Source of the DNA: Deltaproteobacteria bacterium
Lineage (GTDB): Bacteria > Myxococcota > Myxococcia > Myxococcales > Anaeromyxobacteraceae
Reading direction: 5' to 3'
Assembly: GCA_016214955.1 (NCBI GenBank)
Contig: JACRMN010000007.1
Coordinates: forward strand, 62,001 to 126,000
Length of the DNA stretch: 64,000 nt
This document shows, in pieces, positions 1 through 64,000 of the stretch. A program made the translations under genes and the position numbers. Under the pieces are notes generated by a model, which did not search any database, was not told the origin of the DNA, and saw only the letters and a program-made list of their open reading frames with translations. The number at the start of each line of letters is the position of its first letter. The stretch's first letter is position 1.

Positions 1-2721
1 GACAACCTGCTCTCCTGGCGCATGGCCATGCCCTCGGGCGCCACCTGGACGGTGCGCCGCCTCGACCACCGGCTCCGCAAGATCCTCCCCGACGACCGGC
101 TCACCTGGGCGGTGGAGGACGCGGACGGCAAGCCGGTGCGCACCATCGCCCTGCGCGGCGACCAGATCCGGCGCAACGGGCTGTGGAAGGACATCACCAA
201 CAAGGCGCTGGGCGGGCTGCCGGGCGTGCAGAAGGAGGGCACCGACGGCGTCATCACCTCGGCCGAGTTCGTGCTCTACCGCCAGTACGAGTCCTCGGCC
301 ACGCTCTGCCTGGAGTTCTTCGGCCCCGACATGGAGGAGGCCAGCGAGGTGGTGCTGGCCCTCTCGGCCGCCTTCCCCAACGAGGGGAAGGAGGTGCTGC
401 AGGCGCTGGAGCACTTCGACGACGAGTACGTGAAGGCCATCGGCTACCAGGTGAAGGCGCCGCGCGCCGAGACGCCGCGGGCGGTGCTGCTCATCGACGT
501 GGTGGGCCACTCGGCCGAGGAGACGGGCCGCGGCGTGGAGCGCATCCGCTCCATCCTGGCGCCGCACGGGAACACGCTGATGTTCGTGGCCCGGGACGCC
601 GCCGAGGCCAAGCGCTTCTGGGCCGACCGCAAGCGGCTCGGCGCCATCGCCGCCCGCACCAACGCCTTCAAGCTCAACGAGGACGTGGTGCTGCCGCTGC
701 CGGCCCTGGCCGAGTTCGCCCGCTGGATCGAGCGGGAGAACCTGGAGGAGGAGCGGCACAACCAGGAGCGGCTGGTGGAGCGGCTCCAGGCCTTCCTGGA
801 GGAGGCGCCGGCGCCCGAGGAGGGGGCCTGGGTGCCGGAGCGCGTGGCCCGCGCCGCGCGCCGCTGCGCCGAGGCCCGCGCGGCGCTCTCCGCCGCCGGC
901 GAGCGCGACCTGCGCGGCGGGGCGGTGCTGGCGGCCCTGCGCCGCGACCTCGACGAGTACCTGCGCGGCACCAAGGGGCTGGCCGAGGGCATCGCCGCCG
1001 CCTGGAAGGAGGTCCGCGGCCGGCTGGTGGTGCTCGCCACGCACATGCACGCCGGCGACGGCAACGTCCACGTCAACATCCCGGTGATGTCCAACGACCG
1101 GGTGATGATGCGGCGGGCCGAGCGGGCGGTGGACCGGGTGATGGAGAAGGTGGCCTCGCTCGGCGGCGTCTGCTCCGGCGAGCACGGCATCGGGGTCACC
1201 AAGCTCAAGTACCTGGAGCCGGAGATCGTCGAGGCCCTCAACGCCCACCGCCGGGCCCTCGATCCGCGGGGGATGATGAACCCCGGCAAGCTCGCCGACC
1301 GCTCCCTCACCGAGCGCATCTTCACCCCCTCCTTCAACCTGCTGGAGCTCGAGGCCCGCATCCTCCAGCACGGCAAGCTGGAGGAGCTGGCGCTCTCCAT
1401 CGCCAAGTGCGTGCGCTGCGGCAAGTGCAAGCCCGACTGCTGCGTCTACCACCCGGGCCGGGGGATGTTCTTCCACCCCCGCAACAAGAACCTGGCCATC
1501 GGCTCGCTCATCGAGGCCCTGCTCTACGAGGCCCAGCGGGAGCGCACCACCGGCTTCGAGCTGCTGCGCTGGCTCGAGGAGGTGGCCGACCACTGCACCC
1601 TCTGCCACAAGTGCGAGAAGCCCTGCCCGGTGGACATCGACACCGCCGAGGTCTCGGTGCTGGAGCGGGAGATCCTCGCGACCCGCGGCTTCAAGCGGCA
1701 GAAGGCGGCGACGCGCGCCACGCTCTCGTACCTCGACAGCCGCTCGCCCACCTACAACGCCCTCTTCCGCGCCGGCTTCGTCCGGCTCGGCGGCTCGCTG
1801 CAGCGCGCCCTCACCAGGGTGGTGGGTCCGGCCTCGGCCGGCGGCTCGAAGCCCTACCACCTGCAGCTCCTCCAGTCGCCCGGCCCCCGGGCCGACCCGG
1901 AGACGCTGCGGGACCTCTTGCCCCCCTGCCGGCCCGACCAGGTGCAGGTGCTGGAGCCGGAGGGCGAGGCAACGGCCACCGCCTTCTACTTCCCGGGCTG
2001 CGGCTCGGAGCGGCTCCACTCCGGCGTCTCGATGGCGGCGCTGCACGTGCTGCTGGGCACGGGGACGCGGGTGGTCATCCCCCCGCCCTTCCTCTGCTGC
2101 GGCTTCCCGGCCTGGTCCAACGCCGCCACCGAGCAGCACTCGCGCAGCGTGCTGCGCGACACCATCCTCTTCTCGCAGATCCGGGAGATGTTCTCCTACC
2201 TGCGCTTCGACGCGGTGATCGTCACCTGCGGCACCTGCAAGGAGGCGCTCTCGGCCATGGAGACCGGGCGCATCTTCGAGGCCCCGGTGGTGGACCTGGC
2301 CCGCTTCGCCCTCGACCGCGGCACCACCGCCCGGCTCTCGGGCGACTTCCTCTACCACACGCCCTGCCACGACTCGCTCGACGGCAAGGCGCTGGCGGTG
2401 CTCGGCAAGCTCGGCGCCCGCGCCCAGGCGGTGCCCCACTGCTGCTCCGAGGCCGGCACCCTGGCCCTCTCCCGCCCCGACATCACCGACGCCATGCTGC
2501 ACCGCAAGCGCGAGGCGACGAAGGAGGCGCTGGGAGGCAAGCCGCCGGGCTCGGTGGTCCTCACCAACTGCCCGAGCTGCCTCTCCGGCCTGGGGCGGCT
2601 GCAGCCGCTCGGCACCGAGCCGCGCCACGTGGCGGTGGAGCTGGCCCGGGCCCTCTCGGGCGAGCGCTGGCGCGAGCACTTCCGCGCCCAGGCGGCGCGC
2701 GCCCAGACGGTGCGGATCTGA
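1..2721 (+). CDS. FAD-linked oxidase / Fe-S (CCG-domain) oxidoreductase fusion, 5' partial
   Basis: The reading frame is open from base 1 (codons for DNLLSWR precede the first visible ATG), so the N-terminus lies outside the window. The first ~430 visible residues resemble the C-terminal FAD-oxidase domain of glycolate/D-lactate dehydrogenases (HMHAGDGNVHVNIP, SGEHGIG, NPGK). Next come two 4Fe-4S ferredoxin motifs (CVRCGKCKPDC, CTLCHKCEKPCP). Two CCG heterodisulfide-reductase-like domains follow (FPGCGSERLHSG, CCGFPAW, CGTCKEAL, TPCHDSL, HCCSEAG, TNCPSC). The likely role is cytoplasmic or membrane-associated oxidation of a 2-hydroxyacid with electrons passed through Fe-S clusters to quinone. 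The substrate cannot be told from sequence. It ends in TGA just before a hairpin and faces a convergent receiver gene. Confidence 0.9.
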   Translation, partial: DNLLSWRMAMPSGATWTVRRLDHRLRKILPDDRLTWAVEDADGKPVRTIALRGDQIRRNGLWKDITNKALGGLPGVQKEGTDGVITSAEFVLYRQYESSATLCLEFFGPDMEEASEVVLALSAAFPNEGKEVLQALEHFDDEYVKAIGYQVKAPRAETPRAVLLIDVVGHSAEETGRGVERIRSILAPHGNTLMFVARDAAEAKRFWADRKRLGAIAARTNAFKLNEDVVLPLPALAEFARWIERENLEEERHNQERLVERLQAFLEEAPAPEEGAWVPERVARAARRCAEARAALSAAGERDLRGGAVLAALRRDLDEYLRGTKGLAEGIAAAWKEVRGRLVVLATHMHAGDGNVHVNIPVMSNDRVMMRRAERAVDRVMEKVASLGGVCSGEHGIGVTKLKYLEPEIVEALNAHRRALDPRGMMNPGKLADRSLTERIFTPSFNLLELEARILQHGKLEELALSIAKCVRCGKCKPDCCVYHPGRGMFFHPRNKNLAIGSLIEALLYEAQRERTTGFELLRWLEEVADHCTLCHKCEKPCPVDIDTAEVSVLEREILATRGFKRQKAATRATLSYLDSRSPTYNALFRAGFVRLGGSLQRALTRVVGPASAGGSKPYHLQLLQSPGPRADPETLRDLLPPCRPDQVQVLEPEGEATATAFYFPGCGSERLHSGVSMAALHVLLGTGTRVVIPPPFLCCGFPAWSNAATEQHSRSVLRDTILFSQIREMFSYLRFDAVIVTCGTCKEALSAMETGRIFEAPVVDLARFALDRGTTARLSGDFLYHTPCHDSLDGKALAVLGKLGARAQAVPHCCSEAGTLALSRPDITDAMLHRKREATKEALGGKPPGSVVLTNCPSCLSGLGRLQPLGTEPRHVAVELARALSGERWREHFRAQAARAQTVRI

Positions 2722-2759
2722 GGGGGCAGGGGGCTACGAGCTACAGGCTGCGGGCTCGA

Positions 2760-2798
2760 GGCTGCAGCGGGCATCTCCGGAGCCCGGCGCTTGCAGCC
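2760..2798. terminator. Hairpin between convergent genes
   Basis: A 7-bp perfect inverted repeat (GGCTGCA/TGCAGCC) encloses a second 5-bp pair (CGGGC/GCCCG). It sits exactly between the stop of the Fe-S oxidoreductase and the stop of the convergent receiver gene. There is no clear T-tract, so a bidirectional terminator role is inferred from position. Confidence 0.4.
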
Positions 2799-3208
2799 TA
2801 GCGTCCGCGGGCGGCCTCCTCGACGACCGAGCGCAGCACGGCCACGTCGAAGGGCTTGAGCAGCTGCTTGCATCCGCTCTGGGCCAGGAACTGCTCCATC
2901 TCCGGCGTGAAGGCGCCGCCGGTGATGAACACCAGGTTCCGGACCAGGTCCGGGCGCGTGGTCGCGAGGGCGGTCCTGAACTCGGGGCCGGTCATGTCCG
3001 GCATCATCAGGTCGCAGAAGATGACGTCGAAGGCCTGGCCGCCATCGGCGAGGAGCGCCAGCGCCTCGCGGGCCGAGGTGACCGACATGACCTCGCTGCG
3101 GTCGGCCAGCACGCGGCGCACGGCGCGCCCCACCAGCGGCTCGTCGTCGACGACGAGCACGCGGGCGAGCTTCGCGGCAGTGGCCAGGCGCGGTGTCACG
3201 GGGCTCAC
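2798..3208 (-). CDS. Single-domain response regulator receiver
   Basis: About 136 residues holding one CheY-like receiver and no output domain. Visible key residues are the acidic pair D21-D22 (VVDDEP), phospho-acceptor D66 (FCDLMMPDMTG), T96 (FITGG) and K118 (LLKPF), so it should be phosphorylatable. The GTG at 3208 is chosen because GGGAGGG lies 8 nt upstream; an in-frame GTG at 3244 would add 12 residues without such a site. No histidine kinase is adjacent, so the partner is unknown. Stand-alone receivers commonly act as phosphorelay intermediates or bind a target protein directly. Confidence 0.85.
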   Translation of the reverse strand: MSPVTPRLATAAKLARVLVVDDEPLVGRAVRRVLADRSEVMSVTSAREALALLADGGQAFDVIFCDLMMPDMTGPEFRTALATTRPDLVRNLVFITGGAFTPEMEQFLAQSGCKQLLKPFDVAVLRSVVEEAARGR

Positions 3209-3369
3209 CCCTGCAACCCTCCCGCCAGCGGGTCGGGAATGCACCCGGGGTCGATCCGGTCGACATCATTGCCGTTTCCCTGTGTGCGTCCCGGACGCGC
3301 GGTACGGACACCCGAAGGGTGCGCGCAGACCCCGGGGTGGTCGGGGAGCCCAGCCGATCGGAGACGGAC

Positions 3370-4137
3370 CTACCCGTGCAGGCGAGCCGGGCTCGAGTAG
3401 ACGTTGACCCGCTCCGCGCGCACGAAGCCCACCAGCGTGAGCCCTGCCTTGCCGGCCAGGTCCACCGCCAGGGAGGTGGGAGCCGAGACGCTGGCCACCA
3501 CCGGGATGCGGGCCCGCACCGCCTTCTGGACGATCTCGAAGCTGGCCCGGCCGCTCACCACCAGCATCGCCGGCTGGCGCGGCCCGGAGGCCCCGCGCCC
3601 CACCAGCCGCTCCTTCAGCAGCGCGCCGACCACCTTGTCCACGGCGTTGTGGCGCCCCACGTCCTCGCGCAGGAAGAGCCGCTCGCCGCCGGCGGTGTGG
3701 GCCGCGGCGGCGTGGGTGCCTCCGGTGCGGGCGAAGAGCGACTGGGCCTCGGCCATGGCGCCCACGGCCCGCACCACGTCGGCGCGCCCCACCGGCGGCC
3801 CGGGGGGCAGGGGGCTGCAGAGGCCGAGCAGGTCGTCGATGGAGCGGCGCCCGCAGACGCCGCAGGCGGCGGTGGTCAGGGTGCCGCGGCGGCTGGCCTC
3901 GACCCGGTCCCACACCAGCGCGGTGCCGGCGCCGGGAGTGACCTCGATGACGTTGCCGTACCCCTCGCTGCCCGGCCGGCCGCAGTGGGCCACGCCGCCG
4001 ACGTCGTCGGCCCCGTCGATGATCCCCTCGGCGTAGAGGAAGCCCAGCGCCAGCTCGCCGTCGTCGCCCGGCGTCCGCATGGTGATGGCCACCGGGTCGC
4101 CGGCGATGCGGATCTCGAGCGGCTCCTCCACCGCCAC
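3370..4137 (-). CDS. fdhD: FdhD, sulfurtransferase for formate dehydrogenase maturation
   Basis: FdhD moves sulfur from the IscS persulfide to the molybdenum cofactor before insertion into formate dehydrogenase. The protein shows the family motifs EEPLEIRI, GFLYAEGII, the CGVCG pair carrying the sulfur-relay cysteines, FLREDVGRHNAVDKV and VVSGRASFEIVQKA. GTG at 4137 is the only ATG/GTG/TTG start seen in this frame upstream of the conserved region. The open frame continues about 30 codons further (ARIVTRPVQSAPGAPAHDDAV), which looks like the usual FdhD N-terminus, so a non-canonical start or a miscalled start is possible. A likely client is the molybdopterin oxidoreductase at 16963-19188, but no canonical FDH operon is nearby. 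Confidence 0.92.
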   Translation of the reverse strand: MAVEEPLEIRIAGDPVAITMRTPGDDGELALGFLYAEGIIDGADDVGGVAHCGRPGSEGYGNVIEVTPGAGTALVWDRVEASRRGTLTTAACGVCGRRSIDDLLGLCSPLPPGPPVGRADVVRAVGAMAEAQSLFARTGGTHAAAAHTAGGERLFLREDVGRHNAVDKVVGALLKERLVGRGASGPRQPAMLVVSGRASFEIVQKAVRARIPVVASVSAPTSLAVDLAGKAGLTLVGFVRAERVNVYSSPARLHG

Positions 4138-4269
4138 GGCGTCGTCGTGCGCCGGAGCGCCGGGGGCGGACTGGACGGGGCGGGTGACGATGCGGGCGGC
4201 GATGGCGGACCTCGGGGCGTCCGCCGAGCATAACCGGGTTGGGCTCGCGGCGAGCCACCCCGCCAGGGC

Positions 4270-5214
4270 TCAGTGGCAGCGGAAGCGGCCGACGAGGGGC
4301 ACGTGGTCGGAGAGGCCGTGGAACGGCCCCCTGCGGTCGCCGAAGGGCCGGGTGCCCTCCAGATCCACGAAGGAGACGCCGTTGCCGTAGAGCAGGTGGT
4401 CGAGGTGCATGCGCAGCCGGATGAAGCCGGCGGTGGGGAAGGAGGAGGGGCGCTCGAGGTCGAGCTGCCCGAGCCGCTCCTGGGCGCAGGCGAGGCCGGC
4501 CTCGCCGGTGAGGTAGCGGTAGACGGGCGAGCCGGGCGAGGAGTTGAAGTCGCCGCAGACCACGTAGGGCTCGTCGCCGCTGCAGCGGCGCACGAAGGAG
4601 GCCAGGGCGCGCGCCTCGGCCAGCTGGTTGGGGCCGAAGCCCATGCGGCGCGGCGACGACCAGAAGGCGCGGGCGAAAGGGGTGGGGAGCGAGAGGTGGG
4701 TGTTGAAGAGGTGGAGCCGCGTGCCGGCGGGCGTGCGCAGCACCATGTGGGCGCAGATGCGGGTCTGCTTCACGTCGCGCATCAGCTCCACGTGGTGGTG
4801 GGTGATGCGCTGGGGCGCCTCGGCGTTGTGCCCCTCCACCTGCAGCCGCCGCTGGTTGACCAGGATGGCGAGGCCGGTGGTGTAGATCTTGAAACTGCGC
4901 AGCCGGTTGACGTGGGCCCGGAAGTAGAAGCCCTCGTAGGGCGAGGCGCGGCCGCGCAGGGCGAAGGCGGCCTCCACCTCGCGCATGAAGGAGGCGAGCT
5001 GGGTCTCCTCGCGCCGCGGGCGCCGCAGCGCCACGCGCGAGCGGAACGAGGTGGTCTCGATCTCCTGGAGGCAGATGATGTCGGCGGTGGGGTCGAGCCG
5101 CGCCAGCCGGTCGGCGATGCCGCGCTGCGAGCGGTGCGTGGAGGCGAGCCCCTTCAGCGCGTGGCCGAAGTAGCGGACGTTGTAGCTCACGATGCGGAGG
5201 GTCGGTCGTCCCAC
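4270..5214 (-). CDS. Endonuclease/exonuclease/phosphatase family protein
   Basis: A 314-residue EEP-fold metallohydrolase. Family motifs appear in order: IVSYNVRYF (Asn), ICLQEIET (metal-binding Glu), GDFNSSPGSP (Asp/Asn), HLDHLLY and the terminal LSDHVPLVGRF (Asp-His). These predict a Mg2+-dependent phosphodiesterase or phosphatase; the substrate (nucleic acid, phospholipid or inositol phosphate) cannot be determined. GTG at 5214 is chosen because conserved sequence starts within six residues. An in-frame extension upstream to 5502 encodes a low-complexity Arg/Ser run made by the hexamer repeat at 5267-5367 and is unlikely to be translated. No signal peptide is visible from this start. Confidence 0.85.
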   Translation of the reverse strand: MGRPTLRIVSYNVRYFGHALKGLASTHRSQRGIADRLARLDPTADIICLQEIETTSFRSRVALRRPRREETQLASFMREVEAAFALRGRASPYEGFYFRAHVNRLRSFKIYTTGLAILVNQRRLQVEGHNAEAPQRITHHHVELMRDVKQTRICAHMVLRTPAGTRLHLFNTHLSLPTPFARAFWSSPRRMGFGPNQLAEARALASFVRRCSGDEPYVVCGDFNSSPGSPVYRYLTGEAGLACAQERLGQLDLERPSSFPTAGFIRLRMHLDHLLYGNGVSFVDLEGTRPFGDRRGPFHGLSDHVPLVGRFRCH

Positions 5215-5266
5215 GGGGCGATCATAGCTCTGGAGCGGGAGGAGGGGGGCACTCTGCCGGTCCCTC

Positions 5267-5367
5267 CTCGATCTCGACCTCGTCCCCGACCTCGACCACG
5301 ACCGCGGCCGCGGCCGCGACCTCGACCGCGACCTCGACCTCGTCCCCGACCGCGACCTCGACCCTCG
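5267..5367. repeat. Degenerate GC-rich hexanucleotide repeat
   Basis: About 100 bp built from variants of a 6-bp unit (GACCTC, GACCGC, GTCCCC, GGCCGC). It lies in the 286-bp divergent spacer between the EEP-family gene and the transglutaminase operon. The regular 6-bp period would give dipeptide repeats in some frames. A similar hexamer run occurs inside the ycaO-like gene (47395-47442). Such tracts are prone to slippage. Confidence 0.75.
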
Positions 5368-5500
5368 CCCGGGACTGCCCGCATCTTGACCAGGCGCGCG
5401 CTTCCTTTTCGGGCAAGGAGGGGCATGCTGGTGAGATGTGCCCCGTCCCGGTGGCCCGCTTTCCGGGCAGGGGGCTTGCACACGCGGAGCCTCGGGTCCC

Positions 5501-8500
5501 ATGCGCCTCCTCCTCCAGCACGAGAGCCTCTACGCCTATCCCTCGCCCGCGACCCTGGGGCCCCACGAGATCCGGCTCCGGCCGGCCCAGCACGCCCGGG
5601 CGCGCATCGAGAGCTACTCGCTCACGGTGACCGAGCCCGGGGAGCTGCGCTGGCTGCAGGACCCCTTCGGCAACCACGTCGCCCGCCTCGCCTTCAAGAA
5701 GGGCACGAGGCTGCCCGAGCTCCGGCTGCTGGTGGAGATGGCGGTGGACATCCGGCCGGTGAACCCGTTCGACTTCTTCGTGGACGACCGCTGCCAGGAG
5801 TCGCCCTTCACCTATCCGGAGGAGCAGCGGGCCGACCTGGCGCCCTTCCTCACCCTCGACGAGCCGGCCCTGGCGGGCGGGCCGCTCCTGCGGGAGTTCC
5901 TGGCCGCCCTGCCCTCGCACGGCAACACCGTCTCGATGGTGGTGGAGCTCAACCGGCTGGTAAAGGAGCGGGTGAAGTACGTGGTCCGCGAGGAGGCGGG
6001 CATCTGGACGCCGGAGGAGACGCTGCGGGAGGGGCGCGGCAGCTGCCGCGACTCGGCGGTGCTGCTCATGGCGGTGCTGCGCTCCCGGGGCCTGGCCTCC
6101 CGGTTCGCCTCCGGCTACCTGGTGCAGCTCACCGACGAGGGCATGCTCCCCGACGAGCCCCGCGGCATCGGGCGCGACGTGGTGGACCTGCACGCCTGGG
6201 CCGAGGTGTTCCTGCCGGGCGCCGGCTGGGTGGGCCTCGACGCCACCAGCGGCCTGCTCACCGGCGAGGGGCACATCCCGCTCGCCTGCGTGGCCCGCCC
6301 GGCGCTGGCCTCGCCGGTCACCGGCACCAGCGACGTGGGCGCCACCCGCGTCACCTTCGGCATGAAGGTGGGCCGGCTGGGCCACGAGCCCCGCCCCACC
6401 ACCCCCTACGCCGAGGAGACATGGGAGGCGCTGCTCGCCGCCGGAGACCGGGCCGACGAGGCCCTGGCCGCCGAGGAGCTCACGCTCACGGTGGGCGGCG
6501 AGCCCACCTTCAACTCGCGGGAGCACCCGGAGGCGCCGGAGTGGAACGGCGAGGCGCTCGGCCCCACCAAGTGGAGCCAGGGGCTGCGGCTCGCCGACGA
6601 GCTGCGCAAGCGGCTCTGCCCCGGGGGGCTCATCCTCTCGCGCACCGGCAAGACCTATCCCGGCGAGGCGCTGCCCCGCTGGGCGCTCGACGTGGTGGGG
6701 CGGCGCGACGGCGCGGCGCTGGAGGCGGCGCCGCCCGCGAAGCCGCGCCCGGCGACGCTGGAGGCGGCCCACGAGCTGGCCTTCGCGCTGGCCGCCAGGC
6801 TGGGCGTGGCCCCTGCCGTCCACCCGGCCTACGAGGACCCCTGGCACTTCGTCCGCCAGGAGGCCGGCCTTCCCGCCGGCCTCGACCCCCTGGAGGAGAC
6901 CGACCTCGGCGACCCCGCCGAGCGGCTCCGCCTGGCGCGGGTGCTGGACCACGGCCTGCGGCGCGAGGTGGCCTACGTGCTGCCGCTCTCGCGCGGCAAC
7001 CCGAGCTGGAAGACCGACCGCTGGCGCTTCCGCCGCGGCCACCTCTTCCTCCTGCCGGGCGACTCGCCGGCCGGCCTGCGCCTGCCGCTCGGCGCCCTGG
7101 GCGGCCCGCCCCCGGCGCCGGCGCCCACGCTCGAGACCCAGCCGCCCGACCCGCGGCTCGAGGAGCTGCGCAAGGCGCGGGAGAAGGCCGAGAAGGAGGC
7201 GGAGAAGGAGGGGCGCCAGGAGCAGCTGAAGGCCGCGGCCGAGGCGGCCCGCTGGGGCTCGCCGGTGCGCACCGCGCTGGTGCTGGAGCCGCGGGGCGGG
7301 GAGCTCTTCGCCTTCCTGCCGCCGCTCCCCAGCGCCGCCGACTTCTTCCTGCTGGCCGACGCCATCCAGTCCACCGCCGCGGCCCAGGGCCTGACGGTGC
7401 GCTTCGAGGGCTACCCGCCGCCCTGGGGGCCGGAGCTGTTCCGCATCACCGTCACCCCCGACCCGGGCGTGCTGGAGGTGAACCTGCCGCCGACGCGCTC
7501 CTCGCGCGAGCACCACCAGCTCATGGCCGCGGTCTTCGAGGCCGCGCTCCACGCCGGCCTGCACTCCGAGAAGTACCTGCTCGACGGGCGCATGGCCGGC
7601 TCGGGCGGCGGCAACCACCTCACCCTGGGCGGCCCCGAGGCGCTCGGCAGCCCCTTCGTCGTCCGGCCCGACGTGCTGGCGAGCCTGGTCACCTTCTTCC
7701 AGCACCACCCCTCGCTCTCCTACCTCTTCACCGGCCTCTTCGTGGGCCCCACCTCGCAGGCGCCGCGGGTCGACGAGGCCCGCCACGACAGCCTCTACGA
7801 GCTGGAGCTGGCGCTGCGCCGCGCCTTCGACCGCGGCCAGCCGGCGCCGCCCTGGCTGGGCGACCTGCTCTTCCGCCACCTGCTGGTGGACGTGACCGGC
7901 AACACCCACCGCGCCGAGATCTGCATCGACAAGCTCTTCGACTGGCGCACCGCCCACGGACGCCAGGGGCTGGTGGAGCTGCGGGCCTTCGAGATGCCGC
8001 CCCACCCGCGCATGGCCGAGGCGCAGATGGTGCTGGTGCGGGCGCTGGTGGCCGCGTTCTCGGGCCAGCCCTACCGCCACGGCCTCGTCCGGCGCGGGGC
8101 CGAGCTGCACGACCGCTTCCTCCTGCCCACCTGGCTGTGGCGCGACTTCGAGGAGGTACTGGCCTACCTGGCGGGCCGCGGCCTCGAGCTGCCCGCCGAG
8201 GCCTACCGGCCCTTCGTGGAGCTGCGCTGCCCGGTGGCCGGCCGCATCCAGGCCGGCGGCGTGACCCTGGAGGTGCGCAACGCCATCGAGCCCTGGCACG
8301 TGCTCGGAGAGGAGCCCGCCGGCGGCGGCACCTCGCGCTACGTGGACTCGTCGATGGAGCGGCTCGAGCTGCGCGCCGAGGGGCTCGCGCCCGGGCGGCA
8401 CCAGGTGCTGGTGAATGGCCTCACCCTGCCGCTGCGGCCCACCGGCGCCGGCGACGAGCAGGTGGGCGGGGTGCGCTTCCGCGCCTGGTGCCCGCCCCAC

Positions 8501-8806
8501 AGCCTCCACGCCCACATCGGCATCCACCACCCGGTGCGCTTCGACCTCTGGGACCGCTGGGGGCGCCGGGCCGTGGCCGCGGGCGCGTACCACGTCTGGC
8601 ACCCCGAGGGCCGGGCCTTCGGCAGCCCGCCCCTCACCCGCTTCGAGGCCCAGGCGCGCCGCGCCCAGCGCTTCACCGCCGAGGGGCCGCTGCCCTGGCC
8701 CTTCGTGCCCCGCGAGGCCCGGGCCCACCCCGAGCAGCCCTGCACCCTCGACCTGCGCCGCTTCCCCGGCGACCGGCCCATGCCCGAGCCGGAGGAGGAG
8801 GTCTAG
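5501..8806 (+). CDS. Transglutaminase-DUF2126 fusion protein
   Basis: About 1101 residues. The N-terminal part is a bacterial transglutaminase-like module: the N-terminal beta domain (MRLLLQHESLYAY), then a core with Cys near 183 (GRGSCRDSAVLL), His near 230 (DLHAWAEVF) and Asp near 245 (GLDATSG). The rest is DUF2126, with TVGGEPTFNSREH, ILSRTGKTYPGEALPRWAL, TPDPGVLEVNLPP, SGGGNHLTLGG and VDVTGNTHRAEICIDKLF. From memory, DUF2126 has been proposed to be a circularly permuted glutamine-synthetase-like amidoligase; that is a prediction. The ATG at 5501 starts the conserved beta domain. This is the first gene of a five-gene operon; the next start is 5 bp downstream, with GGAGGAGGAG inside the end of this gene as its ribosome site. 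A cytoplasmic location is inferred from the lack of a signal peptide. Confidence 0.9.
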   Translation: MRLLLQHESLYAYPSPATLGPHEIRLRPAQHARARIESYSLTVTEPGELRWLQDPFGNHVARLAFKKGTRLPELRLLVEMAVDIRPVNPFDFFVDDRCQESPFTYPEEQRADLAPFLTLDEPALAGGPLLREFLAALPSHGNTVSMVVELNRLVKERVKYVVREEAGIWTPEETLREGRGSCRDSAVLLMAVLRSRGLASRFASGYLVQLTDEGMLPDEPRGIGRDVVDLHAWAEVFLPGAGWVGLDATSGLLTGEGHIPLACVARPALASPVTGTSDVGATRVTFGMKVGRLGHEPRPTTPYAEETWEALLAAGDRADEALAAEELTLTVGGEPTFNSREHPEAPEWNGEALGPTKWSQGLRLADELRKRLCPGGLILSRTGKTYPGEALPRWALDVVGRRDGAALEAAPPAKPRPATLEAAHELAFALAARLGVAPAVHPAYEDPWHFVRQEAGLPAGLDPLEETDLGDPAERLRLARVLDHGLRREVAYVLPLSRGNPSWKTDRWRFRRGHLFLLPGDSPAGLRLPLGALGGPPPAPAPTLETQPPDPRLEELRKAREKAEKEAEKEGRQEQLKAAAEAARWGSPVRTALVLEPRGGELFAFLPPLPSAADFFLLADAIQSTAAAQGLTVRFEGYPPPWGPELFRITVTPDPGVLEVNLPPTRSSREHHQLMAAVFEAALHAGLHSEKYLLDGRMAGSGGGNHLTLGGPEALGSPFVVRPDVLASLVTFFQHHPSLSYLFTGLFVGPTSQAPRVDEARHDSLYELELALRRAFDRGQPAPPWLGDLLFRHLLVDVTGNTHRAEICIDKLFDWRTAHGRQGLVELRAFEMPPHPRMAEAQMVLVRALVAAFSGQPYRHGLVRRGAELHDRFLLPTWLWRDFEEVLAYLAGRGLELPAEAYRPFVELRCPVAGRIQAGGVTLEVRNAIEPWHVLGEEPAGGGTSRYVDSSMERLELRAEGLAPGRHQVLVNGLTLPLRPTGAGDEQVGGVRFRAWCPPHSLHAHIGIHHPVRFDLWDRWGRRAVAAGAYHVWHPEGRAFGSPPLTRFEAQARRAQRFTAEGPLPWPFVPREARAHPEQPCTLDLRRFPGDRPMPEPEEEV

Positions 8807-8811
8807 CGGCC

Positions 8812-10479
8812 GTGGGCTGGGGGGAGGAGATCGCCGAGCAGGACGAGCGGGTGCGGCGCGCCGGCCTGGAGATCTGGCTGGGCGCCGAGCCCACCTTCAC
8901 GCTACGCGAATCCCAGGATCCTCCCTGGCTCTGGCAGGCGGAGGGCGGCGACAAGGAGATGCGCGCCGCCGCCTTGCTCGCCGACCTGGCGCCGCGCCTC
9001 GGCGCCGCCCGCCTGCAGCGGGCGCCGGGGCGCCACTTTCCCGAGGAGCCGGCGCCGCGCTTCTGCCTGGGGGCGCTCCTGCGCCGCGGGCCTCCCGCGC
9101 CGGCCGCGGGCGGGCTCGACGGCCCTCCCCTCCCCGCCCCCGCGCCCGGCCCGGACGAGCGCTGGCTCACCGTGACGCCCGACCCGGGCGTGGTGGAGGT
9201 GAACCTGGCGCCCTCGCCCGACCTCGCCACCTTCGCCGCCGACGCCCAGGCCTGCTACCGGGCGGCGGCCGCGGCCGGCCTCTCGCCGGTGCGCTTCCGC
9301 TACAACGGCCAGGTCTCCGACTCGGGCGGCGGCGGACAGCTCACCCTGGGCGGCCCGTCGCCCGAGGCCAGCCCCTTCTTCCGCCGGCCCCAGCTCCTGC
9401 CGCGGCTGGTGCGCTACCTCCACCACCACCCGTCGCTCTCCTACGCCTTCTCCCCCGACTGCGCCGGCAGCGCCGGCCAGGGGCCCCGGCCGGACGAGGG
9501 GGTGCGGGAGATCTTCGACGAGCTGCCGGTGGCCCTCGACCGGCTGGCGGCCCGCGGCGACGACCTCTCGCCGGCCGAGCTGTGGTCGGCGCTGGCGCCC
9601 ATGCTGGTGGACCCCTCGGGCAACTCGCACCGCGCCGAGCTCAACGTCGAGAAGCTCTGGAACCCGCACCTTCCCGGCCGCGGGATGCTGGGGCTGGTGG
9701 AGCTGCGTGCGCTGCGCATGCCGGGCACCCCCGCCCGCCTCACCGCCGTGGCCGCGCTCTTCCGGGCGCTGGCGGCGCGGCTGGCGACGCGCCCCTTCGA
9801 GGAGCCGCTGCGCGACTGGGGACGCACCCTGCACGACCGCGCCGCCCTGCCCTTCTTCCTGGCCCGCGACCTCGTGGGCGTGCTGCAGGACCTCGACCAC
9901 CAGGGCTTCGGGCTGGGCCCGCTGCTCTCGGACGAGCTCACGGCCGAGGAGGCGCCGCTGGCCCTGGTGCCGCTGGGCGGCGCCCGGCTGGAGCTGCGCC
10001 CGGCGCTGGAGTTCTGGCCGCTCCAGGGCGACGTGGCCTCGCAGGAGCGCAGCACCGCGCGGCTGGTGGACGCCAGCTCGGCGCGCCTCGAGCTGCGGCT
10101 CGACACCGGCGGCGGCGAGGTGGGGCGGCTCTCGGCCGGCGGCTGGGAGCTGCCGCTGCAGCAGGTGGCCCGCGGGCTCCACCTGGCCGCCGTGCGCTGG
10201 CGCACCTTCGCGCCGTCGCCCGGCCTCCACCCCGGTCTCCCGGCCCACGACCCGCTCCGGCTCTGCTGGGAGCGGGGCGGCGAGGCGCGGGAGGTCCTGC
10301 TCCACGGCTGGCGCCCGCAGGGCGGCGGCTACGACGGCCTCCCCGCCGACGGCGCCGAGGCCGCCCGGCGCCGCGCCGAACGGGTGCAGGTCCGGAGCCT
10401 GCCCCCGCCGGCGGTGCAGCGCGCCCCGCCGGGCCCGGCCCTGACGCTCGATCTCCGCCGCCTCCCCCTGGCAAGCTGA
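8812..10479 (+). CDS. Second DUF2126 protein (stand-alone)
   Basis: About 555 residues, starting at GTG 8812 behind a GGAGGAGGAG ribosome site. It lacks the transglutaminase module but repeats the DUF2126 motifs of its upstream neighbour: LGAEPTFT, VTPDPGVVEVNLAP, SGGGGQLTLGGPSP, RYLHHHPSLSYAF, VDPSGNSHRAELNVEKLWNPH and GLVELRALRMPG. The shared core is clear, but spacing and many residues differ, so this is an old duplication. The pair could form a heteromeric ligase or act on different substrates. It is cotranscribed with the ATP-grasp and alpha-E genes downstream. Confidence 0.87.
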   Translation: MGWGEEIAEQDERVRRAGLEIWLGAEPTFTLRESQDPPWLWQAEGGDKEMRAAALLADLAPRLGAARLQRAPGRHFPEEPAPRFCLGALLRRGPPAPAAGGLDGPPLPAPAPGPDERWLTVTPDPGVVEVNLAPSPDLATFAADAQACYRAAAAAGLSPVRFRYNGQVSDSGGGGQLTLGGPSPEASPFFRRPQLLPRLVRYLHHHPSLSYAFSPDCAGSAGQGPRPDEGVREIFDELPVALDRLAARGDDLSPAELWSALAPMLVDPSGNSHRAELNVEKLWNPHLPGRGMLGLVELRALRMPGTPARLTAVAALFRALAARLATRPFEEPLRDWGRTLHDRAALPFFLARDLVGVLQDLDHQGFGLGPLLSDELTAEEAPLALVPLGGARLELRPALEFWPLQGDVASQERSTARLVDASSARLELRLDTGGGEVGRLSAGGWELPLQQVARGLHLAAVRWRTFAPSPGLHPGLPAHDPLRLCWERGGEAREVLLHGWRPQGGGYDGLPADGAEAARRRAERVQVRSLPPPAVQRAPPGPALTLDLRRLPLAS

Positions 10480-10491
10480 TCCCGAGGACCC

Positions 10492-11957
<1,466 letters not shown>

Positions 11958-11961
<4 letters not shown>

Positions 11962-12947
11962 TCTCCCGGGTCGCCGATCACTGCTTCTGGCTGGGCCGCT
12001 ACCTGGAGCGGGCCGAGAGCACCGCCCGCGTCCTCTCCGTCACCCGCAACCTGGCCCTCGACGCCGGGCTCACCGCGGCCCAGTGCTGGCTGCCGGTGGT
12101 GATCGTGGCCGGCGAGGAGGCCCGCTTCGGCTCCCGCTTCGGCCCCGAGGCGGCCGAGGACGGCGACCGGGTGCAGGCCTACCTCACCTGGGACCAGGAG
12201 ACGGGCGTCTCCATCCAGCGCTCGGTGGCGGCGGCGCGCGACAACGCCCGCTCCATCCGCGAGGTGGTGAGCCTGGAGACCTGGGAGGCGCTCAACGAGC
12301 TCCACCTCTGGCTGGGGAGCCAGGCCGGCTGGAGCGAGTACGGCGAGGACCGGCACGCCTTCTACCGCCGCGTCCGCCAGGCGGTGCAGGGCATCCACGG
12401 CATCGCCCGCGGCACCATGCTCCACGACGACGCCCTGCACTTCGTGGAGCTGGGCGTGCGGCTGGAGCGGGCCGGGCAGACCGCCCGCATCCTCGACGTG
12501 CACCACCACGCCATCCGCCGCATCACCGACGCCAGCGCCGCCCCCGAGACCGGTCTCTGGCTCTCGCTCCTGCGGGCCTGCTCCGGCTTCGAGCCCTACA
12601 TGAAGCGCTGCCAGGGGCGCATCGACCGCGAGGCGGTGGTGCGCTTCCTGGTGCTGGAGGCGGAGTTCCCGCGCTCGGTGCGCTTCTGCATCCACTCCGC
12701 CTGGGAGCGGCTGGCCTCCATCCGGCCGCCCGAGGCCGAGGGGCTGCCCGGGGCCCGGAGCGTCGCCCGGCTGGCGGAGCTGGTGCGCTGGGTCGACGGC
12801 TGCGGCGCCCTGCTCGAGGGGGAGCGGCTCCACGAGCTGCTGACCCACGTGGTGGACGAGACGGCCTCCATCTGCGACTGGATCGGGCGGGAGCTCCTGG
12901 GGTACGAAGTGGCGGCCCAGTCGCAGTCGCAGCCCTCCCCTCCGTGA
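11958..12947 (+). CDS. Alpha-E (DUF403) domain protein
   Basis: 329 residues of the all-helical alpha-E family. Diagnostic motifs are [22 protein letters not shown] at the start, [50 protein letters not shown] and [15 protein letters not shown]. No enzymatic activity is known for the family; genomic association suggests it works with the permuted ATP-grasp and DUF2126 ligases, perhaps as a scaffold or substrate binder. It starts inside the stop codon of the ATP-grasp gene and is followed 16 bp later by the amidotransferase-transglutaminase fusion. Confidence 0.92.
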
Positions 12948-12963
12948 GCCGCACCGGCCGAGA

Positions 12964-14703
12964 ATGCCCAACCTCCTCGCGATGTCCTTCGAAGGCGAGC
13001 TCGCGCCCTCCTTCGACCTGCGCTGTCTCCACGACGGCGCGGCCGCGCCCGACGGCTGGGGCATCGGCTACTACCCCGGCGGCGAGCCCTCGGCGGCGGT
13101 GCTCAAGGAGCCTGCGCCGCCGCCGGGCTCCATGCGCTCGGAGCTGGTGAAAGCCTGGGAGCACCTCGAGACCTCGCTGTTCGTGGTCCACATCCGCAGC
13201 GCCACCTGGGGCGCGGTCAGCGACGCCAACACCCAGCCCTTCCACCGCGCCTGGGGCGGCCGGGACTGGCTCTTCGCCCACTCCGGCAGCCTGGTGCAGC
13301 GCCCCACCCCGCGGCCCGGCGGCCCCTTCGAGCCGGTGGGCTCCACCGACACCGAGCTCGTCTTCTGCGAGCTCATGAACCGCTTCGCCGAGCGGGGCTG
13401 GCGCAGCCTGGCCGAGGCCGACCTGGAGGTGGTGCGCGGCTGGCTCCAGGCCTTCGACGAGCTGGGCAACCTCACCTCGGTGCTCGCCGACGGCCACGAC
13501 CTGTGCGTGTACGCCGGCCGGAGCGGCAGCCGGATCTTCCTCTGCGAGGTGCTGCCGCCCTACGAGCGCTTCGCGCTGGGCGACCGCGACCTGGAGGTGG
13601 ACCTGTGCCGCCGGGGCGTCAAGGCGCGCAAGGGCGTGGTGGTCTCCTCCTCGCCCCTCGAGATCGACGGCGAGCCGGCCGCCGACCGCTGGCAGGCGGT
13701 GCCGCCCGGCCACCTGGTGGTGGTGCGCCAGGGGGCGGTGCGCGCCGAGGTGGCCCCGGCCGGCGTCTCGGCCTCGCAGCTGGCGCTGCCGGGGACGCGC
13801 CGCGTGGTCATGGCCCGGCCGCGCAAGGCCGAGGTGCGCCGCTTCGAGGTCACCCACCGCACCAGCTACCGCTACGAGAGGCCGGTGGAGCAGAGCACCC
13901 ACCTCTTCCGGCTGGCCCCGGTGCACGACCGGCTCCAGACCCTGCTCTCGCACGAGATGACGGTCACCGTGGACGGCCAGTGGCGCGAGTACGAGGACGT
14001 CTTCGGCAACCGCACCCGCCGGCTGCACGTCGAGACGCCGTTCACCGAGATGGTCATCGAGGCCCGCTCCCGGGTGGAGCTCCTCGACACCGACCCGCTC
14101 TCCTACAAGCCGCTGCGGGCCCGGACCGAGATCCCGGTGGTGTGGATGCCCTGGCAGCGCCAGGTGCTCCAGCCCTTCCTGCTGCCCCGCGAGCTGCCGG
14201 AGAGCGAGCTGGAGGAGCTCAGCGACTACGCCATGAGCTTCGCGGTGCGGAACGACTACGACATCCTCGACACCCTGCTCGACATCAACGGCACCATCTA
14301 CCGCGAGTACAAGTACACCCCGGGCGCCACCACCATGGCCACCACGCCGTTCGACATCTACGCCAACCGGCGCGGCGTCTGCCAGGACTTCACCAACCTC
14401 TTCCAGCTCCTGGCCCAGCTCCTCGGGCTGCCGGCCCGCTACGTCTGCGGCTACGTCTACACGGGGCCCAGGCACGAGAACCAGCGGCAGGCCGAGGCCT
14501 CCCACGCCTGGGCCCAGGTGTACCTGCCCGAGGTGGGCTGGAAGGGCTTCGACCCCACCAACGGCATCCTCACCCAGACCGAGCACATCCGCGTGGCGGT
14601 GGGGCGCAACCACCGCGACGCCACCCCCACCGGCGGCACCATCTACGTGGGCGGCGCCGGCGAGACCTTGGAGGTGTCGGTGCGGGTGGAGCCGATGCCG
14701 TAG
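12964..14703 (+). CDS. Class II glutamine amidotransferase-like domain fused to transglutaminase
   Basis: 579 residues with two parts. Residues 1 to ~275 look like the NTN-hydrolase class II amidotransferase fold: MPNLLAMSF, DGWGIGYYPGG, FVVHIRSATWG, DANTQPFHR, FAHSGSL and the STDTELVF loop. The usual catalytic Cys2 is replaced by Pro, so glutaminase activity by the standard mechanism is not expected. Residues ~285-579 are a bacterial transglutaminase-like module with N-terminal beta domain (RRFEVTHRTSYRYERPV) and a Cys-His-Asp triad near C472 (GVCQDFTN), H513 (SHAWAQVYL) and D528 (GFDPTNG). It closes the five-gene operon, so the operon carries two transglutaminases. No strong ribosome site precedes the ATG. 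The downstream gene is convergent, with only 3 bp between stops. Confidence 0.87.
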   Translation: MPNLLAMSFEGELAPSFDLRCLHDGAAAPDGWGIGYYPGGEPSAAVLKEPAPPPGSMRSELVKAWEHLETSLFVVHIRSATWGAVSDANTQPFHRAWGGRDWLFAHSGSLVQRPTPRPGGPFEPVGSTDTELVFCELMNRFAERGWRSLAEADLEVVRGWLQAFDELGNLTSVLADGHDLCVYAGRSGSRIFLCEVLPPYERFALGDRDLEVDLCRRGVKARKGVVVSSSPLEIDGEPAADRWQAVPPGHLVVVRQGAVRAEVAPAGVSASQLALPGTRRVVMARPRKAEVRRFEVTHRTSYRYERPVEQSTHLFRLAPVHDRLQTLLSHEMTVTVDGQWREYEDVFGNRTRRLHVETPFTEMVIEARSRVELLDTDPLSYKPLRARTEIPVVWMPWQRQVLQPFLLPRELPESELEELSDYAMSFAVRNDYDILDTLLDINGTIYREYKYTPGATTMATTPFDIYANRRGVCQDFTNLFQLLAQLLGLPARYVCGYVYTGPRHENQRQAEASHAWAQVYLPEVGWKGFDPTNGILTQTEHIRVAVGRNHRDATPTGGTIYVGGAGETLEVSVRVEPMP

Positions 14704-14706
14704 CGC

Positions 14707-15714
14707 CTAGGTGCCGGGCGGGCGCGGCGGCCGGGGCAGCGTGCCCTGCGGCGCCACCGGCGGGCGCGGGGGCGCGCCGACGGGCGTGGTGGCCAGCGGC
14801 GCGCCGCCCTTCACCACGTTCATGGCCAGCGCGATCATCGAGCCCAGGTCGCTGAGGTTGGCGGGCAGCACCAGGGTGTTGCCGGCCTTGGCGATCTTCC
14901 CGAACTCGGCAACGTACTGCTCGGCCACGCGGAGCTGGACCGCCTCCAGGCCGCCGGGCGCGCCGATGGCCTCGGCCACCTTGCGCAGGCCCTCGCCGGT
15001 GGCGGTGGCCACCGCCAGGATGGCCTCGGCCTCGCCCTGGGCCTCGTTGATCTGCTGCTGCCGCTTGGCCTCGGAGGCCTTGATGACCTCCTGCTTCTTG
15101 CCCTCGGCGGCGTTGACGACCGCGTCCCGCTCGCCCTCGGAGGAGAGGATGACCGCGCGCTTCTCGCGCTCGGCCCGCATCTGCTTCTCCATGGCGGCGA
15201 TGACGTCCTTGGGCGGGGTGATGTTCTTGATCTCGTAGCGCAGCACCTTCACGCCCCAGGGGCCGGTGGCCTTGTCGAGCTCGGTGATCACCATCGAATT
15301 GATGTGGGACCGCTCCTCGAAGGTGCGATCCAGCTCGATCTTGCCGATCTCGCTGCGGAGCGCGGTCTGGGCCAGCTGGGTGATGCCGAAGTAGTAGTCG
15401 GCGATGCCGTAGGAGGCCCGCTGCGCGTCCAGCACCTTGAGGTAGAGGATGCCGTCCACCGCCACCTGGACGTTGTCCCGGGTGATGCAGACCTGCTCCG
15501 GGATGTCGATGGCCTGCTCCTTGAGCGTGTGGCGGTAGCGGATGACGTCGATGAAGGGCAGGAGCACGTGGAAGCCGGCCTCGAGCACGGCGTTGAACTT
15601 GCCGAGCCGCTCCACCACGAAGGCGGCCTGCTGGGGCACCACGGTGGCGGTCTTGACCACCACCACCAGGCCCAGCACCGCCACGACGATGCCGATGAGC
15701 AGCGCAGCGTTCAT
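14707..15714 (-). CDS. SPFH/Band 7 (stomatin-like, slipin) membrane protein
   Basis: 335 residues: an N-terminal membrane anchor (ALLIGIVVAVLGLVVVV), an SPFH domain (VPQQAAFVVERLGKFNAVLEAG, FIDVIRYRHTLKEQAIDIPEQ, DNVQVAVDGILYLKV), a charged coiled-coil (KQMRAEREKRAVILSSEGERDA) and a Pro-rich tail. Such proteins oligomerise on the inner membrane and are linked to membrane microdomains and quality control. ATG 15714 is preferred because GGAAGGGG lies 8 nt upstream; an in-frame ATG at 15741 would add nine residues. It lies 48 bp downstream of an NfeD-like gene, the usual stomatin operon arrangement. Confidence 0.92.
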   Translation of the reverse strand: MNAALLIGIVVAVLGLVVVVKTATVVPQQAAFVVERLGKFNAVLEAGFHVLLPFIDVIRYRHTLKEQAIDIPEQVCITRDNVQVAVDGILYLKVLDAQRASYGIADYYFGITQLAQTALRSEIGKIELDRTFEERSHINSMVITELDKATGPWGVKVLRYEIKNITPPKDVIAAMEKQMRAEREKRAVILSSEGERDAVVNAAEGKKQEVIKASEAKRQQQINEAQGEAEAILAVATATGEGLRKVAEAIGAPGGLEAVQLRVAEQYVAEFGKIAKAGNTLVLPANLSDLGSMIALAMNVVKGGAPLATTPVGAPPRPPVAPQGTLPRPPRPPGT

Positions 15715-15762
15715 TTGCAGCACCCCTTCCAGAAGGTTCATGGAGACCGCTCGCTCCCTCGT

Positions 15763-16185
15763 TCACTCCGGGCGCAGCACCAGCGTGAGCCCGTCCACCC
15801 GCTCCACCCGGCAGCGCTGCCCGGCGGAGATGGTCCCGGGGCCCGCGGCGCGCGCCTCCCAGGGCGTGCCCCGGAGCTCCGCCTTCCCGACGCCGCCGTC
15901 CGGCACCGCCTCGATGACCACCGCCACCTCGCCGGCCAGCTCCGGCGCCAGCCCGGCCGAGCCCAGCTTCCCGCGCAGCCGGCTGCGGAGCAGGGCCATG
16001 AGCGCCACCGACAGCGCGCCGAAGAGGACCCACTCCAGCCAGGGAGGGCCGGAGATCCCGAGGGCCGACAGCACCCCCACGGCGATGGCGCCGATGCCGA
16101 AGAAGAGGGCGAAGAGCCCGCCCGGCGTCACCATCTCCACGACGAGGAGCGCCACCCCGAAAAGCACCCAGGCCCACCACGTCAT
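15763..16185 (-). CDS. NfeD-like membrane protein
   Basis: 140 residues with two to three hydrophobic helices (WWAWVLFGVALLVVEMV, LFALFFGIGAIAVGVLSAL, EWVLFGALSVALMALL) and a C-terminal OB-fold domain (GTPWEARAAGPGTISAGQRCRVERVDGLTLVLRPE). This is the short NfeD form lacking the ClpP-like protease domain. It is the first gene of a two-gene unit with the SPFH protein, its usual partner; together they are thought to shape membrane domains. Confidence 0.9.
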   Translation of the reverse strand: MTWWAWVLFGVALLVVEMVTPGGLFALFFGIGAIAVGVLSALGISGPPWLEWVLFGALSVALMALLRSRLRGKLGSAGLAPELAGEVAVVIEAVPDGGVGKAELRGTPWEARAAGPGTISAGQRCRVERVDGLTLVLRPE

Positions 16186-16246
16186 GCAGGCTCCCTCCAG
16201 GGGCGGGATGCTAGCGCGCCCCCGTCCCCCGCGCTACCCATGGTGG

Positions 16247-16954
16247 ATGCGGGTTCGCTGCGGCACGAGCGGCTTCGGGTACCTCTCCTGGCGCGGGACC
16301 TTCTACCCGAGGGAGGCGAGGAGCGGCGACCTGCTGCGGCTCTACGGCGAGCGCTTCTCCACGGTGGAGATCAACAACACCTTCTACCGGATGCCCGGCG
16401 CCGCCATGCTGGCCGGCTGGCGCGAGCAGGTGCCGGCCTCCTTCACCTTCGTGCTCAAGGGGCCGCAGGTCATCACCCACAGGAAACGCCTCCGGGAGGC
16501 CCAGCAGGAGACCGCCCACTTCCACGAGGTGGCGAAGGCGCTGGGGCCCCGGCTCGGCCCGGTGCTGTGGCAGCTTCCGCCCAACCTGAAGAAGGACCTG
16601 CCGCGGCTCCAGGCCTTCCTGGCGCTCTTGCCCCCGGGCGTGCGCGCCGCCTTCGAGTTCCGCCACCCCACCTGGCGGGACGAGGAGGTGTACGCGGCGC
16701 TGGGGGAGCGGGGCGCGGCGCTGGTGGTGGCCCACGACGAGGAGGGAGAGACGCCGCTCGTGGCCACCGCCGGCTTCGGCTACCTGCGGCTCCGCGCGCC
16801 CGGCTACGAGCCGGCGGCGCTGCGGGCCTGGGCGGAGCGCATCCTGGCGCAGCCCTGGGACGAGGCCTTCGTCTTCCTGAAGCACGAGGATGAGGGCACC
16901 GGGCCCAGGCTGGCAACGGCCCTGCGCGAGGTGCTGGGGAGCGCGGGGAGCTGA
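16247..16954 (+). CDS. DUF72 family protein
   Basis: 235 residues with the DUF72 (YecE-like) TIM-barrel motifs: RCGTSGFGYLSWRGTFYP, YGERFSTVEINNTFYRMP, FTFVLKGPQVITH, GPVLWQLPPNLKKD, AAFEFRHPTW and YLRLRAP near the end. The function of the family is not established. ATG 16247 starts directly on the conserved domain. It is divergent from nfeD and convergent with the molybdopterin oxidoreductase, whose stop lies 8 bp away. Confidence 0.88.
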   Translation: MRVRCGTSGFGYLSWRGTFYPREARSGDLLRLYGERFSTVEINNTFYRMPGAAMLAGWREQVPASFTFVLKGPQVITHRKRLREAQQETAHFHEVAKALGPRLGPVLWQLPPNLKKDLPRLQAFLALLPPGVRAAFEFRHPTWRDEEVYAALGERGAALVVAHDEEGETPLVATAGFGYLRLRAPGYEPAALRAWAERILAQPWDEAFVFLKHEDEGTGPRLATALREVLGSAGS

Positions 16955-16962
16955 CCTCGCGC

Positions 16963-19188
16963 TCAGGCCCGCTCGATGCGGGCCGGCACGTGCTTGTGCC
17001 AGGGCGTGCCCACGAAGGGGTCGCGATCGCCGTCGCCGGTGAGCTCGTTGGGAGCGACGCCCACCGGCGGCCCGGCGCCGTCGCCCACCCCGAGGCCGTT
17101 GGGGAGCGACACGTGGCCGGGCTGCATGGCCGCCGAGAGCTCCACCGGGACCGTGGCCGCGCCGTGGGGCGTGACCAGGCGCACCCGCGCGCCGTTGCCG
17201 ACCCCCAGCGCCAGCGCGTCGGCGAGGCTGACCCGCAGGGCGCCGGCGGCGTCGGTCTTGCGCCAGGCCGGGTCGCGGATGATGGTGTTGGCGGTGAAGG
17301 AGCGCCGCTCGCCGGCGCTCAGCACCAGGGGGAAGGCGGGATCGCGCGGCGGCGCCTCGCCCAGCCGCGAGAGCTCCGCGAGCATGTCCGGCAGGGCCAG
17401 GTGGAGCTGCCGCGGGGCGCGGCGCAGCACCTCGTCCCACTCGTCCACGGCGAACACCAGGCCCGACTCGGCGGCCAGCATGCGCTCGAAGAGGGCGCAG
17501 GCCGCCTCCACCGGGCTGCCGCCGAAGCCGGCCCGGGCCAGCGAGGGGCCGTGCTTCATCGCGGCGCGGGCGGCGATGCCGAGGAGCACGGCGCCCTCGC
17601 GCACCTCGTCGGGAATGGCCAGGGTGCGGTAGAGCAGCACCGGCGCCAGGCCGGAGAGGCGCGGATCGGGGAGGACGTGCTGCAGGAAGGCCATGGCGCA
17701 GGCGGTGAGCCCCTGCCCCGCCGCCTCCCGGAGCGGCGCCAGGTCGGCCTCGGAGAAGGCGCCCAGGGCCTCGCAGAGCCGGGCGTGGATCTCGGCCTCG
17801 GGGAGCGTGCCGGCGAGCGGCGGCAGCAGGCGGCGGCGCAGGTGGAAGTGGTTCCTCGGGAACTCCAGGTTGAAGAAGGTGGCCTCGGCCTTCTCGAACT
17901 GCGAGGCGGCGGGCAGCACGTAGTGGGCCAGGCGGGCGGTCTCGCTCAGGGCCACGTCGATGACCACCAGGGTGTCGAGCGCCGCCAGGGCCTGGCGCAT
18001 CCGCGGCGAGCCGGCCAGCGAGTGGGCCGGGTTGGCCCCCTCGACGAGCATGGCCCGGTAGCGCGCCGGGTGATCGGTGAGGATCTCGTCGGCGACGACG
18101 TTGCAGGGCACCAGGCCGCCCACCACCCGGGCACCGGCCACCGGGCTCGGCGCCTTCTCCTCGCCGCTGGCGATGTCCACCAGCGTTGCCGGCAGGTAGT
18201 GGCTGCCCGGCTTCCCCAGGCTCCCGGTCAGCAGCACCAGCACCCGGTGCAGGTAGCTCACCAGCGTGGAGTGGTGGTTCATCTGCACGCCCAGGTCCTC
18301 GAAGCTGGCGAGGGCCCGCGCCCCGCCAATGGCGCGGGCGGCCCGCTCCACCAGCGCCGGCTCCACGCCGGTGCGGGCGATGGCGTCGGGGATGGAGAAG
18401 CGCCCGAGCGCCGCCTGCACCGCTGCGAGCTCCCCGGGGGCCACGTGCCGCTCCAGGAAGGCGCGGTCGATCCGCCCCTCCGCCAGCAGGATGCCCACCA
18501 GGGCGACGAGCAGCCAGGCGTCGGTGCCCGGCCGCACCGCCAGGTGGATGTCGGCCAGCTCCGCGGTCTCGGTGCGCCGCGGATCGACGACGATGAGGGT
18601 GCGGGCCGGATCGGCGGCGATGGCCCGCAGGGTGACGCGGGCGCGCGGGATGGAGTGGGAGTGCCAGGGGTTCTTCCCCAGGAAGAGCGCCACGTCGCAG
18701 TGCTCGAAGTCGGCGCGCGTGGCGCTGCCCATCATGCGCGCCGCCACCCAGAACTCTCCTGTCTTCTCCTGCGCCAGGGCGCTGGAGCGGTGGCGCGAGC
18801 CCAGCGCCCGCCGCGTCGCCGTGGCGTAGGCGCCGGGGAGGTGGTTCCCCTGCCCGCCACCGCCATAATAGAAGATGGCGCCGCCGCCGTGGACGTCGCG
18901 CACCCGCGCCAGCCGCTCCGCCACCTCGCGGATGGCGACGTCCCAGCCGATGGCCTCGAAGCTGCCGTCGGGCCGCCGGCGCAGCGGCGAGGTGAGCCGG
19001 CCGGGGTCGCTCTGGTAGTGGTCGAGCCGGTGCGGCTTCTCGCAGGCGTAGCCCTGCGAGGCCGGGTGGGCGCGGTCGCCGCGCACCTTGACCAGGTGCC
19101 GGCCCCCCTCGCCCCCGAGCATCACCTCGAGGCCGCAGTTGCACTCGCACAGGATGCAGGCGGTCTTCTTCCATGCGCCGTCGCTCAT
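16963..19188 (-). CDS. Molybdopterin oxidoreductase (formate dehydrogenase/nitrate reductase-like catalytic subunit)
   Basis: 741 residues of the DMSO-reductase superfamily. The N-terminal 4Fe-4S site is visible (CILCECNC, then GYACEKPHRL). Cofactor-binding segments follow: GGAIFYYGGGGQGNHL, DVALFLGKNPWHSHS, VVDPRRTETAELADIHLAVRPGTDAWLL, MLVEGANPAHSLAGS, and a C-terminal molydopterin-binding domain (VSLADALALGVGNGARVRLVTPHG, SLPNGLGVG). At the usual metal-ligand position (LAQEKTGEFWV) I see no Cys or Sec, so the metal ligand or reaction may differ from classical FDH. There is no signal peptide and no neighbouring small subunit, so it may be a soluble single-subunit enzyme. It could depend on fdhD at 3370-4137. 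Confidence 0.87.
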   Translation of the reverse strand: MSDGAWKKTACILCECNCGLEVMLGGEGGRHLVKVRGDRAHPASQGYACEKPHRLDHYQSDPGRLTSPLRRRPDGSFEAIGWDVAIREVAERLARVRDVHGGGAIFYYGGGGQGNHLPGAYATATRRALGSRHRSSALAQEKTGEFWVAARMMGSATRADFEHCDVALFLGKNPWHSHSIPRARVTLRAIAADPARTLIVVDPRRTETAELADIHLAVRPGTDAWLLVALVGILLAEGRIDRAFLERHVAPGELAAVQAALGRFSIPDAIARTGVEPALVERAARAIGGARALASFEDLGVQMNHHSTLVSYLHRVLVLLTGSLGKPGSHYLPATLVDIASGEEKAPSPVAGARVVGGLVPCNVVADEILTDHPARYRAMLVEGANPAHSLAGSPRMRQALAALDTLVVIDVALSETARLAHYVLPAASQFEKAEATFFNLEFPRNHFHLRRRLLPPLAGTLPEAEIHARLCEALGAFSEADLAPLREAAGQGLTACAMAFLQHVLPDPRLSGLAPVLLYRTLAIPDEVREGAVLLGIAARAAMKHGPSLARAGFGGSPVEAACALFERMLAAESGLVFAVDEWDEVLRRAPRQLHLALPDMLAELSRLGEAPPRDPAFPLVLSAGERRSFTANTIIRDPAWRKTDAAGALRVSLADALALGVGNGARVRLVTPHGAATVPVELSAAMQPGHVSLPNGLGVGDGAGPPVGVAPNELTGDGDRDPFVGTPWHKHVPARIERA

Positions 19189-19271
19189 GGCGGGACTCTT
19201 GGCGACCTGGAGGCTCCGCGCAACGCCTCAGGCGGGATGCACCGACCCGGGTAGCGGCCTCCACCGACGGG

Positions 19272-19691
19272 TCAGATGGCCTCGGGATGGGCAGGCGCCT
19301 CGTCGTAGCGGCCGTCGCGGCCGTTGAGGTAGCGCACCGGGATGGCGGCGCGCTGCTCGGGCGAGAGGTCGAGCGCCGGCACGGAGACGGCGTGGAAGAT
19401 GCCGCCGAGCTGGTGGAGGTCGCCCCGCGCGTAGGTGCGGACGCCGCAGGTGCGGCAGAAGGTGAAGGTCAGGTGGGGGCCGGGCTGGCCGGGCGCCGTC
19501 CAGCGGTACTCGGACACGCCGGCGCCGTCGAGCAGGCGGAAGCGCTGCGGCCCCTTCGCGAACGCGAACCAGGCGCGGATCTTGGCGCAGTACGAGCAGT
19601 TGCAGCGGTTGGACCCCTCGTCGAGGTCGAGGTCGGCCTCGAAGCGGATGGCGCCACAGTGACAGCTCCCCTGGTAGGTCTTCACGGGCAT
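19272..19691 (-). CDS. GFA-family (glutathione-dependent formaldehyde-activating enzyme/CENP-V) protein
   Basis: 139 residues with the Zn-binding cysteine pattern of the GFA fold: GSCHCGAIRFEA, NRCNCSYCAK and CRTCGVRTYARG. Some members accelerate the glutathione-formaldehyde adduct; many have no proven activity. ATG 19691 is chosen because a GAGGAG ribosome site lies 7 nt upstream and conserved sequence starts at once. It is divergent from an HxlR regulator, and the 85-bp spacer holds a large palindrome, so control by that regulator is likely. Confidence 0.88.
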   Translation of the reverse strand: MPVKTYQGSCHCGAIRFEADLDLDEGSNRCNCSYCAKIRAWFAFAKGPQRFRLLDGAGVSEYRWTAPGQPGPHLTFTFCRTCGVRTYARGDLHQLGGIFHAVSVPALDLSPEQRAAIPVRYLNGRDGRYDEAPAHPEAI

Positions 19692-19709
19692 GCCCGGCTC
19701 CTCGTCTAT

Positions 19710-19767
19710 CTGCTTGCGTTTCGCAACCGGTTGGCAACCTACCCAAGCGGTTGTAAAATGCAAGCAG
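19710..19767. promoter_or_regulatory. Large palindromic operator between GFA and HxlR genes
   Basis: Two 25-bp arms (19710-19734 and 19743-19767) are inverted copies with 21 of 25 positions matching, separated by 8 bp. Arm ends are CTGCTTGC and GCAAGCAG. The palindrome fills the divergent spacer and overlaps the hxlR promoter, so it is the likely HxlR binding site. Confidence 0.75.
19731..19759 (+). promoter_or_regulatory. Housekeeping-type promoter of the HxlR gene
   Basis: TTGGCA (19731-19736), exactly 17 bp, then TAAAAT (19754-19759). This is a strong sigma-70-like match in a very GC-rich genome. It lies inside the palindrome at 19710-19767 and predicts a start site near 19766, about 11 nt before the ATG at 19777. 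Confidence 0.7.
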
Positions 19768-19776
19768 TCACGGATC

Positions 19777-20208
19777 ATGTCCCCAACCGAGCCCCGCTCC
19801 TACTGCCCGATCAACTTGTCGCTGGAGATCTTCGGCGACGCCTGGACCCTCCTGGTCCTGCGCGACCTGATGTTCTCCGGGAAGCGGCACTTCCGCGAGC
19901 TCCTGCAGTCCGACGAGCGCATCTCGTCGAACATCCTGGCGGACCGGCTGGCCCGGCTCGTCGAGCACGGCCTGCTCACCCGGTCCGGCGACCCCACCCA
20001 CAGGCAGAAGGCGATCTACTCGCTCACCGAGAAGGCCATCCAGCTCCTCCCCGTCGTCGTCCAGATCGGCGCCTGGGGCTCGCGCTGGGTGCCCGACGCC
20101 AGGAAGCTCGACGCGGCCGCCCGCAGGTTCGTGCGCCAGCTCCAGGAGGGCGGGCCGCGCCTGTGGGCCAGGCGGATGGACGAGCTGCGCGCGGTGCACC
20201 TGCGCTGA
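19777..20208 (+). CDS. HxlR-family winged-helix transcriptional regulator
   Basis: About 143 residues with the HxlR (MarR-like) winged helix: YCPINLSLEIFGDAWTLLVLRDL, KRHFRELLQ, ISSNILADRLARLVEHGLL, and the wing SGDPTHRQKAIYSLTEKA. HxlR proteins are dimeric redox or electrophile sensors that often regulate a divergent gene. A Cys (YCPI) near residue 10 is in the place where sensing cysteines occur in several homologues. ATG 19777 fits the promoter at 19731-19759. No Shine-Dalgarno is evident in the very short leader. Probably controls itself and the GFA gene. Confidence 0.9.
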   Translation: MSPTEPRSYCPINLSLEIFGDAWTLLVLRDLMFSGKRHFRELLQSDERISSNILADRLARLVEHGLLTRSGDPTHRQKAIYSLTEKAIQLLPVVVQIGAWGSRWVPDARKLDAAARRFVRQLQEGGPRLWARRMDELRAVHLR

Positions 20209-20227
20209 GGGGCTCGCCCGCAGGGAT

Positions 20228-20722
20228 TCAGCGGCGCTTTCCCCGGGCCCGGAGGGTGGCGTCGAGGAGTGGCAGCGCCGCCAGGTCCTTGGGGCGGCCG
20301 ATGGCTCGCTTCAGCTCCACGATGGCCTCCAGGTCGAGCAGGCGCACCTGGAAGCCGCCCAGGTCCATGAGCACGCACCTGCGCACCAGCGCCGCGTGGT
20401 CGAGCAGGGCCTCCGGTGGCCCCACGGCACCCATGAAGTCGATGGGCCCCAGGTCGGTCTCGAGGAGCTGGTGACCGGGACCGATGAGGTGAGCCGCCGT
20501 CGGCGCCAGCCCTCGCGGACCGCCGCGATACCTGCCGCCGTGCTGGCCGAGCCAGCCGAGGATGCGCGCGACGTTCTCCTCGGTCCGCGCATGCACGACG
20601 TCGCTGTCGAACGTCTGAGCCGGGGCCCCCTGCAGGACCGCGGCCCCCATTCCGATCACCACCAGCTCGACCCTAGCCTCGCCGAGGGTCTGCAGCAGGC
20701 GCTTCGGGGAGAATGCGCGCAT
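20228..20722 (-). CDS. Nucleotidyltransferase-fold protein (AbiEii/MNT-like)
   Basis: 164 residues. The N-terminal pattern VELVVIGMGAAVLQGAP followed by TFDSDVVHARTEENVARIL matches the minimal nucleotidyltransferase core, with the DSD acidic pair in place of the usual DxD and GMG for GGS/GGG. The C-terminal half (IDFMGAVGPPEAL, LDLEAIVELKRAIGRPKD) matches DUF6036/AbiEii-like proteins. Such proteins are found as toxins, in defence systems and as housekeeping transferases. Its start overlaps the end of a small upstream gene by 50 nt, so the two are coupled. Function is inference. Confidence 0.72.
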   Translation of the reverse strand: MRAFSPKRLLQTLGEARVELVVIGMGAAVLQGAPAQTFDSDVVHARTEENVARILGWLGQHGGRYRGGPRGLAPTAAHLIGPGHQLLETDLGPIDFMGAVGPPEALLDHAALVRRCVLMDLGGFQVRLLDLEAIVELKRAIGRPKDLAALPLLDATLRARGKRR

Positions 20723-20888
20723 TCCGCCTCAGCTCGAGCAGGTCGTTGGCGAAGGATTGCCAGGCATCGAGCCGCTGCGCCGGGGTGAGTGCCAGGAAGG
20801 ACTCGACCAGCGTCAGGTCGTTGCCCCACTCGTCCTGGCGGTCAGCGGCCGCCTCCGGTCCGGCATGCACGACCGGAGGGTATCGCAC
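20673..20888 (-). CDS. Small protein preceding nucleotidyltransferase
   Basis: 71 codons from GTG 20888. The central part (TLVESFLALTPAQRLDAWQSFANDLLELR) matches the short proteins that often precede MNT/AbiEii-like nucleotidyltransferases, where a region like this (LTPEERL) is common. It overlaps the nucleotidyltransferase by 50 nt in another frame, which supports cotranslation. It could be an antitoxin-like or substrate-presenting partner. Start choice is uncertain: another GTG lies six codons in. Confidence 0.6.
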   Translation of the reverse strand: MRYPPVVHAGPEAAADRQDEWGNDLTLVESFLALTPAQRLDAWQSFANDLLELRRNARILPEAPAADPRRG

Positions 20889-20936
20889 GCCCGCGATCGG
20901 GCGCCAGCCGGCCTCGCCCTGCCCGGGAGGCGCCCC

Positions 20937-23489
20937 TCACGCCAGCCTCTCCTGCAGCCTCGCCAGCGCGGCCACCAGGTCCGGCTTCTCGCCGAGCACC
21001 GGCAGGAGCGGGTCGGCCTTCTGCCGGCGCAGGCGCGCCGGCATGGTGCGGATGGTGTAGCTGCGCGGGTCGAGCTTCGGGTTCACCTCGCTCCAGCGCA
21101 GCGGCGCCGAGACCGGCGCACCGGGGCGGGGCCGCACGCAGTAGGGGGCGGCGATGGTCTTCCCCTGGCCGTTCTGCAGCGTGTCCACGTACACCTTGCC
21201 GCCGCGGGCCGCAGGCGTGCGCACCATGGTGGCGATGGCGGGCAGCCGGTCGCAGAGCACCCGGCCCAGCAGGCCCGCGAGCTGCCGCGACTGCTCGTGG
21301 GTGAGCTGCTGCCCCAGCGGGACGAGGAGGTGCAGGCCCGACTGGCCGGTGGTCTTCACGTGGCAGGGGAGCTCGATGTCGTCGCAGAGCTCCCTGGCGG
21401 CGCGGGCGATCTGGATCACATGGGCGAAGGGCGCCTCCTTGGGGTCGAGGTCGATGATGCACCAGTCGGGCCGCGAGAGCTCCGGCGCCCGGCTCGACCA
21501 GAGGTGGATGGGGATGGTGCCCAGGTTGGCCAGGTAGAGCAGCGTCCGCTCGTCGTCGCAGACGAAGTGCTCCACCTCCGCGCCCCGCTCCTCGCTCCAC
21601 ACCCGGACGCGCCGCACCCAGGCCGGCGTCCACTCCGGCGCGTCCTTCTGGAAGAAGGACTTGCCGTGGATGCCGTCGGGGTAGCGGGTGAGCACCAGCG
21701 GCCTGTCCTTCAGGTAGGGCAGGAACCAGGGCGCCACGGTGCGGTACCACTCGATGAGATGACCCTTGGTGAACCCGTCCTCGGGGAAGTAGGGCTTCTC
21801 CAGGTTGGAGAAGACGAGCGGCGCCTCCTCCCCCTGACCCTCTCCCCCGCCGGCGCGGGGGAGAGGGAAGGGAGGTTCGCGGCCGGGAGCGCTCTTCTCC
21901 CTCTCCCCCTCCCTCACGCACTCCTCCGGGCGCTTGTCCTCCCGCAGCCGCACGAAGGCCGGGTGGCGCAGCAGCCCCTCCTCCGTCCACTCCAGGAACC
22001 GCACCTCCACGCAGAGCGTCGGCTCCACCCAGGTGGAGCCCTTCTGCGCCTCCCTGGGCACCGGGCAGACCGGCTCGGGGCGCCGCTGCGCCTCCAGCCG
22101 ATCGCGCAGCGCCTGGAGCTCCCTGTCGGTGAAGCCGGTGCCGACGCTCCCGGCGTACACCAGGCCGCACCCGTCGTGCACGGCCAGCTGCAGCGCCCCC
22201 AGCCCCACCCGGCCGCTGCCGCCCGGCGCCGTGAACCCGATGACGGCGAGATCGCCGGTGCGCTCGGCCCGCACCTTCCGCCAGGCGGGCGAGCGCCCCT
22301 CGCGGTAGGGGGCGTCGGCCCGCTTCCCCACCATCCCCTCCAGCCCCTGGGCCCGCGCCGCCTCGAAGAACGCCTCGCCCCGCTCGGCCACGTGGTCGGC
22401 GAAGCGCAGCGGCCCCTCCCGGGGAAGGAGCCGCCGCAGCGCCTCCTTGCGGGCCAGCAGCGGCAGGCCGCGCAGGTCGAGGTCGCCGAGCGCGAGGAGG
22501 TCGAAGGCCATGAGCGTGGCCGGCTGCCCCACGCTGGCCTGCGCCGCGGCGGCGCCCTCCAGCCGGGCCCGCTGCTGCAGCGCCTGGAAGCGGGGTTTGC
22601 CGTCGGTGCCCAGCACCACGATCTCGCCGTCGAGGAGCGCCCGCTCGCAGGGCAGGGCCCGCAGCGCCCGCGCGATCTCCGGCCAGGCGGCCGTGCCCGG
22701 GGCGCCGCTGCGGTAGCGCACCACGGCCCCGGCGCCGCGCCGCTCGCAGAGCGCCCGCCAGCCGTCCCACTTGATCTCGAAGATCCAGCCCGGCCCGCCG
22801 AACGGCCCCGGCGCCGCCTGCGCCAGCATGGGGCGCACCCTCTCCGCCTCCACCGCGCGGCGCACCGCCCCCTGCGCCACGAGCTCGGCCTCGAGGCCGG
22901 CGGTGCGCGCCGGCCCCTCCTTGAGCTCGGCCAGGGTGAGGCCCGAGAGCACCGAGGCGTCGGAGGGTGGGCGCTTCCTGCCCGGGTCGGCCCAGGCGTC
23001 GCGGTGCTTGAGGAGGAGCCACTCCCTGGGGTTGCGCCTGGTGCGGACCAGCGTCCACTCGCCGCGCAGCTTGTAGCCCTGCAGCGTGAAGAGGAGCTTC
23101 CCCTTCCGGTACCCCTCGTCGAAGTCGCCGATGGGCGTCCAGGCCCCGCGGTCCCAGACGATGACCGGCCCGGCGCCGTACTCGCCCCGGGGGATGATCC
23201 CCTCGAAGTCGGCGTACTCCACCGGGTGGTCCTCCACCTCCACCGCCAGCCGCTTGTCGGCCGGGTCGGCCGAGGGGCCCTGGGGCACGGCCCAGCTCTT
23301 CAGCACCCCGCCCCACTCCAGCCGGAAGTCGTGGTGCATGCGGCGGGCGGCGTGCTGCTGGATCACGAACTGGAGCGGCCCCGCGCCCTTCGCCTGGCCG
23401 TGAACAGACCCGAATGGTTCGGGGGTGCGGGATGCGGCCCGCTTCTGGCGATATCGGGCCAGCGGGTCGGTTTCGGGCCTCGGCGCCAC
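20937..23489 (-). CDS. ligD: LigD, multidomain ATP-dependent DNA ligase for NHEJ
   Basis: About 850 residues in the order phosphoesterase, ligase, polymerase. The 3'-phosphoesterase domain shows QHAARRMHHDFRLEWGG and PRGEYGAGPVIVWDRG. The ligase domain carries the lysine motif EIKWDGWR and DGEIVVL. The primase-like polymerase domain shows LEKPYFPEDG, GIHGKSFFQKD and the metal motif IDLDP. It repairs double-strand breaks with Ku, encoded divergently at 23510. GTG 23489 is chosen because it lies six bases after a -10 box shared with ku, whereas an ATG at 23516 would overlap the ku coding start. A palindromic repeat lies in the ligase-polymerase linker (21838-21867). Confidence 0.93.
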   Translation of the reverse strand: MAPRPETDPLARYRQKRAASRTPEPFGSVHGQAKGAGPLQFVIQQHAARRMHHDFRLEWGGVLKSWAVPQGPSADPADKRLAVEVEDHPVEYADFEGIIPRGEYGAGPVIVWDRGAWTPIGDFDEGYRKGKLLFTLQGYKLRGEWTLVRTRRNPREWLLLKHRDAWADPGRKRPPSDASVLSGLTLAELKEGPARTAGLEAELVAQGAVRRAVEAERVRPMLAQAAPGPFGGPGWIFEIKWDGWRALCERRGAGAVVRYRSGAPGTAAWPEIARALRALPCERALLDGEIVVLGTDGKPRFQALQQRARLEGAAAAQASVGQPATLMAFDLLALGDLDLRGLPLLARKEALRRLLPREGPLRFADHVAERGEAFFEAARAQGLEGMVGKRADAPYREGRSPAWRKVRAERTGDLAVIGFTAPGGSGRVGLGALQLAVHDGCGLVYAGSVGTGFTDRELQALRDRLEAQRRPEPVCPVPREAQKGSTWVEPTLCVEVRFLEWTEEGLLRHPAFVRLREDKRPEECVREGEREKSAPGREPPFPLPRAGGGEGQGEEAPLVFSNLEKPYFPEDGFTKGHLIEWYRTVAPWFLPYLKDRPLVLTRYPDGIHGKSFFQKDAPEWTPAWVRRVRVWSEERGAEVEHFVCDDERTLLYLANLGTIPIHLWSSRAPELSRPDWCIIDLDPKEAPFAHVIQIARAARELCDDIELPCHVKTTGQSGLHLLVPLGQQLTHEQSRQLAGLLGRVLCDRLPAIATMVRTPAARGGKVYVDTLQNGQGKTIAAPYCVRPRPGAPVSAPLRWSEVNPKLDPRSYTIRTMPARLRRQKADPLLPVLGEKPDLVAALARLQERLA
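21838..21867. repeat. Perfect palindromic repeat inside ligD
   Basis: A 13-bp perfect inverted repeat (arm CCCTCTCCCCCGC) with a 4-nt loop, flanked by further CTCCCC/GGGAGG runs across about 21825-21920. It is translated in frame as the linker between the ligase and polymerase domains. The sequence resembles dispersed short palindromic (REP-like) elements of high-GC genomes, and a related hairpin occurs at 33799-33830. Confidence 0.65.
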
Positions 23490-23495
23490 GCCCTT

Positions 23496-23503
23496 CTTAT
23501 AAT
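23496..23503. promoter_or_regulatory. Shared bidirectional -10 box of ku and ligD
   Basis: On the plus strand TATAAT (23498-23503) ends six bases before the ku ATG at 23510. On the minus strand TATAAG (23501-23496) ends six bases before the ligD GTG at 23489. One 8-bp TA-rich element therefore serves both directions with symmetric spacing. That places +1 at or beside each start codon and implies leaderless mRNAs. No good -35 is evident. Confidence 0.65.
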
Positions 23504-23509
23504 GCGCCC

Positions 23510-24427
23510 ATGGCACCGCGATCGATCGCCACCGGGACCATCTCCTTCGGTCTGGTCTCCATCCCGGTGAAGCTCTTTGCCGCCACCGAGGCCGCGGCCG
23601 GCATCTCCTTCAACCTGCTTCACCAGAAGTGCGGCTCCCGGGTGAAGCAGCAGTACGTCTGCCCGCAGGACGGCGAGGTGGTGCCCCGCGACGCCATGGT
23701 GAAGGGGTACGAGTTCCAGAAGGACAAGTACGTCACCTTCAGCGCCGAGGAGCTGAAGACGCTGGAGCAGGCCGCCACCCAGGCCATCGAGATCGCCGAG
23801 TTCGTGCCCGCCGAGCGGGTGGACGCCGTCTTCTACGAGAAGGCCTACTTCCTCGGGCCCGACCGCGGCGGCGCCAAGGCCTACCGGCTGCTGGCCGAGG
23901 CGCTCAAGCGCGCCGGCAAGGCGGCGGTGGCCCGCTATGCGGCGCGCGGCAAGCAGTACCTGGTGCTCCTGCGGCCCCTCTCCGGCCGGCTGGTGATGCA
24001 GCAGCTCTTCCACGCCGACGAGGTGCGCTCCATCGAGGAGATCCCGGTGGACGAGGCCGAGCTCAAGGAGCCGGAGATCCAGCTGGCGCTGCAGCTCGTG
24101 GAGCAGACCGCCACCGACGCCTTCCACCCCGAGGCCTACACGGACGAGGTGAAGGCGCGGACGCTGGCTCTCATCGACCAGAAGATCCAGGGGCAGGAGA
24201 TCGCCGTGGCGCCGGCCGAGGAGCCGCGCGCCCAGGTCATCGACCTCATGGAGGCGCTGAAGGCCAGCCTGGCCGCGGGCCCGGAGCGACAGGCCGGTGC
24301 CGCACCTGCTGCCGCACCGGCTGCTGCGCCCGCCGCGGAGGCGGCGCCCGCGCCGGCCCCGGAGCGCAAGGCGCCCAAGCGCGCCCCGCGCGAGGAGCCG
24401 GCGAAGGGGCGGGCCGCGAAGAAGTAA
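23510..24427 (+). CDS. ku: Ku protein, bacterial NHEJ end-binding factor
   Basis: 305 residues. The Ku core is clear: MAPRSIATGTISFGLVSIPVKLF, LLHQKCGSRVKQQYVCPQDG, KGYEFQKDKYVTF, FVPAERVDAVFYEKAYFLGPD, LLRPLSGRLVMQQLFHADEVR. The C-terminal extension is Ala/Pro/Lys-rich (PAAAPAAAPAAEAAPAPAPERKAPKR), typical of the unstructured basic tails of bacterial Ku. It binds broken DNA ends as a homodimer and recruits LigD, encoded divergently. The ATG at 23510 is the first conserved residue and lies directly after the -10 box, consistent with a leaderless transcript. Confidence 0.95.
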   Translation: MAPRSIATGTISFGLVSIPVKLFAATEAAAGISFNLLHQKCGSRVKQQYVCPQDGEVVPRDAMVKGYEFQKDKYVTFSAEELKTLEQAATQAIEIAEFVPAERVDAVFYEKAYFLGPDRGGAKAYRLLAEALKRAGKAAVARYAARGKQYLVLLRPLSGRLVMQQLFHADEVRSIEEIPVDEAELKEPEIQLALQLVEQTATDAFHPEAYTDEVKARTLALIDQKIQGQEIAVAPAEEPRAQVIDLMEALKASLAAGPERQAGAAPAAAPAAAPAAEAAPAPAPERKAPKRAPREEPAKGRAAKK

Positions 24428-24436
24428 GCTCCAGGG

Positions 24437-25270
24437 ATGTGGGGCTACCGCACCAGCGACGTGGCCCGGATGCTGGGCGTGCCGGAGGAGCGGGTCCGCT
24501 CCTGGGCGCGGCTCGGATTCGCCAGCCCGCGGCGCGGCCCGCGCGGCGCGCTGCTCTTCTCCTTCCAGGACCTGGTCCTCTTGCGCTCGGCCCGCGAGCT
24601 CCTGGCGGCCGGCGTGCCGGCCCGGCGCGCCGGGCGGGCGCTGCGCTCGCTGCGCCGCCGCCTCCCCGAGGGGCGCACGCTGGCCTCGGTGCGCATCGCC
24701 GCCGACGGCGACCGGCTGGTGATCCGCGACGGCAAGGGGGCCTGGCGGCCCGAGTCGGGCCAGGGGCTCTTCGACTTCGGCGTCGCCCAGCTCGCCGAGC
24801 GGGTGGCCCCCATCGTCAAGGAGGCGGCACAGGCGCGCGACGCCTCCGGCCTCGACGCCCAGGCCTGGTACCTGTGGGGCTGCGACCTGGAGGGCGCGTC
24901 GCCGGCCCAGGCGCGGAAGGCCTACGCCCGCGCGCTGGAGCTGGACCCGGACCACCCCGGCGCCAACCTCAACCTGGGCCGGCTCCTCCACGAGGCCGGC
25001 GACGGCGCCGGCGCCGAGCTGCACTACCGCCGCGCCCTGGAGGCCCGGCCCGGCGACGGCGTGGCGCTCTTCAACCTGGGCGTGGCCCTCGAGGACCAGG
25101 GCAAGGCGGAGGAGGCGCTCCTGGCCTACGCCCGCTGCCTGGAGAGCGCGCCGGAGCAGGCCGACGCCCACTTCAACGCCTCCCGCATCCTGGAGAGGCT
25201 GGGGCGCAAGGCCGAGGCGCTGCGCCACCTGGTGGCCTACCGGCGGCTCACCCGCGGCGGTGGCCGTTGA
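24437..25270 (+). CDS. MerR-type HTH and TPR fusion protein
   Basis: 277 residues. Residues 1-70 are a MerR-type winged helix (YRTSDVARMLGVPEERVRSWARLGFASP, FSFQDLVLLRSARELLAAGVPARR). Residues ~140-275 hold about four tetratricopeptide repeats (ARKAYARALELDPDHPGA, HYRRALEARPGDGVALFNLG, LLAYARCLESAPEQADAHFN). The DNA-binding plus protein-binding architecture suggests a regulator or adaptor; no ligand domain is seen. It starts 9 bp after ku. The next gene starts in its stop codon (TTGA), so it is cotranscribed with the transporter gene. Confidence 0.85.
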   Translation: MWGYRTSDVARMLGVPEERVRSWARLGFASPRRGPRGALLFSFQDLVLLRSARELLAAGVPARRAGRALRSLRRRLPEGRTLASVRIAADGDRLVIRDGKGAWRPESGQGLFDFGVAQLAERVAPIVKEAAQARDASGLDAQAWYLWGCDLEGASPAQARKAYARALELDPDHPGANLNLGRLLHEAGDGAGAELHYRRALEARPGDGVALFNLGVALEDQGKAEEALLAYARCLESAPEQADAHFNASRILERLGRKAEALRHLVAYRRLTRGGGR

Positions 25271-26541
25271 GCGGCCCGGCCGGCCTCCTGCGCCGCGTCG
25301 TCCGGGTGGAGCCGGGCGAGGGCTCCGCCCTCGGCTGGTCCTTCGCCTACTTCTTCTCGCTCCTCGCCGCCTGGTACGTGCTGCGGCCGGTGCGGGAGGA
25401 GATGGGCATCCAGGGCGGCCTGGAGCGGCTGCCCTGGGCCTTCACCGCCGTCTTCCTGGTGATGCTGGCCGCGGTACCGGCCTTCTCGGCGCTGGTGGCG
25501 CGGGTGCCGCGCTCCCGCGCCATCCCGGCGGTCTACGGCTTCTTCCTCGTGAACCTGCTCGCCTTCTGGGCGCTGCTCGGCGCCGGGGGAGGGCGCCCGT
25601 GGCTGGCCGGCACCTTCTTCGTCTGGGCCAGCGTCTTCAACCTCTTCGTGGTCTCGGTCTTCTGGAGCTACATGGCCGACCTCTGGGACCCGGCCCAGGG
25701 CAAGCGGCTCTTCGGCTTCATCTCGGCCGGAGGCAGCGCCGGGGCGGTGGCCGGGCCGGCGCTGGCGCGGCTGCTGGTGAGCGCCGTGGGCGTGCGCGGG
25801 CTGCTGCTGGTGGCCGCGGGGCTCCTGGCGCTGGCGACGCTCTGCGCCGGGCGGCTCTCTCGCTGGGCTCACCACGCGCGCGGAGGCGCCGCCGGCAGCG
25901 GCGCGGCGCTGGGCGGCGGCCCCTTCTCCGGCTTCGCCGAGGTGGCCCGCTCCTCCTACCTGCTGGCGCTCGCCGGCCACATGCTGCTCATCACCTCGAG
26001 CGGCACGGTGCTCTACCTCCTGCAGCAGCGGCTCGTGGCCGGCGCCTTCCAGAGCCCGGTGGAGCGCACCGCCTTCTTCGCCACCGTCGACCTGGTGGTG
26101 AACGTGGCCTCGCTCGCCGTCCAGGCCTTCGCCACCGGCCCCGCCTTCGCGGCGCTGGGCGTGGGCGTGGGCCTCCTCCTCCACCCCGCCCTCTCGGTGG
26201 TGGGTCTCCTGGCGGTGGCCGCCTCCCCCACGCTCGGCCTGGTGGCGGCCCTGGGCGGGCTGCGCCGGGTGGTCCACTACGGCCTGGAGCGGCCGGCCCG
26301 CGAGGTGCTGTTCACCGTCCTCACCCGAGAGGAGAAGTACAAGGCCAAGAGCTTCATCGACACCGTGCTCTACCGGGCCGGCGACGCCCTGGGCGGGTGG
26401 GGCTGGAAGGCGCTCGGCGGGCTGGGCCTGGCCCTCTCCGCCTCGGCCCTCTCGGCGCTGCCGCTTGCGCTGGCCTGGCTGGCGGTCGCCCACTATCTCC
26501 GGAGGCGCCATGCCGCGCTCGAGGTGGCCCGCAGGACCTGA
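25267..26541 (+). CDS. ATP/ADP-carrier-like (NTP/NDP exchange, TLC-type) MFS membrane protein
   Basis: 424 residues from a TTG overlapping the previous stop. About ten to twelve hydrophobic helices are seen. Diagnostic pieces include FAYFFSLLAAWYVLRPVREEMGIQGG, FVVSVFWSYMADLWDPAQGKRLFGFISAGGSAGAVAGP and GLERPAREVLFTVLTREEKYKAKSFIDTVLYRAGDALGGW, all typical of bacterial relatives of the nucleotide transporters. In free-living bacteria the substrate of these proteins is not known; nucleotide exchange should not be assumed. It overlaps the start of the next gene by 32 nt. No alternative ATG or GTG start fits better. Confidence 0.8.
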   Translation: MSGPAGLLRRVVRVEPGEGSALGWSFAYFFSLLAAWYVLRPVREEMGIQGGLERLPWAFTAVFLVMLAAVPAFSALVARVPRSRAIPAVYGFFLVNLLAFWALLGAGGGRPWLAGTFFVWASVFNLFVVSVFWSYMADLWDPAQGKRLFGFISAGGSAGAVAGPALARLLVSAVGVRGLLLVAAGLLALATLCAGRLSRWAHHARGGAAGSGAALGGGPFSGFAEVARSSYLLALAGHMLLITSSGTVLYLLQQRLVAGAFQSPVERTAFFATVDLVVNVASLAVQAFATGPAFAALGVGVGLLLHPALSVVGLLAVAASPTLGLVAALGGLRRVVHYGLERPAREVLFTVLTREEKYKAKSFIDTVLYRAGDALGGWGWKALGGLGLALSASALSALPLALAWLAVAHYLRRRHAALEVARRT

Positions 26542-27487
26542 GGCAGCGCCCGGCGCCCCGCCGGACGAGGGGCGGCGCCGCCTGCTCCGCCTCGCCGCCG
26601 GCGCCGGGGCCCTGGCCGCCCTCCCCGGCTGGGCCCGCCCGCAGGCCACCGCCCCGCGCCCGCAGGAGGGCCGCATGCAGACCCGCTCCACGCCACGCAC
26701 CGGCGAGCCGCTGCCCGTCATCGGCCTCGGCACCTGGCAGGCCTTCGACGTCGGCGCCTCCGAGGCCGAGCGCGCCCCGCGCCGCGAGGTGCTGCGGCTG
26801 CTCTTCGCGGCCGGCGGCCGGCTGGTGGACAGCTCTCCCATGTACGGCCGGGCCGAGGCGGTGGTGGGCGACCTCCTCCGCGGCCGCCCCGAGCAGCGCA
26901 CCGCCTACGTGGCCACCAAGGTCTGGACCACCGGCCGCGCCGAGGGCGAGGCCCAGATGGCGGAGTCGGAGCGGCGCATGGGCGGCCGGCTCGACCTGGT
27001 GCAGGTCCACAACCTCCAGGACTGGAAGACCCACCTGCCCACCCTGCGGGCCTGGAAGCGGGCGGGGCGCATCCGCCACGTGGGCATCACCCACTACGCC
27101 CTCTCGGCCCTCGGGGAGCTCGAGCAGATCGTGCGCCGCGAGGAGATCGACTTCGTCCAGCTCCCCTACTCGGCCGGCGTGCGGGAGGCCGAGGCGCGCC
27201 TCCTGCCCGCCTGCCAGGAGCGGGGCGCGGCGGTGATCGTCATGCGCCCATTCGAGCAGGGCGATCTCCTGCGCAGGCTCCGCGGGCGGCCGCTGCCCGG
27301 CTGGGCCACCGAGGGCGGAGCGGCGAGCTGGGCGCAGCTCCTCCTCCAGTTCATCCTCTCCCACCCGGCTGTCACGGTGGCCATCCCGGCCACCTCGAAG
27401 CCCGAGCACATGGAAGACAACGCCCGCGCCGGCGCACTGCCGCCGCTCACCGCCGAGGCGAGGAAGAGGCTGCTGGCGGAGCTCTGA
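26510..27487 (+). CDS. Tat-exported aldo/keto reductase
   Basis: 325 residues. The N-terminus carries a twin-arginine-type signal (RRRLLRLAAGAGALAALPGWA). The mature part is an aldo/keto-reductase barrel: IGLGTWQAFDVG, RLVDSSPMYGRAEAVVG (Asp/Tyr), VATKVWTTG (Lys), LVQVHNLQDW (His) and the NADPH-site AIPATSKPEHMEDN. An exported, Tat-dependent AKR is unusual because NADPH is cytoplasmic; it may be folded with cofactor before export. ATG 26510 has GGAGG about 5 nt upstream, inside the end of the transporter gene. The stop lies 1 bp from the convergent caspase-like gene. Confidence 0.85.
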   Translation: MPRSRWPAGPEAAPGAPPDEGRRRLLRLAAGAGALAALPGWARPQATAPRPQEGRMQTRSTPRTGEPLPVIGLGTWQAFDVGASEAERAPRREVLRLLFAAGGRLVDSSPMYGRAEAVVGDLLRGRPEQRTAYVATKVWTTGRAEGEAQMAESERRMGGRLDLVQVHNLQDWKTHLPTLRAWKRAGRIRHVGITHYALSALGELEQIVRREEIDFVQLPYSAGVREAEARLLPACQERGAAVIVMRPFEQGDLLRRLRGRPLPGWATEGGAASWAQLLLQFILSHPAVTVAIPATSKPEHMEDNARAGALPPLTAEARKRLLAEL

Positions 27488-27488
27488 C

Positions 27489-29315
27489 TCAGGACCGGAT
27501 CAGCATCCCGAGCCAGATCCCGACCACCGTTCGGCGAGCGGCCGGTGCCGCCGAGTAGGTGTACGGGAGATCCGGCTGGGGCCACTGGCCACGCTCGACC
27601 TCCCCGATGTGGAGGTTGAGGTCCAGGGCCAGCCACCTGCGGAGGTGCAGGCGCGCCAGGGGCAGCGCCTCGAACCCCAGCTCCTGCACCGAGCCCACCA
27701 TCCAGGTTAGGTCGGTGGCCGCGGGGATGTGGACGATCTGCCCGCCCCAGGTCTCGCCCGAGTGCTGCCCGGGGTAGTGTACCGCCCTCAGACCGCCAGC
27801 CAGGTTGAACTCCAGGGCGTCGCCCACGGCGACCCCGACACCGAGGGAGAGCCGAGCCTCGCCGCCATTCCCCCAGCTCCGCATGGGCCGGGCCTCGTCG
27901 GCCAGCATCCCGACCTGGACGTTGCCGATGAAGGACGCCGGCCCCAGGGGGTAGCGGGCTCCGAGGCCGGCGCCCAGGCGGATGCTCCGGAGCTCCCTCT
28001 TCCTGAAGTCGTAGTTCCAGGAGAGGAGACCCCCGAAGGGGAAGAGCTGCAGCGCCCCGGGCTCTCCGACGCGCCAGGCGAAGGCGGCGGTACCCAAGCG
28101 CCAGCGGATCCGCCCACCCAGGGCGACATGCCCGTCCAGGAGGACGACGCTGTCCGGGTAGCTTTCCCCGTCGGCGGCAAGCGGATCGCCGACCTGGAGG
28201 AACCAGGCGCTGTTCTGCTGCCCGACGTACCGCAGTCCGACCGCAAGGGCCTGCGCGGACGGCGCCTCCGGCCCGCCTCCGCCCTTCACCACCAGCTTCT
28301 CGAGCCCCACGAGCGCGAGGTCGTGTTCCGCCACCTCGGCCCGCCCGTCGCGCGGCACCAGGACCTCGCGGGCCCGCGTCCCGCTCCCGTCGACCCGGCG
28401 CACGAGGTACCGTCCCGGTGGCACCGCCAGCGTCACCTTGCGCGGTCCCGGCGGCAGCTCGAGCAGGCGCACGCCGCTCGCGAGGTGGATGAGCTCCACC
28501 GGCCCCGCCTCCTGGGCGAGCGCCAGGGTACTGCGGCTCGCGGCCACCTGGGTGAGGACCACGTCCTGCCGGCCGCGCAGGTTGAGTGCGTAGCTCGGGT
28601 GCTGCGGCTCCCGGGCGTGGCGGGCGGTGTCGCGGATGGTCTGGCCGCGCGCGTACTCGAAGGCCTTGGTGAGCGTGACGCGGCCGTCGCCGCTCTCGTC
28701 CGCCGCGCCGCGCAGCCCGGCGGTGAAGTGAACCGTGAAGAACGAGCCGCCGAGCACATCCGATTCGTGGGCGCTCTCCTCGCCGCTCGAGGAGGCGATG
28801 AGCGCCGTCCCCTCGCTCTCCAGGAGGCGGGGCAGCGGGACCTCGAAGGGAGCGTCCGGGACGAGCCCCTTGGCGCGCGTCCACCCCCCGCCCTGGCAGG
28901 CGTCGATGACCCCGACCCGCAGGCCGACGTCGGGCCGATCGAGCGTGCGGCGCAGCGCCTCCAGGGGAACGGCGCGCCCGCCCGACCAGAGCGAGGCCTG
29001 GTCAGCGTGGCCCGAGAAGTAGAAGAAGAGCATCGCCTCGGGCTGCCCGGCGAGAGCCCGGGCCTCGCGCTCCAGGTGGGCGAGGAGCTGCTCGGGCGAA
29101 GGATCGCGCAGCAGGTGGACCTGCTCCCTGGGAAAGCGGCCCACGCTGGTGAGCACGTCGGCGATCGACTCGGCGTCGCGGTGGGCATGGCGCAACGCCT
29201 TGCGGCCGGGCGCAGCGCCGTTGGCTCCGACCACCACCGCGGCGCGAGGGGCGGCGACCCCCTCGGGGGCGGCCGTGGCCAGGAGCAGCGGGAGCGCGAG
29301 CAGGGTCAGGGTCAC
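27489..29315 (-). CDS. Caspase-like (C14) peptidase with C-terminal beta-barrel-like domain
   Basis: 608 residues. A hydrophobic signal peptide (LTLLALPLLLATAAPEGVAA) precedes a caspase/metacaspase domain (~25-260) with the catalytic dyad H103 (YFSGHAD) and C140 (VIDACQGG). A short beta-rich linker follows (LELPPGPRKVTLAVPPGRYLVRRV). The C-terminal ~230 residues are rich in alternating hydrophobic/aromatic strands (LGAGLGARYPLGPASFIGNVQVG, EFNLAGGLRAVHYPG), which suggests an outer-membrane barrel or a periplasmic beta domain. It is the last gene of an overlapping operon with an anti-sigma factor and an ECF sigma factor, so expression should respond to an envelope signal. The peptidase target is unknown. 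Confidence 0.85.
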   Translation of the reverse strand: MTLTLLALPLLLATAAPEGVAAPRAAVVVGANGAAPGRKALRHAHRDAESIADVLTSVGRFPREQVHLLRDPSPEQLLAHLEREARALAGQPEAMLFFYFSGHADQASLWSGGRAVPLEALRRTLDRPDVGLRVGVIDACQGGGWTRAKGLVPDAPFEVPLPRLLESEGTALIASSSGEESAHESDVLGGSFFTVHFTAGLRGAADESGDGRVTLTKAFEYARGQTIRDTARHAREPQHPSYALNLRGRQDVVLTQVAASRSTLALAQEAGPVELIHLASGVRLLELPPGPRKVTLAVPPGRYLVRRVDGSGTRAREVLVPRDGRAEVAEHDLALVGLEKLVVKGGGGPEAPSAQALAVGLRYVGQQNSAWFLQVGDPLAADGESYPDSVVLLDGHVALGGRIRWRLGTAAFAWRVGEPGALQLFPFGGLLSWNYDFRKRELRSIRLGAGLGARYPLGPASFIGNVQVGMLADEARPMRSWGNGGEARLSLGVGVAVGDALEFNLAGGLRAVHYPGQHSGETWGGQIVHIPAATDLTWMVGSVQELGFEALPLARLHLRRWLALDLNLHIGEVERGQWPQPDLPYTYSAAPAARRTVVGIWLGMLIRS

Positions 29316-29980
29316 GGGTGATTCTCCTTTGGGATTCGCAGGCGCAGCGACCAGGCCCCGGGCACGGCCCCTGCGTCCTTTGCAGTGAGGTGCGCTGACG
29401 CCTCGACGGGTCGAACCGAGAGGACGATGCTGATGACTTCGTCTCCAGCCGCGTCGTCGACGCGGAAGCTGAGCGGCAGAAGGGTCTCGCCACCCTCGGC
29501 GAGCGGGCCGGAGTGGAGGATCCGGGGGCCCGAAGGGGCGAGCGACGCGACCGAGACGAAGGCGTAGCCGCCGCCCCGCACGCCGACCCGGATCCGGTCG
29601 TCGGGGCGAACTGCGCTCCGGCCGTTCCAGGCGGTGACCGCAGCGCCCCGCTTCACGTAGATGGCCACGTCCGGCCTGCCCTTGGCGCGCAGCGCCAACT
29701 CGCCCTCACCCTCGGGCCACCCGGGCCACAGCGCCACCCCGGCCGCCGCGGCGGCGAAGGCCGGGAGCAGCAACCAGGCGCGCCGGAACCGGAACCGCTC
29801 CCGCCCCGGGCGGCGCGCCGCCAGGTCGGCGAGCCACGGAGGGGGCGGGAGCGGCACCTGGGCGCGGGACAGCGCCACTGCACAGCGGTCGCAGCCGGCG
29901 AGGTGCTGCGCCAGCGCGGGGTCGGGTTGCTCACCGAGCGCCACGCGATCGAGGGCGTACGGCGACGGGTGCTGGGTCAT
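29312..29980 (-). CDS. Zinc-binding anti-sigma factor (transmembrane)
   Basis: 222 residues. The N-terminal domain has the ZAS-type core H26-x3-C30-x2-C33 (HLAGCDRCAVALSR). One membrane segment follows (AWLLLPAFAAAAAGVALW), and a periplasmic C-terminal domain contains a DUF4384-like segment (YVKRGAAVTAWNGRSAVRPDDRIRVGV, GYAFVSVASL). It should hold the ECF sigma factor inactive until an envelope signal is sensed. The start overlaps the sigma gene's stop (ATGA), and its own stop overlaps the start of the caspase-like gene, so all three proteins are translationally coupled. Confidence 0.87.
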   Translation of the reverse strand: MTQHPSPYALDRVALGEQPDPALAQHLAGCDRCAVALSRAQVPLPPPPWLADLAARRPGRERFRFRRAWLLLPAFAAAAAGVALWPGWPEGEGELALRAKGRPDVAIYVKRGAAVTAWNGRSAVRPDDRIRVGVRGGGYAFVSVASLAPSGPRILHSGPLAEGGETLLPLSFRVDDAAGDEVISIVLSVRPVEASAHLTAKDAGAVPGAWSLRLRIPKENHP

Positions 29981-30480
29981 GGCCCGCTCCTTCCCAGCGC
30001 GGCGGCCCGCGCGTCGAACCTGTCGAGGAGCCGCCGCACGGTGCGCTCCGAGAGACCGGCCACGTCCGCGGCCTCGGACTGGGTAAGCCCATCGACGCGG
30101 CAGAGGATGGCTACCTCCAGCTCCGGGCGCGTGGCCTGGGCGGCCAGGGCGGCGAGCTGCTGCCGGGCGCTCACCAGCTCGTCGGCGGGCGCCAGGCCGG
30201 CGGCGGCATGGACCGCCCCGCCGTCCTCCTCGCCGGCCGAGGTCTCGATCCCGAGCCGGCGCCTGCGCAGGCGATCGATGGCCAGGCGGGTGCATGTCCG
30301 GTAGATCCAGGCCGCCCGTGCCGCCGGGCCCGAAAGCGTGGCGCCGCTCTCCCAGAGCTTCACGAACGCCTCCTGGGCCACGTCGGCTGCCTCCTCACTG
30401 GCACCCAGGATCCGCGCGCACTTCGCCCGGATGACGGCGAAGTTCTCGCGAAAGAAGCGCTCCAGCTCCGGATCGACCAC
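29977..30480 (-). CDS. ECF-type RNA polymerase sigma factor
   Basis: About 167 residues with sigma region 2 (FRENFAVIRAKCARILGASEEAADVAQEAFVKLWE, WIYRTCTRLAIDRLRRRR) and region 4 (ELEVAILCRVDGLTQSEAADVAGLSERTVRRLLDRF). GTG 30480 is chosen because GGGAGGGAGGGG lies just upstream. It is the first gene of a sigma, anti-sigma, caspase-like peptidase operon and very likely autoregulates it. Divergent from a Tat-signal epimerase gene across 165 bp. Confidence 0.93.
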   Translation of the reverse strand: MVDPELERFFRENFAVIRAKCARILGASEEAADVAQEAFVKLWESGATLSGPAARAAWIYRTCTRLAIDRLRRRRLGIETSAGEEDGGAVHAAAGLAPADELVSARQQLAALAAQATRPELEVAILCRVDGLTQSEAADVAGLSERTVRRLLDRFDARAAALGRSGP

Positions 30481-30537
30481 CAACCCCTCCCTCCCCTCTA
30501 GACGAACGACCACTCCGGATCCGGCCACCCGGCGTGC

Positions 30538-30578
30538 GGGGCCGATCCCGCCAGCCGGCGGCGGCCCCGATCCGCCAG
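30538..30578. repeat. Tandem imperfect direct repeat upstream of the ECF operon
   Basis: Two near-identical 16-17-bp units carrying CGATCC(C)GCCAG (30538-30554 and 30563-30578) are spaced about 25 bp apart in the divergent spacer. Two to three helical turns of spacing would suit a dimeric regulator; no protein can be assigned. Confidence 0.45.
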
Positions 30579-30632
30579 GCGGCAGCGGCGCAGTATGCCC
30601 GGAGTGGAAGGGCGGGCCCATCCTGGGGCGGC

Positions 30633-30638
30633 TAGAAT
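30633..30638 (+). promoter_or_regulatory. -10-like box seven bases before an ATG (possible leaderless promoter)
   Basis: TAGAAT (five of six matches to TATAAT) ends 7 nt before the ATG at 30646. There is no Shine-Dalgarno between them. Spacing matches the ku/ligD arrangement and suggests a leaderless transcript. A matching -35 is not evident. Confidence 0.5.
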
Positions 30639-30645
30639 CCCAGCC

Positions 30646-31758
30646 ATGCCCTGGACCCGCCGCCGCTTCCTCTCCGCCTCTGGCTCCGCCCTCGCCGCCG
30701 CCGCCCTCGATGCCCGCGCCGAGGGGCCGGGCCCGGCGCCCCGCAAGCTGCGCCTCCTCATCCTCGGCGGCACCGCCTTCCTGGGGCCGGAGCTGGTCGA
30801 GGCGGCCCGCGGCCGCGGCCACACCGTCACGCTCTTCAACCGCGGCAAGACGCGGCCCGAGCTCTTCCCCGACGTGGAGAAGCTGCACGGCGACCGGGAC
30901 GGCAAGCTCGACGCGCTCCGCGGGCGCGCCTGGGACGCGGTCGTCGATACCTCCGGCTACGTGCCGCGCCTGGTGCGGGCCTCGGCGGAGCTGCTGGCGC
31001 CGAGGGTGCCGCTCTACGTCTTCGTCTCCTCCATCTCCGCCTACGCCGACTCGCCGAAGGGGCCCACCGAGGACTCGCCGGTGCAGGTGCTGGAGGACCC
31101 GAAGACCGAGGACGTGCGCGCCCACTACGGGGCCCTCAAGGCGGCCTGCGAGAAGGCGGCTGCCGAGGCCACCGGGGGCCGCTCGCTGGCGGTGCGACCG
31201 GGGCTCATCGTCGGCCCGGGCGATCCCACCGACCGCTTCACCTACTGGCCGGTGCGGCTCGACCGCGGCGGCGAGGTGCTCTGCCCCGGGGACGGCAGCG
31301 ACCCGGCACAGGTCGTCGACGTGCGCGACCTGGCGGCCTACATGGTGAAGGTGGTGGAGGACGGCCGCACCGGCACGCACAACGCCGTGGGCCCGGCGGC
31401 GCCGCTCACCATGGCCGGCCTGGTGGAGGCCTGCCGCGCGCCCGGCTCGGCGGCGACGCTCTCCTGGGTGGACGCCGCCTTCCTGGAGAAGGAGAAGGTG
31501 GCCCCCTGGGGCGACCTGCCGGTGTGGATCCCCTCGGGCCGGGAGTCGGCGGGGATGACCAGGGTGTCGAACGCCCGCGCGGTGGCCGCGGGGCTGCGCT
31601 TCCGCCCCCTGGCCGAGACGGCGCGCGACACGCTGGCCTGGTGGAAGGGGCTGCCGGCCGAGCGCCGGCAGAAGCCGCGCGCCGGCCTCTCGGCGGAGCG
31701 GGAGGCGGCGGTGCTGGCCGCCTGGAAGAAGGAGAAGGCGCCGGCTACTGGCCGGTGA
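30646..31758 (+). CDS. Tat-exported NAD-dependent epimerase/reductase-like protein
   Basis: 370 residues. The start MPWTRRRFLSASGSALAAAALDARAEG is a textbook twin-arginine signal. The mature protein is an extended SDR (NAD(P)-binding Rossmann) enzyme: LLILGGTAFLGPELVEAA, LFNRGKTRPELFP, HGDRD, VVDTSGYVP, FVSSISAYAD, AVRPGLIVGPGDPTDRF, HNAVGP. The YxxxK is represented by AHYGALKAACEKA. Family members act on nucleotide sugars or are reductase-like; substrate unknown. Start at 30646 is set by the signal peptide and the -10 box. The 3' end overlaps the convergent lipoprotein gene by 14 nt. Confidence 0.87.
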   Translation: MPWTRRRFLSASGSALAAAALDARAEGPGPAPRKLRLLILGGTAFLGPELVEAARGRGHTVTLFNRGKTRPELFPDVEKLHGDRDGKLDALRGRAWDAVVDTSGYVPRLVRASAELLAPRVPLYVFVSSISAYADSPKGPTEDSPVQVLEDPKTEDVRAHYGALKAACEKAAAEATGGRSLAVRPGLIVGPGDPTDRFTYWPVRLDRGGEVLCPGDGSDPAQVVDVRDLAAYMVKVVEDGRTGTHNAVGPAAPLTMAGLVEACRAPGSAATLSWVDAAFLEKEKVAPWGDLPVWIPSGRESAGMTRVSNARAVAAGLRFRPLAETARDTLAWWKGLPAERRQKPRAGLSAEREAAVLAAWKKEKAPATGR

Positions 31759-32566
31759 GGGAGCCGGAGTCGCCGCGCCCCTCGATGACGTCGACGATGC
31801 GCTTGCCCACCAGCGGCGCCGCCAGCGCCGCCAGGGTGCCGTTGGGGTGGGAGTCGCCGGTCGCGTAGGCGGGGGCCAGGACGTTGCCGCCCTGGGTCTC
31901 CAGCTCGAAGAAGTCCCAGACGAAGATGTTGTCCCCCGGCTCGTCCCAGGTGCTCTTCACCCAGGCGAAGAAGTCGCGGGCCCGCTGCGCAGAGGCGGCG
32001 TCGGTGTCGGCGGCCCGCAGCGCCGCGCCGGTCCAGACCAGGAAGCGCTTGTCGGGGAACTGGCGCATGCGCGCCTTCAGCGCCTGGTACTGCAGCTTGT
32101 AGTTCTCGGCGGTCTTCACCTCGGACGAGACGCTGGCGCTGCCGGTGTCGGCCCCGATGCCGCTCACCGGGAAGCAGTGCTTCCAGACGATGACGTCGTG
32201 GGAGGCGGCCAGGTCGTCGAGGTTGGCCTCGCCCCGGTCGCGGCTCGAGCCGGTGTGGCTCACCCACAGGTTCCAGTAGTCGTACGGGTAGTTGGCCCAG
32301 GGGTAGCCGCCGGCGGTGCTGGGGTAGGTCACCTCGGCGATCCGGTAGCCGGTGCCGTGGGCCGCGTTCCAGCCCTGCAGCCAGGTCTGCACGCCTCCGC
32401 CCCAGACGACGCCGCCGGTGCTGTGGTGCAGGTAGCCCACCCGCACCGCACCGGTCATGGCCTGCCCGGCCGGGATGGTGCTCGGCGCCTTCTCGGCGGT
32501 CCCGCCGCAGGCCAGGAGTCCGCCGAGCAGGAGCCCGGCCAGGTGCTGCCGCGTGACGTGCGCCAT
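31745..32566 (-). CDS. SGNH-hydrolase-like lipoprotein
   Basis: 273 residues. The N-terminus has a lipoprotein signal ending in the lipobox LLAC (LAGLLLGGLLACGG). The mature part resembles SGNH/GDSL-like proteins: GYLHHSTGGVVWGGGVQTWL near the start, HDVIVWKHCFPVSG in the middle, and the catalytic-type motif GDSHPNG near the C-terminus. The usual N-terminal GDS is replaced by an HHSTG segment, so activity is tentative. A GGAGG ribosome site precedes ATG 32566. Predicted to be membrane anchored. Confidence 0.75.
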   Translation of the reverse strand: MAHVTRQHLAGLLLGGLLACGGTAEKAPSTIPAGQAMTGAVRVGYLHHSTGGVVWGGGVQTWLQGWNAAHGTGYRIAEVTYPSTAGGYPWANYPYDYWNLWVSHTGSSRDRGEANLDDLAASHDVIVWKHCFPVSGIGADTGSASVSSEVKTAENYKLQYQALKARMRQFPDKRFLVWTGAALRAADTDAASAQRARDFFAWVKSTWDEPGDNIFVWDFFELETQGGNVLAPAYATGDSHPNGTLAALAAPLVGKRIVDVIEGRGDSGSLTGQ

Positions 32567-32664
32567 GTTCCCCGCCTCCGGCGCCGCGCCGCGGCGCCTC
32601 GGGCGAAGGAAGCATGCATCACACGGGGTGTAAAGGGGGCCGGTGTAGCCCGGGGTAGGCCCGC

Positions 32665-33747
32665 TCAGCGCCGGCCGGCCAGCCCGAAGGCGGCCGCCAG
32701 CCGCTGCGAGCCGGCGCGCATCTCCGCTGCGAAGGCCCGCACCTCGCGGGGCTCGAGGCCCAGCGCGGCGCTGCTCTGCAGGACCTCGGCGGCCGCCCGG
32801 TGGGCGAAGAGCGGCTCCTCGCGCAGGTCCTGGACCGCCGCCGCCAGCCGCACCACGTGGAGGTCGAGGGTGGCGGCCTCGGCCGGCACCCCGGCCTCGT
32901 GGTGGCGGGTGGCGATGTCCGCCAGGTACTGCGGCAGGCGCCACTCGGCGTGTACCTCGGCGCCCACCGCCAGGTGCACCCTGTCGAGGAGGCGGGCCAT
33001 GCGCGGCTCGCCGGGCTGGAGCCGGAGCTCCCCGTCGAGCACCAGCGCCGCCACCGAGCGCAGGGCGATGGACTTGCCCACGTCGTGCAGCATGCCTCCC
33101 AGGAAGGCGCGGTCGGAGCGGGCCCCGGGCCGCTGCAGCGCCAGCCAGGCGGCGCCGCTGGCGACGGTGAGCGCGCGGCGGTGCAGGGCGCCGAAGAGGT
33201 CGCCGAAGGCCGCCAGCTCGGCCTTGAGCTTGGGGCTGAAGAGGCTCTTGGCGCTCACCGCCCCGGCGATGCGGGCCACCTCCTCGAAGCCCAGGCGGGC
33301 GATGGCGTCGCGCACCGTCTCCACCTCGCTGCGGCCGCGGTAGGCGGCGGCGTTGGCCACCCCCAGCACGCCCGCGGCCAGCGCCGGATCGGCCGACACC
33401 AGGCGCGCCAGCTCGCCGATGTCGGCGTCGGGCGTGGCCACCAGGTTGAGGATCCGCAGCGAGGTCGAGGGGGCCGATGCCGGCCCGGGCCGGTTCTTGC
33501 GGAAGTGGCCCAGCACCAGCTCGGCGAGGAGCGGCTCGTCGGCCGCCTCCCGCTCCGGCAGCGGCGGCGGCGCCGGCGGGACCGGGATGGCGAGCGCCTC
33601 GGCGAAGGCGGCGAAGGGATCGGGCGGCGGAGCGGGAGGGCGGGCGGGAGCCGGGCTCACGGCCGCCTGCGCCGGCCGCGCCGCCGCGGGCGCGGCGCGC
33701 TCCGGGCTCTGCCAGAGGCGGCGGAAGCGATCGAGGAGGGCCCCCAT
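32665..33747 (-). CDS. HDOD domain protein
   Basis: 360 residues. A Pro/Ala-rich N-terminal region (residues ~15-90) precedes an HDOD domain from ~95 to 310: LRILNLVATPDADIGELARLVSADPALAAGVLGVANAAAY, TVRDAIARLGFEEVARIA, AFLGGMLHDVGKSIALR, ADIATRHHEAGVP. The domain is a degenerate HD-GYP relative that serves in signalling without clear enzymatic activity. HDOD proteins are abundant in Myxococcota and link to chemotaxis, motility and second-messenger networks. No adjacent signalling partner is seen. Confidence 0.88.
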   Translation of the reverse strand: MGALLDRFRRLWQSPERAAPAAARPAQAAVSPAPARPPAPPPDPFAAFAEALAIPVPPAPPPLPEREAADEPLLAELVLGHFRKNRPGPASAPSTSLRILNLVATPDADIGELARLVSADPALAAGVLGVANAAAYRGRSEVETVRDAIARLGFEEVARIAGAVSAKSLFSPKLKAELAAFGDLFGALHRRALTVASGAAWLALQRPGARSDRAFLGGMLHDVGKSIALRSVAALVLDGELRLQPGEPRMARLLDRVHLAVGAEVHAEWRLPQYLADIATRHHEAGVPAEAATLDLHVVRLAAAVQDLREEPLFAHRAAAEVLQSSAALGLEPREVRAFAAEMRAGSQRLAAAFGLAGRR

Positions 33748-33798
33748 CGCGCCCAATCCACCATTTCCCGGCGGACCGGGCAAGGAACCGGCCGGCGC

Positions 33799-33830
33799 CG
33801 CGTCCCTCCCCCCGGGGGGAGAGGGACGCG
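33799..33830 (-). terminator. Long GC hairpin downstream of the secreted-protein gene
   Basis: Arms of 15 and 17 bases pair with one 2-nt bulge (CGCGTCCCTC against GAGAGGGACGCG around a C6/G6 centre). It lies 12 bp after the stop of the gene at 33843-34352. It shares GGGGGAGAGGG with the repeat inside ligD. Terminator role is inferred; no T-tract follows. Confidence 0.5.
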
Positions 33831-33842
33831 CGCCCTGGGGCG

Positions 33843-34352
33843 CTACCGGCCGGAGACGGCGAACCAGCGCAGCGCCGCGTTGGTGACGAAGACCACCGGC
33901 GCCAGGCAGGGCGAGGGAAGCTCCAGGGCCGCCTCGATCTCGGCGTCGCCCGCGGGAGTCGCATCGAAGGGCCCGGTGGCCACGTTCACCACCGCCGGCG
34001 CGCCGGCGGCATCCACGCTCTGGCAGCTGACCACCGCGCGGAAGGTGGGCGAGGGGTTGGTGAGGCGGGCGGCGGGGGCCACGGCCGGGTCGTCGGCGAG
34101 CACCAGGCCGCGCACCTTGACCTCGATGCGCCCGTCGGAGCGAACCTCGCCCTTGCCGCGGCCGATGACCCAGGGGAGCCCGCCCCCGCCGAGCCCGCGG
34201 ACGGGGTTGGTCGCCCCCACGTAGGGCCGGCTCACCCCGGCCATGGTCTCGAACTCCAGGATCTTGTCCGAGCCGTCGGCTCGCGCGACCGCGGGCGCGG
34301 CGGCGAGGAGCAGTGCTCCGAGCGCGGTGTTCACCGCGAAGGTACGGCGCAT
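33843..34352 (-). CDS. Secreted hypothetical protein
   Basis: 169 residues, not recognised. A clear signal peptide is present (MRRTFAVNTALGALLLAAAPAVARADG), then a mostly beta-strand, Gly/Val-rich body (GVSRPYVGATNPVRGLGGGGLPW, EIEAALELPSPCLAPVVFVTNAALRWFAVSG) with two cysteines that could form a disulphide. ATG 34352 is set by GGAGG five bases upstream. Upstream and downstream genes are on the same strand but separated by 80-100 bp. Probably a periplasmic or secreted protein; no function is proposed. Confidence 0.7.
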   Translation of the reverse strand: MRRTFAVNTALGALLLAAAPAVARADGSDKILEFETMAGVSRPYVGATNPVRGLGGGGLPWVIGRGKGEVRSDGRIEVKVRGLVLADDPAVAPAARLTNPSPTFRAVVSCQSVDAAGAPAVVNVATGPFDATPAGDAEIEAALELPSPCLAPVVFVTNAALRWFAVSGR

Positions 34353-34436
34353 GGTCACCTCCACCGGCGCGAGATTGCGCCGTCCTCCTCGGATGCCGGG
34401 GCGGCGGCGACGGTGCTTGCCCGGCGGGGGCGGGGG

Positions 34437-35720
34437 TCAGAGCCAGGAGAGGAGCAGCCCGGCCAGGCCGCCGGCCATCATGGTCCCGAAGGAGAGCGCC
34501 ACGGTCCGGCCGAAGGCGGCGCCGCCGAGGACGGCGGCCATGGCCCCCTTCACGACGGTGTTGGAGAAGAGGCCCAGCACCACCGCGGTGGCCGCCACCC
34601 GCCACTCCACCTGCGTGCCGGCCAGCTCGGCCATGGAGAGGGCGATGGTGTCGACGTCGGTGGTGCCGGCCAGCACGCCGGTCACGTAGATGCCGCCGGT
34701 GCCCAGCCGGGCGGCGGCGAAGCGGGAGCCCACCAGCACGGCGGCGAAGAAGAGGCCGAACTTGAAGGCGGTGGAGAGCTCGAAGGGGTTCTGGATCTGC
34801 AGGCCGCCGCTGGTCTCCCCCGTGGGGCGGCGCCTCAGCCAGAGCCAGGCCAGCAGGCCGCCCAGCCCCATGCCGGCCAGCGGCAGGGCCAGCGGGCCCA
34901 GGAGGGGGCCGTTGAGGAACCCGATCAGCACGGCCACCCGGGCGCACATGACCGTCGAGGCGGCCACCACCGCCAGGGCGCAGGGGGCGGCCAGGGCGGG
35001 CTGCTCCCTGGCCTTGGCGGCCATGGAGAGGGTGACGGCGGTGGAGGAGGCCAGGCCGCCCACCAGCCCGGTGAGCCCGAGGCCGCGCTCCGGTCCGACG
35101 AGCCGCACGGCCGCGTAGCCCACGAAGCTGATGCCCGAGATGAGCACCACCATCCAGCCCAGGCTGCGGGGGTTGAGGGCCCCGTAGGGCCCGAGCGCCC
35201 GGTCGGGCAGGAGCGGCAGCACCACCACCGACACGATGAGGAACTTGAGCGCGGCGGTGACGTCCTCGCGCGAGACCCGGGTGGCGAAGGGGCGCAGCAC
35301 CGGCTTGGAGGAGAGGAGCAGCGTGGCCACCACCGCCACCGCCGCCACCACCACCAGCCGCTGGCCCACCGGCTCGACCACCTGGCGCGAGGTGGCCAGC
35401 GCCCCCAGCAGGAAGCTCAGCAGGAAGGCGGCCTCGGAGGTGAGGCCGCGGTCGGCGCCGCGGCGCACGTCGTCGGCGTAGTTCACCACCAGGAAGGCCA
35501 CCAGGGCGGCGAAGGCGGCCACCGGCGCGGCCCAGCCCAGCCGCCGCTCCAGCAGCATGGCCACGCCGGCCACCAGCGCGAAGAGCGGGTGGGTGCGGGC
35601 CCCGCCCAGGAAGGAGCTGGTGCCCTGGTGGTGCGGCGCCGACTGCTCGCGCTCCAGGCCGATGAGCAGCCCGGCCGCGGCGGCCACCGCCAGCGAGAGG
35701 AAGGGTTCCAGCGGTTCCAT
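34437..35720 (-). CDS. MgtC/DUF4010 family membrane protein
   Basis: 427 residues with about a dozen hydrophobic helices. The N-terminal part is MgtC/SapB-like (FLSLAVAAAAGLLIGLEREQ, GGARTHPLFALVAGVAMLL), and the C-terminal ~220 residues match DUF4010 (GLTGLVGGLASSTAVTLSMAAKAR, GIYVTGVLAGTTDVDTIALSMAEL, SNTVVKGAMAAVLGG). These are inner-membrane proteins of unproven function, sometimes tied to ion homeostasis. A GAGGGG ribosome site precedes ATG 35720. A -10-like TAGGAT lies about 31 nt upstream (35751-35756, minus strand). Confidence 0.88.
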   Translation of the reverse strand: MEPLEPFLSLAVAAAAGLLIGLEREQSAPHHQGTSSFLGGARTHPLFALVAGVAMLLERRLGWAAPVAAFAALVAFLVVNYADDVRRGADRGLTSEAAFLLSFLLGALATSRQVVEPVGQRLVVVAAVAVVATLLLSSKPVLRPFATRVSREDVTAALKFLIVSVVVLPLLPDRALGPYGALNPRSLGWMVVLISGISFVGYAAVRLVGPERGLGLTGLVGGLASSTAVTLSMAAKAREQPALAAPCALAVVAASTVMCARVAVLIGFLNGPLLGPLALPLAGMGLGGLLAWLWLRRRPTGETSGGLQIQNPFELSTAFKFGLFFAAVLVGSRFAAARLGTGGIYVTGVLAGTTDVDTIALSMAELAGTQVEWRVAATAVVLGLFSNTVVKGAMAAVLGGAAFGRTVALSFGTMMAGGLAGLLLSWL

Positions 35721-35750
35721 CGGATTCGCCCCTCGGTGAAGCCCGGGACG

Positions 35751-35756
35751 ATCCTA
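35751..35756 (-). promoter_or_regulatory. Possible -10 box of the MgtC/DUF4010 gene
   Basis: TAGGAT on the minus strand (four of six consensus matches) is followed by a ~25-nt leader with a GAGGGG ribosome site. A -35 is not obvious. Confidence 0.35.
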
Positions 35757-35871
35757 CACCCGCTTGGTCCTGCCGGCCGGTTCCGCCGCGATATCGGAGC
35801 GCGCGCCCCCGGGCCTCGCGGCCGGGCCCCGTCGCGCGTCGCCTGCTCCCGCCCCGAGGGCGGAGGAAATT

Positions 35872-35910
35872 GGGAGCCGCCGGCTGGCCCCACGCCAACC
35901 GGCGGCTCCC
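35872..35910 (-). terminator. Strong hairpin downstream of glnK
   Basis: A perfect 12-bp stem (GGGAGCCGCCGG / CCGGCGGCTCCC, arms 35872-35883 and 35899-35910), extended by an inner TGGC/GCCA pair, is followed on the minus strand by AATTTCC. It lies 35 bp past the glnK stop. Likely intrinsic terminator despite the short T-run. Confidence 0.65.
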
Positions 35911-35915
35911 GCCCG

Positions 35916-35934
35916 CGCCACCCTCGGGGTGGCG
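35916..35934 (-). terminator. Second small hairpin after glnK
   Basis: A 7-bp perfect stem (CGCCACC/GGTGGCG) with a 5-nt loop sits between the glnK stop and the larger hairpin at 35872-35910. Tandem hairpins suggest a reinforced terminator or mRNA 3'-end protection. Confidence 0.45.
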
Positions 35935-35944
35935 TCTCGAAAGG

Positions 35945-36298
<354 letters not shown>

Positions 36299-36334
36299 TC
36301 AGGGGACCGCGCGGCTGCGGTGAACCCGTGACCG

Positions 36335-36350
36335 TGCAACCGCCGCGCCG
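36335..36350 (-). promoter_or_regulatory. Sigma-54-type promoter of glnK
   Basis: On the minus strand CGGCGCG, four bases, then TTGCA. The invariant GG and GC dinucleotides are exactly 10 bp apart (GG at 36349-36348, GC at 36337-36336). The -12 half is perfect and the -24 half is weak. It lies about 50 bp before the glnK start. Confidence 0.5.
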
Positions 36351-36563
36351 TCCCCCGCCCCCCGCGCTGGCGCGGATTTCCACGGGCACCCGCCGAGGAG
36401 CGCGCGATCGACGGGCAGCGGCCGCTTGCACCGCGGGCAGCCGCCGCGCCTGCCCTGTTCGGCAGCGGCCTCCGCTCGCCCGGCAGGCAGCACGTTCGCG
36501 GTGCAGGCTGCGCGGACGCGCGAATCGCCCTGTGGGCGCGGCCGTGGCGCCGGTGCGGGCCCG
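36351..36563. other. Centre of the glnK-amt divergent spacer
   Basis: The 363-bp spacer 36284-36646 holds no gene. Apart from the two sigma-54-type elements I see only a short inverted repeat (GGGCAG/CTGCCC, 36435-36455) and separated TGCACC and GGTGCA half-sites (near 36427 and 36500). These may bind an NtrC-type activator, but do not form one standard palindrome. Confidence 0.4.
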
Positions 36564-36579
36564 TGGCACGACCGCTGCA
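36564..36579 (+). promoter_or_regulatory. Sigma-54-type promoter of amt
   Basis: TGGCACG, four bases, then CTGCA. The -24 half is a perfect consensus and the -12 half differs in one base from TTGCA. GG and GC are exactly 10 bp apart (36565-36566 and 36577-36578). Predicted start near 36590, about 57 nt before the ATG. Confidence 0.65.
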
Positions 36580-36646
36580 ACCTGGCCGCTCACATGCCCG
36601 TCAGGCTCCGCAGCCCCGGGCCCCACACCCAACCGACGGGAGAACC

Positions 36647-38101
36647 ATGGCCGACCCGACCCTTCCAGAGCTGGCGAAGAACCTCGCCGACACGCAGACC
36701 GCGCTCAACATCGTCTGGACGATGGTGGCCGGCTTCCTCGTCATGTTCATGCAGGCCGGCTTCGCGCTGGTGGAGACCGGCCTGACGCGCGCCAAGAACG
36801 CCGCCCACACCATGGGCATGAACTTCCTCGTCTACGCCATCGGCATCATCGGCTTCTACTTCGTCGGCTTCGGGCTGCAGATGGGCGGCGTGGGCGCCAT
36901 GGGCACCTTCGGCGGTGACGCCACGCTCTCGAAGGAGTTCGTCGTCAGCCTGTTCGGGAAGGACTTCGGCCTCTTCGGCATGACCGGCTTCATGCTGCCG
37001 CTGTCGCAGTACTCGGCGGGCGTGGCCACCATGTTCCTCTTCCAGATGTGCTTCATGGACACCACCTGCACCATCCCCACTGGCGCGGCGGCCGAGCGCT
37101 GGAAGTTCTCGAGCTTCGTGCTCTTCAGCTTCGTCATCTCCACCATCATCTACCCGGTCTACGCCAACTGGGTGTGGGGCGGCGGCTGGCTCGCGGCACT
37201 GGGCGTGAACTTCGGCCTGGGCCACGGCCACGTGGACTTCGCCGGCTCCTCGGTGGTGCACATGACCGGCGGCGTGATGGCGCTGGTGCTGGGCAAGATG
37301 ATCGGGCCGCGCGCCGGCAAGTACTCGCCCGACGGCCGCATCAACCCCATCGCCCCGCAGAGCATCCCGCAGGTCATGCTGGGCACCTTCATCCTGGCCT
37401 TCGGCTGGTTCGGCTTCAACGCCGGCTCGACCCTGGCCGGCACCGACACCCGGCTGGCGGTGGTCGCCACCAACACCATGATCGCCAGCGCCACCGGCGC
37501 CTTCTCCGCCTACCTCTACGTGAGGGCGAAGTGGGGCAAGGCCGATCCGTCATGGCTCGCCAACGGCATGCTCGCCGGCCTGGTGGCCATCACCGCCCCC
37601 TGCGCCTTCGTCTCCTCCTGGGCCGCCGCCCTCATCGGCGCCGTCGCCGGCGTGCTCGTCATCGTGGCCGCCGTCTTCATCGACAGCAAGCTCAAGATCG
37701 ACGACCCGGTGGGCGCCTCGGCGGTCCACGGCGTCAACGGCGCCTGGGGCATCCTGGCCACCGGCCTCTTCGCCAACGGCGTCTACGGCCAGGGGCTGAA
37801 CGGCGTGGCCCACGGCGTCACCGGCCTCTTCTACGGCGACAAGGGCCAGCTCATCGCCTCGGTGATCGGCATCCTCGCCAACGTCGCCTACGTGGCGCCG
37901 CTGGCGGCCCTCGCCTTCTTCGTCATCGGCAAGGTGGTCGGCAACCGCGTCCCGCTCGAGGACGAGATCAACGGCCTCGACATCCCGGAGATGGGCGTCC
38001 ACGGCTACTCGGCCGACCCGGGCCCGTCGGTGGGCGTGACCGGCGCACCGGTCACCAGCGGGAGCCACGTCAGCGTGGCCAAGACGGTGCCGTCGATCTA
38101 G
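36647..38101 (+). CDS. amt: Ammonium transporter (Amt family)
   Basis: 484 residues with about 11-12 membrane helices. Family signatures include FLVMFMQAGFALVETGLTRAKN, FGKDFGLFGMTGFM, AGSSVVHMTGGVMALVLGKMIGPR (pore His), FGWFGFNAGSTL and SAVHGVNGAWGILATGLF (second pore His). The C-terminal tail (PLEDEINGLDIPEMGVHGYS) is the conserved regulatory tail that contacts PII. ATG 36647 follows a GGGAGAACC leader. Divergent from glnK; both appear to have sigma-54-type promoters. Ammonium or ammonia import under nitrogen limitation is expected. Confidence 0.95.
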   Translation: MADPTLPELAKNLADTQTALNIVWTMVAGFLVMFMQAGFALVETGLTRAKNAAHTMGMNFLVYAIGIIGFYFVGFGLQMGGVGAMGTFGGDATLSKEFVVSLFGKDFGLFGMTGFMLPLSQYSAGVATMFLFQMCFMDTTCTIPTGAAAERWKFSSFVLFSFVISTIIYPVYANWVWGGGWLAALGVNFGLGHGHVDFAGSSVVHMTGGVMALVLGKMIGPRAGKYSPDGRINPIAPQSIPQVMLGTFILAFGWFGFNAGSTLAGTDTRLAVVATNTMIASATGAFSAYLYVRAKWGKADPSWLANGMLAGLVAITAPCAFVSSWAAALIGAVAGVLVIVAAVFIDSKLKIDDPVGASAVHGVNGAWGILATGLFANGVYGQGLNGVAHGVTGLFYGDKGQLIASVIGILANVAYVAPLAALAFFVIGKVVGNRVPLEDEINGLDIPEMGVHGYSADPGPSVGVTGAPVTSGSHVSVAKTVPSI

Positions 38102-38121
38102 TCGCCTCCGCAGGGGGAGGT

Positions 38122-38157
38122 GAGGCCGCCCGGGCGCCCGTCGCCCGCGGCGGCCTC
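38122..38157. terminator. Hairpin between convergent amt and receiver-TPR genes
   Basis: A 9-bp perfect stem (GAGGCCGCC/GGCGGCCTC) encloses an 18-nt loop with its own CGGGCGCCCG palindrome. It occupies the 88-bp convergent spacer and could stop transcription from both sides. No T-tract is present. Confidence 0.45.
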
Positions 38158-38189
38158 GCCGCGTCCGGGGCGGCGGCGACCACCCCCGG

Positions 38190-39584
38190 TCAGAGCAGCT
38201 TCAGCAGCTCCTTGCGCAGCGAGGCCCTGGTGGCCTCGTCGGGGGCGGCGTGCACCGCCCGCTCCAGCGTCTCGGCCGCCTTGTTGCGGAAGCCCTTGTC
38301 GAGGTAGGTGGCGGCCAGGGCCTTGAGGGCCGGAAAGTGGCCGGGCCGCAGCTCCACCGCCCGCTCCAGCGCGCTCATGGCCCGGAAGGCGTCGCCGAGC
38401 GCCGTCAGCGCCTTGCCCAGGAGCCAGTGGGCCTCGGCGGAGAAGGCGTCGGCGTGCAGCGCCTGCTCCAGCGCGGCCACGGCCTCGCCGTGCTTGCCCG
38501 CGGCCAGGAGCGCCTTCCCCTGCTCCAGCGCCGGCCCGGCGCGGCCCTGGGGCGCCGCCTCGCGGGTGGCGGTGGCCTCCAGCACCACCTCGACCCGCCG
38601 CAGGAGGTCGTCGATGCGGAAGGGCTTCTCGACGTAGTCCTCGGCGCCGTAGCTCTGGCGCGCGTCCTCGGCGAAGCGCCAGCCGCGGTAGACCGCGGTC
38701 ATGATCATGATCGGCACCTGCCGGGTGGCCGGGTCGGAGCGCACCTTGCGGGCCACCTCGAAGCCGTGGACCTTGGGCAGCATGGCGTCGAGCAGCAGCA
38801 GATCGGGCGGCTGGGCGCGGATCTTGTCGAGCGCCTCCTGGCCGTCGGCGGCCACCTCCACCGCATACCCCTTGTGCTGCAGGGCGCGCTGGGCGAGCAG
38901 CCGGATGGCCGGCTCGTCGTCCACCACCAGCACGCGGGTGGGGCCGGGCACCACCTGCACCGTGGCCACCACCTCGTCGTCGGCGGTGTCGACGATCTCG
39001 ACGTCGGACATGGGCTCGGAGGACACGAACTCCACGTCGTCCCCGCCCACCAGCACCGCCTCCGGCGGCGCCTCGGCGGGGAGGACCGCCTCGATGCGGG
39101 CCAGCCCGGGCGGAGCGGCCGGGCCGCGCCACACGGTGGCCCCTTGCGCGGCGGCGTCGTAGGCCTGGGTGATGGCCTCCTGGAGCGCGCCCAGCACCGC
39201 CACGTAGATCGAGACCTCGCGGCCGGTGACGAAGCGCACCTCGGCCACCACCTGCTCGGCCCGGGCCGGCGAGTCCACCGCCAGGTGGAGCCGGTCGCCC
39301 TCGCTGGAGAGGGGGAGCACCAGGTCCCCCTCGGCCACGCTGCGGGGGACGGCCTGGAGCGCCTCGAGCTCGATGGCGGTGCGGGAGAGGTCCACGCCGG
39401 GCAGGCCGTGGCGGGTGGCCAGCGCCGCCACCAGGTCGCGCTCGTCGCAGGCGCGGTTGGCCAGGAGGCGGCTGCAGAGCCGCTGCCCGGCGGCGTGGGC
39501 CGCCAGCGAGGCCTCCTCCACGGCCGCGCGGCTCACGACGCCGCGCTGGACCAGCAGCTCGCCGATGAGGCGGTCGTCACCCAT
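38190..39584 (-). CDS. GspE_N-receiver-TPR signalling protein
   Basis: 464 residues in three parts. Residues ~1-150 match the N-terminal domain of type II secretion/type IV pilus ATPases (IGELLVQRGVVSRAAVEEAS, LCSRLLANRACDERDLVAALATRHGLPGVDLS); related MshEN domains bind cyclic di-GMP. Residues ~215-335 are a receiver with VLVVDDEPAIR, phospho-Asp in LLLLDAMLPKVHGFEVARK, and Lys in YVEKPFRIDDLL. The last ~110 residues hold TPR repeats (EQGKALLAAGKHGEAVAALEQAL, SALERAVELRPGHFPAL). The ATPase part is absent, so it is a signalling adaptor, possibly for motility or secretion. No kinase is adjacent. GGAGGGGAC precedes ATG 39584. Confidence 0.88.
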   Translation of the reverse strand: MGDDRLIGELLVQRGVVSRAAVEEASLAAHAAGQRLCSRLLANRACDERDLVAALATRHGLPGVDLSRTAIELEALQAVPRSVAEGDLVLPLSSEGDRLHLAVDSPARAEQVVAEVRFVTGREVSIYVAVLGALQEAITQAYDAAAQGATVWRGPAAPPGLARIEAVLPAEAPPEAVLVGGDDVEFVSSEPMSDVEIVDTADDEVVATVQVVPGPTRVLVVDDEPAIRLLAQRALQHKGYAVEVAADGQEALDKIRAQPPDLLLLDAMLPKVHGFEVARKVRSDPATRQVPIMIMTAVYRGWRFAEDARQSYGAEDYVEKPFRIDDLLRRVEVVLEATATREAAPQGRAGPALEQGKALLAAGKHGEAVAALEQALHADAFSAEAHWLLGKALTALGDAFRAMSALERAVELRPGHFPALKALAATYLDKGFRNKAAETLERAVHAAPDEATRASLRKELLKLL

Positions 39585-39630
39585 TGCCGGAGTCCCCTCC
39601 CGGCGCCCCGCCGCGCCGCTCCCGGCTACC

Positions 39631-40260
39631 CTACCCCACCGTCTCGGCGTAGGTCATCACCAGGTACATCACCGCCTCGCCCTCGCCGGCGTTGCGGTAC
39701 ACGTGGGCCGAGTCGGCCTCGAAGACGATGGCGTCGCCGGCGCGGAGCGCCTGGCGCTGGCCGTCGACCTCCACCTCCACGGCACCGGCCGACACCACCA
39801 GGTTCTCGACGGTGCCGGGGGCGTGGGGCTCGGCCTTCTCCTCGGCGCGGGGCGCCAGCTTGAGCTCGTAGAACTCCACCCGGCGCGGCTCGTCGAAGGG
39901 GAAGAGGGCCCGCGAGCGGAAGCGGCCGTCGTGGCTGGAGAGCACCTTGGCCTGCTCGCTGCGCAGCACGGTGACGCCGCCGGTCTGCTTGGAGCCGATG
40001 AGCGCCGAGAAGGGCACGCCCAGCGCGGTCGAGATCTTCCAGAGCACGTTGATGGTCGGCGCGCTCTGGCCCAGCTCCACCTGGCCGAGCATGGCGCGCG
40101 ACACGCCGGAGAGGCGCGAGAGCTTCTCCAGCGAGAGCTCGCGCTTGACCCGCAGGCGGCGCAGGTTCTGGCCCACCACCGGGGCCAGGTCGGCGGTCGG
40201 CGCGGTCTCGTCCGCGGGGATGGCGGCGCTCTTCTGGCGGGCGCGCTTGGGCTTGGGCAT
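39631..40260 (-). CDS. XRE-family regulator with C-terminal cupin
   Basis: 209 residues. Residues ~28-85 form an XRE helix-turn-helix (VGQNLRRLRVKRELSLEKLSRLSGVSRAMLGQVELGQSAPTINVLWKI split over two helices), and ~130-205 a cupin (GTVENLVVSAGAVEVEVDGQRQALRAGDAIVFEADSAHVYRN). Such proteins (PuuR-like) repress amine or amino-acid pathways, with the cupin binding a small ligand. An inverted repeat lies just upstream at 40273-40292, and GAGGAG precedes the ATG, so autoregulation is likely. No catabolic gene is adjacent. Confidence 0.92.
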   Translation of the reverse strand: MPKPKRARQKSAAIPADETAPTADLAPVVGQNLRRLRVKRELSLEKLSRLSGVSRAMLGQVELGQSAPTINVLWKISTALGVPFSALIGSKQTGGVTVLRSEQAKVLSSHDGRFRSRALFPFDEPRRVEFYELKLAPRAEEKAEPHAPGTVENLVVSAGAVEVEVDGQRQALRAGDAIVFEADSAHVYRNAGEGEAVMYLVMTYAETVG

Positions 40261-40272
40261 GGGCTCTCCTCT

Positions 40273-40292
40273 GGACGGACGTTTATCCGTCC
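40273..40292. promoter_or_regulatory. Palindromic operator upstream of the XRE-cupin gene
   Basis: A perfect 7-bp inverted repeat GGACGGA/TCCGTCC with a 6-bp spacer, 13 bp before the start codon. On the minus strand it contains GGATAAAC, a possible -10. Likely XRE binding site. Confidence 0.65.
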
Positions 40293-40368
40293 GAGCGGAG
40301 AAGGCGTCAAGGCGGAGTTGGGAGGGGGGCTCCGCCGAGGGGTGAAGCCAGGGACGCCTCGAGGAGAC

Positions 40369-41013
40369 TCACTCCCGGTCGACCCGCAGCGCGTCGGGCA
40401 GCTCGTTGCCGCTGCCCGGGGCGGCCGCGGTGCGCGGGAAGTGCTCGGCCAGGCGGGCGCCCACCGCCTCGATGGCGGCGCAGAAGCCGGTCGCCGGATC
40501 GCCGCGATGCATGCCGGCGGCCAGGAGGTCGACCGCCTGCTGCCAGGCCTCCTCCCCCATCTTCTCGTCGATGCCGTGGTCGCCGAGGACGACCGCGCGC
40601 CGCTCGAAGAGAGAGGCGAAGACCAGCACGCCCGTGCCCCGCGCCGTGTGGTGGAGGTCGTGCTCGTGGAAGGCCCGCAGGGCCCGCTGCCGCACCGCCC
40701 GCTCCATGCGCAGGCCGCGGGCCAGGACGCGCTCCACCGGATCCCAGTTGGCCACCAGCGCGAAGAGGATGCCCACCGCCACCTGGGCCACCACCACCTC
40801 GAAGAGGTGGAGCGGCCAGCGGGTGTCGAGCAGCAGCGCCGCGCCCGCACCCACCATGGCGCCGTAGACGCCCGCCCGCAGCCGCGCCTCGGGGTAGGCG
40901 TCCGACTTCTCCACCACCACCGCCACGATCTGGCCCAGGCTCCGGGCCTCGGCGGCCTTCACGGCCGCGTCCACCCGCTGCTGCGCCACCGCGTCGAAGA
41001 AGCGTCCGGGCAT
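40369..41013 (-). CDS. TPM-domain membrane protein
   Basis: 214 residues. The N- and C-terminal parts carry a TPM-like fold (MPGRFFDAVAQQRVDAAVKAAEARSLGQIVAVVVEKSDAYPEA; TGVLVFASLFERRAVVLGDHGIDEKMGEEAWQQAVDLL), interrupted by two membrane helices (AGVYGAMVGAGAALLL, VVAQVAVGILFALVANW). Proteins like this normally sit with LemA and a Gly-rich TPM protein, as here. Function is unproven; roles in membrane or envelope maintenance have been suggested. GAGGAG precedes ATG 41013. It is 9 bp from the upstream TPM gene. Confidence 0.85.
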   Translation of the reverse strand: MPGRFFDAVAQQRVDAAVKAAEARSLGQIVAVVVEKSDAYPEARLRAGVYGAMVGAGAALLLDTRWPLHLFEVVVAQVAVGILFALVANWDPVERVLARGLRMERAVRQRALRAFHEHDLHHTARGTGVLVFASLFERRAVVLGDHGIDEKMGEEAWQQAVDLLAAGMHRGDPATGFCAAIEAVGARLAEHFPRTAAAPGSGNELPDALRVDRE

Positions 41014-41022
41014 TCGCGCTCC

Positions 41023-41799
41023 TCACCAGCTCCCGCTGGCGCCACCGCCCGAGAACCCGCCGCCGCCACCGCTCCAGCCGCCGCCGCCCGAGCCCCCTCC
41101 GAACCCTCCGCCCAGCCCCCCACCGCCGCCCCAGCCGCCGCCGATGAACGGTCCGCCGCCGCCCCACCGGCCCCGGCGCCGCGAGCCGCGGCTGGCCAGG
41201 GAGACGGCGAACACCAGGAAGGGGACGCCTGCGAAGAGCAGCCAGGGGAGCAGGCCGCCGAGCATGTGCCAGCCCACCGAGCGCGGGGCCGGCGCGTCCG
41301 CCTTCACTCCCTCCGGCAGCGCCCCCACCGCGGCCAGGATCTGCTGCCCGGCGCGGAGCAGCCCGTCGCCGTAGCGCCGCTCGCGGAAGGCCGGGGCGAT
41401 GGTGTTGCGGATGATGCGGCCGGACTGGACGTCGGTGAGGCCGCCCTCGATGCCGCCGCCGACCTCGATGCGCACCTTGCGGTCGTCGAGGGCCACCAGC
41501 ACCAGCACGCCGTTGTCCTTTCCGCGCGTCCCCAGCTTCCAGGCCTCGGCCACCCGCATGGAGAAGGCCTCGACCGCCTCGCCGTCGAGCGTGCGGACGA
41601 CGAGGTACTGGAGCTGGACCCCCTGGCCGCCCTGGCCGGCCCGGGCCTGCTGGCACAGCGTCTCCAGCGCGCGGCGGGATCGCCCGTCGAGCAGGCCCGC
41701 CTCGTCCACCACCGGCCCGGTGAGCGCCGGCACCGGGCGCTCGGCCACCGCCGGGGCCGCCCAGCACAGGAGCGCCGCCAGGGTGAGCAGACGGGCCAC
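41023..41799 (-). CDS. TPM-domain protein with Gly-rich tail (YgcG-like)
   Basis: 258 residues from GTG 41799. Signal peptide LLTLAALLCWAAPAVAE, then a TPM domain (~25-160; VPALTGPVVDEAGLLDGRSRRALE, LVVRTLDGEAVEAFSMRVAEAWKLG, NGVLVLVALDDRKVRIEVGGGIEG, IRNTIAPAFRERRYGDGLL), one membrane helix (LLPWLLFAGVPFLVFAVSL) and a tail of Gly/Ser/Trp repeats. The family is anchored in the inner membrane with the TPM domain outside. It is 8 bp after lemA, a conserved operon. Confidence 0.88.
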   Translation of the reverse strand: MARLLTLAALLCWAAPAVAERPVPALTGPVVDEAGLLDGRSRRALETLCQQARAGQGGQGVQLQYLVVRTLDGEAVEAFSMRVAEAWKLGTRGKDNGVLVLVALDDRKVRIEVGGGIEGGLTDVQSGRIIRNTIAPAFRERRYGDGLLRAGQQILAAVGALPEGVKADAPAPRSVGWHMLGGLLPWLLFAGVPFLVFAVSLASRGSRRRGRWGGGGPFIGGGWGGGGGLGGGFGGGSGGGGWSGGGGGFSGGGASGSW

Positions 41800-41807
41800 G
41801 GCGGCCC

Positions 41808-42386
41808 CTACTTGAACTTCACCTGGGGCGCCTTCTCGGCGTCGGGCGTGGTGGCCGCGAACTGGGCCTTGGGCTGCTTCTTGTACATCAGCGAGTTGGT
41901 CCAGCTGGTCGGCGGCACCGTCACCAGGTCGTTGAACTTGCGCACCTCGTCGATGTAGCGGCGGCGGGCGGTGGCGATGCGGTTCTCGGTGCCCTCGAGC
42001 TGCACCTGCAGGTCGCGGAAGTTGTCGTTGGCCTTGAGCTGCGGGTAGGCCTCGGCCACCGCCAGCAGCCGGCCCAGCGCGCTCTTCAGGCCCGCCTGGG
42101 CCTCCTCGAAGCGCTTGAGGTTCTCCGGCGTGAGGTCGTTGGCGGTGAGCTGGATCGAGGTCGCCTTGGCCCGCGCCGCCACCACCGCCTCCAGCGTGTC
42201 CTTCTCGTGGGCGGCCGCGCCCTTCACGGTCTCCACCAGGTTGGGCACCAGGTCGGCGCGCCGCTGGTACTGGTTCTGGACCTCGGCCCAGGCGGCCGAC
42301 ACCGCGTTGTCGGCCTGCGGGATCGACTGGAAGCCACAGGCCCCGAGCGAGAGGGCCGCCGCGGCCAGGAGCAGGTTGGTTCGCAT
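41808..42386 (-). CDS. lemA: LemA family lipoprotein
   Basis: 192 residues. A lipoprotein signal ends in LGAC (LLLAAAALSLGACGF). LemA signatures follow: NAVSAAWAEVQNQYQRRADLVPNLVETVKGAAAHEKDTLEAVVAARAKA (split helices), AVAEAYPQLKANDNFRDLQVQLEGTENRIATARRRYIDEVRKFN. LemA proteins are helical membrane proteins of uncertain function, here the first gene of a LemA-TPM-TPM unit. No Shine-Dalgarno is seen; instead TACGTT lies exactly six bases before the ATG (see 42393-42398). Confidence 0.92.
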   Translation of the reverse strand: MRTNLLLAAAALSLGACGFQSIPQADNAVSAAWAEVQNQYQRRADLVPNLVETVKGAAAHEKDTLEAVVAARAKATSIQLTANDLTPENLKRFEEAQAGLKSALGRLLAVAEAYPQLKANDNFRDLQVQLEGTENRIATARRRYIDEVRKFNDLVTVPPTSWTNSLMYKKQPKAQFAATTPDAEKAPQVKFK

Positions 42387-42392
42387 GCCGGC

Positions 42393-42398
42393 AACGTA
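42393..42398 (-). promoter_or_regulatory. -10-like box six bases before the lemA ATG
   Basis: On the minus strand TACGTT, then six bases, then ATG. Only three of six positions match TATAAT, but TA...T is kept and the spacing equals that of ku. Candidate leaderless promoter; weak alone. Confidence 0.35.
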
Positions 42399-42441
42399 AC
42401 GCAGGGCCCGGGCGTGTAAAGTGAAACCGGAGATCCGCGCC

Positions 42442-42806
42442 GTGAAACCACCCCCCGGATGGGAGAAGTACTACCGCATCGTGGCCCGCATCCCGCGGGG
42501 CCGCGTCAGCACCTACGGCGAGGTGGCGGCCCTGGCCGGCCGGCCGCGCGGCGCCCGCGAGGTGGGCTACGCGCTGGCGGCCCTGCGCGGCACCCGGAAC
42601 CGCATCCCCTGGCAGCGGGTGCTGGGCAAGCGGCCCGGCGCCTTCGCCGGCATCTCGCTCCTCGACCCGATGGGGGCGGCGGTACAGCGCGACCTGCTGG
42701 AGCGCGAGGGCGTGGCCTTCGACGAGCGGGAGCGCATCCCGCTCGAGCGCTTCGGCTGGCGGCCACGCCGGCGCCGCGCCGCGGGCAGGGCGCGGCCGCC
42801 GCGCCG

Positions 42807-42810
<4 letters not shown>
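42442..42810 (+). CDS. Alkyltransferase-like protein (MGMT family, Cys replaced by Trp)
   Basis: About 122 residues of the O6-alkylguanine-DNA alkyltransferase fold: YRIVARIPRGRVSTYGEVAALAG, REVGYALAALR, IPWQRVLGK. The alkyl-accepting Cys of the PCHRV motif is Trp57, so it cannot dealkylate DNA directly. ATL proteins bind alkylated guanine and hand the lesion to nucleotide excision repair. GTG 42442 is preferred because GGAG lies 9 nt upstream; an in-frame GTG at 42421 adds seven residues. The C-terminus is Arg-rich. The stop overlaps the convergent glycogen phosphorylase stop by 4 nt. Confidence 0.88.
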
Positions 42811-45317
<2,507 letters not shown>

Positions 45318-45325
45318 GGTCTTCC

Positions 45326-46723
45326 TCACTTGCGCAGCGCCGAGGCCAGCTCGGCGTAGAGGTGGATGGCGCTGCGGGTGGCCTTGTCGAAGTCGGCCAG
45401 GTCCAGCGACTCGTTCTCGGAGTGGGCGTTGGCGTAGGGGTCCTCGACGCCGATCAGCAGCGCCGGCACGCCGCCCAGCGCCTCGGCGAAGGGGGCCACG
45501 AAGCCGATGGAGCCGCCGGTGCCGATGAAGAGCGGGTCCTTGCCGAAGCCGGCCTTGAGGGCCCGGCCGGCGGCCTCGAAGGCCGGGTGGCCGATGTCGG
45601 TCTTCCAGGCGGCGCCGTGGGAGTCGGCCTTGATCTTCACCTCCACGCCCCAGGGCGCGGCCTTCCGGATGGCCGCCACCAGCTTCTTCTGGGCGCGGGC
45701 CGGGTCCATCCTCGGCACCAGCCGCAGGCCCACCCGGGCCCAGGCCGTGTCGACGATGATGTTGCGCGCCTCCCGGCGGCTCGAGGCCTGGATGGCGTTC
45801 ACCGCCAGCGACGGCCGGAACCAGTTCTCCTCCCAGGGGTGGCGCTTGCCCAGGAGCTTCACCCCCTTCTTCATGCCGGCCTGGCGCATGAACTCCTTGC
45901 GGGTGACAGGCAGCTTCTGGATGCTCTTCTTCTCCTTGGCCGAGAGCGGCTGCACCTCGTCGTAGATGCCGGGGATGTTGATGGTCCCGTCGGCCCTGGT
46001 CAGCGAGGCCAGGATCCGGGAGAGGGCCATGGCGGCATCGGGCACCGGGCCACCCCACATGCCGCTGTGCAGCGAGGAGGCCAGGGCGCTCACCTCGACC
46101 TCCACCACCACCAGGCCCCGCAGGGCGATGGTCACCGAGGGCAGGCCGGTGTCGAAGTTGCCGGTGTCGGTGAGCACCATGGCGTCGGCCGAGAGCTTCT
46201 CCCGGTACTTCTGGATGAAGGCCGGCAGGTGGTCGGAGCCGATCTCCTCCTCGCCCTCGATGAGGATGCGGACGTTGAGCGGCAGCTCGCCCGCCCCGCG
46301 GAGCCAGGCGTCCACGGCGCCGGCGTGGACCACGATGCCCGCCTTGTCGTCTGCGGAGCCGCGGCCCCAGAGCCGGCCGTCGCGATGGGTCGGCTCGAAG
46401 GGCGGCGACTTCCACTTCTCCGGATCGCCGGCCGGCTGCACGTCGTGGTGGGCGTAGAGGAGCAGGGTCGGCGCCTTCGGGTCGCGGATGCGCTCGCCGT
46501 AGACGTAGGGGTGGGCCCCGTCCACGGTGAGGATCTCCACGTTCTCGAGGCCGCGCTTCTCCAGCAGCCGCTTCACCGCCTCGGCGCTGCGGCCCACCTC
46601 CTCCGCCGGGAAGCCGGCGAAGGAGACCGAGGGGATGCGCACCAGCTCCTCCAGGTCGGCCAGGTACTGGCCGGCGTTCTGCTGGTGGTGGGCGAGGGCA
46701 CTGTCGAGCTTCGGGTCGGACAT
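45326..46723 (-). CDS. M20-family metallopeptidase (dipeptidase-like)
   Basis: 465 residues. Zinc and catalytic residues of the M20 family are visible: LLYAHHDVQPAG (His, Asp), GRGSADDKAG (bridging Asp), ILIEGEEEIGS (Glu-Glu). A dimerisation insert lies in the middle and the C-terminal GTGGSIGFVAPFAEALGG carries the last segment of the active site. It likely cleaves small peptides or acyl-amino acids in the cytoplasm. Start ATG 46723 lies 45 nt after a good -10 (46775-46780, TATCAT on the minus strand). Divergent from the YcaO-TfuA pair. Confidence 0.9.
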   Translation of the reverse strand: MSDPKLDSALAHHQQNAGQYLADLEELVRIPSVSFAGFPAEEVGRSAEAVKRLLEKRGLENVEILTVDGAHPYVYGERIRDPKAPTLLLYAHHDVQPAGDPEKWKSPPFEPTHRDGRLWGRGSADDKAGIVVHAGAVDAWLRGAGELPLNVRILIEGEEEIGSDHLPAFIQKYREKLSADAMVLTDTGNFDTGLPSVTIALRGLVVVEVEVSALASSLHSGMWGGPVPDAAMALSRILASLTRADGTINIPGIYDEVQPLSAKEKKSIQKLPVTRKEFMRQAGMKKGVKLLGKRHPWEENWFRPSLAVNAIQASSRREARNIIVDTAWARVGLRLVPRMDPARAQKKLVAAIRKAAPWGVEVKIKADSHGAAWKTDIGHPAFEAAGRALKAGFGKDPLFIGTGGSIGFVAPFAEALGGVPALLIGVEDPYANAHSENESLDLADFDKATRSAIHLYAELASALRK

Positions 46724-46774
46724 GGGTGGGTCCCCGGGGGAGGTGCCGGCGGTGGCCGCCGTGGCAAGGCACCG

Positions 46775-46780
46775 ATGATA
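46775..46780 (-). promoter_or_regulatory. -10 box of the M20 peptidase gene
   Basis: TATCAT on the minus strand (five of six matches). Predicted start near 46768 and a leader of about 45 nt. The 67-bp divergent spacer serves both this gene and the YcaO gene. Confidence 0.45.
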
Positions 46781-46790
46781 TGTAGCTTCG

Positions 46791-47885
46791 GTGCGCGGAT
46801 CCACGAACGCCTCGCTCCCGGTGGCGCTTTCCGGGCTGGCCCGCGCCATCGGGGTGACGCGCGTGGCCCGGGTGACGGGCCTCGACCGCGCCGGCGTGGA
46901 GGTGGCCTGCGCCGTGCGGCCGCGCGGCCACGTGCTCCAGGTCTCCAACGGCAAGGGGCTCACCTTCGCCGAGGCGGCGCGCGGGGCCCTCCTGGAGGCG
47001 GCGGAGCTTCACGCCTCCGAGGCAGTTCCGCCCGGAGCGGGGCCGCTCCTGCTGGTGGCGGCACAGGACCTCCTCGGCGGCGAGCCGACCCTGGTGCCCG
47101 CGCGCGCCGTCTACTGCCCGCCGCCCGGCGCCCGCCCGCTGGCCGGCCCCGAGGCCCGCTGGACGAGCAACGGCATGGGCGCCCATCCCTCGCGCGCCGC
47201 CGCGCTCCTGCACGCGCTCCTCGAGGCGGCGGAGCGGGACCAGGTGGCGCGCGCCCTCCCCCGCTTCTGGACGCGGGCTGCGGTGGAGCGGCGGCTCCTG
47301 CACCGCGCCTCCCTCGCCCGCAGCGCCCCTGTCGCGGCCCGCCTCGCCGCCAGGATCGAGGCGCGCGGCTTCGAGGTGTTCCTGTTCGACCTGGTCCCGG
47401 GGCCGGGGTCCGGGTCGGGGTCCGGGCCGAGGCCGAGGCCGGCGTCGATCTCCAGCGACCGCTGGTCCCTCGGCCTCCCCGTCGCCGGCGCCCTCCTCTT
47501 CGACACCCATCTCGGCCCGCAGCCCGTCACCGCCGGCTACGCCTGCGCCCTCTCCCGCGACCGCGCCCTCACCGCCGCGCTGCTGGAGGCGGCCCAGTCG
47601 CGCCTCACCGACATCCACGGCGCCCGCGAGGACGTCGCGCCCATGGACCCGGAGGCGGCGGCCCTGCTCCACGCCTTCTGCCGGGAGGCGCGCGGCGCGC
47701 GGCCCGCCTCGCGGCTGCCGCACCACCCCGTGCGCGGCGCACGGGCCGACCTCGGCCGCGTGCTCCGCCTGCTGCGCGCCGCCGGGATCGCGCAGGTGCC
47801 CTGGGTGGACCTCTCGCCGCCGGGGCTCGGCGTCTGCGTGGTCCGGGTGCTCGTCCCCGGCCTCCGGCTCACGGAGCTGCTGTGA
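46791..47885 (+). CDS. YcaO-domain protein (predicted TfuA-dependent peptide backbone modifier)
   Basis: 364 residues from GTG 46791. The three YcaO nucleotide/Mg motifs are present: E69xxE72 (GALLEAAELHASE), E145xxE148-R149 (HALLEAAERDQ), and E266xxQ269-x-R271 (ALLEAAQSRLTDIHG). YcaO enzymes phosphorylate peptide amide oxygens; those paired with TfuA make thioamides. The C-terminus (LVPGLRLTELL) lacks the Pro-rich end of azoline-forming members, which fits the TfuA-dependent class. Residues 203-217 (PGPGSGSGSGPRPRP) come from a hexamer repeat in a loop. tfuA starts inside its stop codon (GTGA). No precursor-peptide gene is seen nearby. There is no Shine-Dalgarno; TATGTA lies six bases before GTG. 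Confidence 0.87.
   Translation: MRGSTNASLPVALSGLARAIGVTRVARVTGLDRAGVEVACAVRPRGHVLQVSNGKGLTFAEAARGALLEAAELHASEAVPPGAGPLLLVAAQDLLGGEPTLVPARAVYCPPPGARPLAGPEARWTSNGMGAHPSRAAALLHALLEAAERDQVARALPRFWTRAAVERRLLHRASLARSAPVAARLAARIEARGFEVFLFDLVPGPGSGSGSGPRPRPASISSDRWSLGLPVAGALLFDTHLGPQPVTAGYACALSRDRALTAALLEAAQSRLTDIHGAREDVAPMDPEAAALLHAFCREARGARPASRLPHHPVRGARADLGRVLRLLRAAGIAQVPWVDLSPPGLGVCVVRVLVPGLRLTELL
47395..47442. repeat. GC-rich hexamer repeat inside the YcaO gene
   Basis: Roughly eight copies of a variable unit (GGGTCC, GGGTCG, GGGCCG, AGGCCG) run in frame and encode alternating Gly/Pro/Ser/Arg. The run interrupts the YcaO fold at a loop after FLFDLV and keeps the frame. Unit length matches the tract at 5267-5367. 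Confidence 0.7.
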
Positions 47886-48571
47886 GGCCCTCCGACCTCG
47901 TCGTCTTCCTCGGCCCGTCGCTCCCCGCCGCGGCGGCCCGCCGGCTCGCCCCCTGCACCGTGCTCCCGCCGGCGCGCCAGGGCGACGTCTGGCGAGCGCT
48001 GGCCCGGCGCCCGCGGCCCCGGGCCATCGCGCTCGTGGACGGCCTCTTCGAGCAGGTGCCGTCGGTGTGGCACCGCGAGCTGCTCGGCGCCCTCGACGCC
48101 GGCGTGGCCGTGTTCGGCGGCGGCAGCATGGGCGCCATCCGCGCCGCGGAGCTCGCCCCCTACGGCATGGTGGGGGTGGGCACCATCGCCCGCTGGTATC
48201 GCGAGGGGCTCGACGACGACGCCGCAGTGGCGCTGCTCCACGCAGGTGCGGAGCACGGCTTCCGCCCCTTCACCGTCCCGCTCGTCAACGCCTGGCACGC
48301 TGCCGACAGGGCCCGGGCCCGCGGCGTCGTCACCCGTAGTGAAAGCGACTCGATCCGCGCAGCCGCCGGCGGTCTGCCCTACCCCGACCGCACCTGGCCC
48401 GCCATCCTCCGGGCGGCGGGCCGCTCCCTCGGCCCGGCGGGGCGCGAGCGCTGGGCCGCCTTCGCCGCCCGCGGCCTCCCCGACCTCAAGGCCGCCGACG
48501 CGCGGGCCACGATCCGGGCCGCGGCCCGCTGGCTGCAGCGCCGAGGTGGCGCGCGACCGGGGCGCCGTTAG
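47882..48571 (+). CDS. TfuA-like protein, predicted YcaO partner
   Basis: 229 residues from GTG 47882. The TfuA domain is visible: VVFLGPSLPAAAARRL at the start, IALVDGLFEQVPSVWHRELLGALDAGVAVFGGGSMGAIRAAEL with the diagnostic SMGA-RAAE segment, and GMVGVGTIARWYREG. TfuA acts with YcaO, probably delivering sulfide or recruiting a sulfurtransferase for thioamide formation. Translational coupling (GTGA) to the YcaO gene supports a complex. The name comes from a trifolitoxin-cluster gene. A LuxR-type regulator begins 9 bp downstream. Target peptide or protein is unknown. Confidence 0.87.
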   Translation: MRPSDLVVFLGPSLPAAAARRLAPCTVLPPARQGDVWRALARRPRPRAIALVDGLFEQVPSVWHRELLGALDAGVAVFGGGSMGAIRAAELAPYGMVGVGTIARWYREGLDDDAAVALLHAGAEHGFRPFTVPLVNAWHAADRARARGVVTRSESDSIRAAAGGLPYPDRTWPAILRAAGRSLGPAGRERWAAFAARGLPDLKAADARATIRAAARWLQRRGGARPGRR

Positions 48572-48580
48572 ACAACCCGG

Positions 48581-49183
48581 GTGGAACCCCTCCGCATCGG
48601 CGTGGTGGGCGAGGACGCGCTCGCTCGCGGCGGCCTGGCCGCCCGCCTCGCCGCGACCGGCCACGCGCTCGCCGCCGAGCTGTCACCGGCCGAGGCCGAC
48701 GGACCGGCCCTGTCGGGCGCCGACGCCGTGGCCTGGGACCTGGGGAGCGACCCCGCGCCCGGGGAGCTGACGGCCCTGGCCGAGTCGCTGCCGGTGCTGG
48801 CGCTGGTGGCCCGCGGCCAGCAGGCCGGCGGCGCCCTGGCAGCGGGCGCTCGCGGCGCGCTCCACCGGGAGGCCCCGCCCCGGCTGCTGGGCGCGGCCCT
48901 GGCCGCCGCGGCCCACGGCCTGCTGGTGCTCGACCCGGGGCTGGGCGCTCGCCTGCTGCGGACGGAGCCGGGCGCCGAGGCGGTGGAGCCGCTCACCCCG
49001 CGCGAGCGGGAGGTGCTGGCGCTCCTCGGCGACGGCCTCTCCAACAAGGAGATCGCCGCGCGCCTGGCGGTGGCCGAGCGCACTGCCAAGTTCCACGTGG
49101 AGTCGATCCTGGCGAAGCTCGGCGCCGCCAACCGCGCCGAGGCGGTGATGCGGGCGGCGCGCAGCGGGCTGCTCTCGGTGTGA
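48581..49183 (+). CDS. LuxR/NarL-type response regulator with atypical receiver
   Basis: 200 residues from GTG 48581. The C-terminal HTH is canonical ([52 protein letters not shown]). The receiver is divergent: the acidic pair is V-G-E-D near residue 10, a single Asp remains in [12 protein letters not shown], and the usual K in the LKD motif is replaced ([10 protein letters not shown]). Phosphorylation is therefore uncertain. It lies 9 bp after the TfuA gene and may control or be cotranscribed with the YcaO-TfuA pair. Confidence 0.85.
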
Positions 49184-49191
49184 GCCGGGGC

Positions 49192-51411
49192 CTACGGCCC
49201 CACCGTCAGCGTCATCGCCGCGGAGGTGCCGCCGCCCGGTGCCGGGCTGGTCGCGGTCACCTCCAGGCTGGCGGCCGAGGTCATGGCGCTCCGCGGCACG
49301 TGGACCTCGAGCCGGGTGGCGTCCAGGCGGCGGGTGAAGCGCTCGACGCCGCCCACGCGCACCACCGTCCCCGGCACGTAGCCGGTCCCCTCCACCCTCA
49401 GCCGCAGGTTGCCGGCGCCCGCGGGCACCGTGGCCGGGGAGAGGGAGGTGAGGGTCGGCGCCGGGTTGGCGCTGGCCGCGGCGGGGAGCACCGCCGCGCC
49501 GCGCAGCAGCACCAGGCGCGTGGAGGTGAGGAGAGCCAGGCCATCCGGGCCGAAGCGGACCAGGCGCAGCGCGGGACCGGCCACGTACGGCAGCGCCGTG
49601 GGCGTTCCGGGGACGTAGCGCGCGAGGTCGAAGGGGTGGAGCCCGAGCCACCCCGCGTAGTCCTGCGCGTAGGCGAAGAAGGCGGTGCCGAGCGAGGAGT
49701 CGGGGACCATCGCCGCGGAGTAGGCGGAGTAGCCGACGGCGTAGGTGCCGTCGAGGCCGCCGGTGGCCGGGTCCACTGCACGCCCGTCGGCGGCGTAGAG
49801 GAGCCCGGTGCCGGCATCGAACTGGAGCTGGGCGCCGGTGGCGAAGGCGGAGCGGTAGAGCGTGGCGGTGCCCAGCCCCGAGGCGCTGACCGGGTAGGCG
49901 CTGAGGTCGCCGGAGTAGGGGCCCGCAGCGTAGAGGGTGCCGGCGTCGGCGCCCCAGCAGAGCGCGGCCGAGCCCGCGGCCCGCCCGGCGCGGGCGGTGG
50001 CGCCGTCGAAGACGGCGGTCGCCGTGGCATAGCCGGCCGTGAGAGCGACGGCCACGGTGTCCGGCGCGCCCGGCGCCGCGCTCAGCCCGGTCGCCAGGTA
50101 GGGCCCTGCGGAGGCGTCCCGCCCCAGCGGGATGGAGAGGTCCGCCACCAGCCCGGGCAGCGTGAAGCGGGTGACGTCGGAGGAGCCGCCGTGGCCGACG
50201 TAGAGGAACTGGCCGTCGTCGGAGAGCGCCAGCGGGCCCGGCTCGCTGCCGCCGTCCACCGAGCCCAGGAGCTCCCCGGTGACGGGATCGAGGACGGCGA
50301 TGGCGTTGGGGGCGGTGGGCGCCGTGCTGGCGAGGGCCAGGTAGAGCTTCTGCTCGTATGGGTCGAACACCATGTCCCGGGCGCCCGGCAGGGCGAGCAC
50401 CGTGGCCCCGGGGATGCTGGGGACCTTCACCGTGAAGGTCAGCGCGGCCGACTGACCCCCGCCTGGCGACGGGGTGATCACCGTCACCGGGTAGGTCCCG
50501 GGCGCCTGGAGGTAGTAGGCGGTGATGGTCGCCCGCAGCTCGGTGCTCGACACGAAGGTGGTCTGGAAGTAGCTGGTGTAGGTACCGCCGAAGGTCACCG
50601 TGGACGACGGGTGGAAGTCGCTCCCGGTCACCGTCAGGGTGAGGTCGCCGGAGCCGGCGTCGACCGACGCCGGCGAGAGGCCGGTGAGCACCGGGGCGGG
50701 GCGGGGCATCGCCGGCGTGACGGTGAAGGCGAGCGTGTTGGAGGTGCCGCCGGAGTAGGAGTAGACGCCCACCTGCGCGGTGCCGGTGGCGCCGAGCTGG
50801 TACGGCGAGAGCACGGCCTGCAGCGTGGTGGAGTCCACGAAGGTGGTGCTGACCCAGCTGCCGTTCCAGGTGACGTAGCTGGCGGCGTCGAAGCCGCTGC
50901 CGGTGACCGTCAGCGTCAAGGAGTTCGTCCCGGCCTCGGCGCTCGACGGCGAGAGGCTGGTCACCACCGGTGCGGGGGGCGGCTCGGTGACGGCGACCGT
51001 CGCCTCCACGGCGTTGGACTGGGCCCCGGTGGAGTCGCGCACCCGGAGGGTCAGGACGTAGGTGCCGAGGGCGGTGGTGGGCACGGGCGCCGTGCCGCCG
51101 AGGGTCCCGGAGGTGAGCCCGGCCGGGTTCTCGAGCGGCACGTCGACCGAGTCGAGCTGGGTGCCGGCGGGATCGCGCAGGGTCATCGCCAGCGCGGTGA
51201 TGTCGGCGCCGGCGTCGGCCACGTCCACCGAGAAGGCCACGAAGACGGACCCGCCGCCCGAGTTCTGGGGCGCCGACGCCGGGGACCAGGTGAGGCCGGA
51301 CAGCACCGGGACGTGCGGCGCGGATTCTTTCTTGCAGGCCGGGACCAGGGCCGCGAGCAGCAGCAGCGCCCATGCGCGCCGCGCGATGGAGGTGAGGGGC
51401 CGGTCGAGCAT
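49192..51411 (-). CDS. TIG/IPT-repeat lipoprotein with beta-propeller-like centre
   Basis: 739 residues. Signal peptide and lipobox at the start (AWALLLLAALVPACKK). After a cohesin-like segment come two IPT/TIG repeats (APVVTSLSPSSAEAGTNSLTLTVTGSGFDAAS; APVLTGLSPASVDAGSGDLTLTVTGSDFHPSS), a region of YVTN/NHL-like beta-propeller blades (AIAVLDPVTGELLGSVDGG, GPLALSDDGQFLYVGHGGSSDVTRF), and a final TIG repeat (PTLTSLSPATVPAGAGNLRLRVEGTGY). Likely surface or periplasmic and ligand- or matrix-binding. Start ATG 51411 has a GGAGG site; an upstream ATG at 51474 would put the signal peptide out of place. Confidence 0.85.
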   Translation of the reverse strand: MLDRPLTSIARRAWALLLLAALVPACKKESAPHVPVLSGLTWSPASAPQNSGGGSVFVAFSVDVADAGADITALAMTLRDPAGTQLDSVDVPLENPAGLTSGTLGGTAPVPTTALGTYVLTLRVRDSTGAQSNAVEATVAVTEPPPAPVVTSLSPSSAEAGTNSLTLTVTGSGFDAASYVTWNGSWVSTTFVDSTTLQAVLSPYQLGATGTAQVGVYSYSGGTSNTLAFTVTPAMPRPAPVLTGLSPASVDAGSGDLTLTVTGSDFHPSSTVTFGGTYTSYFQTTFVSSTELRATITAYYLQAPGTYPVTVITPSPGGGQSAALTFTVKVPSIPGATVLALPGARDMVFDPYEQKLYLALASTAPTAPNAIAVLDPVTGELLGSVDGGSEPGPLALSDDGQFLYVGHGGSSDVTRFTLPGLVADLSIPLGRDASAGPYLATGLSAAPGAPDTVAVALTAGYATATAVFDGATARAGRAAGSAALCWGADAGTLYAAGPYSGDLSAYPVSASGLGTATLYRSAFATGAQLQFDAGTGLLYAADGRAVDPATGGLDGTYAVGYSAYSAAMVPDSSLGTAFFAYAQDYAGWLGLHPFDLARYVPGTPTALPYVAGPALRLVRFGPDGLALLTSTRLVLLRGAAVLPAAASANPAPTLTSLSPATVPAGAGNLRLRVEGTGYVPGTVVRVGGVERFTRRLDATRLEVHVPRSAMTSAASLEVTATSPAPGGGTSAAMTLTVGP

Positions 51412-51652
51412 GTTCGTCTTCCTCCGCGCGAGGCAGGGGCGAGGGGTGTGGGTGCCGGGTTCGACCCGGAGCATACCTCACTCTCCGTGCTCGTCCGGGC
51501 CACGGATCGAGTCCCTCCACGGCGGGTTGACAGGGAGTCCCGGGCCGGTCGGGGCCCGTCCGTCCGGCCAGGTCCCCTCCCCGTCCGCCCGGACGATGTG
51601 GCGCCGCGGGGCGGCCGCTAGCCTTCCTGCGTACCGGAAAGGCGAGGCGCGG

Positions 51653-52561
51653 ATGTCGATCGAGAGGCTGGTGGAGCTGTCGGAGGGGATGGCGGCGGCG
51701 GCGGCGCGGGCGGCCCCCTGGGTGGTGCGGGTGGAGGGCCGGCGCCGCGGGCCGGCGTCGGGCGCCGTCTGGTCGGCCGACGGCCTCATCGTGGCAGCGG
51801 CCCACGCGCTGGAGCGCGAGGAGGAGCTGGCGGTGGGGCTGGAGGGCGGCGAGACGGTCCCCGCAGAGCTGGTGGGGCGCGACCCCGGCATCGACGTGGC
51901 CGTGCTCCGGGTGGCACGCGGCGGCCTGGCGCCAGCCGAGTGGAGCGAGGCGGCACCGCGGCCCGGCCAGCTGCTCCTCGGCCTCTCGCGGCCTGGGCGC
52001 GGCCTGCGCGTCGCCCTGGGCGTCGTGGCCCGGGTGGGCCCGGAGTGGCGGACGCCGGCCGGCGGCCGGCTGGAGCGCTACCTGGAGGCCGACCTGCCCC
52101 TCCGGCCCGGCCTCTCCGGCGGGCTGCTCCTCGACGCCGGCGGCAGGGCGCTGGGCCTCTCGGCAGGCGGCCTGGCGCGCGGCGCCGCGCTGGGGATCCC
52201 TCCGGAGGCGCTGCGCCGCGCGGTGAAGGCCATCCTGGCCCACGGCGGCGTGCGCCGCGGCTTCCTCGGCATCTCCACGCTGCCCGTGCGGCTGCCCGGG
52301 GGCACCGCCCGCGAGCAGGGCCAGGAGGCCGGCCTGCTGGTCACCGGGGTGGAGCCGGGCAGCCCGGCCGAGCGGGCCGGGCTCCTGCTCGGCGACACCG
52401 TGCTGCGCGCGGCGGGCCAGGCGGTGGCCCACCCCTCGGAGCTCCTGCCCTTCCTGGAGGAGGAGCGCATCGGCGAGCCGCTGGCGCTCCGGACGCTCCG
52501 CGCCGGCGCGCTCCGCGAGGTGCCGGTGACGGTGGGGGCGCGCCCCGGGAGGCGGCCGTGA
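51653..52561 (+). CDS. HtrA/DegP-like S1C protease with PDZ, first of pair
   Basis: 302 residues. The trypsin-like core shows His (IVAAAHALE), Asp (GIDVAVLRV) and Ser in a non-standard GLSGGLLLD instead of GNSGGPL. A PDZ domain follows (GFLGISTLPVRL, AGLLVTGVEPGSPAERAGLLLGDTVLRAAGQAV). No signal peptide is visible, so it may work in the cytoplasm or be exported another way. The altered Ser motif may weaken activity. Its stop overlaps the GTG of a second, canonical HtrA-like gene. Confidence 0.85.
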   Translation: MSIERLVELSEGMAAAAARAAPWVVRVEGRRRGPASGAVWSADGLIVAAAHALEREEELAVGLEGGETVPAELVGRDPGIDVAVLRVARGGLAPAEWSEAAPRPGQLLLGLSRPGRGLRVALGVVARVGPEWRTPAGGRLERYLEADLPLRPGLSGGLLLDAGGRALGLSAGGLARGAALGIPPEALRRAVKAILAHGGVRRGFLGISTLPVRLPGGTAREQGQEAGLLVTGVEPGSPAERAGLLLGDTVLRAAGQAVAHPSELLPFLEEERIGEPLALRTLRAGALREVPVTVGARPGRRP

Positions 52562-53457
52562 GCGCCCTGGCCGACCTGTCGCGCGACCTCTCCCGGCTCG
52601 TGGCCGGCGCCGCGCCCAGCGTGGTGGGCGTGGAGCTGGCGCGGGGCCAGGGCTCGGGCCTGGCGCTGGCGCCCGACGGCTACGTGCTCACCAACGCCCA
52701 CGTGGCCCGGGCCCGCGGGCCGGTGCGGCTGCGGCTCGCCGGCGGCGAGGTGGTGGAGGCCGAGCGGGTGGGGGCGGACGCCCGCACCGACCTGGCCGTG
52801 CTGCGGGCGCGCCGCGGAGATCTGCCTCCGCTTCCGCTCGACGAGGCTCGCCAGCTGGCGGTGGGCGAGATCGTGGTGGCCATCGGCAACCCGCTGGGCT
52901 TCGAGCGCTCGGTGTCGCTGGGCCTGGTCTCGGCGCTGCACCGCAACCTGCCCACCCGCGACGGGCTCATCGACGGCCTCATCCAGACCGACGCCGCCGT
53001 GAACCCGGGCAACTCCGGCGGGCCCCTGCTCGACGCCGAGGGGCGGGTGGTGGGCGTCACCACCGCCATGCTGCCCTGGGCCCACGGCATGGCCTTCGCC
53101 ATCCCGGCGCGCACCGCCGGCTGGGTGGCGGCGGTGCTGATGCGCGACGGCGAGGTGCACCGCCCCTTCCTCGGCATCCAGGTGCGCGCCGAGGAGCTTC
53201 CGCCCGAGGTGGCGCGGCGGGCGCGGCAGCCGCGCGGGCTGCGGGTGGTGGGGGTGGAGGCCGGGAGCGCGGCCGCGGCGGCGGGCCTGGCGGCGGGCGA
53301 CCTGCTCCTGCGAGCCGAGGGGGCGGCCGTGGCCGCCCTCGACGACCTCTCGCGGGCGCTGGTGCTCACCCCGCGCGAGGTGGCCCTGGGCGTGTGGCGC
53401 GGCGGGGCGCTGCGCACGGTGGCGGTGCGGCCCGGGCCGGAGCGGAGGGCCGCCTGA
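52558..53457 (+). CDS. HtrA/DegP-like S1C protease with PDZ, second of pair
   Basis: 299 residues from GTG 52558, overlapping the previous stop (GTGA). The protease core has a canonical triad: YVLTNAHVARA (His), ARTDLAVLR (Asp), AVNPGNSGGPLLDAEG (Ser). The PDZ domain is RPFLGIQVRAEELPPEVARRA, GLRVVGVEAGSAAAAAGLAAGDLLLRAEG. Again there is no signal peptide. The two genes arose by duplication and form one unit, so a hetero-oligomer is possible. The stop is 2 bp from a convergent gene. Confidence 0.9.
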   Translation: MSALADLSRDLSRLVAGAAPSVVGVELARGQGSGLALAPDGYVLTNAHVARARGPVRLRLAGGEVVEAERVGADARTDLAVLRARRGDLPPLPLDEARQLAVGEIVVAIGNPLGFERSVSLGLVSALHRNLPTRDGLIDGLIQTDAAVNPGNSGGPLLDAEGRVVGVTTAMLPWAHGMAFAIPARTAGWVAAVLMRDGEVHRPFLGIQVRAEELPPEVARRARQPRGLRVVGVEAGSAAAAAGLAAGDLLLRAEGAAVAALDDLSRALVLTPREVALGVWRGGALRTVAVRPGPERRAA

Positions 53458-53459
53458 GG

Positions 53460-53741
53460 CTAGAGCGCGTACACCACGCGTGAATCGGAGCGCAGGGCCG
53501 CGTAGACCGCGAGCCGCTGCGACTCCGACTGCAGCACCACCACCACGGTGACCGAGTGGTACTTGCCCTGGCCGCTCTCCCGCACCGTCACCGGCTCCAC
53601 CGCCTCCGCGCCGGCGGCCCGCTCCACGAGGCGCAGCGCGTGGGCGGCGAAGTCCCCGGCGGCGAGGCCGATGACCTTGAGGGGGTAGGCCTGGGGGTAG
53701 ACGAAGGGCCCGCCCTGCGGCGGGCCAGCGGTGCCGGACAT
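53460..53741 (-). CDS. DUF493 (YbeD-like) protein
   Basis: 93 residues with the ACT-like DUF493 fold: YPLKVIGLAAGDFAAHALRLVERAAGA, VTVRESGQGKYHSVTVVVVLQSESQRLAVYAALRSDSRVVYAL. The family is small and soluble, with unknown function; it has been linked to lipoate metabolism by location in enterobacteria. TATCCT lies six bases before the ATG and there is no Shine-Dalgarno, so the mRNA may be leaderless. Confidence 0.87.
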   Translation of the reverse strand: MSGTAGPPQGGPFVYPQAYPLKVIGLAAGDFAAHALRLVERAAGAEAVEPVTVRESGQGKYHSVTVVVVLQSESQRLAVYAALRSDSRVVYAL

Positions 53742-53747
53742 GCCCGG

Positions 53748-53753
53748 AGGATA
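53748..53753 (-). promoter_or_regulatory. -10-like box six bases before the DUF493 ATG
   Basis: TATCCT on the minus strand (four of six matches), six bases, then ATG. Same geometry as ku and lemA. Candidate leaderless promoter. Confidence 0.4.
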
Positions 53754-53905
53754 ACCGGCCCTCGCCGCCCGGCGCGAGGCGGCGGGCACGGTGGCGGCGC
53801 CGGACCTGCCCGGAGCCGTGGGATGGCCCCCCCCTTGCTCCCCCTCTCCCCGTGAGCACCGGAGGGACAGGGAGGGGCGGCCCCAGGCCCGGCGAACCCC
53901 GCGAG

Positions 53906-55354
53906 ATGCGGAGGGTCCGCGGAGCCACGGCACGCCAGGTTGCGTACCCGGGTCGCCTCGCACCCTTCCTCCTCCTGCTCGCTCCCTTCGCGTCCGCCGC
54001 CGCCACGCTCGAGGTGGAGGGCGCGCCGCTCGTGCTGGGCCGCGCCGAGAAGGTGGCGGTCACCATCGCCGTCGAGGAGGCGGAGAAGGCGCCGCCGCTG
54101 CGGGTGGCGGTGAGCACCGGTTCCTTCTCGGCGCCGGAGCGCGTGAAGCCGGGCCTCTACCGGGCCGAGTACACGCCGCCCCGGAGCCGCTTCCCGCAGG
54201 TGGCGCTCGCCGCCCTCTACCGCGACGACGGCAAGGAGGTGGAGCTTCTCCGCTTCCCGCTCCACGGCGTGACCCGGCTGCCGGTGAAGGCCGAGCCCGG
54301 CGACCAGGTGGCCGTGGAGGTGGAGGCGCAGCGCTTCGGACCGGTGGCCGCCGGCGCCGACGGGACCGCGGTCGTGCCCCTGGTCGTCCCGCCGGGCGCC
54401 GGGGAGGCCCGGGTCTCGATCCGCGGCGCCAGCACCACCTCGCGCAAGGTGAAGCTCGCGGCGCCGGAGGGCAACCGGCTCCTGGCCGTGGCGCTGCGCC
54501 CCGGCGGGCCGCGCGGGCCGGTGGAGCTGGTGGTGGCCTATGACGGCGGCGCCTCGCGGGAGCACATCCGGGTGGAGCCCAGCGCCGGCACCGCCGCCCA
54601 CGCGCGATCGACCGGCGCCCTGCACACCTTCCGCTGGACCCCTCCGCAGAAGGCGCCGGCCGAGGTGAGCTTCGCGGTCGCGGTGGACGGCGACGCCACC
54701 TCCCGGGCCACGGCCGCCATCGCGCTCGCTCCGCCGCCGGCGCCGAGGCGCCCCGAGCCGCGCCCGGCCGGGAAGACCGCCGCGCCGCGCCCCGCGCCGG
54801 TCCCGGCGATGGCCGCCCCTGCCGTCCCGCTCGCCGCGGCGACGGCCCCGGCGCTCGCCGCGGCCCCGGCGCCGCGCAGCTTCATCCTCGGCTCCCGCGC
54901 CGGCTTCGTGGACGCGCGCAACGGCATGCTCGGGCCGCGGGCCGGCCTCGAGGTCTGGTCGTCGGGGACGCTGTCCCTGCTCCCCACCACCTACGGCCTG
55001 GTGCTCTCGGTCGGCAGCGGGTCGCGCGCCGGCACCGGGCTCACGGGCAGGGAGCGGATGATCGTCGCCCCGCTGGCGCTCCGGCTCGGCTGGGAGGCGC
55101 GGCTCTGGAACCTGCTGGTGGCGCGCGCCGGCGGCGCCATCCTCGGCGCCTACGCCATCGGCGACACCGCCGCCGGCAGCGGGAGCGGCTTCGGGCACGG
55201 CGCCGGCGCGTTCCTGTCGGCCGCGGTGCTGGTGCGCTCTGCCGAGATCTTCGCCGAGGCCACCTGGGCGCGCGTCCCGGTGCGCACCGGCGCCGGCACG
55301 CTGGAGGCCGGCGGCATCGGCGTGGAGGCCGGCGTGCGGGTGGGGCTCTTCTGA
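53906..55354 (+). CDS. Exported hypothetical protein with C-terminal barrel-like domain
   Basis: About 482 residues. Signal peptide GRLAPFLLLLAPFASAAATLEV, then Ig/TIG-like beta segments (RAEKVAVTIAVEEAEKAP, FSAPERVKPGLYRAEYTPP), a Pro/Ala linker (APPPAPRRPEPRPAGKTAAPRPAP) and a C-terminal part with alternating strands (SFILGSRAGFVDARNGMLGPRAGLEVWSSGTLSL, PLALRLGWEARLWNLLVARAGGAILGAYAIG), which suggests a small outer-membrane barrel. Not recognised. ATG 53906 fits the signal peptide but has no clear ribosome site. Its stop overlaps the next ATG by 1 nt. Confidence 0.7.
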   Translation: MRRVRGATARQVAYPGRLAPFLLLLAPFASAAATLEVEGAPLVLGRAEKVAVTIAVEEAEKAPPLRVAVSTGSFSAPERVKPGLYRAEYTPPRSRFPQVALAALYRDDGKEVELLRFPLHGVTRLPVKAEPGDQVAVEVEAQRFGPVAAGADGTAVVPLVVPPGAGEARVSIRGASTTSRKVKLAAPEGNRLLAVALRPGGPRGPVELVVAYDGGASREHIRVEPSAGTAAHARSTGALHTFRWTPPQKAPAEVSFAVAVDGDATSRATAAIALAPPPAPRRPEPRPAGKTAAPRPAPVPAMAAPAVPLAAATAPALAAAPAPRSFILGSRAGFVDARNGMLGPRAGLEVWSSGTLSLLPTTYGLVLSVGSGSRAGTGLTGRERMIVAPLALRLGWEARLWNLLVARAGGAILGAYAIGDTAAGSGSGFGHGAGAFLSAAVLVRSAEIFAEATWARVPVRTGAGTLEAGGIGVEAGVRVGLF

Positions 55355-55893
55355 TGGCCTCCCGGCGCGTCAAGGTCGCGGGCGTGGCGCTCGGCCTCCT
55401 GGCCGGGCTGGGCGGCGGGCTCCTCGGCTACCGGGCCTACGCGCTCCGGCAGCGCGGTGCGCCCGGAGCACCTGCCGCGGCGGCACCCGCTGCCGCTCCC
55501 GCGGAGGCGCAGGCGGAGCCGGCCGAGCGGGAGGCCCGCTTGCTGGCGCGCCTCGACGCCAGCAGCGCGGTCCCGGCCGCGGGCTCGCCGGCGGCCCGCG
55601 AGGCGGAGCTGATGCGCCGCGCCGCCGAGGGTCAGCTTCCCGCCGCGTCCCAGCCGCTCTTCCGCATCGGCCGCATCGCCGCCATCGGCGCCGAGGGGCG
55701 AGCCCAGGCCGACAGCGTGACCCACGGGCGCGCCGTCGAGGAGGAGCGCCAGACGCTCCTCTCCGCCTGGCCGCCCATCGCCGACGCCGAGCCTCCTCCG
55801 GGCCCGCCGCCGCCGGCGGCCAGGCCGCAGGCGGCCAGGCCGCGCCCGCCCCGCGTCGAGGTCCCCTCGCAGCTCGACCAGTGGGGCGAGTAG
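55354..55893 (+). CDS. Hypothetical membrane-anchored protein, Pro/Ala-rich
   Basis: 179 residues. One N-terminal membrane helix (VAGVALGLLAGLGGGLLGYRAYAL) is followed by an Ala/Pro/Glu-rich stalk and a short conserved-looking region (AREAELMRRAAEGQLPAAS, RAVEEERQTLLSAWPP) ending in a Pro-rich tail (PPRVEVPSQLDQWGE). No family recognised. It overlaps the upstream exported protein by 1 nt, so the two likely work together at the envelope. Confidence 0.65.
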   Translation: MASRRVKVAGVALGLLAGLGGGLLGYRAYALRQRGAPGAPAAAAPAAAPAEAQAEPAEREARLLARLDASSAVPAAGSPAAREAELMRRAAEGQLPAASQPLFRIGRIAAIGAEGRAQADSVTHGRAVEEERQTLLSAWPPIADAEPPPGPPPPAARPQAARPRPPRVEVPSQLDQWGE

Positions 55894-55965
55894 CCGCTCC
55901 AGCCTCGTGCCGCCCGGCAGGCGAGATCGCTGGCGCGGCGGCCCGGCGCGCGCCAGGATCGGGCC

Positions 55966-57831
55966 ATGCGCAGGCGCACCCTCCTCGCCGCGGCCCTCGC
56001 CGCCGTCGCCGCCGCGCTGCTGGTGCTCCTGTTCCTGCGGCCCTCCGGCCCGCGCCAGCCCGCACCCGATGCCGCGGCCTCCACCGGCGAGACCGAGGTG
56101 GCGGCCCGGATCCCGGCGCCGGTGGCAGCGCCGGTGCGAGCCGCCGCGCCCTCCGCCGTCGCACCCGGCGCCGAGGGCCGCGGCGCCTTCTCCGGGCGCG
56201 TGCTCTCCGCCGCCGACGGCAGCCCCGTCGCCGGCGCCGAGCTGACCTTCGCCCTGGGCGGTGCCGCCTCGTCGGCCCACTCCGACGGCGCCGGCGCCTT
56301 CCGGTTCGAGCCGCCCTTCCGCGGCCTCTGGACCCTGGCCGCCGCCTCGGCCGCCGGGTTCCTGCCTTTCGCGCCGGAGTGGGGCACGAGCCCGGTGCTG
56401 CTCGACGCCCGCCCCGGGGCCGAGGTCTCGGGCATCGAGGTGGTGCTGCAGCCGGCGGTGCGCTACCGCGGGCTGGTGCTCGACCCGGAGGGAAGGCCGG
56501 TGGCCGGGGCCGAGGTGAGGCTGCTCGGCGCCGCGGCGGGCAACAGCGCCCTGTCGCCCCTGCCGGAGCGGCTCGCCAGCGAGCCCGACGGCGGCTTCAC
56601 CTTCGAGGCACCCGACGGCGCCTGGCTGGAGGCGCGCGCGCCCGGCTTCTCGCCGGCGCGGGCCGAGCTCGACAGGGAGGCCCGCGCCAGCCGCCGGCTG
56701 GTGCTCCGCCTGGGCGCGGCGGGCGAGCGCGCCGCGGCGCTGCTCGCCATCTCCGGCACGGTGGAGCGGGACGGGGCCGGGCCCCTGGCGGGTGCGCTCG
56801 TGACCGCCACCGGGCGCGGCGCGGAGCTTCCGGCGGCCCAGGCGGTCACCGGCGCCGACGGCCGCTTCACGCTCTCCGACCTGCCCGACGGCGGCTACCG
56901 GGTGTCGGCCTCGGCGCCCGGCCTGGCCCCGGCGCGGCGGGTGGCGCGCGCCGGGGCGAGCGACCTCGTGCTCCGGCTCTCGCCGGGCGGCTCGCTGGCG
57001 GGCCGCGTCCGCGACCGGGCCTCCGGGGCGCCGGTGGCGCCCTTCCTGGTGACGGTGGTCCACGCCAGCCGGCGCGAGCCCTCCCGCTCGCTGGCGGTCA
57101 TCGACGCCGAGGGGCGCTTCGCCATCGACGGCCTGGCGCCAGGCGCGGCCGAGGTGCTGGTCTCCTCGCCCAGCCACGCCCCCTCGCCGCCGCAGGCGGT
57201 GACCATCCCCGACGGCGGCCCGCCGGCCACGGTGGAGGTGCTGCTCTCGCCGCCGGCCGGCATCACCGGCCTGGTGCGCGACCGGGCCAGCCGGCAGCCC
57301 ATCGCCGGCGCCGAGGTGGAGGCCGAGGGACTGGCCGATCGCCTGGCCATCTTCCCGGTGCGCCAGCGGGCCACCACCGACGCGCTGGGGAGCTTCACGC
57401 TCTCGGGGCTGCCGGAGGGGCGGGTCTCGCTCTTCACCCGCGCCGAGGGGCACCACGCCCGCATCGTCGGCGGCCTGGCGCTGCGCGAGGGCCAGGTGAC
57501 CGGGCCCGTCACCGTGGACCTGACGCCGGTGGCGGCGGGCGAGGAGCCGCAGCTGGAGATGGCCGGCATCGGCGCGGTGCTGGAGCCGGGCGAGGAGGGG
57601 CTGCGGCTGCGCCGGGTGGTGGAGGGCGGCGGGGCCGCCGAGGCGGGGCTGGCCGCCGGCGACCTCATCCTGCGGGTGGACGGCCGGCCGGTGCAGGAGC
57701 TGGGGTTCCAGAACGCCATCCAGGCGCTGCGCGGCCCGGAGGACTCCACGCTGCAGCTGCTGGTGCGCCGCCCCGGGCCGCCGCCGGCGGAGCTCTCGCT
57801 GACGGTGTACCGGAGGCTGTTCCGGCGCTGA
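55966..57831 (+). CDS. Carboxypeptidase regulatory-like repeat and PDZ protein
   Basis: 621 residues. N-terminal anchor (TLLAAALAAVAAALLVLLFL). Then about five carboxypeptidase-regulatory-like (CarboxypepD_reg) beta repeats: GRVLSAADGSPVAGAELTFALGG, GLVLDPEGRPVAGAEVRLLG, GTVERDGAGPLAGALVTATGRG, GRVRDRASGAPVAPFLVTV, GLVRDRASRQPIAGAEVEAEG. A PDZ domain ends the protein (GIGAVLEPGEEGLRLRRVVEGGGAAEAGLAAGDLILRVDGRPVQELGFQNAIQALRG split over strands). Likely a periplasmic structural or scaffold protein. It follows the two exported genes by 72 bp. Confidence 0.82.
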   Translation: MRRRTLLAAALAAVAAALLVLLFLRPSGPRQPAPDAAASTGETEVAARIPAPVAAPVRAAAPSAVAPGAEGRGAFSGRVLSAADGSPVAGAELTFALGGAASSAHSDGAGAFRFEPPFRGLWTLAAASAAGFLPFAPEWGTSPVLLDARPGAEVSGIEVVLQPAVRYRGLVLDPEGRPVAGAEVRLLGAAAGNSALSPLPERLASEPDGGFTFEAPDGAWLEARAPGFSPARAELDREARASRRLVLRLGAAGERAAALLAISGTVERDGAGPLAGALVTATGRGAELPAAQAVTGADGRFTLSDLPDGGYRVSASAPGLAPARRVARAGASDLVLRLSPGGSLAGRVRDRASGAPVAPFLVTVVHASRREPSRSLAVIDAEGRFAIDGLAPGAAEVLVSSPSHAPSPPQAVTIPDGGPPATVEVLLSPPAGITGLVRDRASRQPIAGAEVEAEGLADRLAIFPVRQRATTDALGSFTLSGLPEGRVSLFTRAEGHHARIVGGLALREGQVTGPVTVDLTPVAAGEEPQLEMAGIGAVLEPGEEGLRLRRVVEGGGAAEAGLAAGDLILRVDGRPVQELGFQNAIQALRGPEDSTLQLLVRRPGPPPAELSLTVYRRLFRR

Positions 57832-57836
57832 AGCCC

Positions 57837-58766
57837 CTACCCCACCGCCCGCTCGATCCGCTCCACCACCTCGGGCGCCAGCACCACGCCGGAGGCGGCG
57901 GCGTTCTCCTCCACCTGGGCGGGGCTGGTGGCGCCGACGATGGCGGAGGTGACCTCGGGCCGGCGCAGCACCCAGGCCAGCGCCAGCTGCGAGAGGGTGA
58001 TGCCCAGCTCGGCGGCGATGGGCCGGAGCCGCTCCACCCGCTGGAGGTTCTCCTCGGTGAGCCGCCGCTGGATGAAGGCCCCCATGCGCTCGCTGGTGGC
58101 GCGCGAGCCGGGCGGCGGCGCGGCGCCGGGCCGGTACTTGCCGGTGAGGATGCCCTGGCAGAGCGGCGACCAGACGATCTGCCCGATGCCCTCCCGGGCA
58201 CAGAGCGGGAAGACATCCGCCTCCCACTCGCGGGCCAGGAGCGAGTACTGCGGCTGGCTGGAGACGAAGCGGGCGCCGGGGAGCGCCAGCGCCGCCCGGA
58301 TCTGCGGAGCCGTCCACTCCGAGAAGCCGATGGCCCGCGCCTTCCCTTGCTCCACCGCCCGGGTGAGGGCCGCCATGGTCTCCTCGAGCGGCACCTCCGG
58401 GTCGAAGCGGTGGCACTGGTACAGGTCCACGTACTCCACCCGCAGGCGCCGCAGCGAGGCGTCGAGCTGCTTCTGCACCTGGGCCGCCGAGAGGCCGCGG
58501 TCGCCGTCGGGCATGGGGAAGAAGAGCTTGGTGGCCAGCACGTAGCTCTGGCGCGGCCGGCCGCGCAGCACCTCGCCCAGGAACTCCTCGGCGGCGCCAC
58601 CCGAGTAGACGTTGGCGGTGTCGATGAAGTCGATGCCCAGGTCGAAGGCGCGGGCCACGCAGGCCTCGGCCTCGCGGCGCGAGACGCCTCCGCCATAGGT
58701 GAGCCAGGAGCCGAGGGCGATCTCCGAGACCTGGATGGCGCTGCTGCCGAGCCTGCGGTGGCGCAC
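57837..58766 (-). CDS. Aldo/keto reductase (voltage-gated K+ channel beta-like)
   Basis: 309 residues from GTG 58766, set by a GAGGAGG site six bases upstream. AKR motifs: LGSWLTYGGG, GIDFIDTANVYSGGAAEEFLGEVL (Asp, Tyr), VLATKLFFP (Lys), DLYQCHRFDPEVPLEETMAAL (His), IGFSEWTAPQI, QPQYSLLAREWE and SAIVGATSPAQVEENA (NADPH site). Cytoplasmic NADPH-dependent carbonyl reductase; substrate unknown. Unlike the AKR at 26510-27487 it has no export signal. Confidence 0.92.
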   Translation of the reverse strand: MRHRRLGSSAIQVSEIALGSWLTYGGGVSRREAEACVARAFDLGIDFIDTANVYSGGAAEEFLGEVLRGRPRQSYVLATKLFFPMPDGDRGLSAAQVQKQLDASLRRLRVEYVDLYQCHRFDPEVPLEETMAALTRAVEQGKARAIGFSEWTAPQIRAALALPGARFVSSQPQYSLLAREWEADVFPLCAREGIGQIVWSPLCQGILTGKYRPGAAPPPGSRATSERMGAFIQRRLTEENLQRVERLRPIAAELGITLSQLALAWVLRRPEVTSAIVGATSPAQVEENAAASGVVLAPEVVERIERAVG

Positions 58767-58835
58767 GGGGAGCCTCCTCGGGCCGAGCTTGCCGCCGGCC
58801 GGGCCCGGGGGCAACCGGCGCCCGCGGAAAAGCGA

Positions 58836-58868
58836 AGCCCGCGCCCGCCGCGAGACGGGGCGCGGGCT
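58836..58868 (-). terminator. Intrinsic terminator after the small lipoprotein gene
   Basis: An 11-bp perfect stem (AGCCCGCGCCC/GGGCGCGGGCT) with an 11-nt loop is followed on the minus strand by TCGCTTTT. It lies 15 bp past the stop of the gene at 58884-59060 and isolates it from the AKR gene. Confidence 0.75.
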
Positions 58869-58883
58869 CGGGTGCCTGCCAGG

Positions 58884-59060
58884 CTAGTTCTTCTTGGTCT
58901 CGCTCTGGCTGGCGGTCGTCTTGGCCTTCTTCTCGGCCTTGGCGACTTTCGGCTTCTGCTCCGTGCTGGAGGCGGTGTTGGTGTGCTCCGAGCAGGCCAG
59001 CGCCGGTACGGCGAAGGCGGCCAGGGCAAAGGCGACGGCGACGCGCTTCACGAGCTTCAT
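58884..59060 (-). CDS. Small Lys-rich lipoprotein
   Basis: 58 residues. Signal peptide and lipobox VPALAC (LVKRVAVAFALAAFAVPALACSEH). The mature ~38 residues are a Lys/Ala/Thr/Ser-rich tail (VAKAEKKAKTTASQSETKKN) with no fold expected. A GGAAGGAG ribosome site precedes ATG 59060, and a strong terminator follows, so it is a real single-gene unit. Function unknown; it could be a short envelope spacer or a DNA/polyanion-binding lipoprotein. Confidence 0.75.
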   Translation of the reverse strand: MKLVKRVAVAFALAAFAVPALACSEHTNTASSTEQKPKVAKAEKKAKTTASQSETKKN

Positions 59061-59213
59061 CGGGTGCTCCTTCCAGCGGCTGGGATCGCCGCGCCCCCTC
59101 CCATTGGGCATTCCCGGGCCGGGCCGCAACCCGGATCCGGGGGTCAGCGAAGTTTTTCCGGGGAGGTGCGTCCGACCCACACCCGGCACGCGGCGGCGCG
59201 AGTCGTCCGGAGC

Positions 59214-59777
59214 CTAGTAGAGGCCGAGCGCCAGGCGGGCCGACTCGCTCATGCGCCCCTGGTCCCAGGGCGGGTCGAACACCAGCTCGACCACCGCCTC
59301 GGTCACGCCGGGCACGCCCTCGACCTTGCGCTTCACGTCGTCGACGATCATCGGGCCCACGCCGCAGCCGGGCGCGGTCAGCGTCATGTGGACCATCACC
59401 TTGTGGCCGCCCTCCACCGGCTCCGGCTGCACCAGGTAGATGAGCCCCAGGTCCACGATGTTGGCCGGGATCTCCGGGTCGTAGACGGTGCGGAGCTCCT
59501 CCCACACCTTGTCCACGTCGAAGGGCCCCTCGCGCCGCTGGGCCCGATCGGCCTCGGCCTTCTGCGCCAGCTCCACGTAGGTGGGGCCCAGCGCGTCGGC
59601 GTCCTTGGACTCGACGCGTGCCAGGCCTCCGCGCTCGGTCATCACCGTGAAGTTGCCGTCCAGCACCTGCTGCACGATGACGTAGCCGCCCGGCTCCAGC
59701 CGGATGCGGTAGCCGGTGGGGATCTGGGTGGCCTCCACCGAGCGCAGCAGCGTGACCGGCTCCCTGCGAACCTCCAT
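59214..59777 (-). CDS. sufT: SufT, Fe-S assembly factor (DUF59/MIP18)
   Basis: 187 residues. The C-terminal ~105 residues are the DUF59 domain with the DPE motif (VYDPEIPANIVDLGLIYLV) and the conserved Cys (TLTAPGCGVGPMIVDDVK). The N-terminal part (LPTGYRIRLEPGG-type segment, IPTGYRIRLEPGGYVIVQQVL) is the SufT-specific beta extension. It assists maturation of Fe-S proteins. Last gene of the suf operon, 4 bp after sufU. Confidence 0.92.
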   Translation of the reverse strand: MEVRREPVTLLRSVEATQIPTGYRIRLEPGGYVIVQQVLDGNFTVMTERGGLARVESKDADALGPTYVELAQKAEADRAQRREGPFDVDKVWEELRTVYDPEIPANIVDLGLIYLVQPEPVEGGHKVMVHMTLTAPGCGVGPMIVDDVKRKVEGVPGVTEAVVELVFDPPWDQGRMSESARLALGLY

Positions 59778-59781
59778 GGCT

Positions 59782-60227
59782 CTACTCCGTGGACGCCACC
59801 TGGGCGTCGGCGTGAAGGGCGTTCTTGAGGGCGTGCCAGGCGAGGCTGGCGCACTTCACCCGCGTGGGGAAGGCGCTGACCCCGGAGAGCACCGCCAGCT
59901 TTCCGAGTTCCGCGGGGTCGGCCCTGTCGGGCCCCTCGGTGATGAGCGCGTGCACCGCGGTGAAGATGCGCTCGGCCTCGCCCACGGTCTTGCCCTTGAC
60001 CGCGCCCGTCATGAGCGAGGCCGAGGCCTTGCTGATGGCGCAGCCCGAGCCCTCGAAGGCCACCTCGGCGATGCGGTCGCCCTCGAGCCTGAGGAACACC
60101 TTGTAGTGGTCGCCGCAGAGGGGGTTGAGCCCCTCGGCCACCCGGTCGGCCCCCGGCAGGGCGTGGAAGTTCCTGGGGCGCCGGCCGTGGTCCAGGATCA
60201 CCTCCTGGTACAGGTCGTCGAGCTCGC

Positions 60228-60231
<4 letters not shown>
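59782..60231 (-). CDS. sufU: SufU, sulfur-transfer/scaffold protein
   Basis: 149 residues. SufU signatures with all zinc/sulfur residues: C39-G-D41 (NPLCGDHY), C64 (GSGCAIS) and C127 (RVKCASLAWH). The insertion between C64 and C127 distinguishes SufU from IscU. It takes persulfide from SufS, replacing SufE. It overlaps the sufS stop by 4 nt. Confidence 0.93.
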
Positions 60232-61483
<1,252 letters not shown>

Positions 61484-61484
<1 letters not shown>

Positions 61485-62782
61485 CAGGCGGCCTCCTGCA
61501 GGCGGGCGCCGTCGGGCAGGCGGGCGGTGACCAGGCGGCGGACGCCCTCGCGCACCGGGGCCGGCAGCCGCTCCACCATCTCGGCGGCGAAGGCCCAGGT
61601 GAGCAGCGCCCGGGCGGTGGCGCGGTCCAGGCCCCGGGAGCGCAGGTAGAAGAGCGCGTCCTCGTCGAGCTGGCCCACGGTGCCGCCGTGGGAGCACTTC
61701 ACGTCGTCGGCCAGGATCTCCAGCTGCGGCCGGGTGTCGACGGTGGCCTCCTCGGAGAGCAGCAGGTTGGAGCTCACCTGGGAGGCGTCGGTCTTCTGGG
61801 CCCCGGCGCGCACCAGCACCCGGCCGGTGAAGACGCCGCGGGCGCTGCCGTCGAGGATGCCCTTCACCCACTCGCGGGAGAGGCCGTGCGGCCGGGCGTG
61901 ATCCACGTGGATGAAGTGGTCGTGGACCTGCGAGCCGCTGGCGACGTAGAGGCCGTCGACGTGGTTCTCGGTCTCCTCGCCGGCCAGCACGGCGCGGGTC
62001 TCCACCCGCGCCAGCCGCGCGCCCAGGGCCACCGAGCGGGAGGTGAACCGGCTGCCGCCGAGCTGCGACACGCCCACCAGCCCCACGTGGAAGGCGCCGG
62101 GCGCCTCGTCCTGCACCCGCACCAGCTCCAGCGCGGAGCGCTCGCCCAGCGACGCCTGGGTGAGGCCGGCGGCCAGGTAGCTGCCGCTGCCGGTCCAGTG
62201 CTCCACCACCACCGCCCTGGCCGCCTCGCCCAGCAGCAGCAGCGAGCGCGGGAAGGCGCCCACCGCCTGGCCGGCTCCGGCCAGGGTGAGGTGGACCACG
62301 TGGATGGGGGCCTCGACCGCGACGCCGGCCGGGAGCTCCAGGTGGAGGCCGTCGGCGAAGAGGGCGTCGGAGAGCGCGGCGAAGGCGTGGTCGCCGAAAG
62401 GGCCGCGTCCCAGCAGCGGCTCGACGGCGCCGGGCCGCTCGCGGATGGCCGCGGCCAGGCTGCCGACCCGGGCCCCGGGCGGCAGGCCGGCGAGGTCGGT
62501 GCGCGAGGGATCGATCCGGCCGTTCACCAGCACCAGGCGCGGGGCCGGAGGCAGCGCGAAGCCGGCCGGCAGCGCCGCCGCCCCGGGCTCCGCCGGCGCG
62601 AGCGCCAGGTCGGCGAGGCCGGCCAGGCTGGTGTAGCGCCACTCCTCGTGGCGGGTGGTGGGCAGCAGGAGCCGCCCGAAGTCGTCGGCCCCGGCGCGCC
62701 GCAGGGCCGCCAGGAAGCCGGGCTCGCCCGCCGGCGCCGGCCGCGCCAGGGCGGCCTGCAGGCTCTCCTCGGCGCGGTTCAC
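61484..62782 (-). CDS. sufD: SufD, Fe-S assembly scaffold subunit
   Basis: 432 residues with a diverged N-terminus (HEEWRYTSLAGLADL) and the SufB/SufD beta-helix: HVDHARPHGLSREWVKGILDGSARGVFTGRVLVRAGAQKTDASQVSSNLLLSEEA spread over turns, then KCSHGGTVGQLDEDALFYLRSRGLD. The conserved His in KCSHG is present. Forms the SufBC2D scaffold. GTG 62782 overlaps the sufC stop (GTGA). Confidence 0.94.
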
Positions 62783-63546
62783 GGCCTGGCTCCCGCCCCG
62801 TGCCGCTCGGGCACCCAGCCGGCGTAGCCGGTCTTCTCCAGCTCCAGCGCCAGCTCCGGCCCGCCGCTCTTCACGATCTTGCCGGCGGCCATGACGTGCA
62901 CCCGGTCCGGCTTCACGTAGTCGAGGAGCCGCTGGTAGTGGGTGACGAGGAGGAAGGCCCGGTCCGGGGCGCGCAGGGCGTTGACGCCGTCGGCCACCAC
63001 CCGCAGGGCGTCGATGTCGAGGCCGGAGTCGATCTCGTCGAGGATGGAGAGCTTCGGCTCCAGCACCGCCATCTGCAGGATCTCGTTCTTCTTCTTCTCG
63101 CCGCCCGAGAAGCCCTCGTTGACGCCGCGCTGCACGAAGCTCTGGTCCCACTTCACCAGCTTGAGCTTCTCCTTGGCGATGGCGAGGAAGTCCATGGCGT
63201 CCACCTCCTCCTCGCCGCGGGCCCGCCGCATGGCGTTGAGGGCGGTGCGCAGGAAGTAGAGGTTGGCGACGCCCGGGATCTCCACCGGGTACTGGAAGCC
63301 GAGGAACAGGCCGGCGGCGGCCCGCTTCTCGGGCGCCAGCGCCAGCAGGTCCTGGCCCAGGTAGGTGACCGAGCCGGCGGTGACCTCCACGTTCTCGCGG
63401 CCGGCCAGCACGCTCGCCAGCGTGCTCTTGCCGGAGCCGTTGGGCCCCATGATGGCGTGCACCTCGCCGGCGTTCACGGTGAGATCCAGCCCGTGGAGGA
63501 TCTCCTTCTCGCCGATGCGGGCCTTCAGGTTCTGGATGCGCAGCAT
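62779..63546 (-). CDS. sufC: SufC, Fe-S assembly ATPase
   Basis: 255 residues of ABC-ATPase fold: Walker A GPNGSGKST, Q-loop FQYPVEIPGV, signature FSGGEKKKNEILQ, Walker B SILDEIDSGLDID and H-loop VTHYQRLL. The KKN signature variation is typical of SufC. It powers SufBC2D. 28 bp after sufB. Confidence 0.96.
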   Translation of the reverse strand: MLRIQNLKARIGEKEILHGLDLTVNAGEVHAIMGPNGSGKSTLASVLAGRENVEVTAGSVTYLGQDLLALAPEKRAAAGLFLGFQYPVEIPGVANLYFLRTALNAMRRARGEEEVDAMDFLAIAKEKLKLVKWDQSFVQRGVNEGFSGGEKKKNEILQMAVLEPKLSILDEIDSGLDIDALRVVADGVNALRAPDRAFLLVTHYQRLLDYVKPDRVHVMAAGKIVKSGGPELALELEKTGYAGWVPERHGAGARP

Positions 63547-63574
63547 GCTCGTTTCCCTCTCCCGGTCGCCGGCC

Positions 63575-64000
63575 TCAGCCGACGCTCCCTTCCAGGCTCA
63601 TGCCGAGAAGCTTCTGGGCCTCGACCGCGAACTCCATGGGGAGCTCCTTCAGCACCTGGCGGGCGAAGCCGTTGACGATCATCGACACCGCGTCCTCCTG
63701 CGAGAGGCCGCGCTGCCGGCAGTAGAAGAGCTGGTCCTCGGCGATGCGCGAGGTGGTGGCCTCGTGCTCCACCTTGGCGGTCGGGTTCTTCACCTCGATG
63801 TACGGGAACGTGTGGGCCCCGCACTGGTCGCCGATGAGCAGCGAGTCGCACTGCGAGTAGTTGCGCGCCCCGGTGGCGTTCTTGCCGATGCGCACCAGGC
63901 CCCGGTAGGCGTTCTGGCCGTGGCCGGCGCTGATGCCCTTGGAGACGATGGTGGAGCGGGTGCGCTTCCCGACGTGGATCATCTTGGTGCCGGTGTCGGC
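63575..64000 (-). CDS. sufB: SufB, Fe-S assembly scaffold, partial
   Basis: The C-terminal ~141 residues are in the window; the frame is open through base 64000 ([16 protein letters not shown]). SufB C-terminal signatures: [86 protein letters not shown]. First visible gene of the suf operon; upstream part is outside. Confidence 0.96.

What the first reader, a model, noticed from the sequence alone, without database searches (positions are those of the whole stretch)
12964..13850. Class II amidotransferase-like domain lacking the catalytic N-terminal Cys
The fold motifs are intact, but residue 2, normally the catalytic Cys, is Pro (MPNLLAMSF). No upstream in-frame Cys supplies an alternative N-terminus in the 16-bp spacer. 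The domain may bind a glutamine- or amide-like group without hydrolysis, or act through another nucleophile. Fusion to a transglutaminase, which itself handles glutamine side chains, makes this intriguing.
Basis: partly seen in the sequence, partly recalled or inferred. Interest (0 to 1): 0.6.

Follow-up and report, generated by a model that had tools for sequence, protein, structure and literature searches.

The report
Disarmed amidotransferase domain fused to transglutaminase
A glutamine-cutting enzyme domain has lost its cutting residue, and part of the machinery around it, throughout a whole family of bacterial proteins, yet it keeps its fold and most of its likely binding pocket and stays joined to a transglutaminase whose active site looks intact.

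Summary
ORF 12964-14703 (579 aa) is a GATase_4 (class II amidotransferase, Ntn fold) domain joined to a transglutaminase. Residue 2 lies exactly where the catalytic Cys lies and is Pro. This is a family trait: 0 of 81 fused homologues has Cys there (Pro 60, Leu 5, Ser 13, Thr 3), against 30 of 30 unfused relatives. The likely glutamine-holding Arg78 and Asp129 stay invariant (65 of 65 in the window's branch), as does the transglutaminase triad (80 of 80). dN/dS of 0.07-0.31 shows the domain is maintained, not decaying. Its neighbours form the CP-ATP-grasp/Alpha-E amidoligase operon, in which many other bacteria carry a separate Ntn protein, Anbu; no locus examined has both. Best reading: a non-hydrolytic glutaminyl/gamma-glutamyl-binding or scaffolding module that serves the transglutaminase. 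The unexpected part is a sister branch (20 loci) in which the Cys position is always Ser or Thr, even behind N-terminal extensions; 11 of 20 keep the rest of the pocket. That branch may hold active Ser/Thr-type enzymes. No activity was tested.

The parts
12964..14703 (+). fused protein, GATase_4-like Ntn domain plus transglutaminase, 579 aa
12964..13761 (+). GATase_4-like domain, residues 1-266
   Evidence: Pfam PF13230, E 1e-71; model superposes on 1te5 Z 31.8, 244 aligned, rmsd 1.9
12967..12969 (+). Pro2 codon at the place of the catalytic Cys
   Evidence: C2 in 30/30 unfused, 0/81 fused
13195..13197 (+). Arg78, likely glutamine carboxylate-binding Arg (role recalled from GlmS)
   Evidence: 65/65 in P/L branch, 76/81 overall
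13282..13284 (+). Ser107 at the place of the oxyanion Asn (HSG for HNG)
   Evidence: N 30/30 unfused, 9/81 fused, 0/65 in P/L branch
13348..13350 (+). Asp129, likely glutamine amino-binding Asp (role recalled from GlmS)
   Evidence: 81/81 fused, 30/30 unfused
13846..14079 (+). Bact_transglu_N, residues 295-372
   Evidence: PF08379 E 4e-21
14266..14556 (+). Transglut_core, residues 435-531, triad Cys473 His514 Asp530
   Evidence: PF01841 E 5e-17; triad 80/80
11958..12947 (+). Alpha-E gene, ATG overlaps the stop of the ATP-grasp gene
   Evidence: PF04168 E 2e-68; start codon
10492..11961 (+). circularly permuted ATP-grasp ligase gene
   Evidence: PF14403 E 4e-159
5438..8806 (+). transglutaminase plus DUF2126 (glutamine synthetase-like amidoligase) gene, start codon uncertain
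   Evidence: PF09899 E 6e-300, PF01841, PF08379
8803..10479 (+). second DUF2126-family gene, start codon uncertain
   Evidence: PF09899 E 1e-98

Best explanation
The N-terminal domain of the window protein is a maintained pseudo-glutaminase: an Ntn-fold class II amidotransferase domain that can no longer make or stabilise the thioester. It most likely still holds the head group (alpha-amino and alpha-carboxylate) of a glutaminyl or gamma-glutamyl compound through Arg78 and Asp129, and so guides or regulates the fused, catalytically intact-looking transglutaminase that breaks or makes the amide bond. It acts inside an amidoligase pathway in which a CP-ATP-grasp ligase, Alpha-E and DUF2126 ligases would make the amide-linked product. 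Shown here: the family-wide loss of the nucleophile, the loss of the oxyanion Asn and RGG, the conservation of Arg78/Asp129 and of the transglutaminase triad, purifying selection, and the gene context. Inferred: ligand binding, the identity of the ligand, and the work shared with the transglutaminase. A pure scaffold role is the nearest rival.
For:: 0/81 fused homologues with Cys at position 2. C2 30/30, N108 30/30, R25 29/30 and G26/G27 30/30 in unfused relatives, lost in the fused ones; R78 76/81 and D129, G108, H106 81/81 kept; in the P/L branch 34 of 266 positions are invariant, among them R78, W82, G83, N89-F93, H106, G108, T128, D129, E131. Position 91 changed from His (H92 29/30 in relatives) to an equally invariant Gln (65/65), which looks like a retuned pocket rather than decay; dN/dS of the domain 0.07-0.31 over 23 close pairs; two-domain model with pLDDT 87 and pTM 0.87. 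Z 20.7 (rmsd 2.8, 208 residues) to EgtC C2A with its natural substrate (4zfl) and 21.5 (rmsd 2.9, 220 residues) to GlmS C1A with glutamate (3ooj), i.e. solved cases, by their titles, in which Cys-less class II domains still hold ligand; amidoligase gene context; CP-ATP-grasp and Alpha-E in 61 of 80 loci as held, and in 30 of 36 with full 9 kb flanks.
Against: No ligand was identified and no coordinates could be measured. Asp129 sits among other invariant residues (T128, E131, C135) and may be kept for the fold. Asp129 and Arg78 are invariant in the Cys-bearing relatives as well, so their conservation does not by itself prove binding. The domain changes faster than its partner: mean identity to the window 61.0% against 68.4% for the transglutaminase in the P/L branch, 33.3 against 56.2 in the S/T branch, and higher dN/dS than the transglutaminase in 16 of 23 pairs. 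Six of 20 S/T-branch members lack Arg78. The roles of Arg and Asp are recalled from GlmS, not tested.
Confidence: 0.5

Rival explanations
1. Pure scaffold: the dead Ntn domain only shapes, dimerises or docks the transglutaminase (for example onto Alpha-E or the ATP-grasp ligase); the pocket residues are kept for folding.
For: Conserved two-domain packing suggested by pTM 0.87; Asp129 lies in a generally invariant stretch; five of 81 fused proteins lack Arg78 and keep the fusion.
Against: Arg78 and Gln91 are 65/65 in the P/L branch where chemistry is gone; the invariant residues include most of the pocket by homology.
Confidence: 0.33
2. The domain is catalytic with another group: after Met removal the N-terminal Pro amine acts as a base or nucleophile.
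For: Pro2 in 60 of 65 P/L-branch proteins; Met before Pro is usually removed (recalled).
Against: Leu2 replaces Pro in the Corallococcus-type proteins (5 of 65; more); Met before Leu is normally kept (recalled). The oxyanion Asn is absent in 65/65.
Confidence: 0.04
3. The sister S/T branch (not the window protein) is an active Ntn hydrolase with Ser or Thr in place of Cys; the window's branch is its fully dead relative. This concerns another branch and can be true beside the best explanation.
For: Ser or Thr at the aligned place in 20 of 20, of which 8 have no start codon directly before it, so start-site bias does not explain it; 11 of 20 keep R78, N107, G108 and D129 together. The S and P groups are each one side of a branch (SH-aLRT 95 and 99). 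The S/T model puts residue 2 on residue 1 of GlmS.
Against: Ser and Thr are common second residues (recalled); 7 of 20 lack Asn107 and 6 of 20 lack Arg78; extended N-termini would need processing; the RGG motif is not kept. The S/T model is weaker (pLDDT 71.5, pTM 0.48).
Confidence: 0.25
4. Residue 2 is an artefact of a wrong start or a sequencing error.
For: None found.
Against: No in-frame Cys in the 40 upstream codons; same residue and register in independent genomes.
Confidence: 0.01

Closest known systems
GATase_4 / YafJ-type class II amidotransferases (1te5, P. aeruginosa)
   Same: same fold over the whole domain (Z 31.8, 244 residues, rmsd 1.9, 30% identity); same N-terminal register; Arg and Asp of the pocket
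   Different: no Cys2, no oxyanion Asn, no RGG; fused to a transglutaminase
EgtC, gamma-glutamyl Ntn hydrolase of ergothioneine synthesis (4zfj, 4zfk, 4zfl)
   Same: fold (Z 20.7-20.8, rmsd 2.7-2.8, 206-208 residues); a Cys2-to-Ala EgtC has been solved with natural substrate (title of 4zfl)
   Different: EgtC keeps Cys2; the window protein scores 48 bits against the EgtC cut-off of 218.65
beta-lactam synthetase (1jgt, 1mb9)
   Same: a class II amidotransferase-like domain fused to another enzyme and, as recalled, without glutaminase activity
   Different: its partner is an asparagine synthetase-like domain (recalled); weaker structural match (Z about 11, rmsd about 4, about 180 residues)
Anbu operon: ATP-grasp, Alpha-E, transglutaminase, Anbu (PMC6376114, PMC5666114, passages read)
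   Same: CP-ATP-grasp, Alpha-E and transglutaminase together with an Ntn-fold protein
   Different: the Ntn part is a fused, Cys-less amidotransferase-like domain, not separate Anbu; no locus examined carries both
transglutaminase-like protein 3isr of Cytophaga hutchinsonii
   Same: matches the C-terminal half (Z 26.5, 264 residues, rmsd 2.4)
   Different: no amidotransferase-like domain

Membership tests
class II glutamine amidotransferase (GATase_4) | Ntn fold and family profile | tested here: met
   PF13230 241 bits, cut-off 23; 1te5 Z 31.8, rmsd 1.9, 244 aligned
class II glutamine amidotransferase (GATase_4) | N-terminal catalytic Cys | tested here: not met
   Pro2; 0/81 fused against 30/30 unfused
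class II glutamine amidotransferase (GATase_4) | oxyanion Asn of HNG | tested here: not met
   Ser107; 0/65 in the P/L branch, 9/81 overall, 30/30 unfused
class II glutamine amidotransferase (GATase_4) | glutamine-binding Arg and Asp | tested here: met
   R78 and D129, 65/65 in the P/L branch; their role is recalled
class II glutamine amidotransferase (GATase_4) | glutaminase activity | not testable with these tools
   needs protein
transglutaminase-like superfamily | Cys-His-Asp triad in family context | tested here: met
   C473, H514, D530 in 80/80 rows that cover them, 81 rows examined; PF01841
transglutaminase-like superfamily | transamidation or amidase activity | not testable with these tools
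   needs protein
CP-ATP-grasp/Alpha-E amidoligase operon | adjacent CP-ATP-grasp and Alpha-E genes with a transglutaminase | tested here: met
   61 of 80 fused loci as held
Anbu operon | Anbu gene | tested here: not met
   0 of 80 fused loci; the genome's one PF00227 match is on another contig, C19, than the operon, C1
EgtC equivalog | TIGR03442 score over the cut-off | tested here: not met
   48 bits, cut-off 218.65
Ser/Thr-type Ntn hydrolase (sister branch only) | Ser or Thr at the nucleophile position | tested here: met
   20/20; not the window protein, which has Pro
Ser/Thr-type Ntn hydrolase (sister branch only) | free N-terminus and activity | not testable with these tools
   8 of 20 have no start codon directly before the residue

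The most novel reading that the evidence does not exclude
The fused family is an evolutionary path by which a thiol Ntn amidotransferase became first a Ser/Thr-type enzyme (sister branch, some members with propeptides) and then, in Myxococcota and some Acidobacteriota, a non-catalytic glutamyl-binding module that fills the Ntn place of the amidoligase operon otherwise held by Anbu and hands its ligand to the fused transglutaminase.
Probability: 0.2. Interest if true: 0.75.

Novelty: new variant of a known kind. Interest (0 to 1): 0.45.

Why it matters
The Alpha-E/ATP-grasp/transglutaminase operon is widespread and its product is unknown; tests of YbAnbu found no peptidase activity (PMC6376114, abstract and passages). 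A lineage that has a fused, disarmed amidotransferase domain instead of the separate Ntn protein gives a handle on the substrate: whatever its pocket binds is a candidate for the product of the pathway. The sister branch offers a direct test of whether a class II amidotransferase can work with Ser or Thr instead of Cys.

Tried and rejected
Wrong start or frameshift: rejected.

Decay of a useless domain: rejected by dN/dS 0.07-0.31 over 23 pairs and by strict residue conservation.

Catalysis by N-terminal Pro: unlikely, because Leu replaces it in the Corallococcus-type proteins.

Membership in EgtC: rejected by score.

Sigma-54/NtrC promoter before the operon: the pattern gave 8 matches where 4.6 were expected (8 of 100 shuffles reach 8), and none on the + strand before the operon. 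The idea came from NtrC control of a related Burkholderia cluster (PMC5491218, passages).

Mutual exclusion of Anbu and the fusion: in the 60 Alpha-E-selected loci 27 have Anbu, 5 the fusion, 28 neither and 0 both. With independence only about 2 double loci would be expected, and the groups differ in taxonomy, so this is suggestive only.

What fills the Ntn place in the 28 'neither' loci was looked at but not resolved.

Literature: full-text searches found no description of this fusion; the key paper (Iyer et al. 2009) is not held and was not read, so it may mention it. PMC2588565 (passages) describes the transglutaminase-ligase fusion family of the DUF2126 kind, not this one.

Rows dropped: the tree used 23 of 65 P/L rows, 20 S/T rows and 15 of 30 controls; it warns that the control and P branches are long. 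The 80 loci are the best 80 of 192. Loci overlap with those (for example L188 reads like L108), so their counts are not added to the 81. The 60 loci were picked by hand down the ranked lists. Of 35 further loci meant to be read for their start besides L278, L283 gave no N-terminus.

Full report
Observation. The window lies in a 5.3 Mb genome (G000 contig C1); close matches include contigs titled Anaeromyxobacter. The ORF at 12964-14703 encodes 579 residues: GATase_4 (residues 1-266), Bact_transglu_N (295-372) and Transglut_core (435-531). It starts MPNLLAMSF. The 40 codons open in frame before the ATG hold no Cys.

Is the missing Cys real and general? A scan of genome contigs with the whole protein kept 80 loci of 192. 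Their N-termini share one register. Together with the window, 0 of 81 has Cys at position 2: Pro 60, Leu 5, Ser 11, Thr 2 and 3 gaps. The 3 gap rows are L105 Thr, L111 Ser and L112 Ser when read upstream, giving Ser 13 and Thr 3. A second sample, the whole-genome search of Myxococcota (34 of 195 genomes matched), was read at 30 loci, L228-L257, the window among them: all Pro or Leu. By contrast 30 of 30 unfused relatives (29 from Pseudomonadota genomes, one from the phylum of L097's planctomycete, L225) have Cys2. The closest unfused relative met, a 260-residue protein in L278 about 33% identical, has Cys2 and HNG.

What else changed? In the alignment of 81 fused and 30 unfused domains, the oxyanion Asn is 30/30 in the unfused and 9/81 in the fused (Ser 40, Ala 25, Gly 3, Lys 3, Gln 1); the RGG motif (29/30, 30/30, 30/30) is gone. 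Kept are H106, G108 and D129 (81/81) and R78 (76/81; the 5 exceptions are all in the S/T branch). The assignment of Arg and Asp to glutamine binding, and of Asn to the oxyanion hole, is recalled from GlmS work. The transglutaminase triad is 80/80 in the rows that cover it. So the chemistry is lost selectively. In the 65 Pro/Leu proteins 34 of 266 positions are invariant, and position 91 changed from His to an invariant Gln.

Selection. Over 23 pairs of close relatives dN/dS for the domain is 0.07-0.31. The domain is maintained, though its dN/dS is above that of the transglutaminase in 16 of 23 pairs.

Structure. AlphaFold2 gave pLDDT 87 and pTM 0.87 for the window protein. The first half superposes on 1te5 (Z 31.8, rmsd 1.9, 244 residues), GlmS (1xff Z 21.6, rmsd 3.0, 220) and EgtC (4zfk Z 20.8, rmsd 2.8, 206); the second half on 3isr (Z 26.5, rmsd 2.4, 264). 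Residue 2 is the first residue aligned to residue 1 of GlmS. Solved Cys-less mutants of relatives carry ligand according to their titles (3ooj, 4zfl), which shows that binding without the Cys is possible in this fold.

Two branches. A tree of 58 domains separates unfused (100), S/T (95) and P/L (99) groups, each one side of a branch (quick method; long branches are flagged). P or L never occurs with Asn107 (0/65). This suggests a Ser/Thr-type active site in part of that branch, unproven. The S/T model is reliable only for the first domain, which superposes on the same structures (1te5 Z 29.9, rmsd 2.6, 248 residues).

Context. Upstream on the same strand are a transglutaminase-DUF2126 gene, a second DUF2126 gene, CP-ATP-grasp and Alpha-E. 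CP-ATP-grasp and Alpha-E lie in 61 of 80 fused loci as held, and in 30 of 36 with full flanks. The classical form of this operon carries Anbu, another Ntn protein (PMC6376114 and PMC5666114, passages). In 60 loci chosen by Alpha-E, 27 carry Anbu, 5 the fusion, 28 neither, 0 both; the 80 fused loci carry no Anbu. In 24 genomes with the fusion there is one Alpha-E each, and no proteasome-family match lies on the same contig as Alpha-E. The fusion therefore stands where an Ntn protein stands in the other operon type, though taxonomy confounds the exclusion.

Mechanism. The best-supported reading is a non-hydrolytic glutaminyl/gamma-glutamyl-binding module serving the transglutaminase. The loss of chemistry, the retained residues, the selection and the context are shown; binding, ligand and coupling are inferred. 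Scaffold is the nearest rival.

Novelty. The parts are known; a family-wide disarmed GATase_4 domain fused to a transglutaminase with an intact triad was not found in the searches listed, but the main survey of these operons (Iyer 2009) could not be read.

Noticed in passing
L003 and L032 (this genome, contig C5, one gene), L012-L017, L019, L028: A second Cys-less amidotransferase-like family in the same bacterial family: proteins starting MG(A/T)L(V/A/L)A, with Gly at position 2 and HDG instead of HNG. Of 26 paralogue loci read, 13 have Cys2 with HNG, 10 have Gly2 with HDG, 3 could not be read; so loss of the Cys goes with loss of the Asn here too.
   Followed up: partly
window 5438-8806 and 8803-10479: Two DUF2126-family genes overlap by a few bases; the second matches mainly the later half of the DUF2126 profile.
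   Followed up: no
L161 and L169: Loci with Anbu that also carry a DUF2126 gene and a second region matching the ATP-grasp query close by.
   Followed up: no
28 of 60 Alpha-E loci, for example L132, L136, L143: Alpha-E operons with neither Anbu nor the fusion; in some no transglutaminase was detected beside Alpha-E.
   Followed up: partly

Follow-up and report, generated by a model that had tools for sequence, protein, structure and literature searches.

Genes and Start Codons of the ku/ligD Locus

The DNA analysed here, a window of 64 kb, carries the two genes of a bacterial NHEJ pair, ku and ligD, which are divergently oriented with their start codons 20 bp apart (Table 1). Their products have the composition expected of such a pair, namely a Ku beta-barrel on the one side and, on the other, a LigD of three domains (3'-phosphoesterase, ligase, and primase-polymerase), all of which were recognized by Pfam above the cut-off. 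The assigned ku ATG is consistent with an N-terminus, M(A)xRS..., that is kept among relatives, and with those relatives that carry an in-frame stop codon 3–15 nt upstream. Because such stops lie 5' of the conserved start in several relatives, a longer ku beginning at ATG 23414 was rejected. For ligD, the assigned GTG is the sole ATG, GTG, or TTG in frame before the 3'-phosphoesterase domain, apart from a GTG at 23516 that lies inside ku, and the next in-frame start candidate occurs 123 nt downstream. Farther into the gene, the segment linking the ligase domain to the polymerase domain (21822–21911) holds an in-frame, GC-rich inverted repeat, and copies resembling it (69–75%) were found at L074:9432-9581.

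Table 1. Genes and predicted or candidate promoter elements at the ku/ligD locus (positions within the window).
Feature	Position	Strand	Remarks
ku (305 aa)	23510..24427	+	starts at ATG 23510 and is predicted to be leaderless; Ku domain PF02735 (Pfam), E 6e-50
ligD (850 aa)	20937..23489	-	start GTG 23489; Pfam LigD_N, DNA_ligase_A_M, DNA_ligase_A_C, LigD_Prim-Pol
ku/ligD intergenic gap	23490..23509		20 bp; predicted to hold the promoter core alone
TATAAT, predicted ku -10 element	23498..23503	+	predicted +1 ~23510; kept 5' of ku in relatives
CATTAT, candidate ligD -10 element	23499..23504 (read 23504-23499)	-	18-bp bidirectional geometry
TATAAG, ligD -10 element of the initial annotation	23496..23501 (read 23501-23496)	-	predicted +1 23489, zero leader

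Read on the forward strand, the region runs from the complement of the ligD start codon (CAC, 23487–23489) through GCCCTT, CTTATAAT, and GCGCCC to the ku ATG. The initial annotation described the 8-mer CTTATAAT (23496–23503) as a single TA-rich sequence that provides TATAAT for ku and TATAAG for ligD, each hexamer ending exactly six bases before its start codon, and the sequence reads precisely so: TATAAT, GCGCCC, and ATG follow one another on the plus strand, as do TATAAG, AAGGGC, and GTG on the minus strand.

On neither side of the box does the window offer a recognizable -35 or extended -10 element. A weak T/G enrichment 20–22 bp before the box, seen across all loci, was considered as a -35 element and dismissed, as it is absent from the window. 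Also rejected were a Shine-Dalgarno role for the AAGG before the ligD GTG, the spacing being just 2 nt, and a conserved operator palindrome, which had been prompted by CTCCCTTAATTTAAGGAGG in two relatives (L003 and L020) and is absent from the window and from other clades.

A Predicted Leaderless Start for ku

Leaderless genes are known to carry a TANNNT motif ~12 bp upstream of their start codon (PMC3160421), as is also described for M. tuberculosis (PMC3898074), and genes of this kind have been reported in eight of 33 delta-Proteobacteria genomes (PMC3160421). ku resembles them both in its box-to-start distance, with TATAAT beginning 12 nt before the ATG, and in having no Shine-Dalgarno sequence at a usable spacing, the start codon being preceded by GCGCCC. 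In the window, whose GC content is 74.7%, TATAAT occurs once, both strands counted, while the pattern TATAATN{0,20}ATG occurs twice in the whole 5.3-Mb genome, with a spacer of 6 nt in both cases. Moreover, in a 450-kb sample of the genome, with crude gene calling, TAnnnT peaked at a distance of exactly 6 nt upstream of likely start codons, with 13.5 per 1000 candidate starts compared with 0.2 for internal ones, which argues that leaderless genes exist in this genome. By its sequence, the genome thus appears to possess a leaderless gene class, to which ku, with its consensus box, would belong.

Conservation was followed in Ku homologues of the window's subfamily, collected from the same phylum and representing 46 distinct loci. 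TAnnnT ends 4–12 nt before ku in 37 of these, compared with a mean of 3.2 and a maximum of 10 in 2000 trials in which the 60 bp upstream of ku were permuted, and 35 of 39 boxes end 6–9 nt before the ku start. The middle three bases of the box vary freely (TATAAT, TATCAT, TACGGT, TAATTT, TAGCGT), leaving the TA and the T as the sole fixed positions, a constancy that is conditional on the box search used. No core Shine-Dalgarno 4-mer (GGAG, GAGG, AGGA) was found 4–12 nt from ku in the 30 loci with a close divergent ligase gene. In a second Ku subfamily, the box was present in one of 14 loci, and Shine-Dalgarno sequences were often present. That ku is leaderless from TATAAT, as the initial annotation had predicted, is strongly supported by the spacing of the box across many genera and by the missing Shine-Dalgarno sequence.

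Several loci depart from this pattern. In one relative (L041), ku has no adjacent box, starts ~25 nt further on, and is provided with CGGAGG. In another (L064), ku again has no adjacent box, lies 114 nt from ligD, and has GAGGAG as its Shine-Dalgarno sequence; a separate TAGAAT box is found 9 nt 5' of the ligD ATG there, and the two genes appear to be uncoupled. In both loci, ku thus has a Shine-Dalgarno sequence in place of the box, which is in keeping with the leaderless reading of the other loci, as is the Shine-Dalgarno-like leader of a ligD that lies 67 nt from ku in L031. In relatives of genus g3, AAGGAGG precedes the ku ATG by 1 nt, which was counted against a shared leaderless promoter. 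In L009 (G010), the ku ATG is still preceded by TATAAT at a six-base spacing, and the opposite strand apparently holds just a short N-terminal remnant of ligD (SRTPEPS). Two incomplete genomes of the window organism's genus yielded no ku match.

The Ligase Strand of the Box

Divergent transcription start sites 7–25 bp apart are regarded as a bidirectional promoter (PMC10268837). The preferred separations include 18 and 23 bp (PMC12825309), and at 18 bp the -11A and -7T of the two strands are reciprocally paired (PMC10268837). The window shows this pairing, since A23499 and T23503 of the plus-strand box serve reciprocally as T6 and A2 of CATTAT on the minus strand. CATTAT keeps A2 and T6, with C replacing T1; lying 9 nt from the GTG, it would place the ligD +1 at ~23492, leaving a leader of ~3 nt and a predicted start-site separation of 18 bp. 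TATAAG, for which the separation would be 21 bp, has G in place of T6, a base that belongs to the two key positions of a -10 element. The ligase strand of the window thus holds no perfect TAnnnT, CATTAT and TATAAG each missing one key position, and no TANNNT stands ~12 bp before the ligD start. At bidirectional promoters, -18T favours transcription in its own direction (PMC10268837). In the 18-bp geometry it is present for ligD, as the T opposite the A of the ku ATG, and absent for ku, where C occupies 23492; if the published rule is applied here, the ku start codon itself would favour the ligD direction.

In 30 loci, among them the window, a divergent ligase start lies 13–35 bp from the ku start; the partner was judged to be LigD or a LigD-like ligase/polymerase from matches to the window LigD and from N-terminal sequence, and ligase start codons in the relatives were chosen by hand. 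A ligase-strand TAnnnT overlapping the ku box was found in 22 of these 30 close pairs, all 22 among the 29 with a plus-strand box, and the window belongs to the minority without a perfect one. When the plus box was held and the remaining bases were shuffled, none of 5000 trials reached 22 (mean 8.4, maximum 17), and with one locus per clade there were 10 ligase-strand boxes against 5.0 expected (P 0.006), although P values here overstate independence because the sequences are related. Among 25 two-strand box pairs, the implied start-site separation is 18 bp in 13, 23 bp in 10, and another value in two, the minus box being offset such that A2 and T6 are reciprocally paired (18 bp) or the TA is shared (23 bp). 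These distances alone are not independent proof, because the symmetry of TAnnnT favours the same overlaps even by chance. Stronger arguments are the excess of ligase-strand boxes and the occurrence of a minus box at the 18- or 23-bp spacing in 21 of 26 close divergent loci versus one of the 11 remaining loci, a comparison group that includes loci with the divergent ligase further away or without a canonical start. In one relative, L023, the divergent ligD has no ATG, GTG, or TTG near its conserved N-terminus, and an ATT preceded by AGGAG could be the start.

In the relatives, the ligase start usually lies 8–17 nt past the minus box, so the ligD leader would be a few nucleotides long, not zero. 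The initial proposal that ligD shares the ku box therefore gains from the divergent layout and the overlapping minus boxes, but its choice of hexamer does not match the relatives, whose register corresponds in the window to CATTAT and not to TATAAG at exactly six bases; by this comparison, CATTAT is probably the better-placed -10 candidate. Its further expectation, that both mRNAs begin at or beside their initiation codons, is strongly supported for ku and, for ligD, would apply in the modified form of a short predicted leader.

Alternative Readings

Taken together, these features suggest that the ku/ligD gap is probably a conserved minimal bidirectional promoter giving rise to leaderless or nearly leaderless mRNAs, the ku half of this reading being well supported and the ligD half likely but weaker. 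A sub-variant would retain TATAAT and TATAAG in the 21-bp register, with ligD exactly leaderless at 23489. TATAAG fits five of six consensus bases at the right distance from the GTG, and 21 bp falls within the range of mapped separations that count as bidirectional (PMC10268837), but its G stands at T6, among the best conserved -10 positions, and a TAnnnT box pair in that register occurs in none of the relatives, making this arrangement somewhat unlikely.

Less probable still is that the box drives leaderless ku alone, the ligD promoter being located elsewhere, inside ku or further off, and the minus-strand likeness being a by-product of TAnnnT symmetry. Every TAnnnT indeed yields NAnnnT on the opposite strand, the imperfect minus-strand boxes of the window would fit, and in one relative (L031) ligD lies 67 nt from ku and has a Shine-Dalgarno-like leader. 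However, of the 39 TAnnnT in the window, no second one lies within ~300 bp of the box on either strand, and the first ~140 bp of ku are devoid of TA dinucleotides, which makes the shared box the best ligD promoter available. The ligase start is, furthermore, held close to ku in 30 loci, and ligase-strand boxes are in excess there, yet rare in the comparison loci. Finally, the motif is short and the window lacks a -35, so a TA-rich stretch that arose by chance, with no promoter function, might be imagined; this is highly improbable, given that the position and the TA...T core are kept across many genera while the surrounding region diverges and that TATAAT is extremely rare in the window genome.

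Proposed Mechanism and Relation to Known Promoters

According to the shared-promoter reading, RNA polymerase with a housekeeping-type sigma factor would open the TA-rich -10 region CTTATAATG (23496–23504) in either orientation. In the rightward direction, the +1 set by TATAAT would be at about 23510, the A that begins the ku ATG; in the leftward direction, the opposite strand of this element, either as CATTAT or, with lower probability, as TATAAG, would set it at 23492–23489, that is, 3 nt before the ligD GTG or at the GTG itself. With the +1 at or near both start codons, both mRNAs would be without a Shine-Dalgarno leader, ribosomes would read them as messages with no leader or almost none, and the two genes may be co-regulated or mutually exclusive in their transcription. 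Steric exclusion of two polymerases at a bidirectional promoter follows from the literature, so competition between the directions, as the initial annotation suggested, is sterically possible. In five bidirectional promoters of E. coli, however, basal activity was too low for polymerases to compete (PMC12825309); by analogy, competition between ku and ligD would not be expected at basal activity and would arise at most under activation.

In bacteria, -10 elements that act in both directions are already established, and so are leaderless genes with a TANNNT box. The ku/ligD locus is like the shared symmetric -10 promoters of Warman, Grainger and colleagues (PMC12825309, PMC10268837) in its use of one -10 region on both strands, in the reciprocal -11A/-7T with 18- or 23-bp geometry, and in its divergent genes. 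It differs in that, on either side, the start codon lies at the predicted start site or a few nucleotides from it, whereby the whole intergenic region would be promoter core, and in occurring in Myxococcota-type genomes, conserved at one orthologous locus. What sets ku apart from the TANNNT leaderless genes described in PMC3160421 and PMC3898074 is that ku and ligD, as divergent genes, appear to share one box. A parallel is found in prpD/Rv1129c of M. tuberculosis, different genes that are likewise adjacent and divergent, with mapped leaderless mRNAs (PMC3898074). A literature search found no paper on myxobacterial ku/ligD transcription. What seems to be new is a conserved locus that fuses a bidirectional -10 with leaderless starts, the whole gap being promoter core.

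Other Possible Shared-Box Pairs and Significance

In all 18 members of the window organism's family that were examined, a TATAAT box (or TATATT, TATCAT, TAACAT) located 6–7 nt before nadK is shared between nadK and a divergent rarA, whose start is 22–42 bp away (loci L094 and L074; in the organism's own genome, C1:163467-163481, minus strand). This seems to be a second conserved shared-box pair of the ku/ligD design in the family. Elsewhere in the window genome (L085:7869-7886), closely spaced divergent gene-like ORFs have TACAGT 6 nt and TAGATT 7 nt before their candidate starts on opposite strands.

More broadly, and quite tentatively, it is conceivable that the ku/ligD arrangement is a design conserved throughout the phylum, whereby leaderless or nearly leaderless messages from a single -10 box encode Ku and its partner ligase, with the polymerase choosing one gene per opening; if so, the supply of both NHEJ proteins would be linked. 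With predicted start sites that are precise to a few bases, ku/ligD, an orthologous locus kept across many genera, offers a compact natural case for studying how polymerase is partitioned at bidirectional promoters and a test case for the use of leaderless messages in a two-protein repair machine.
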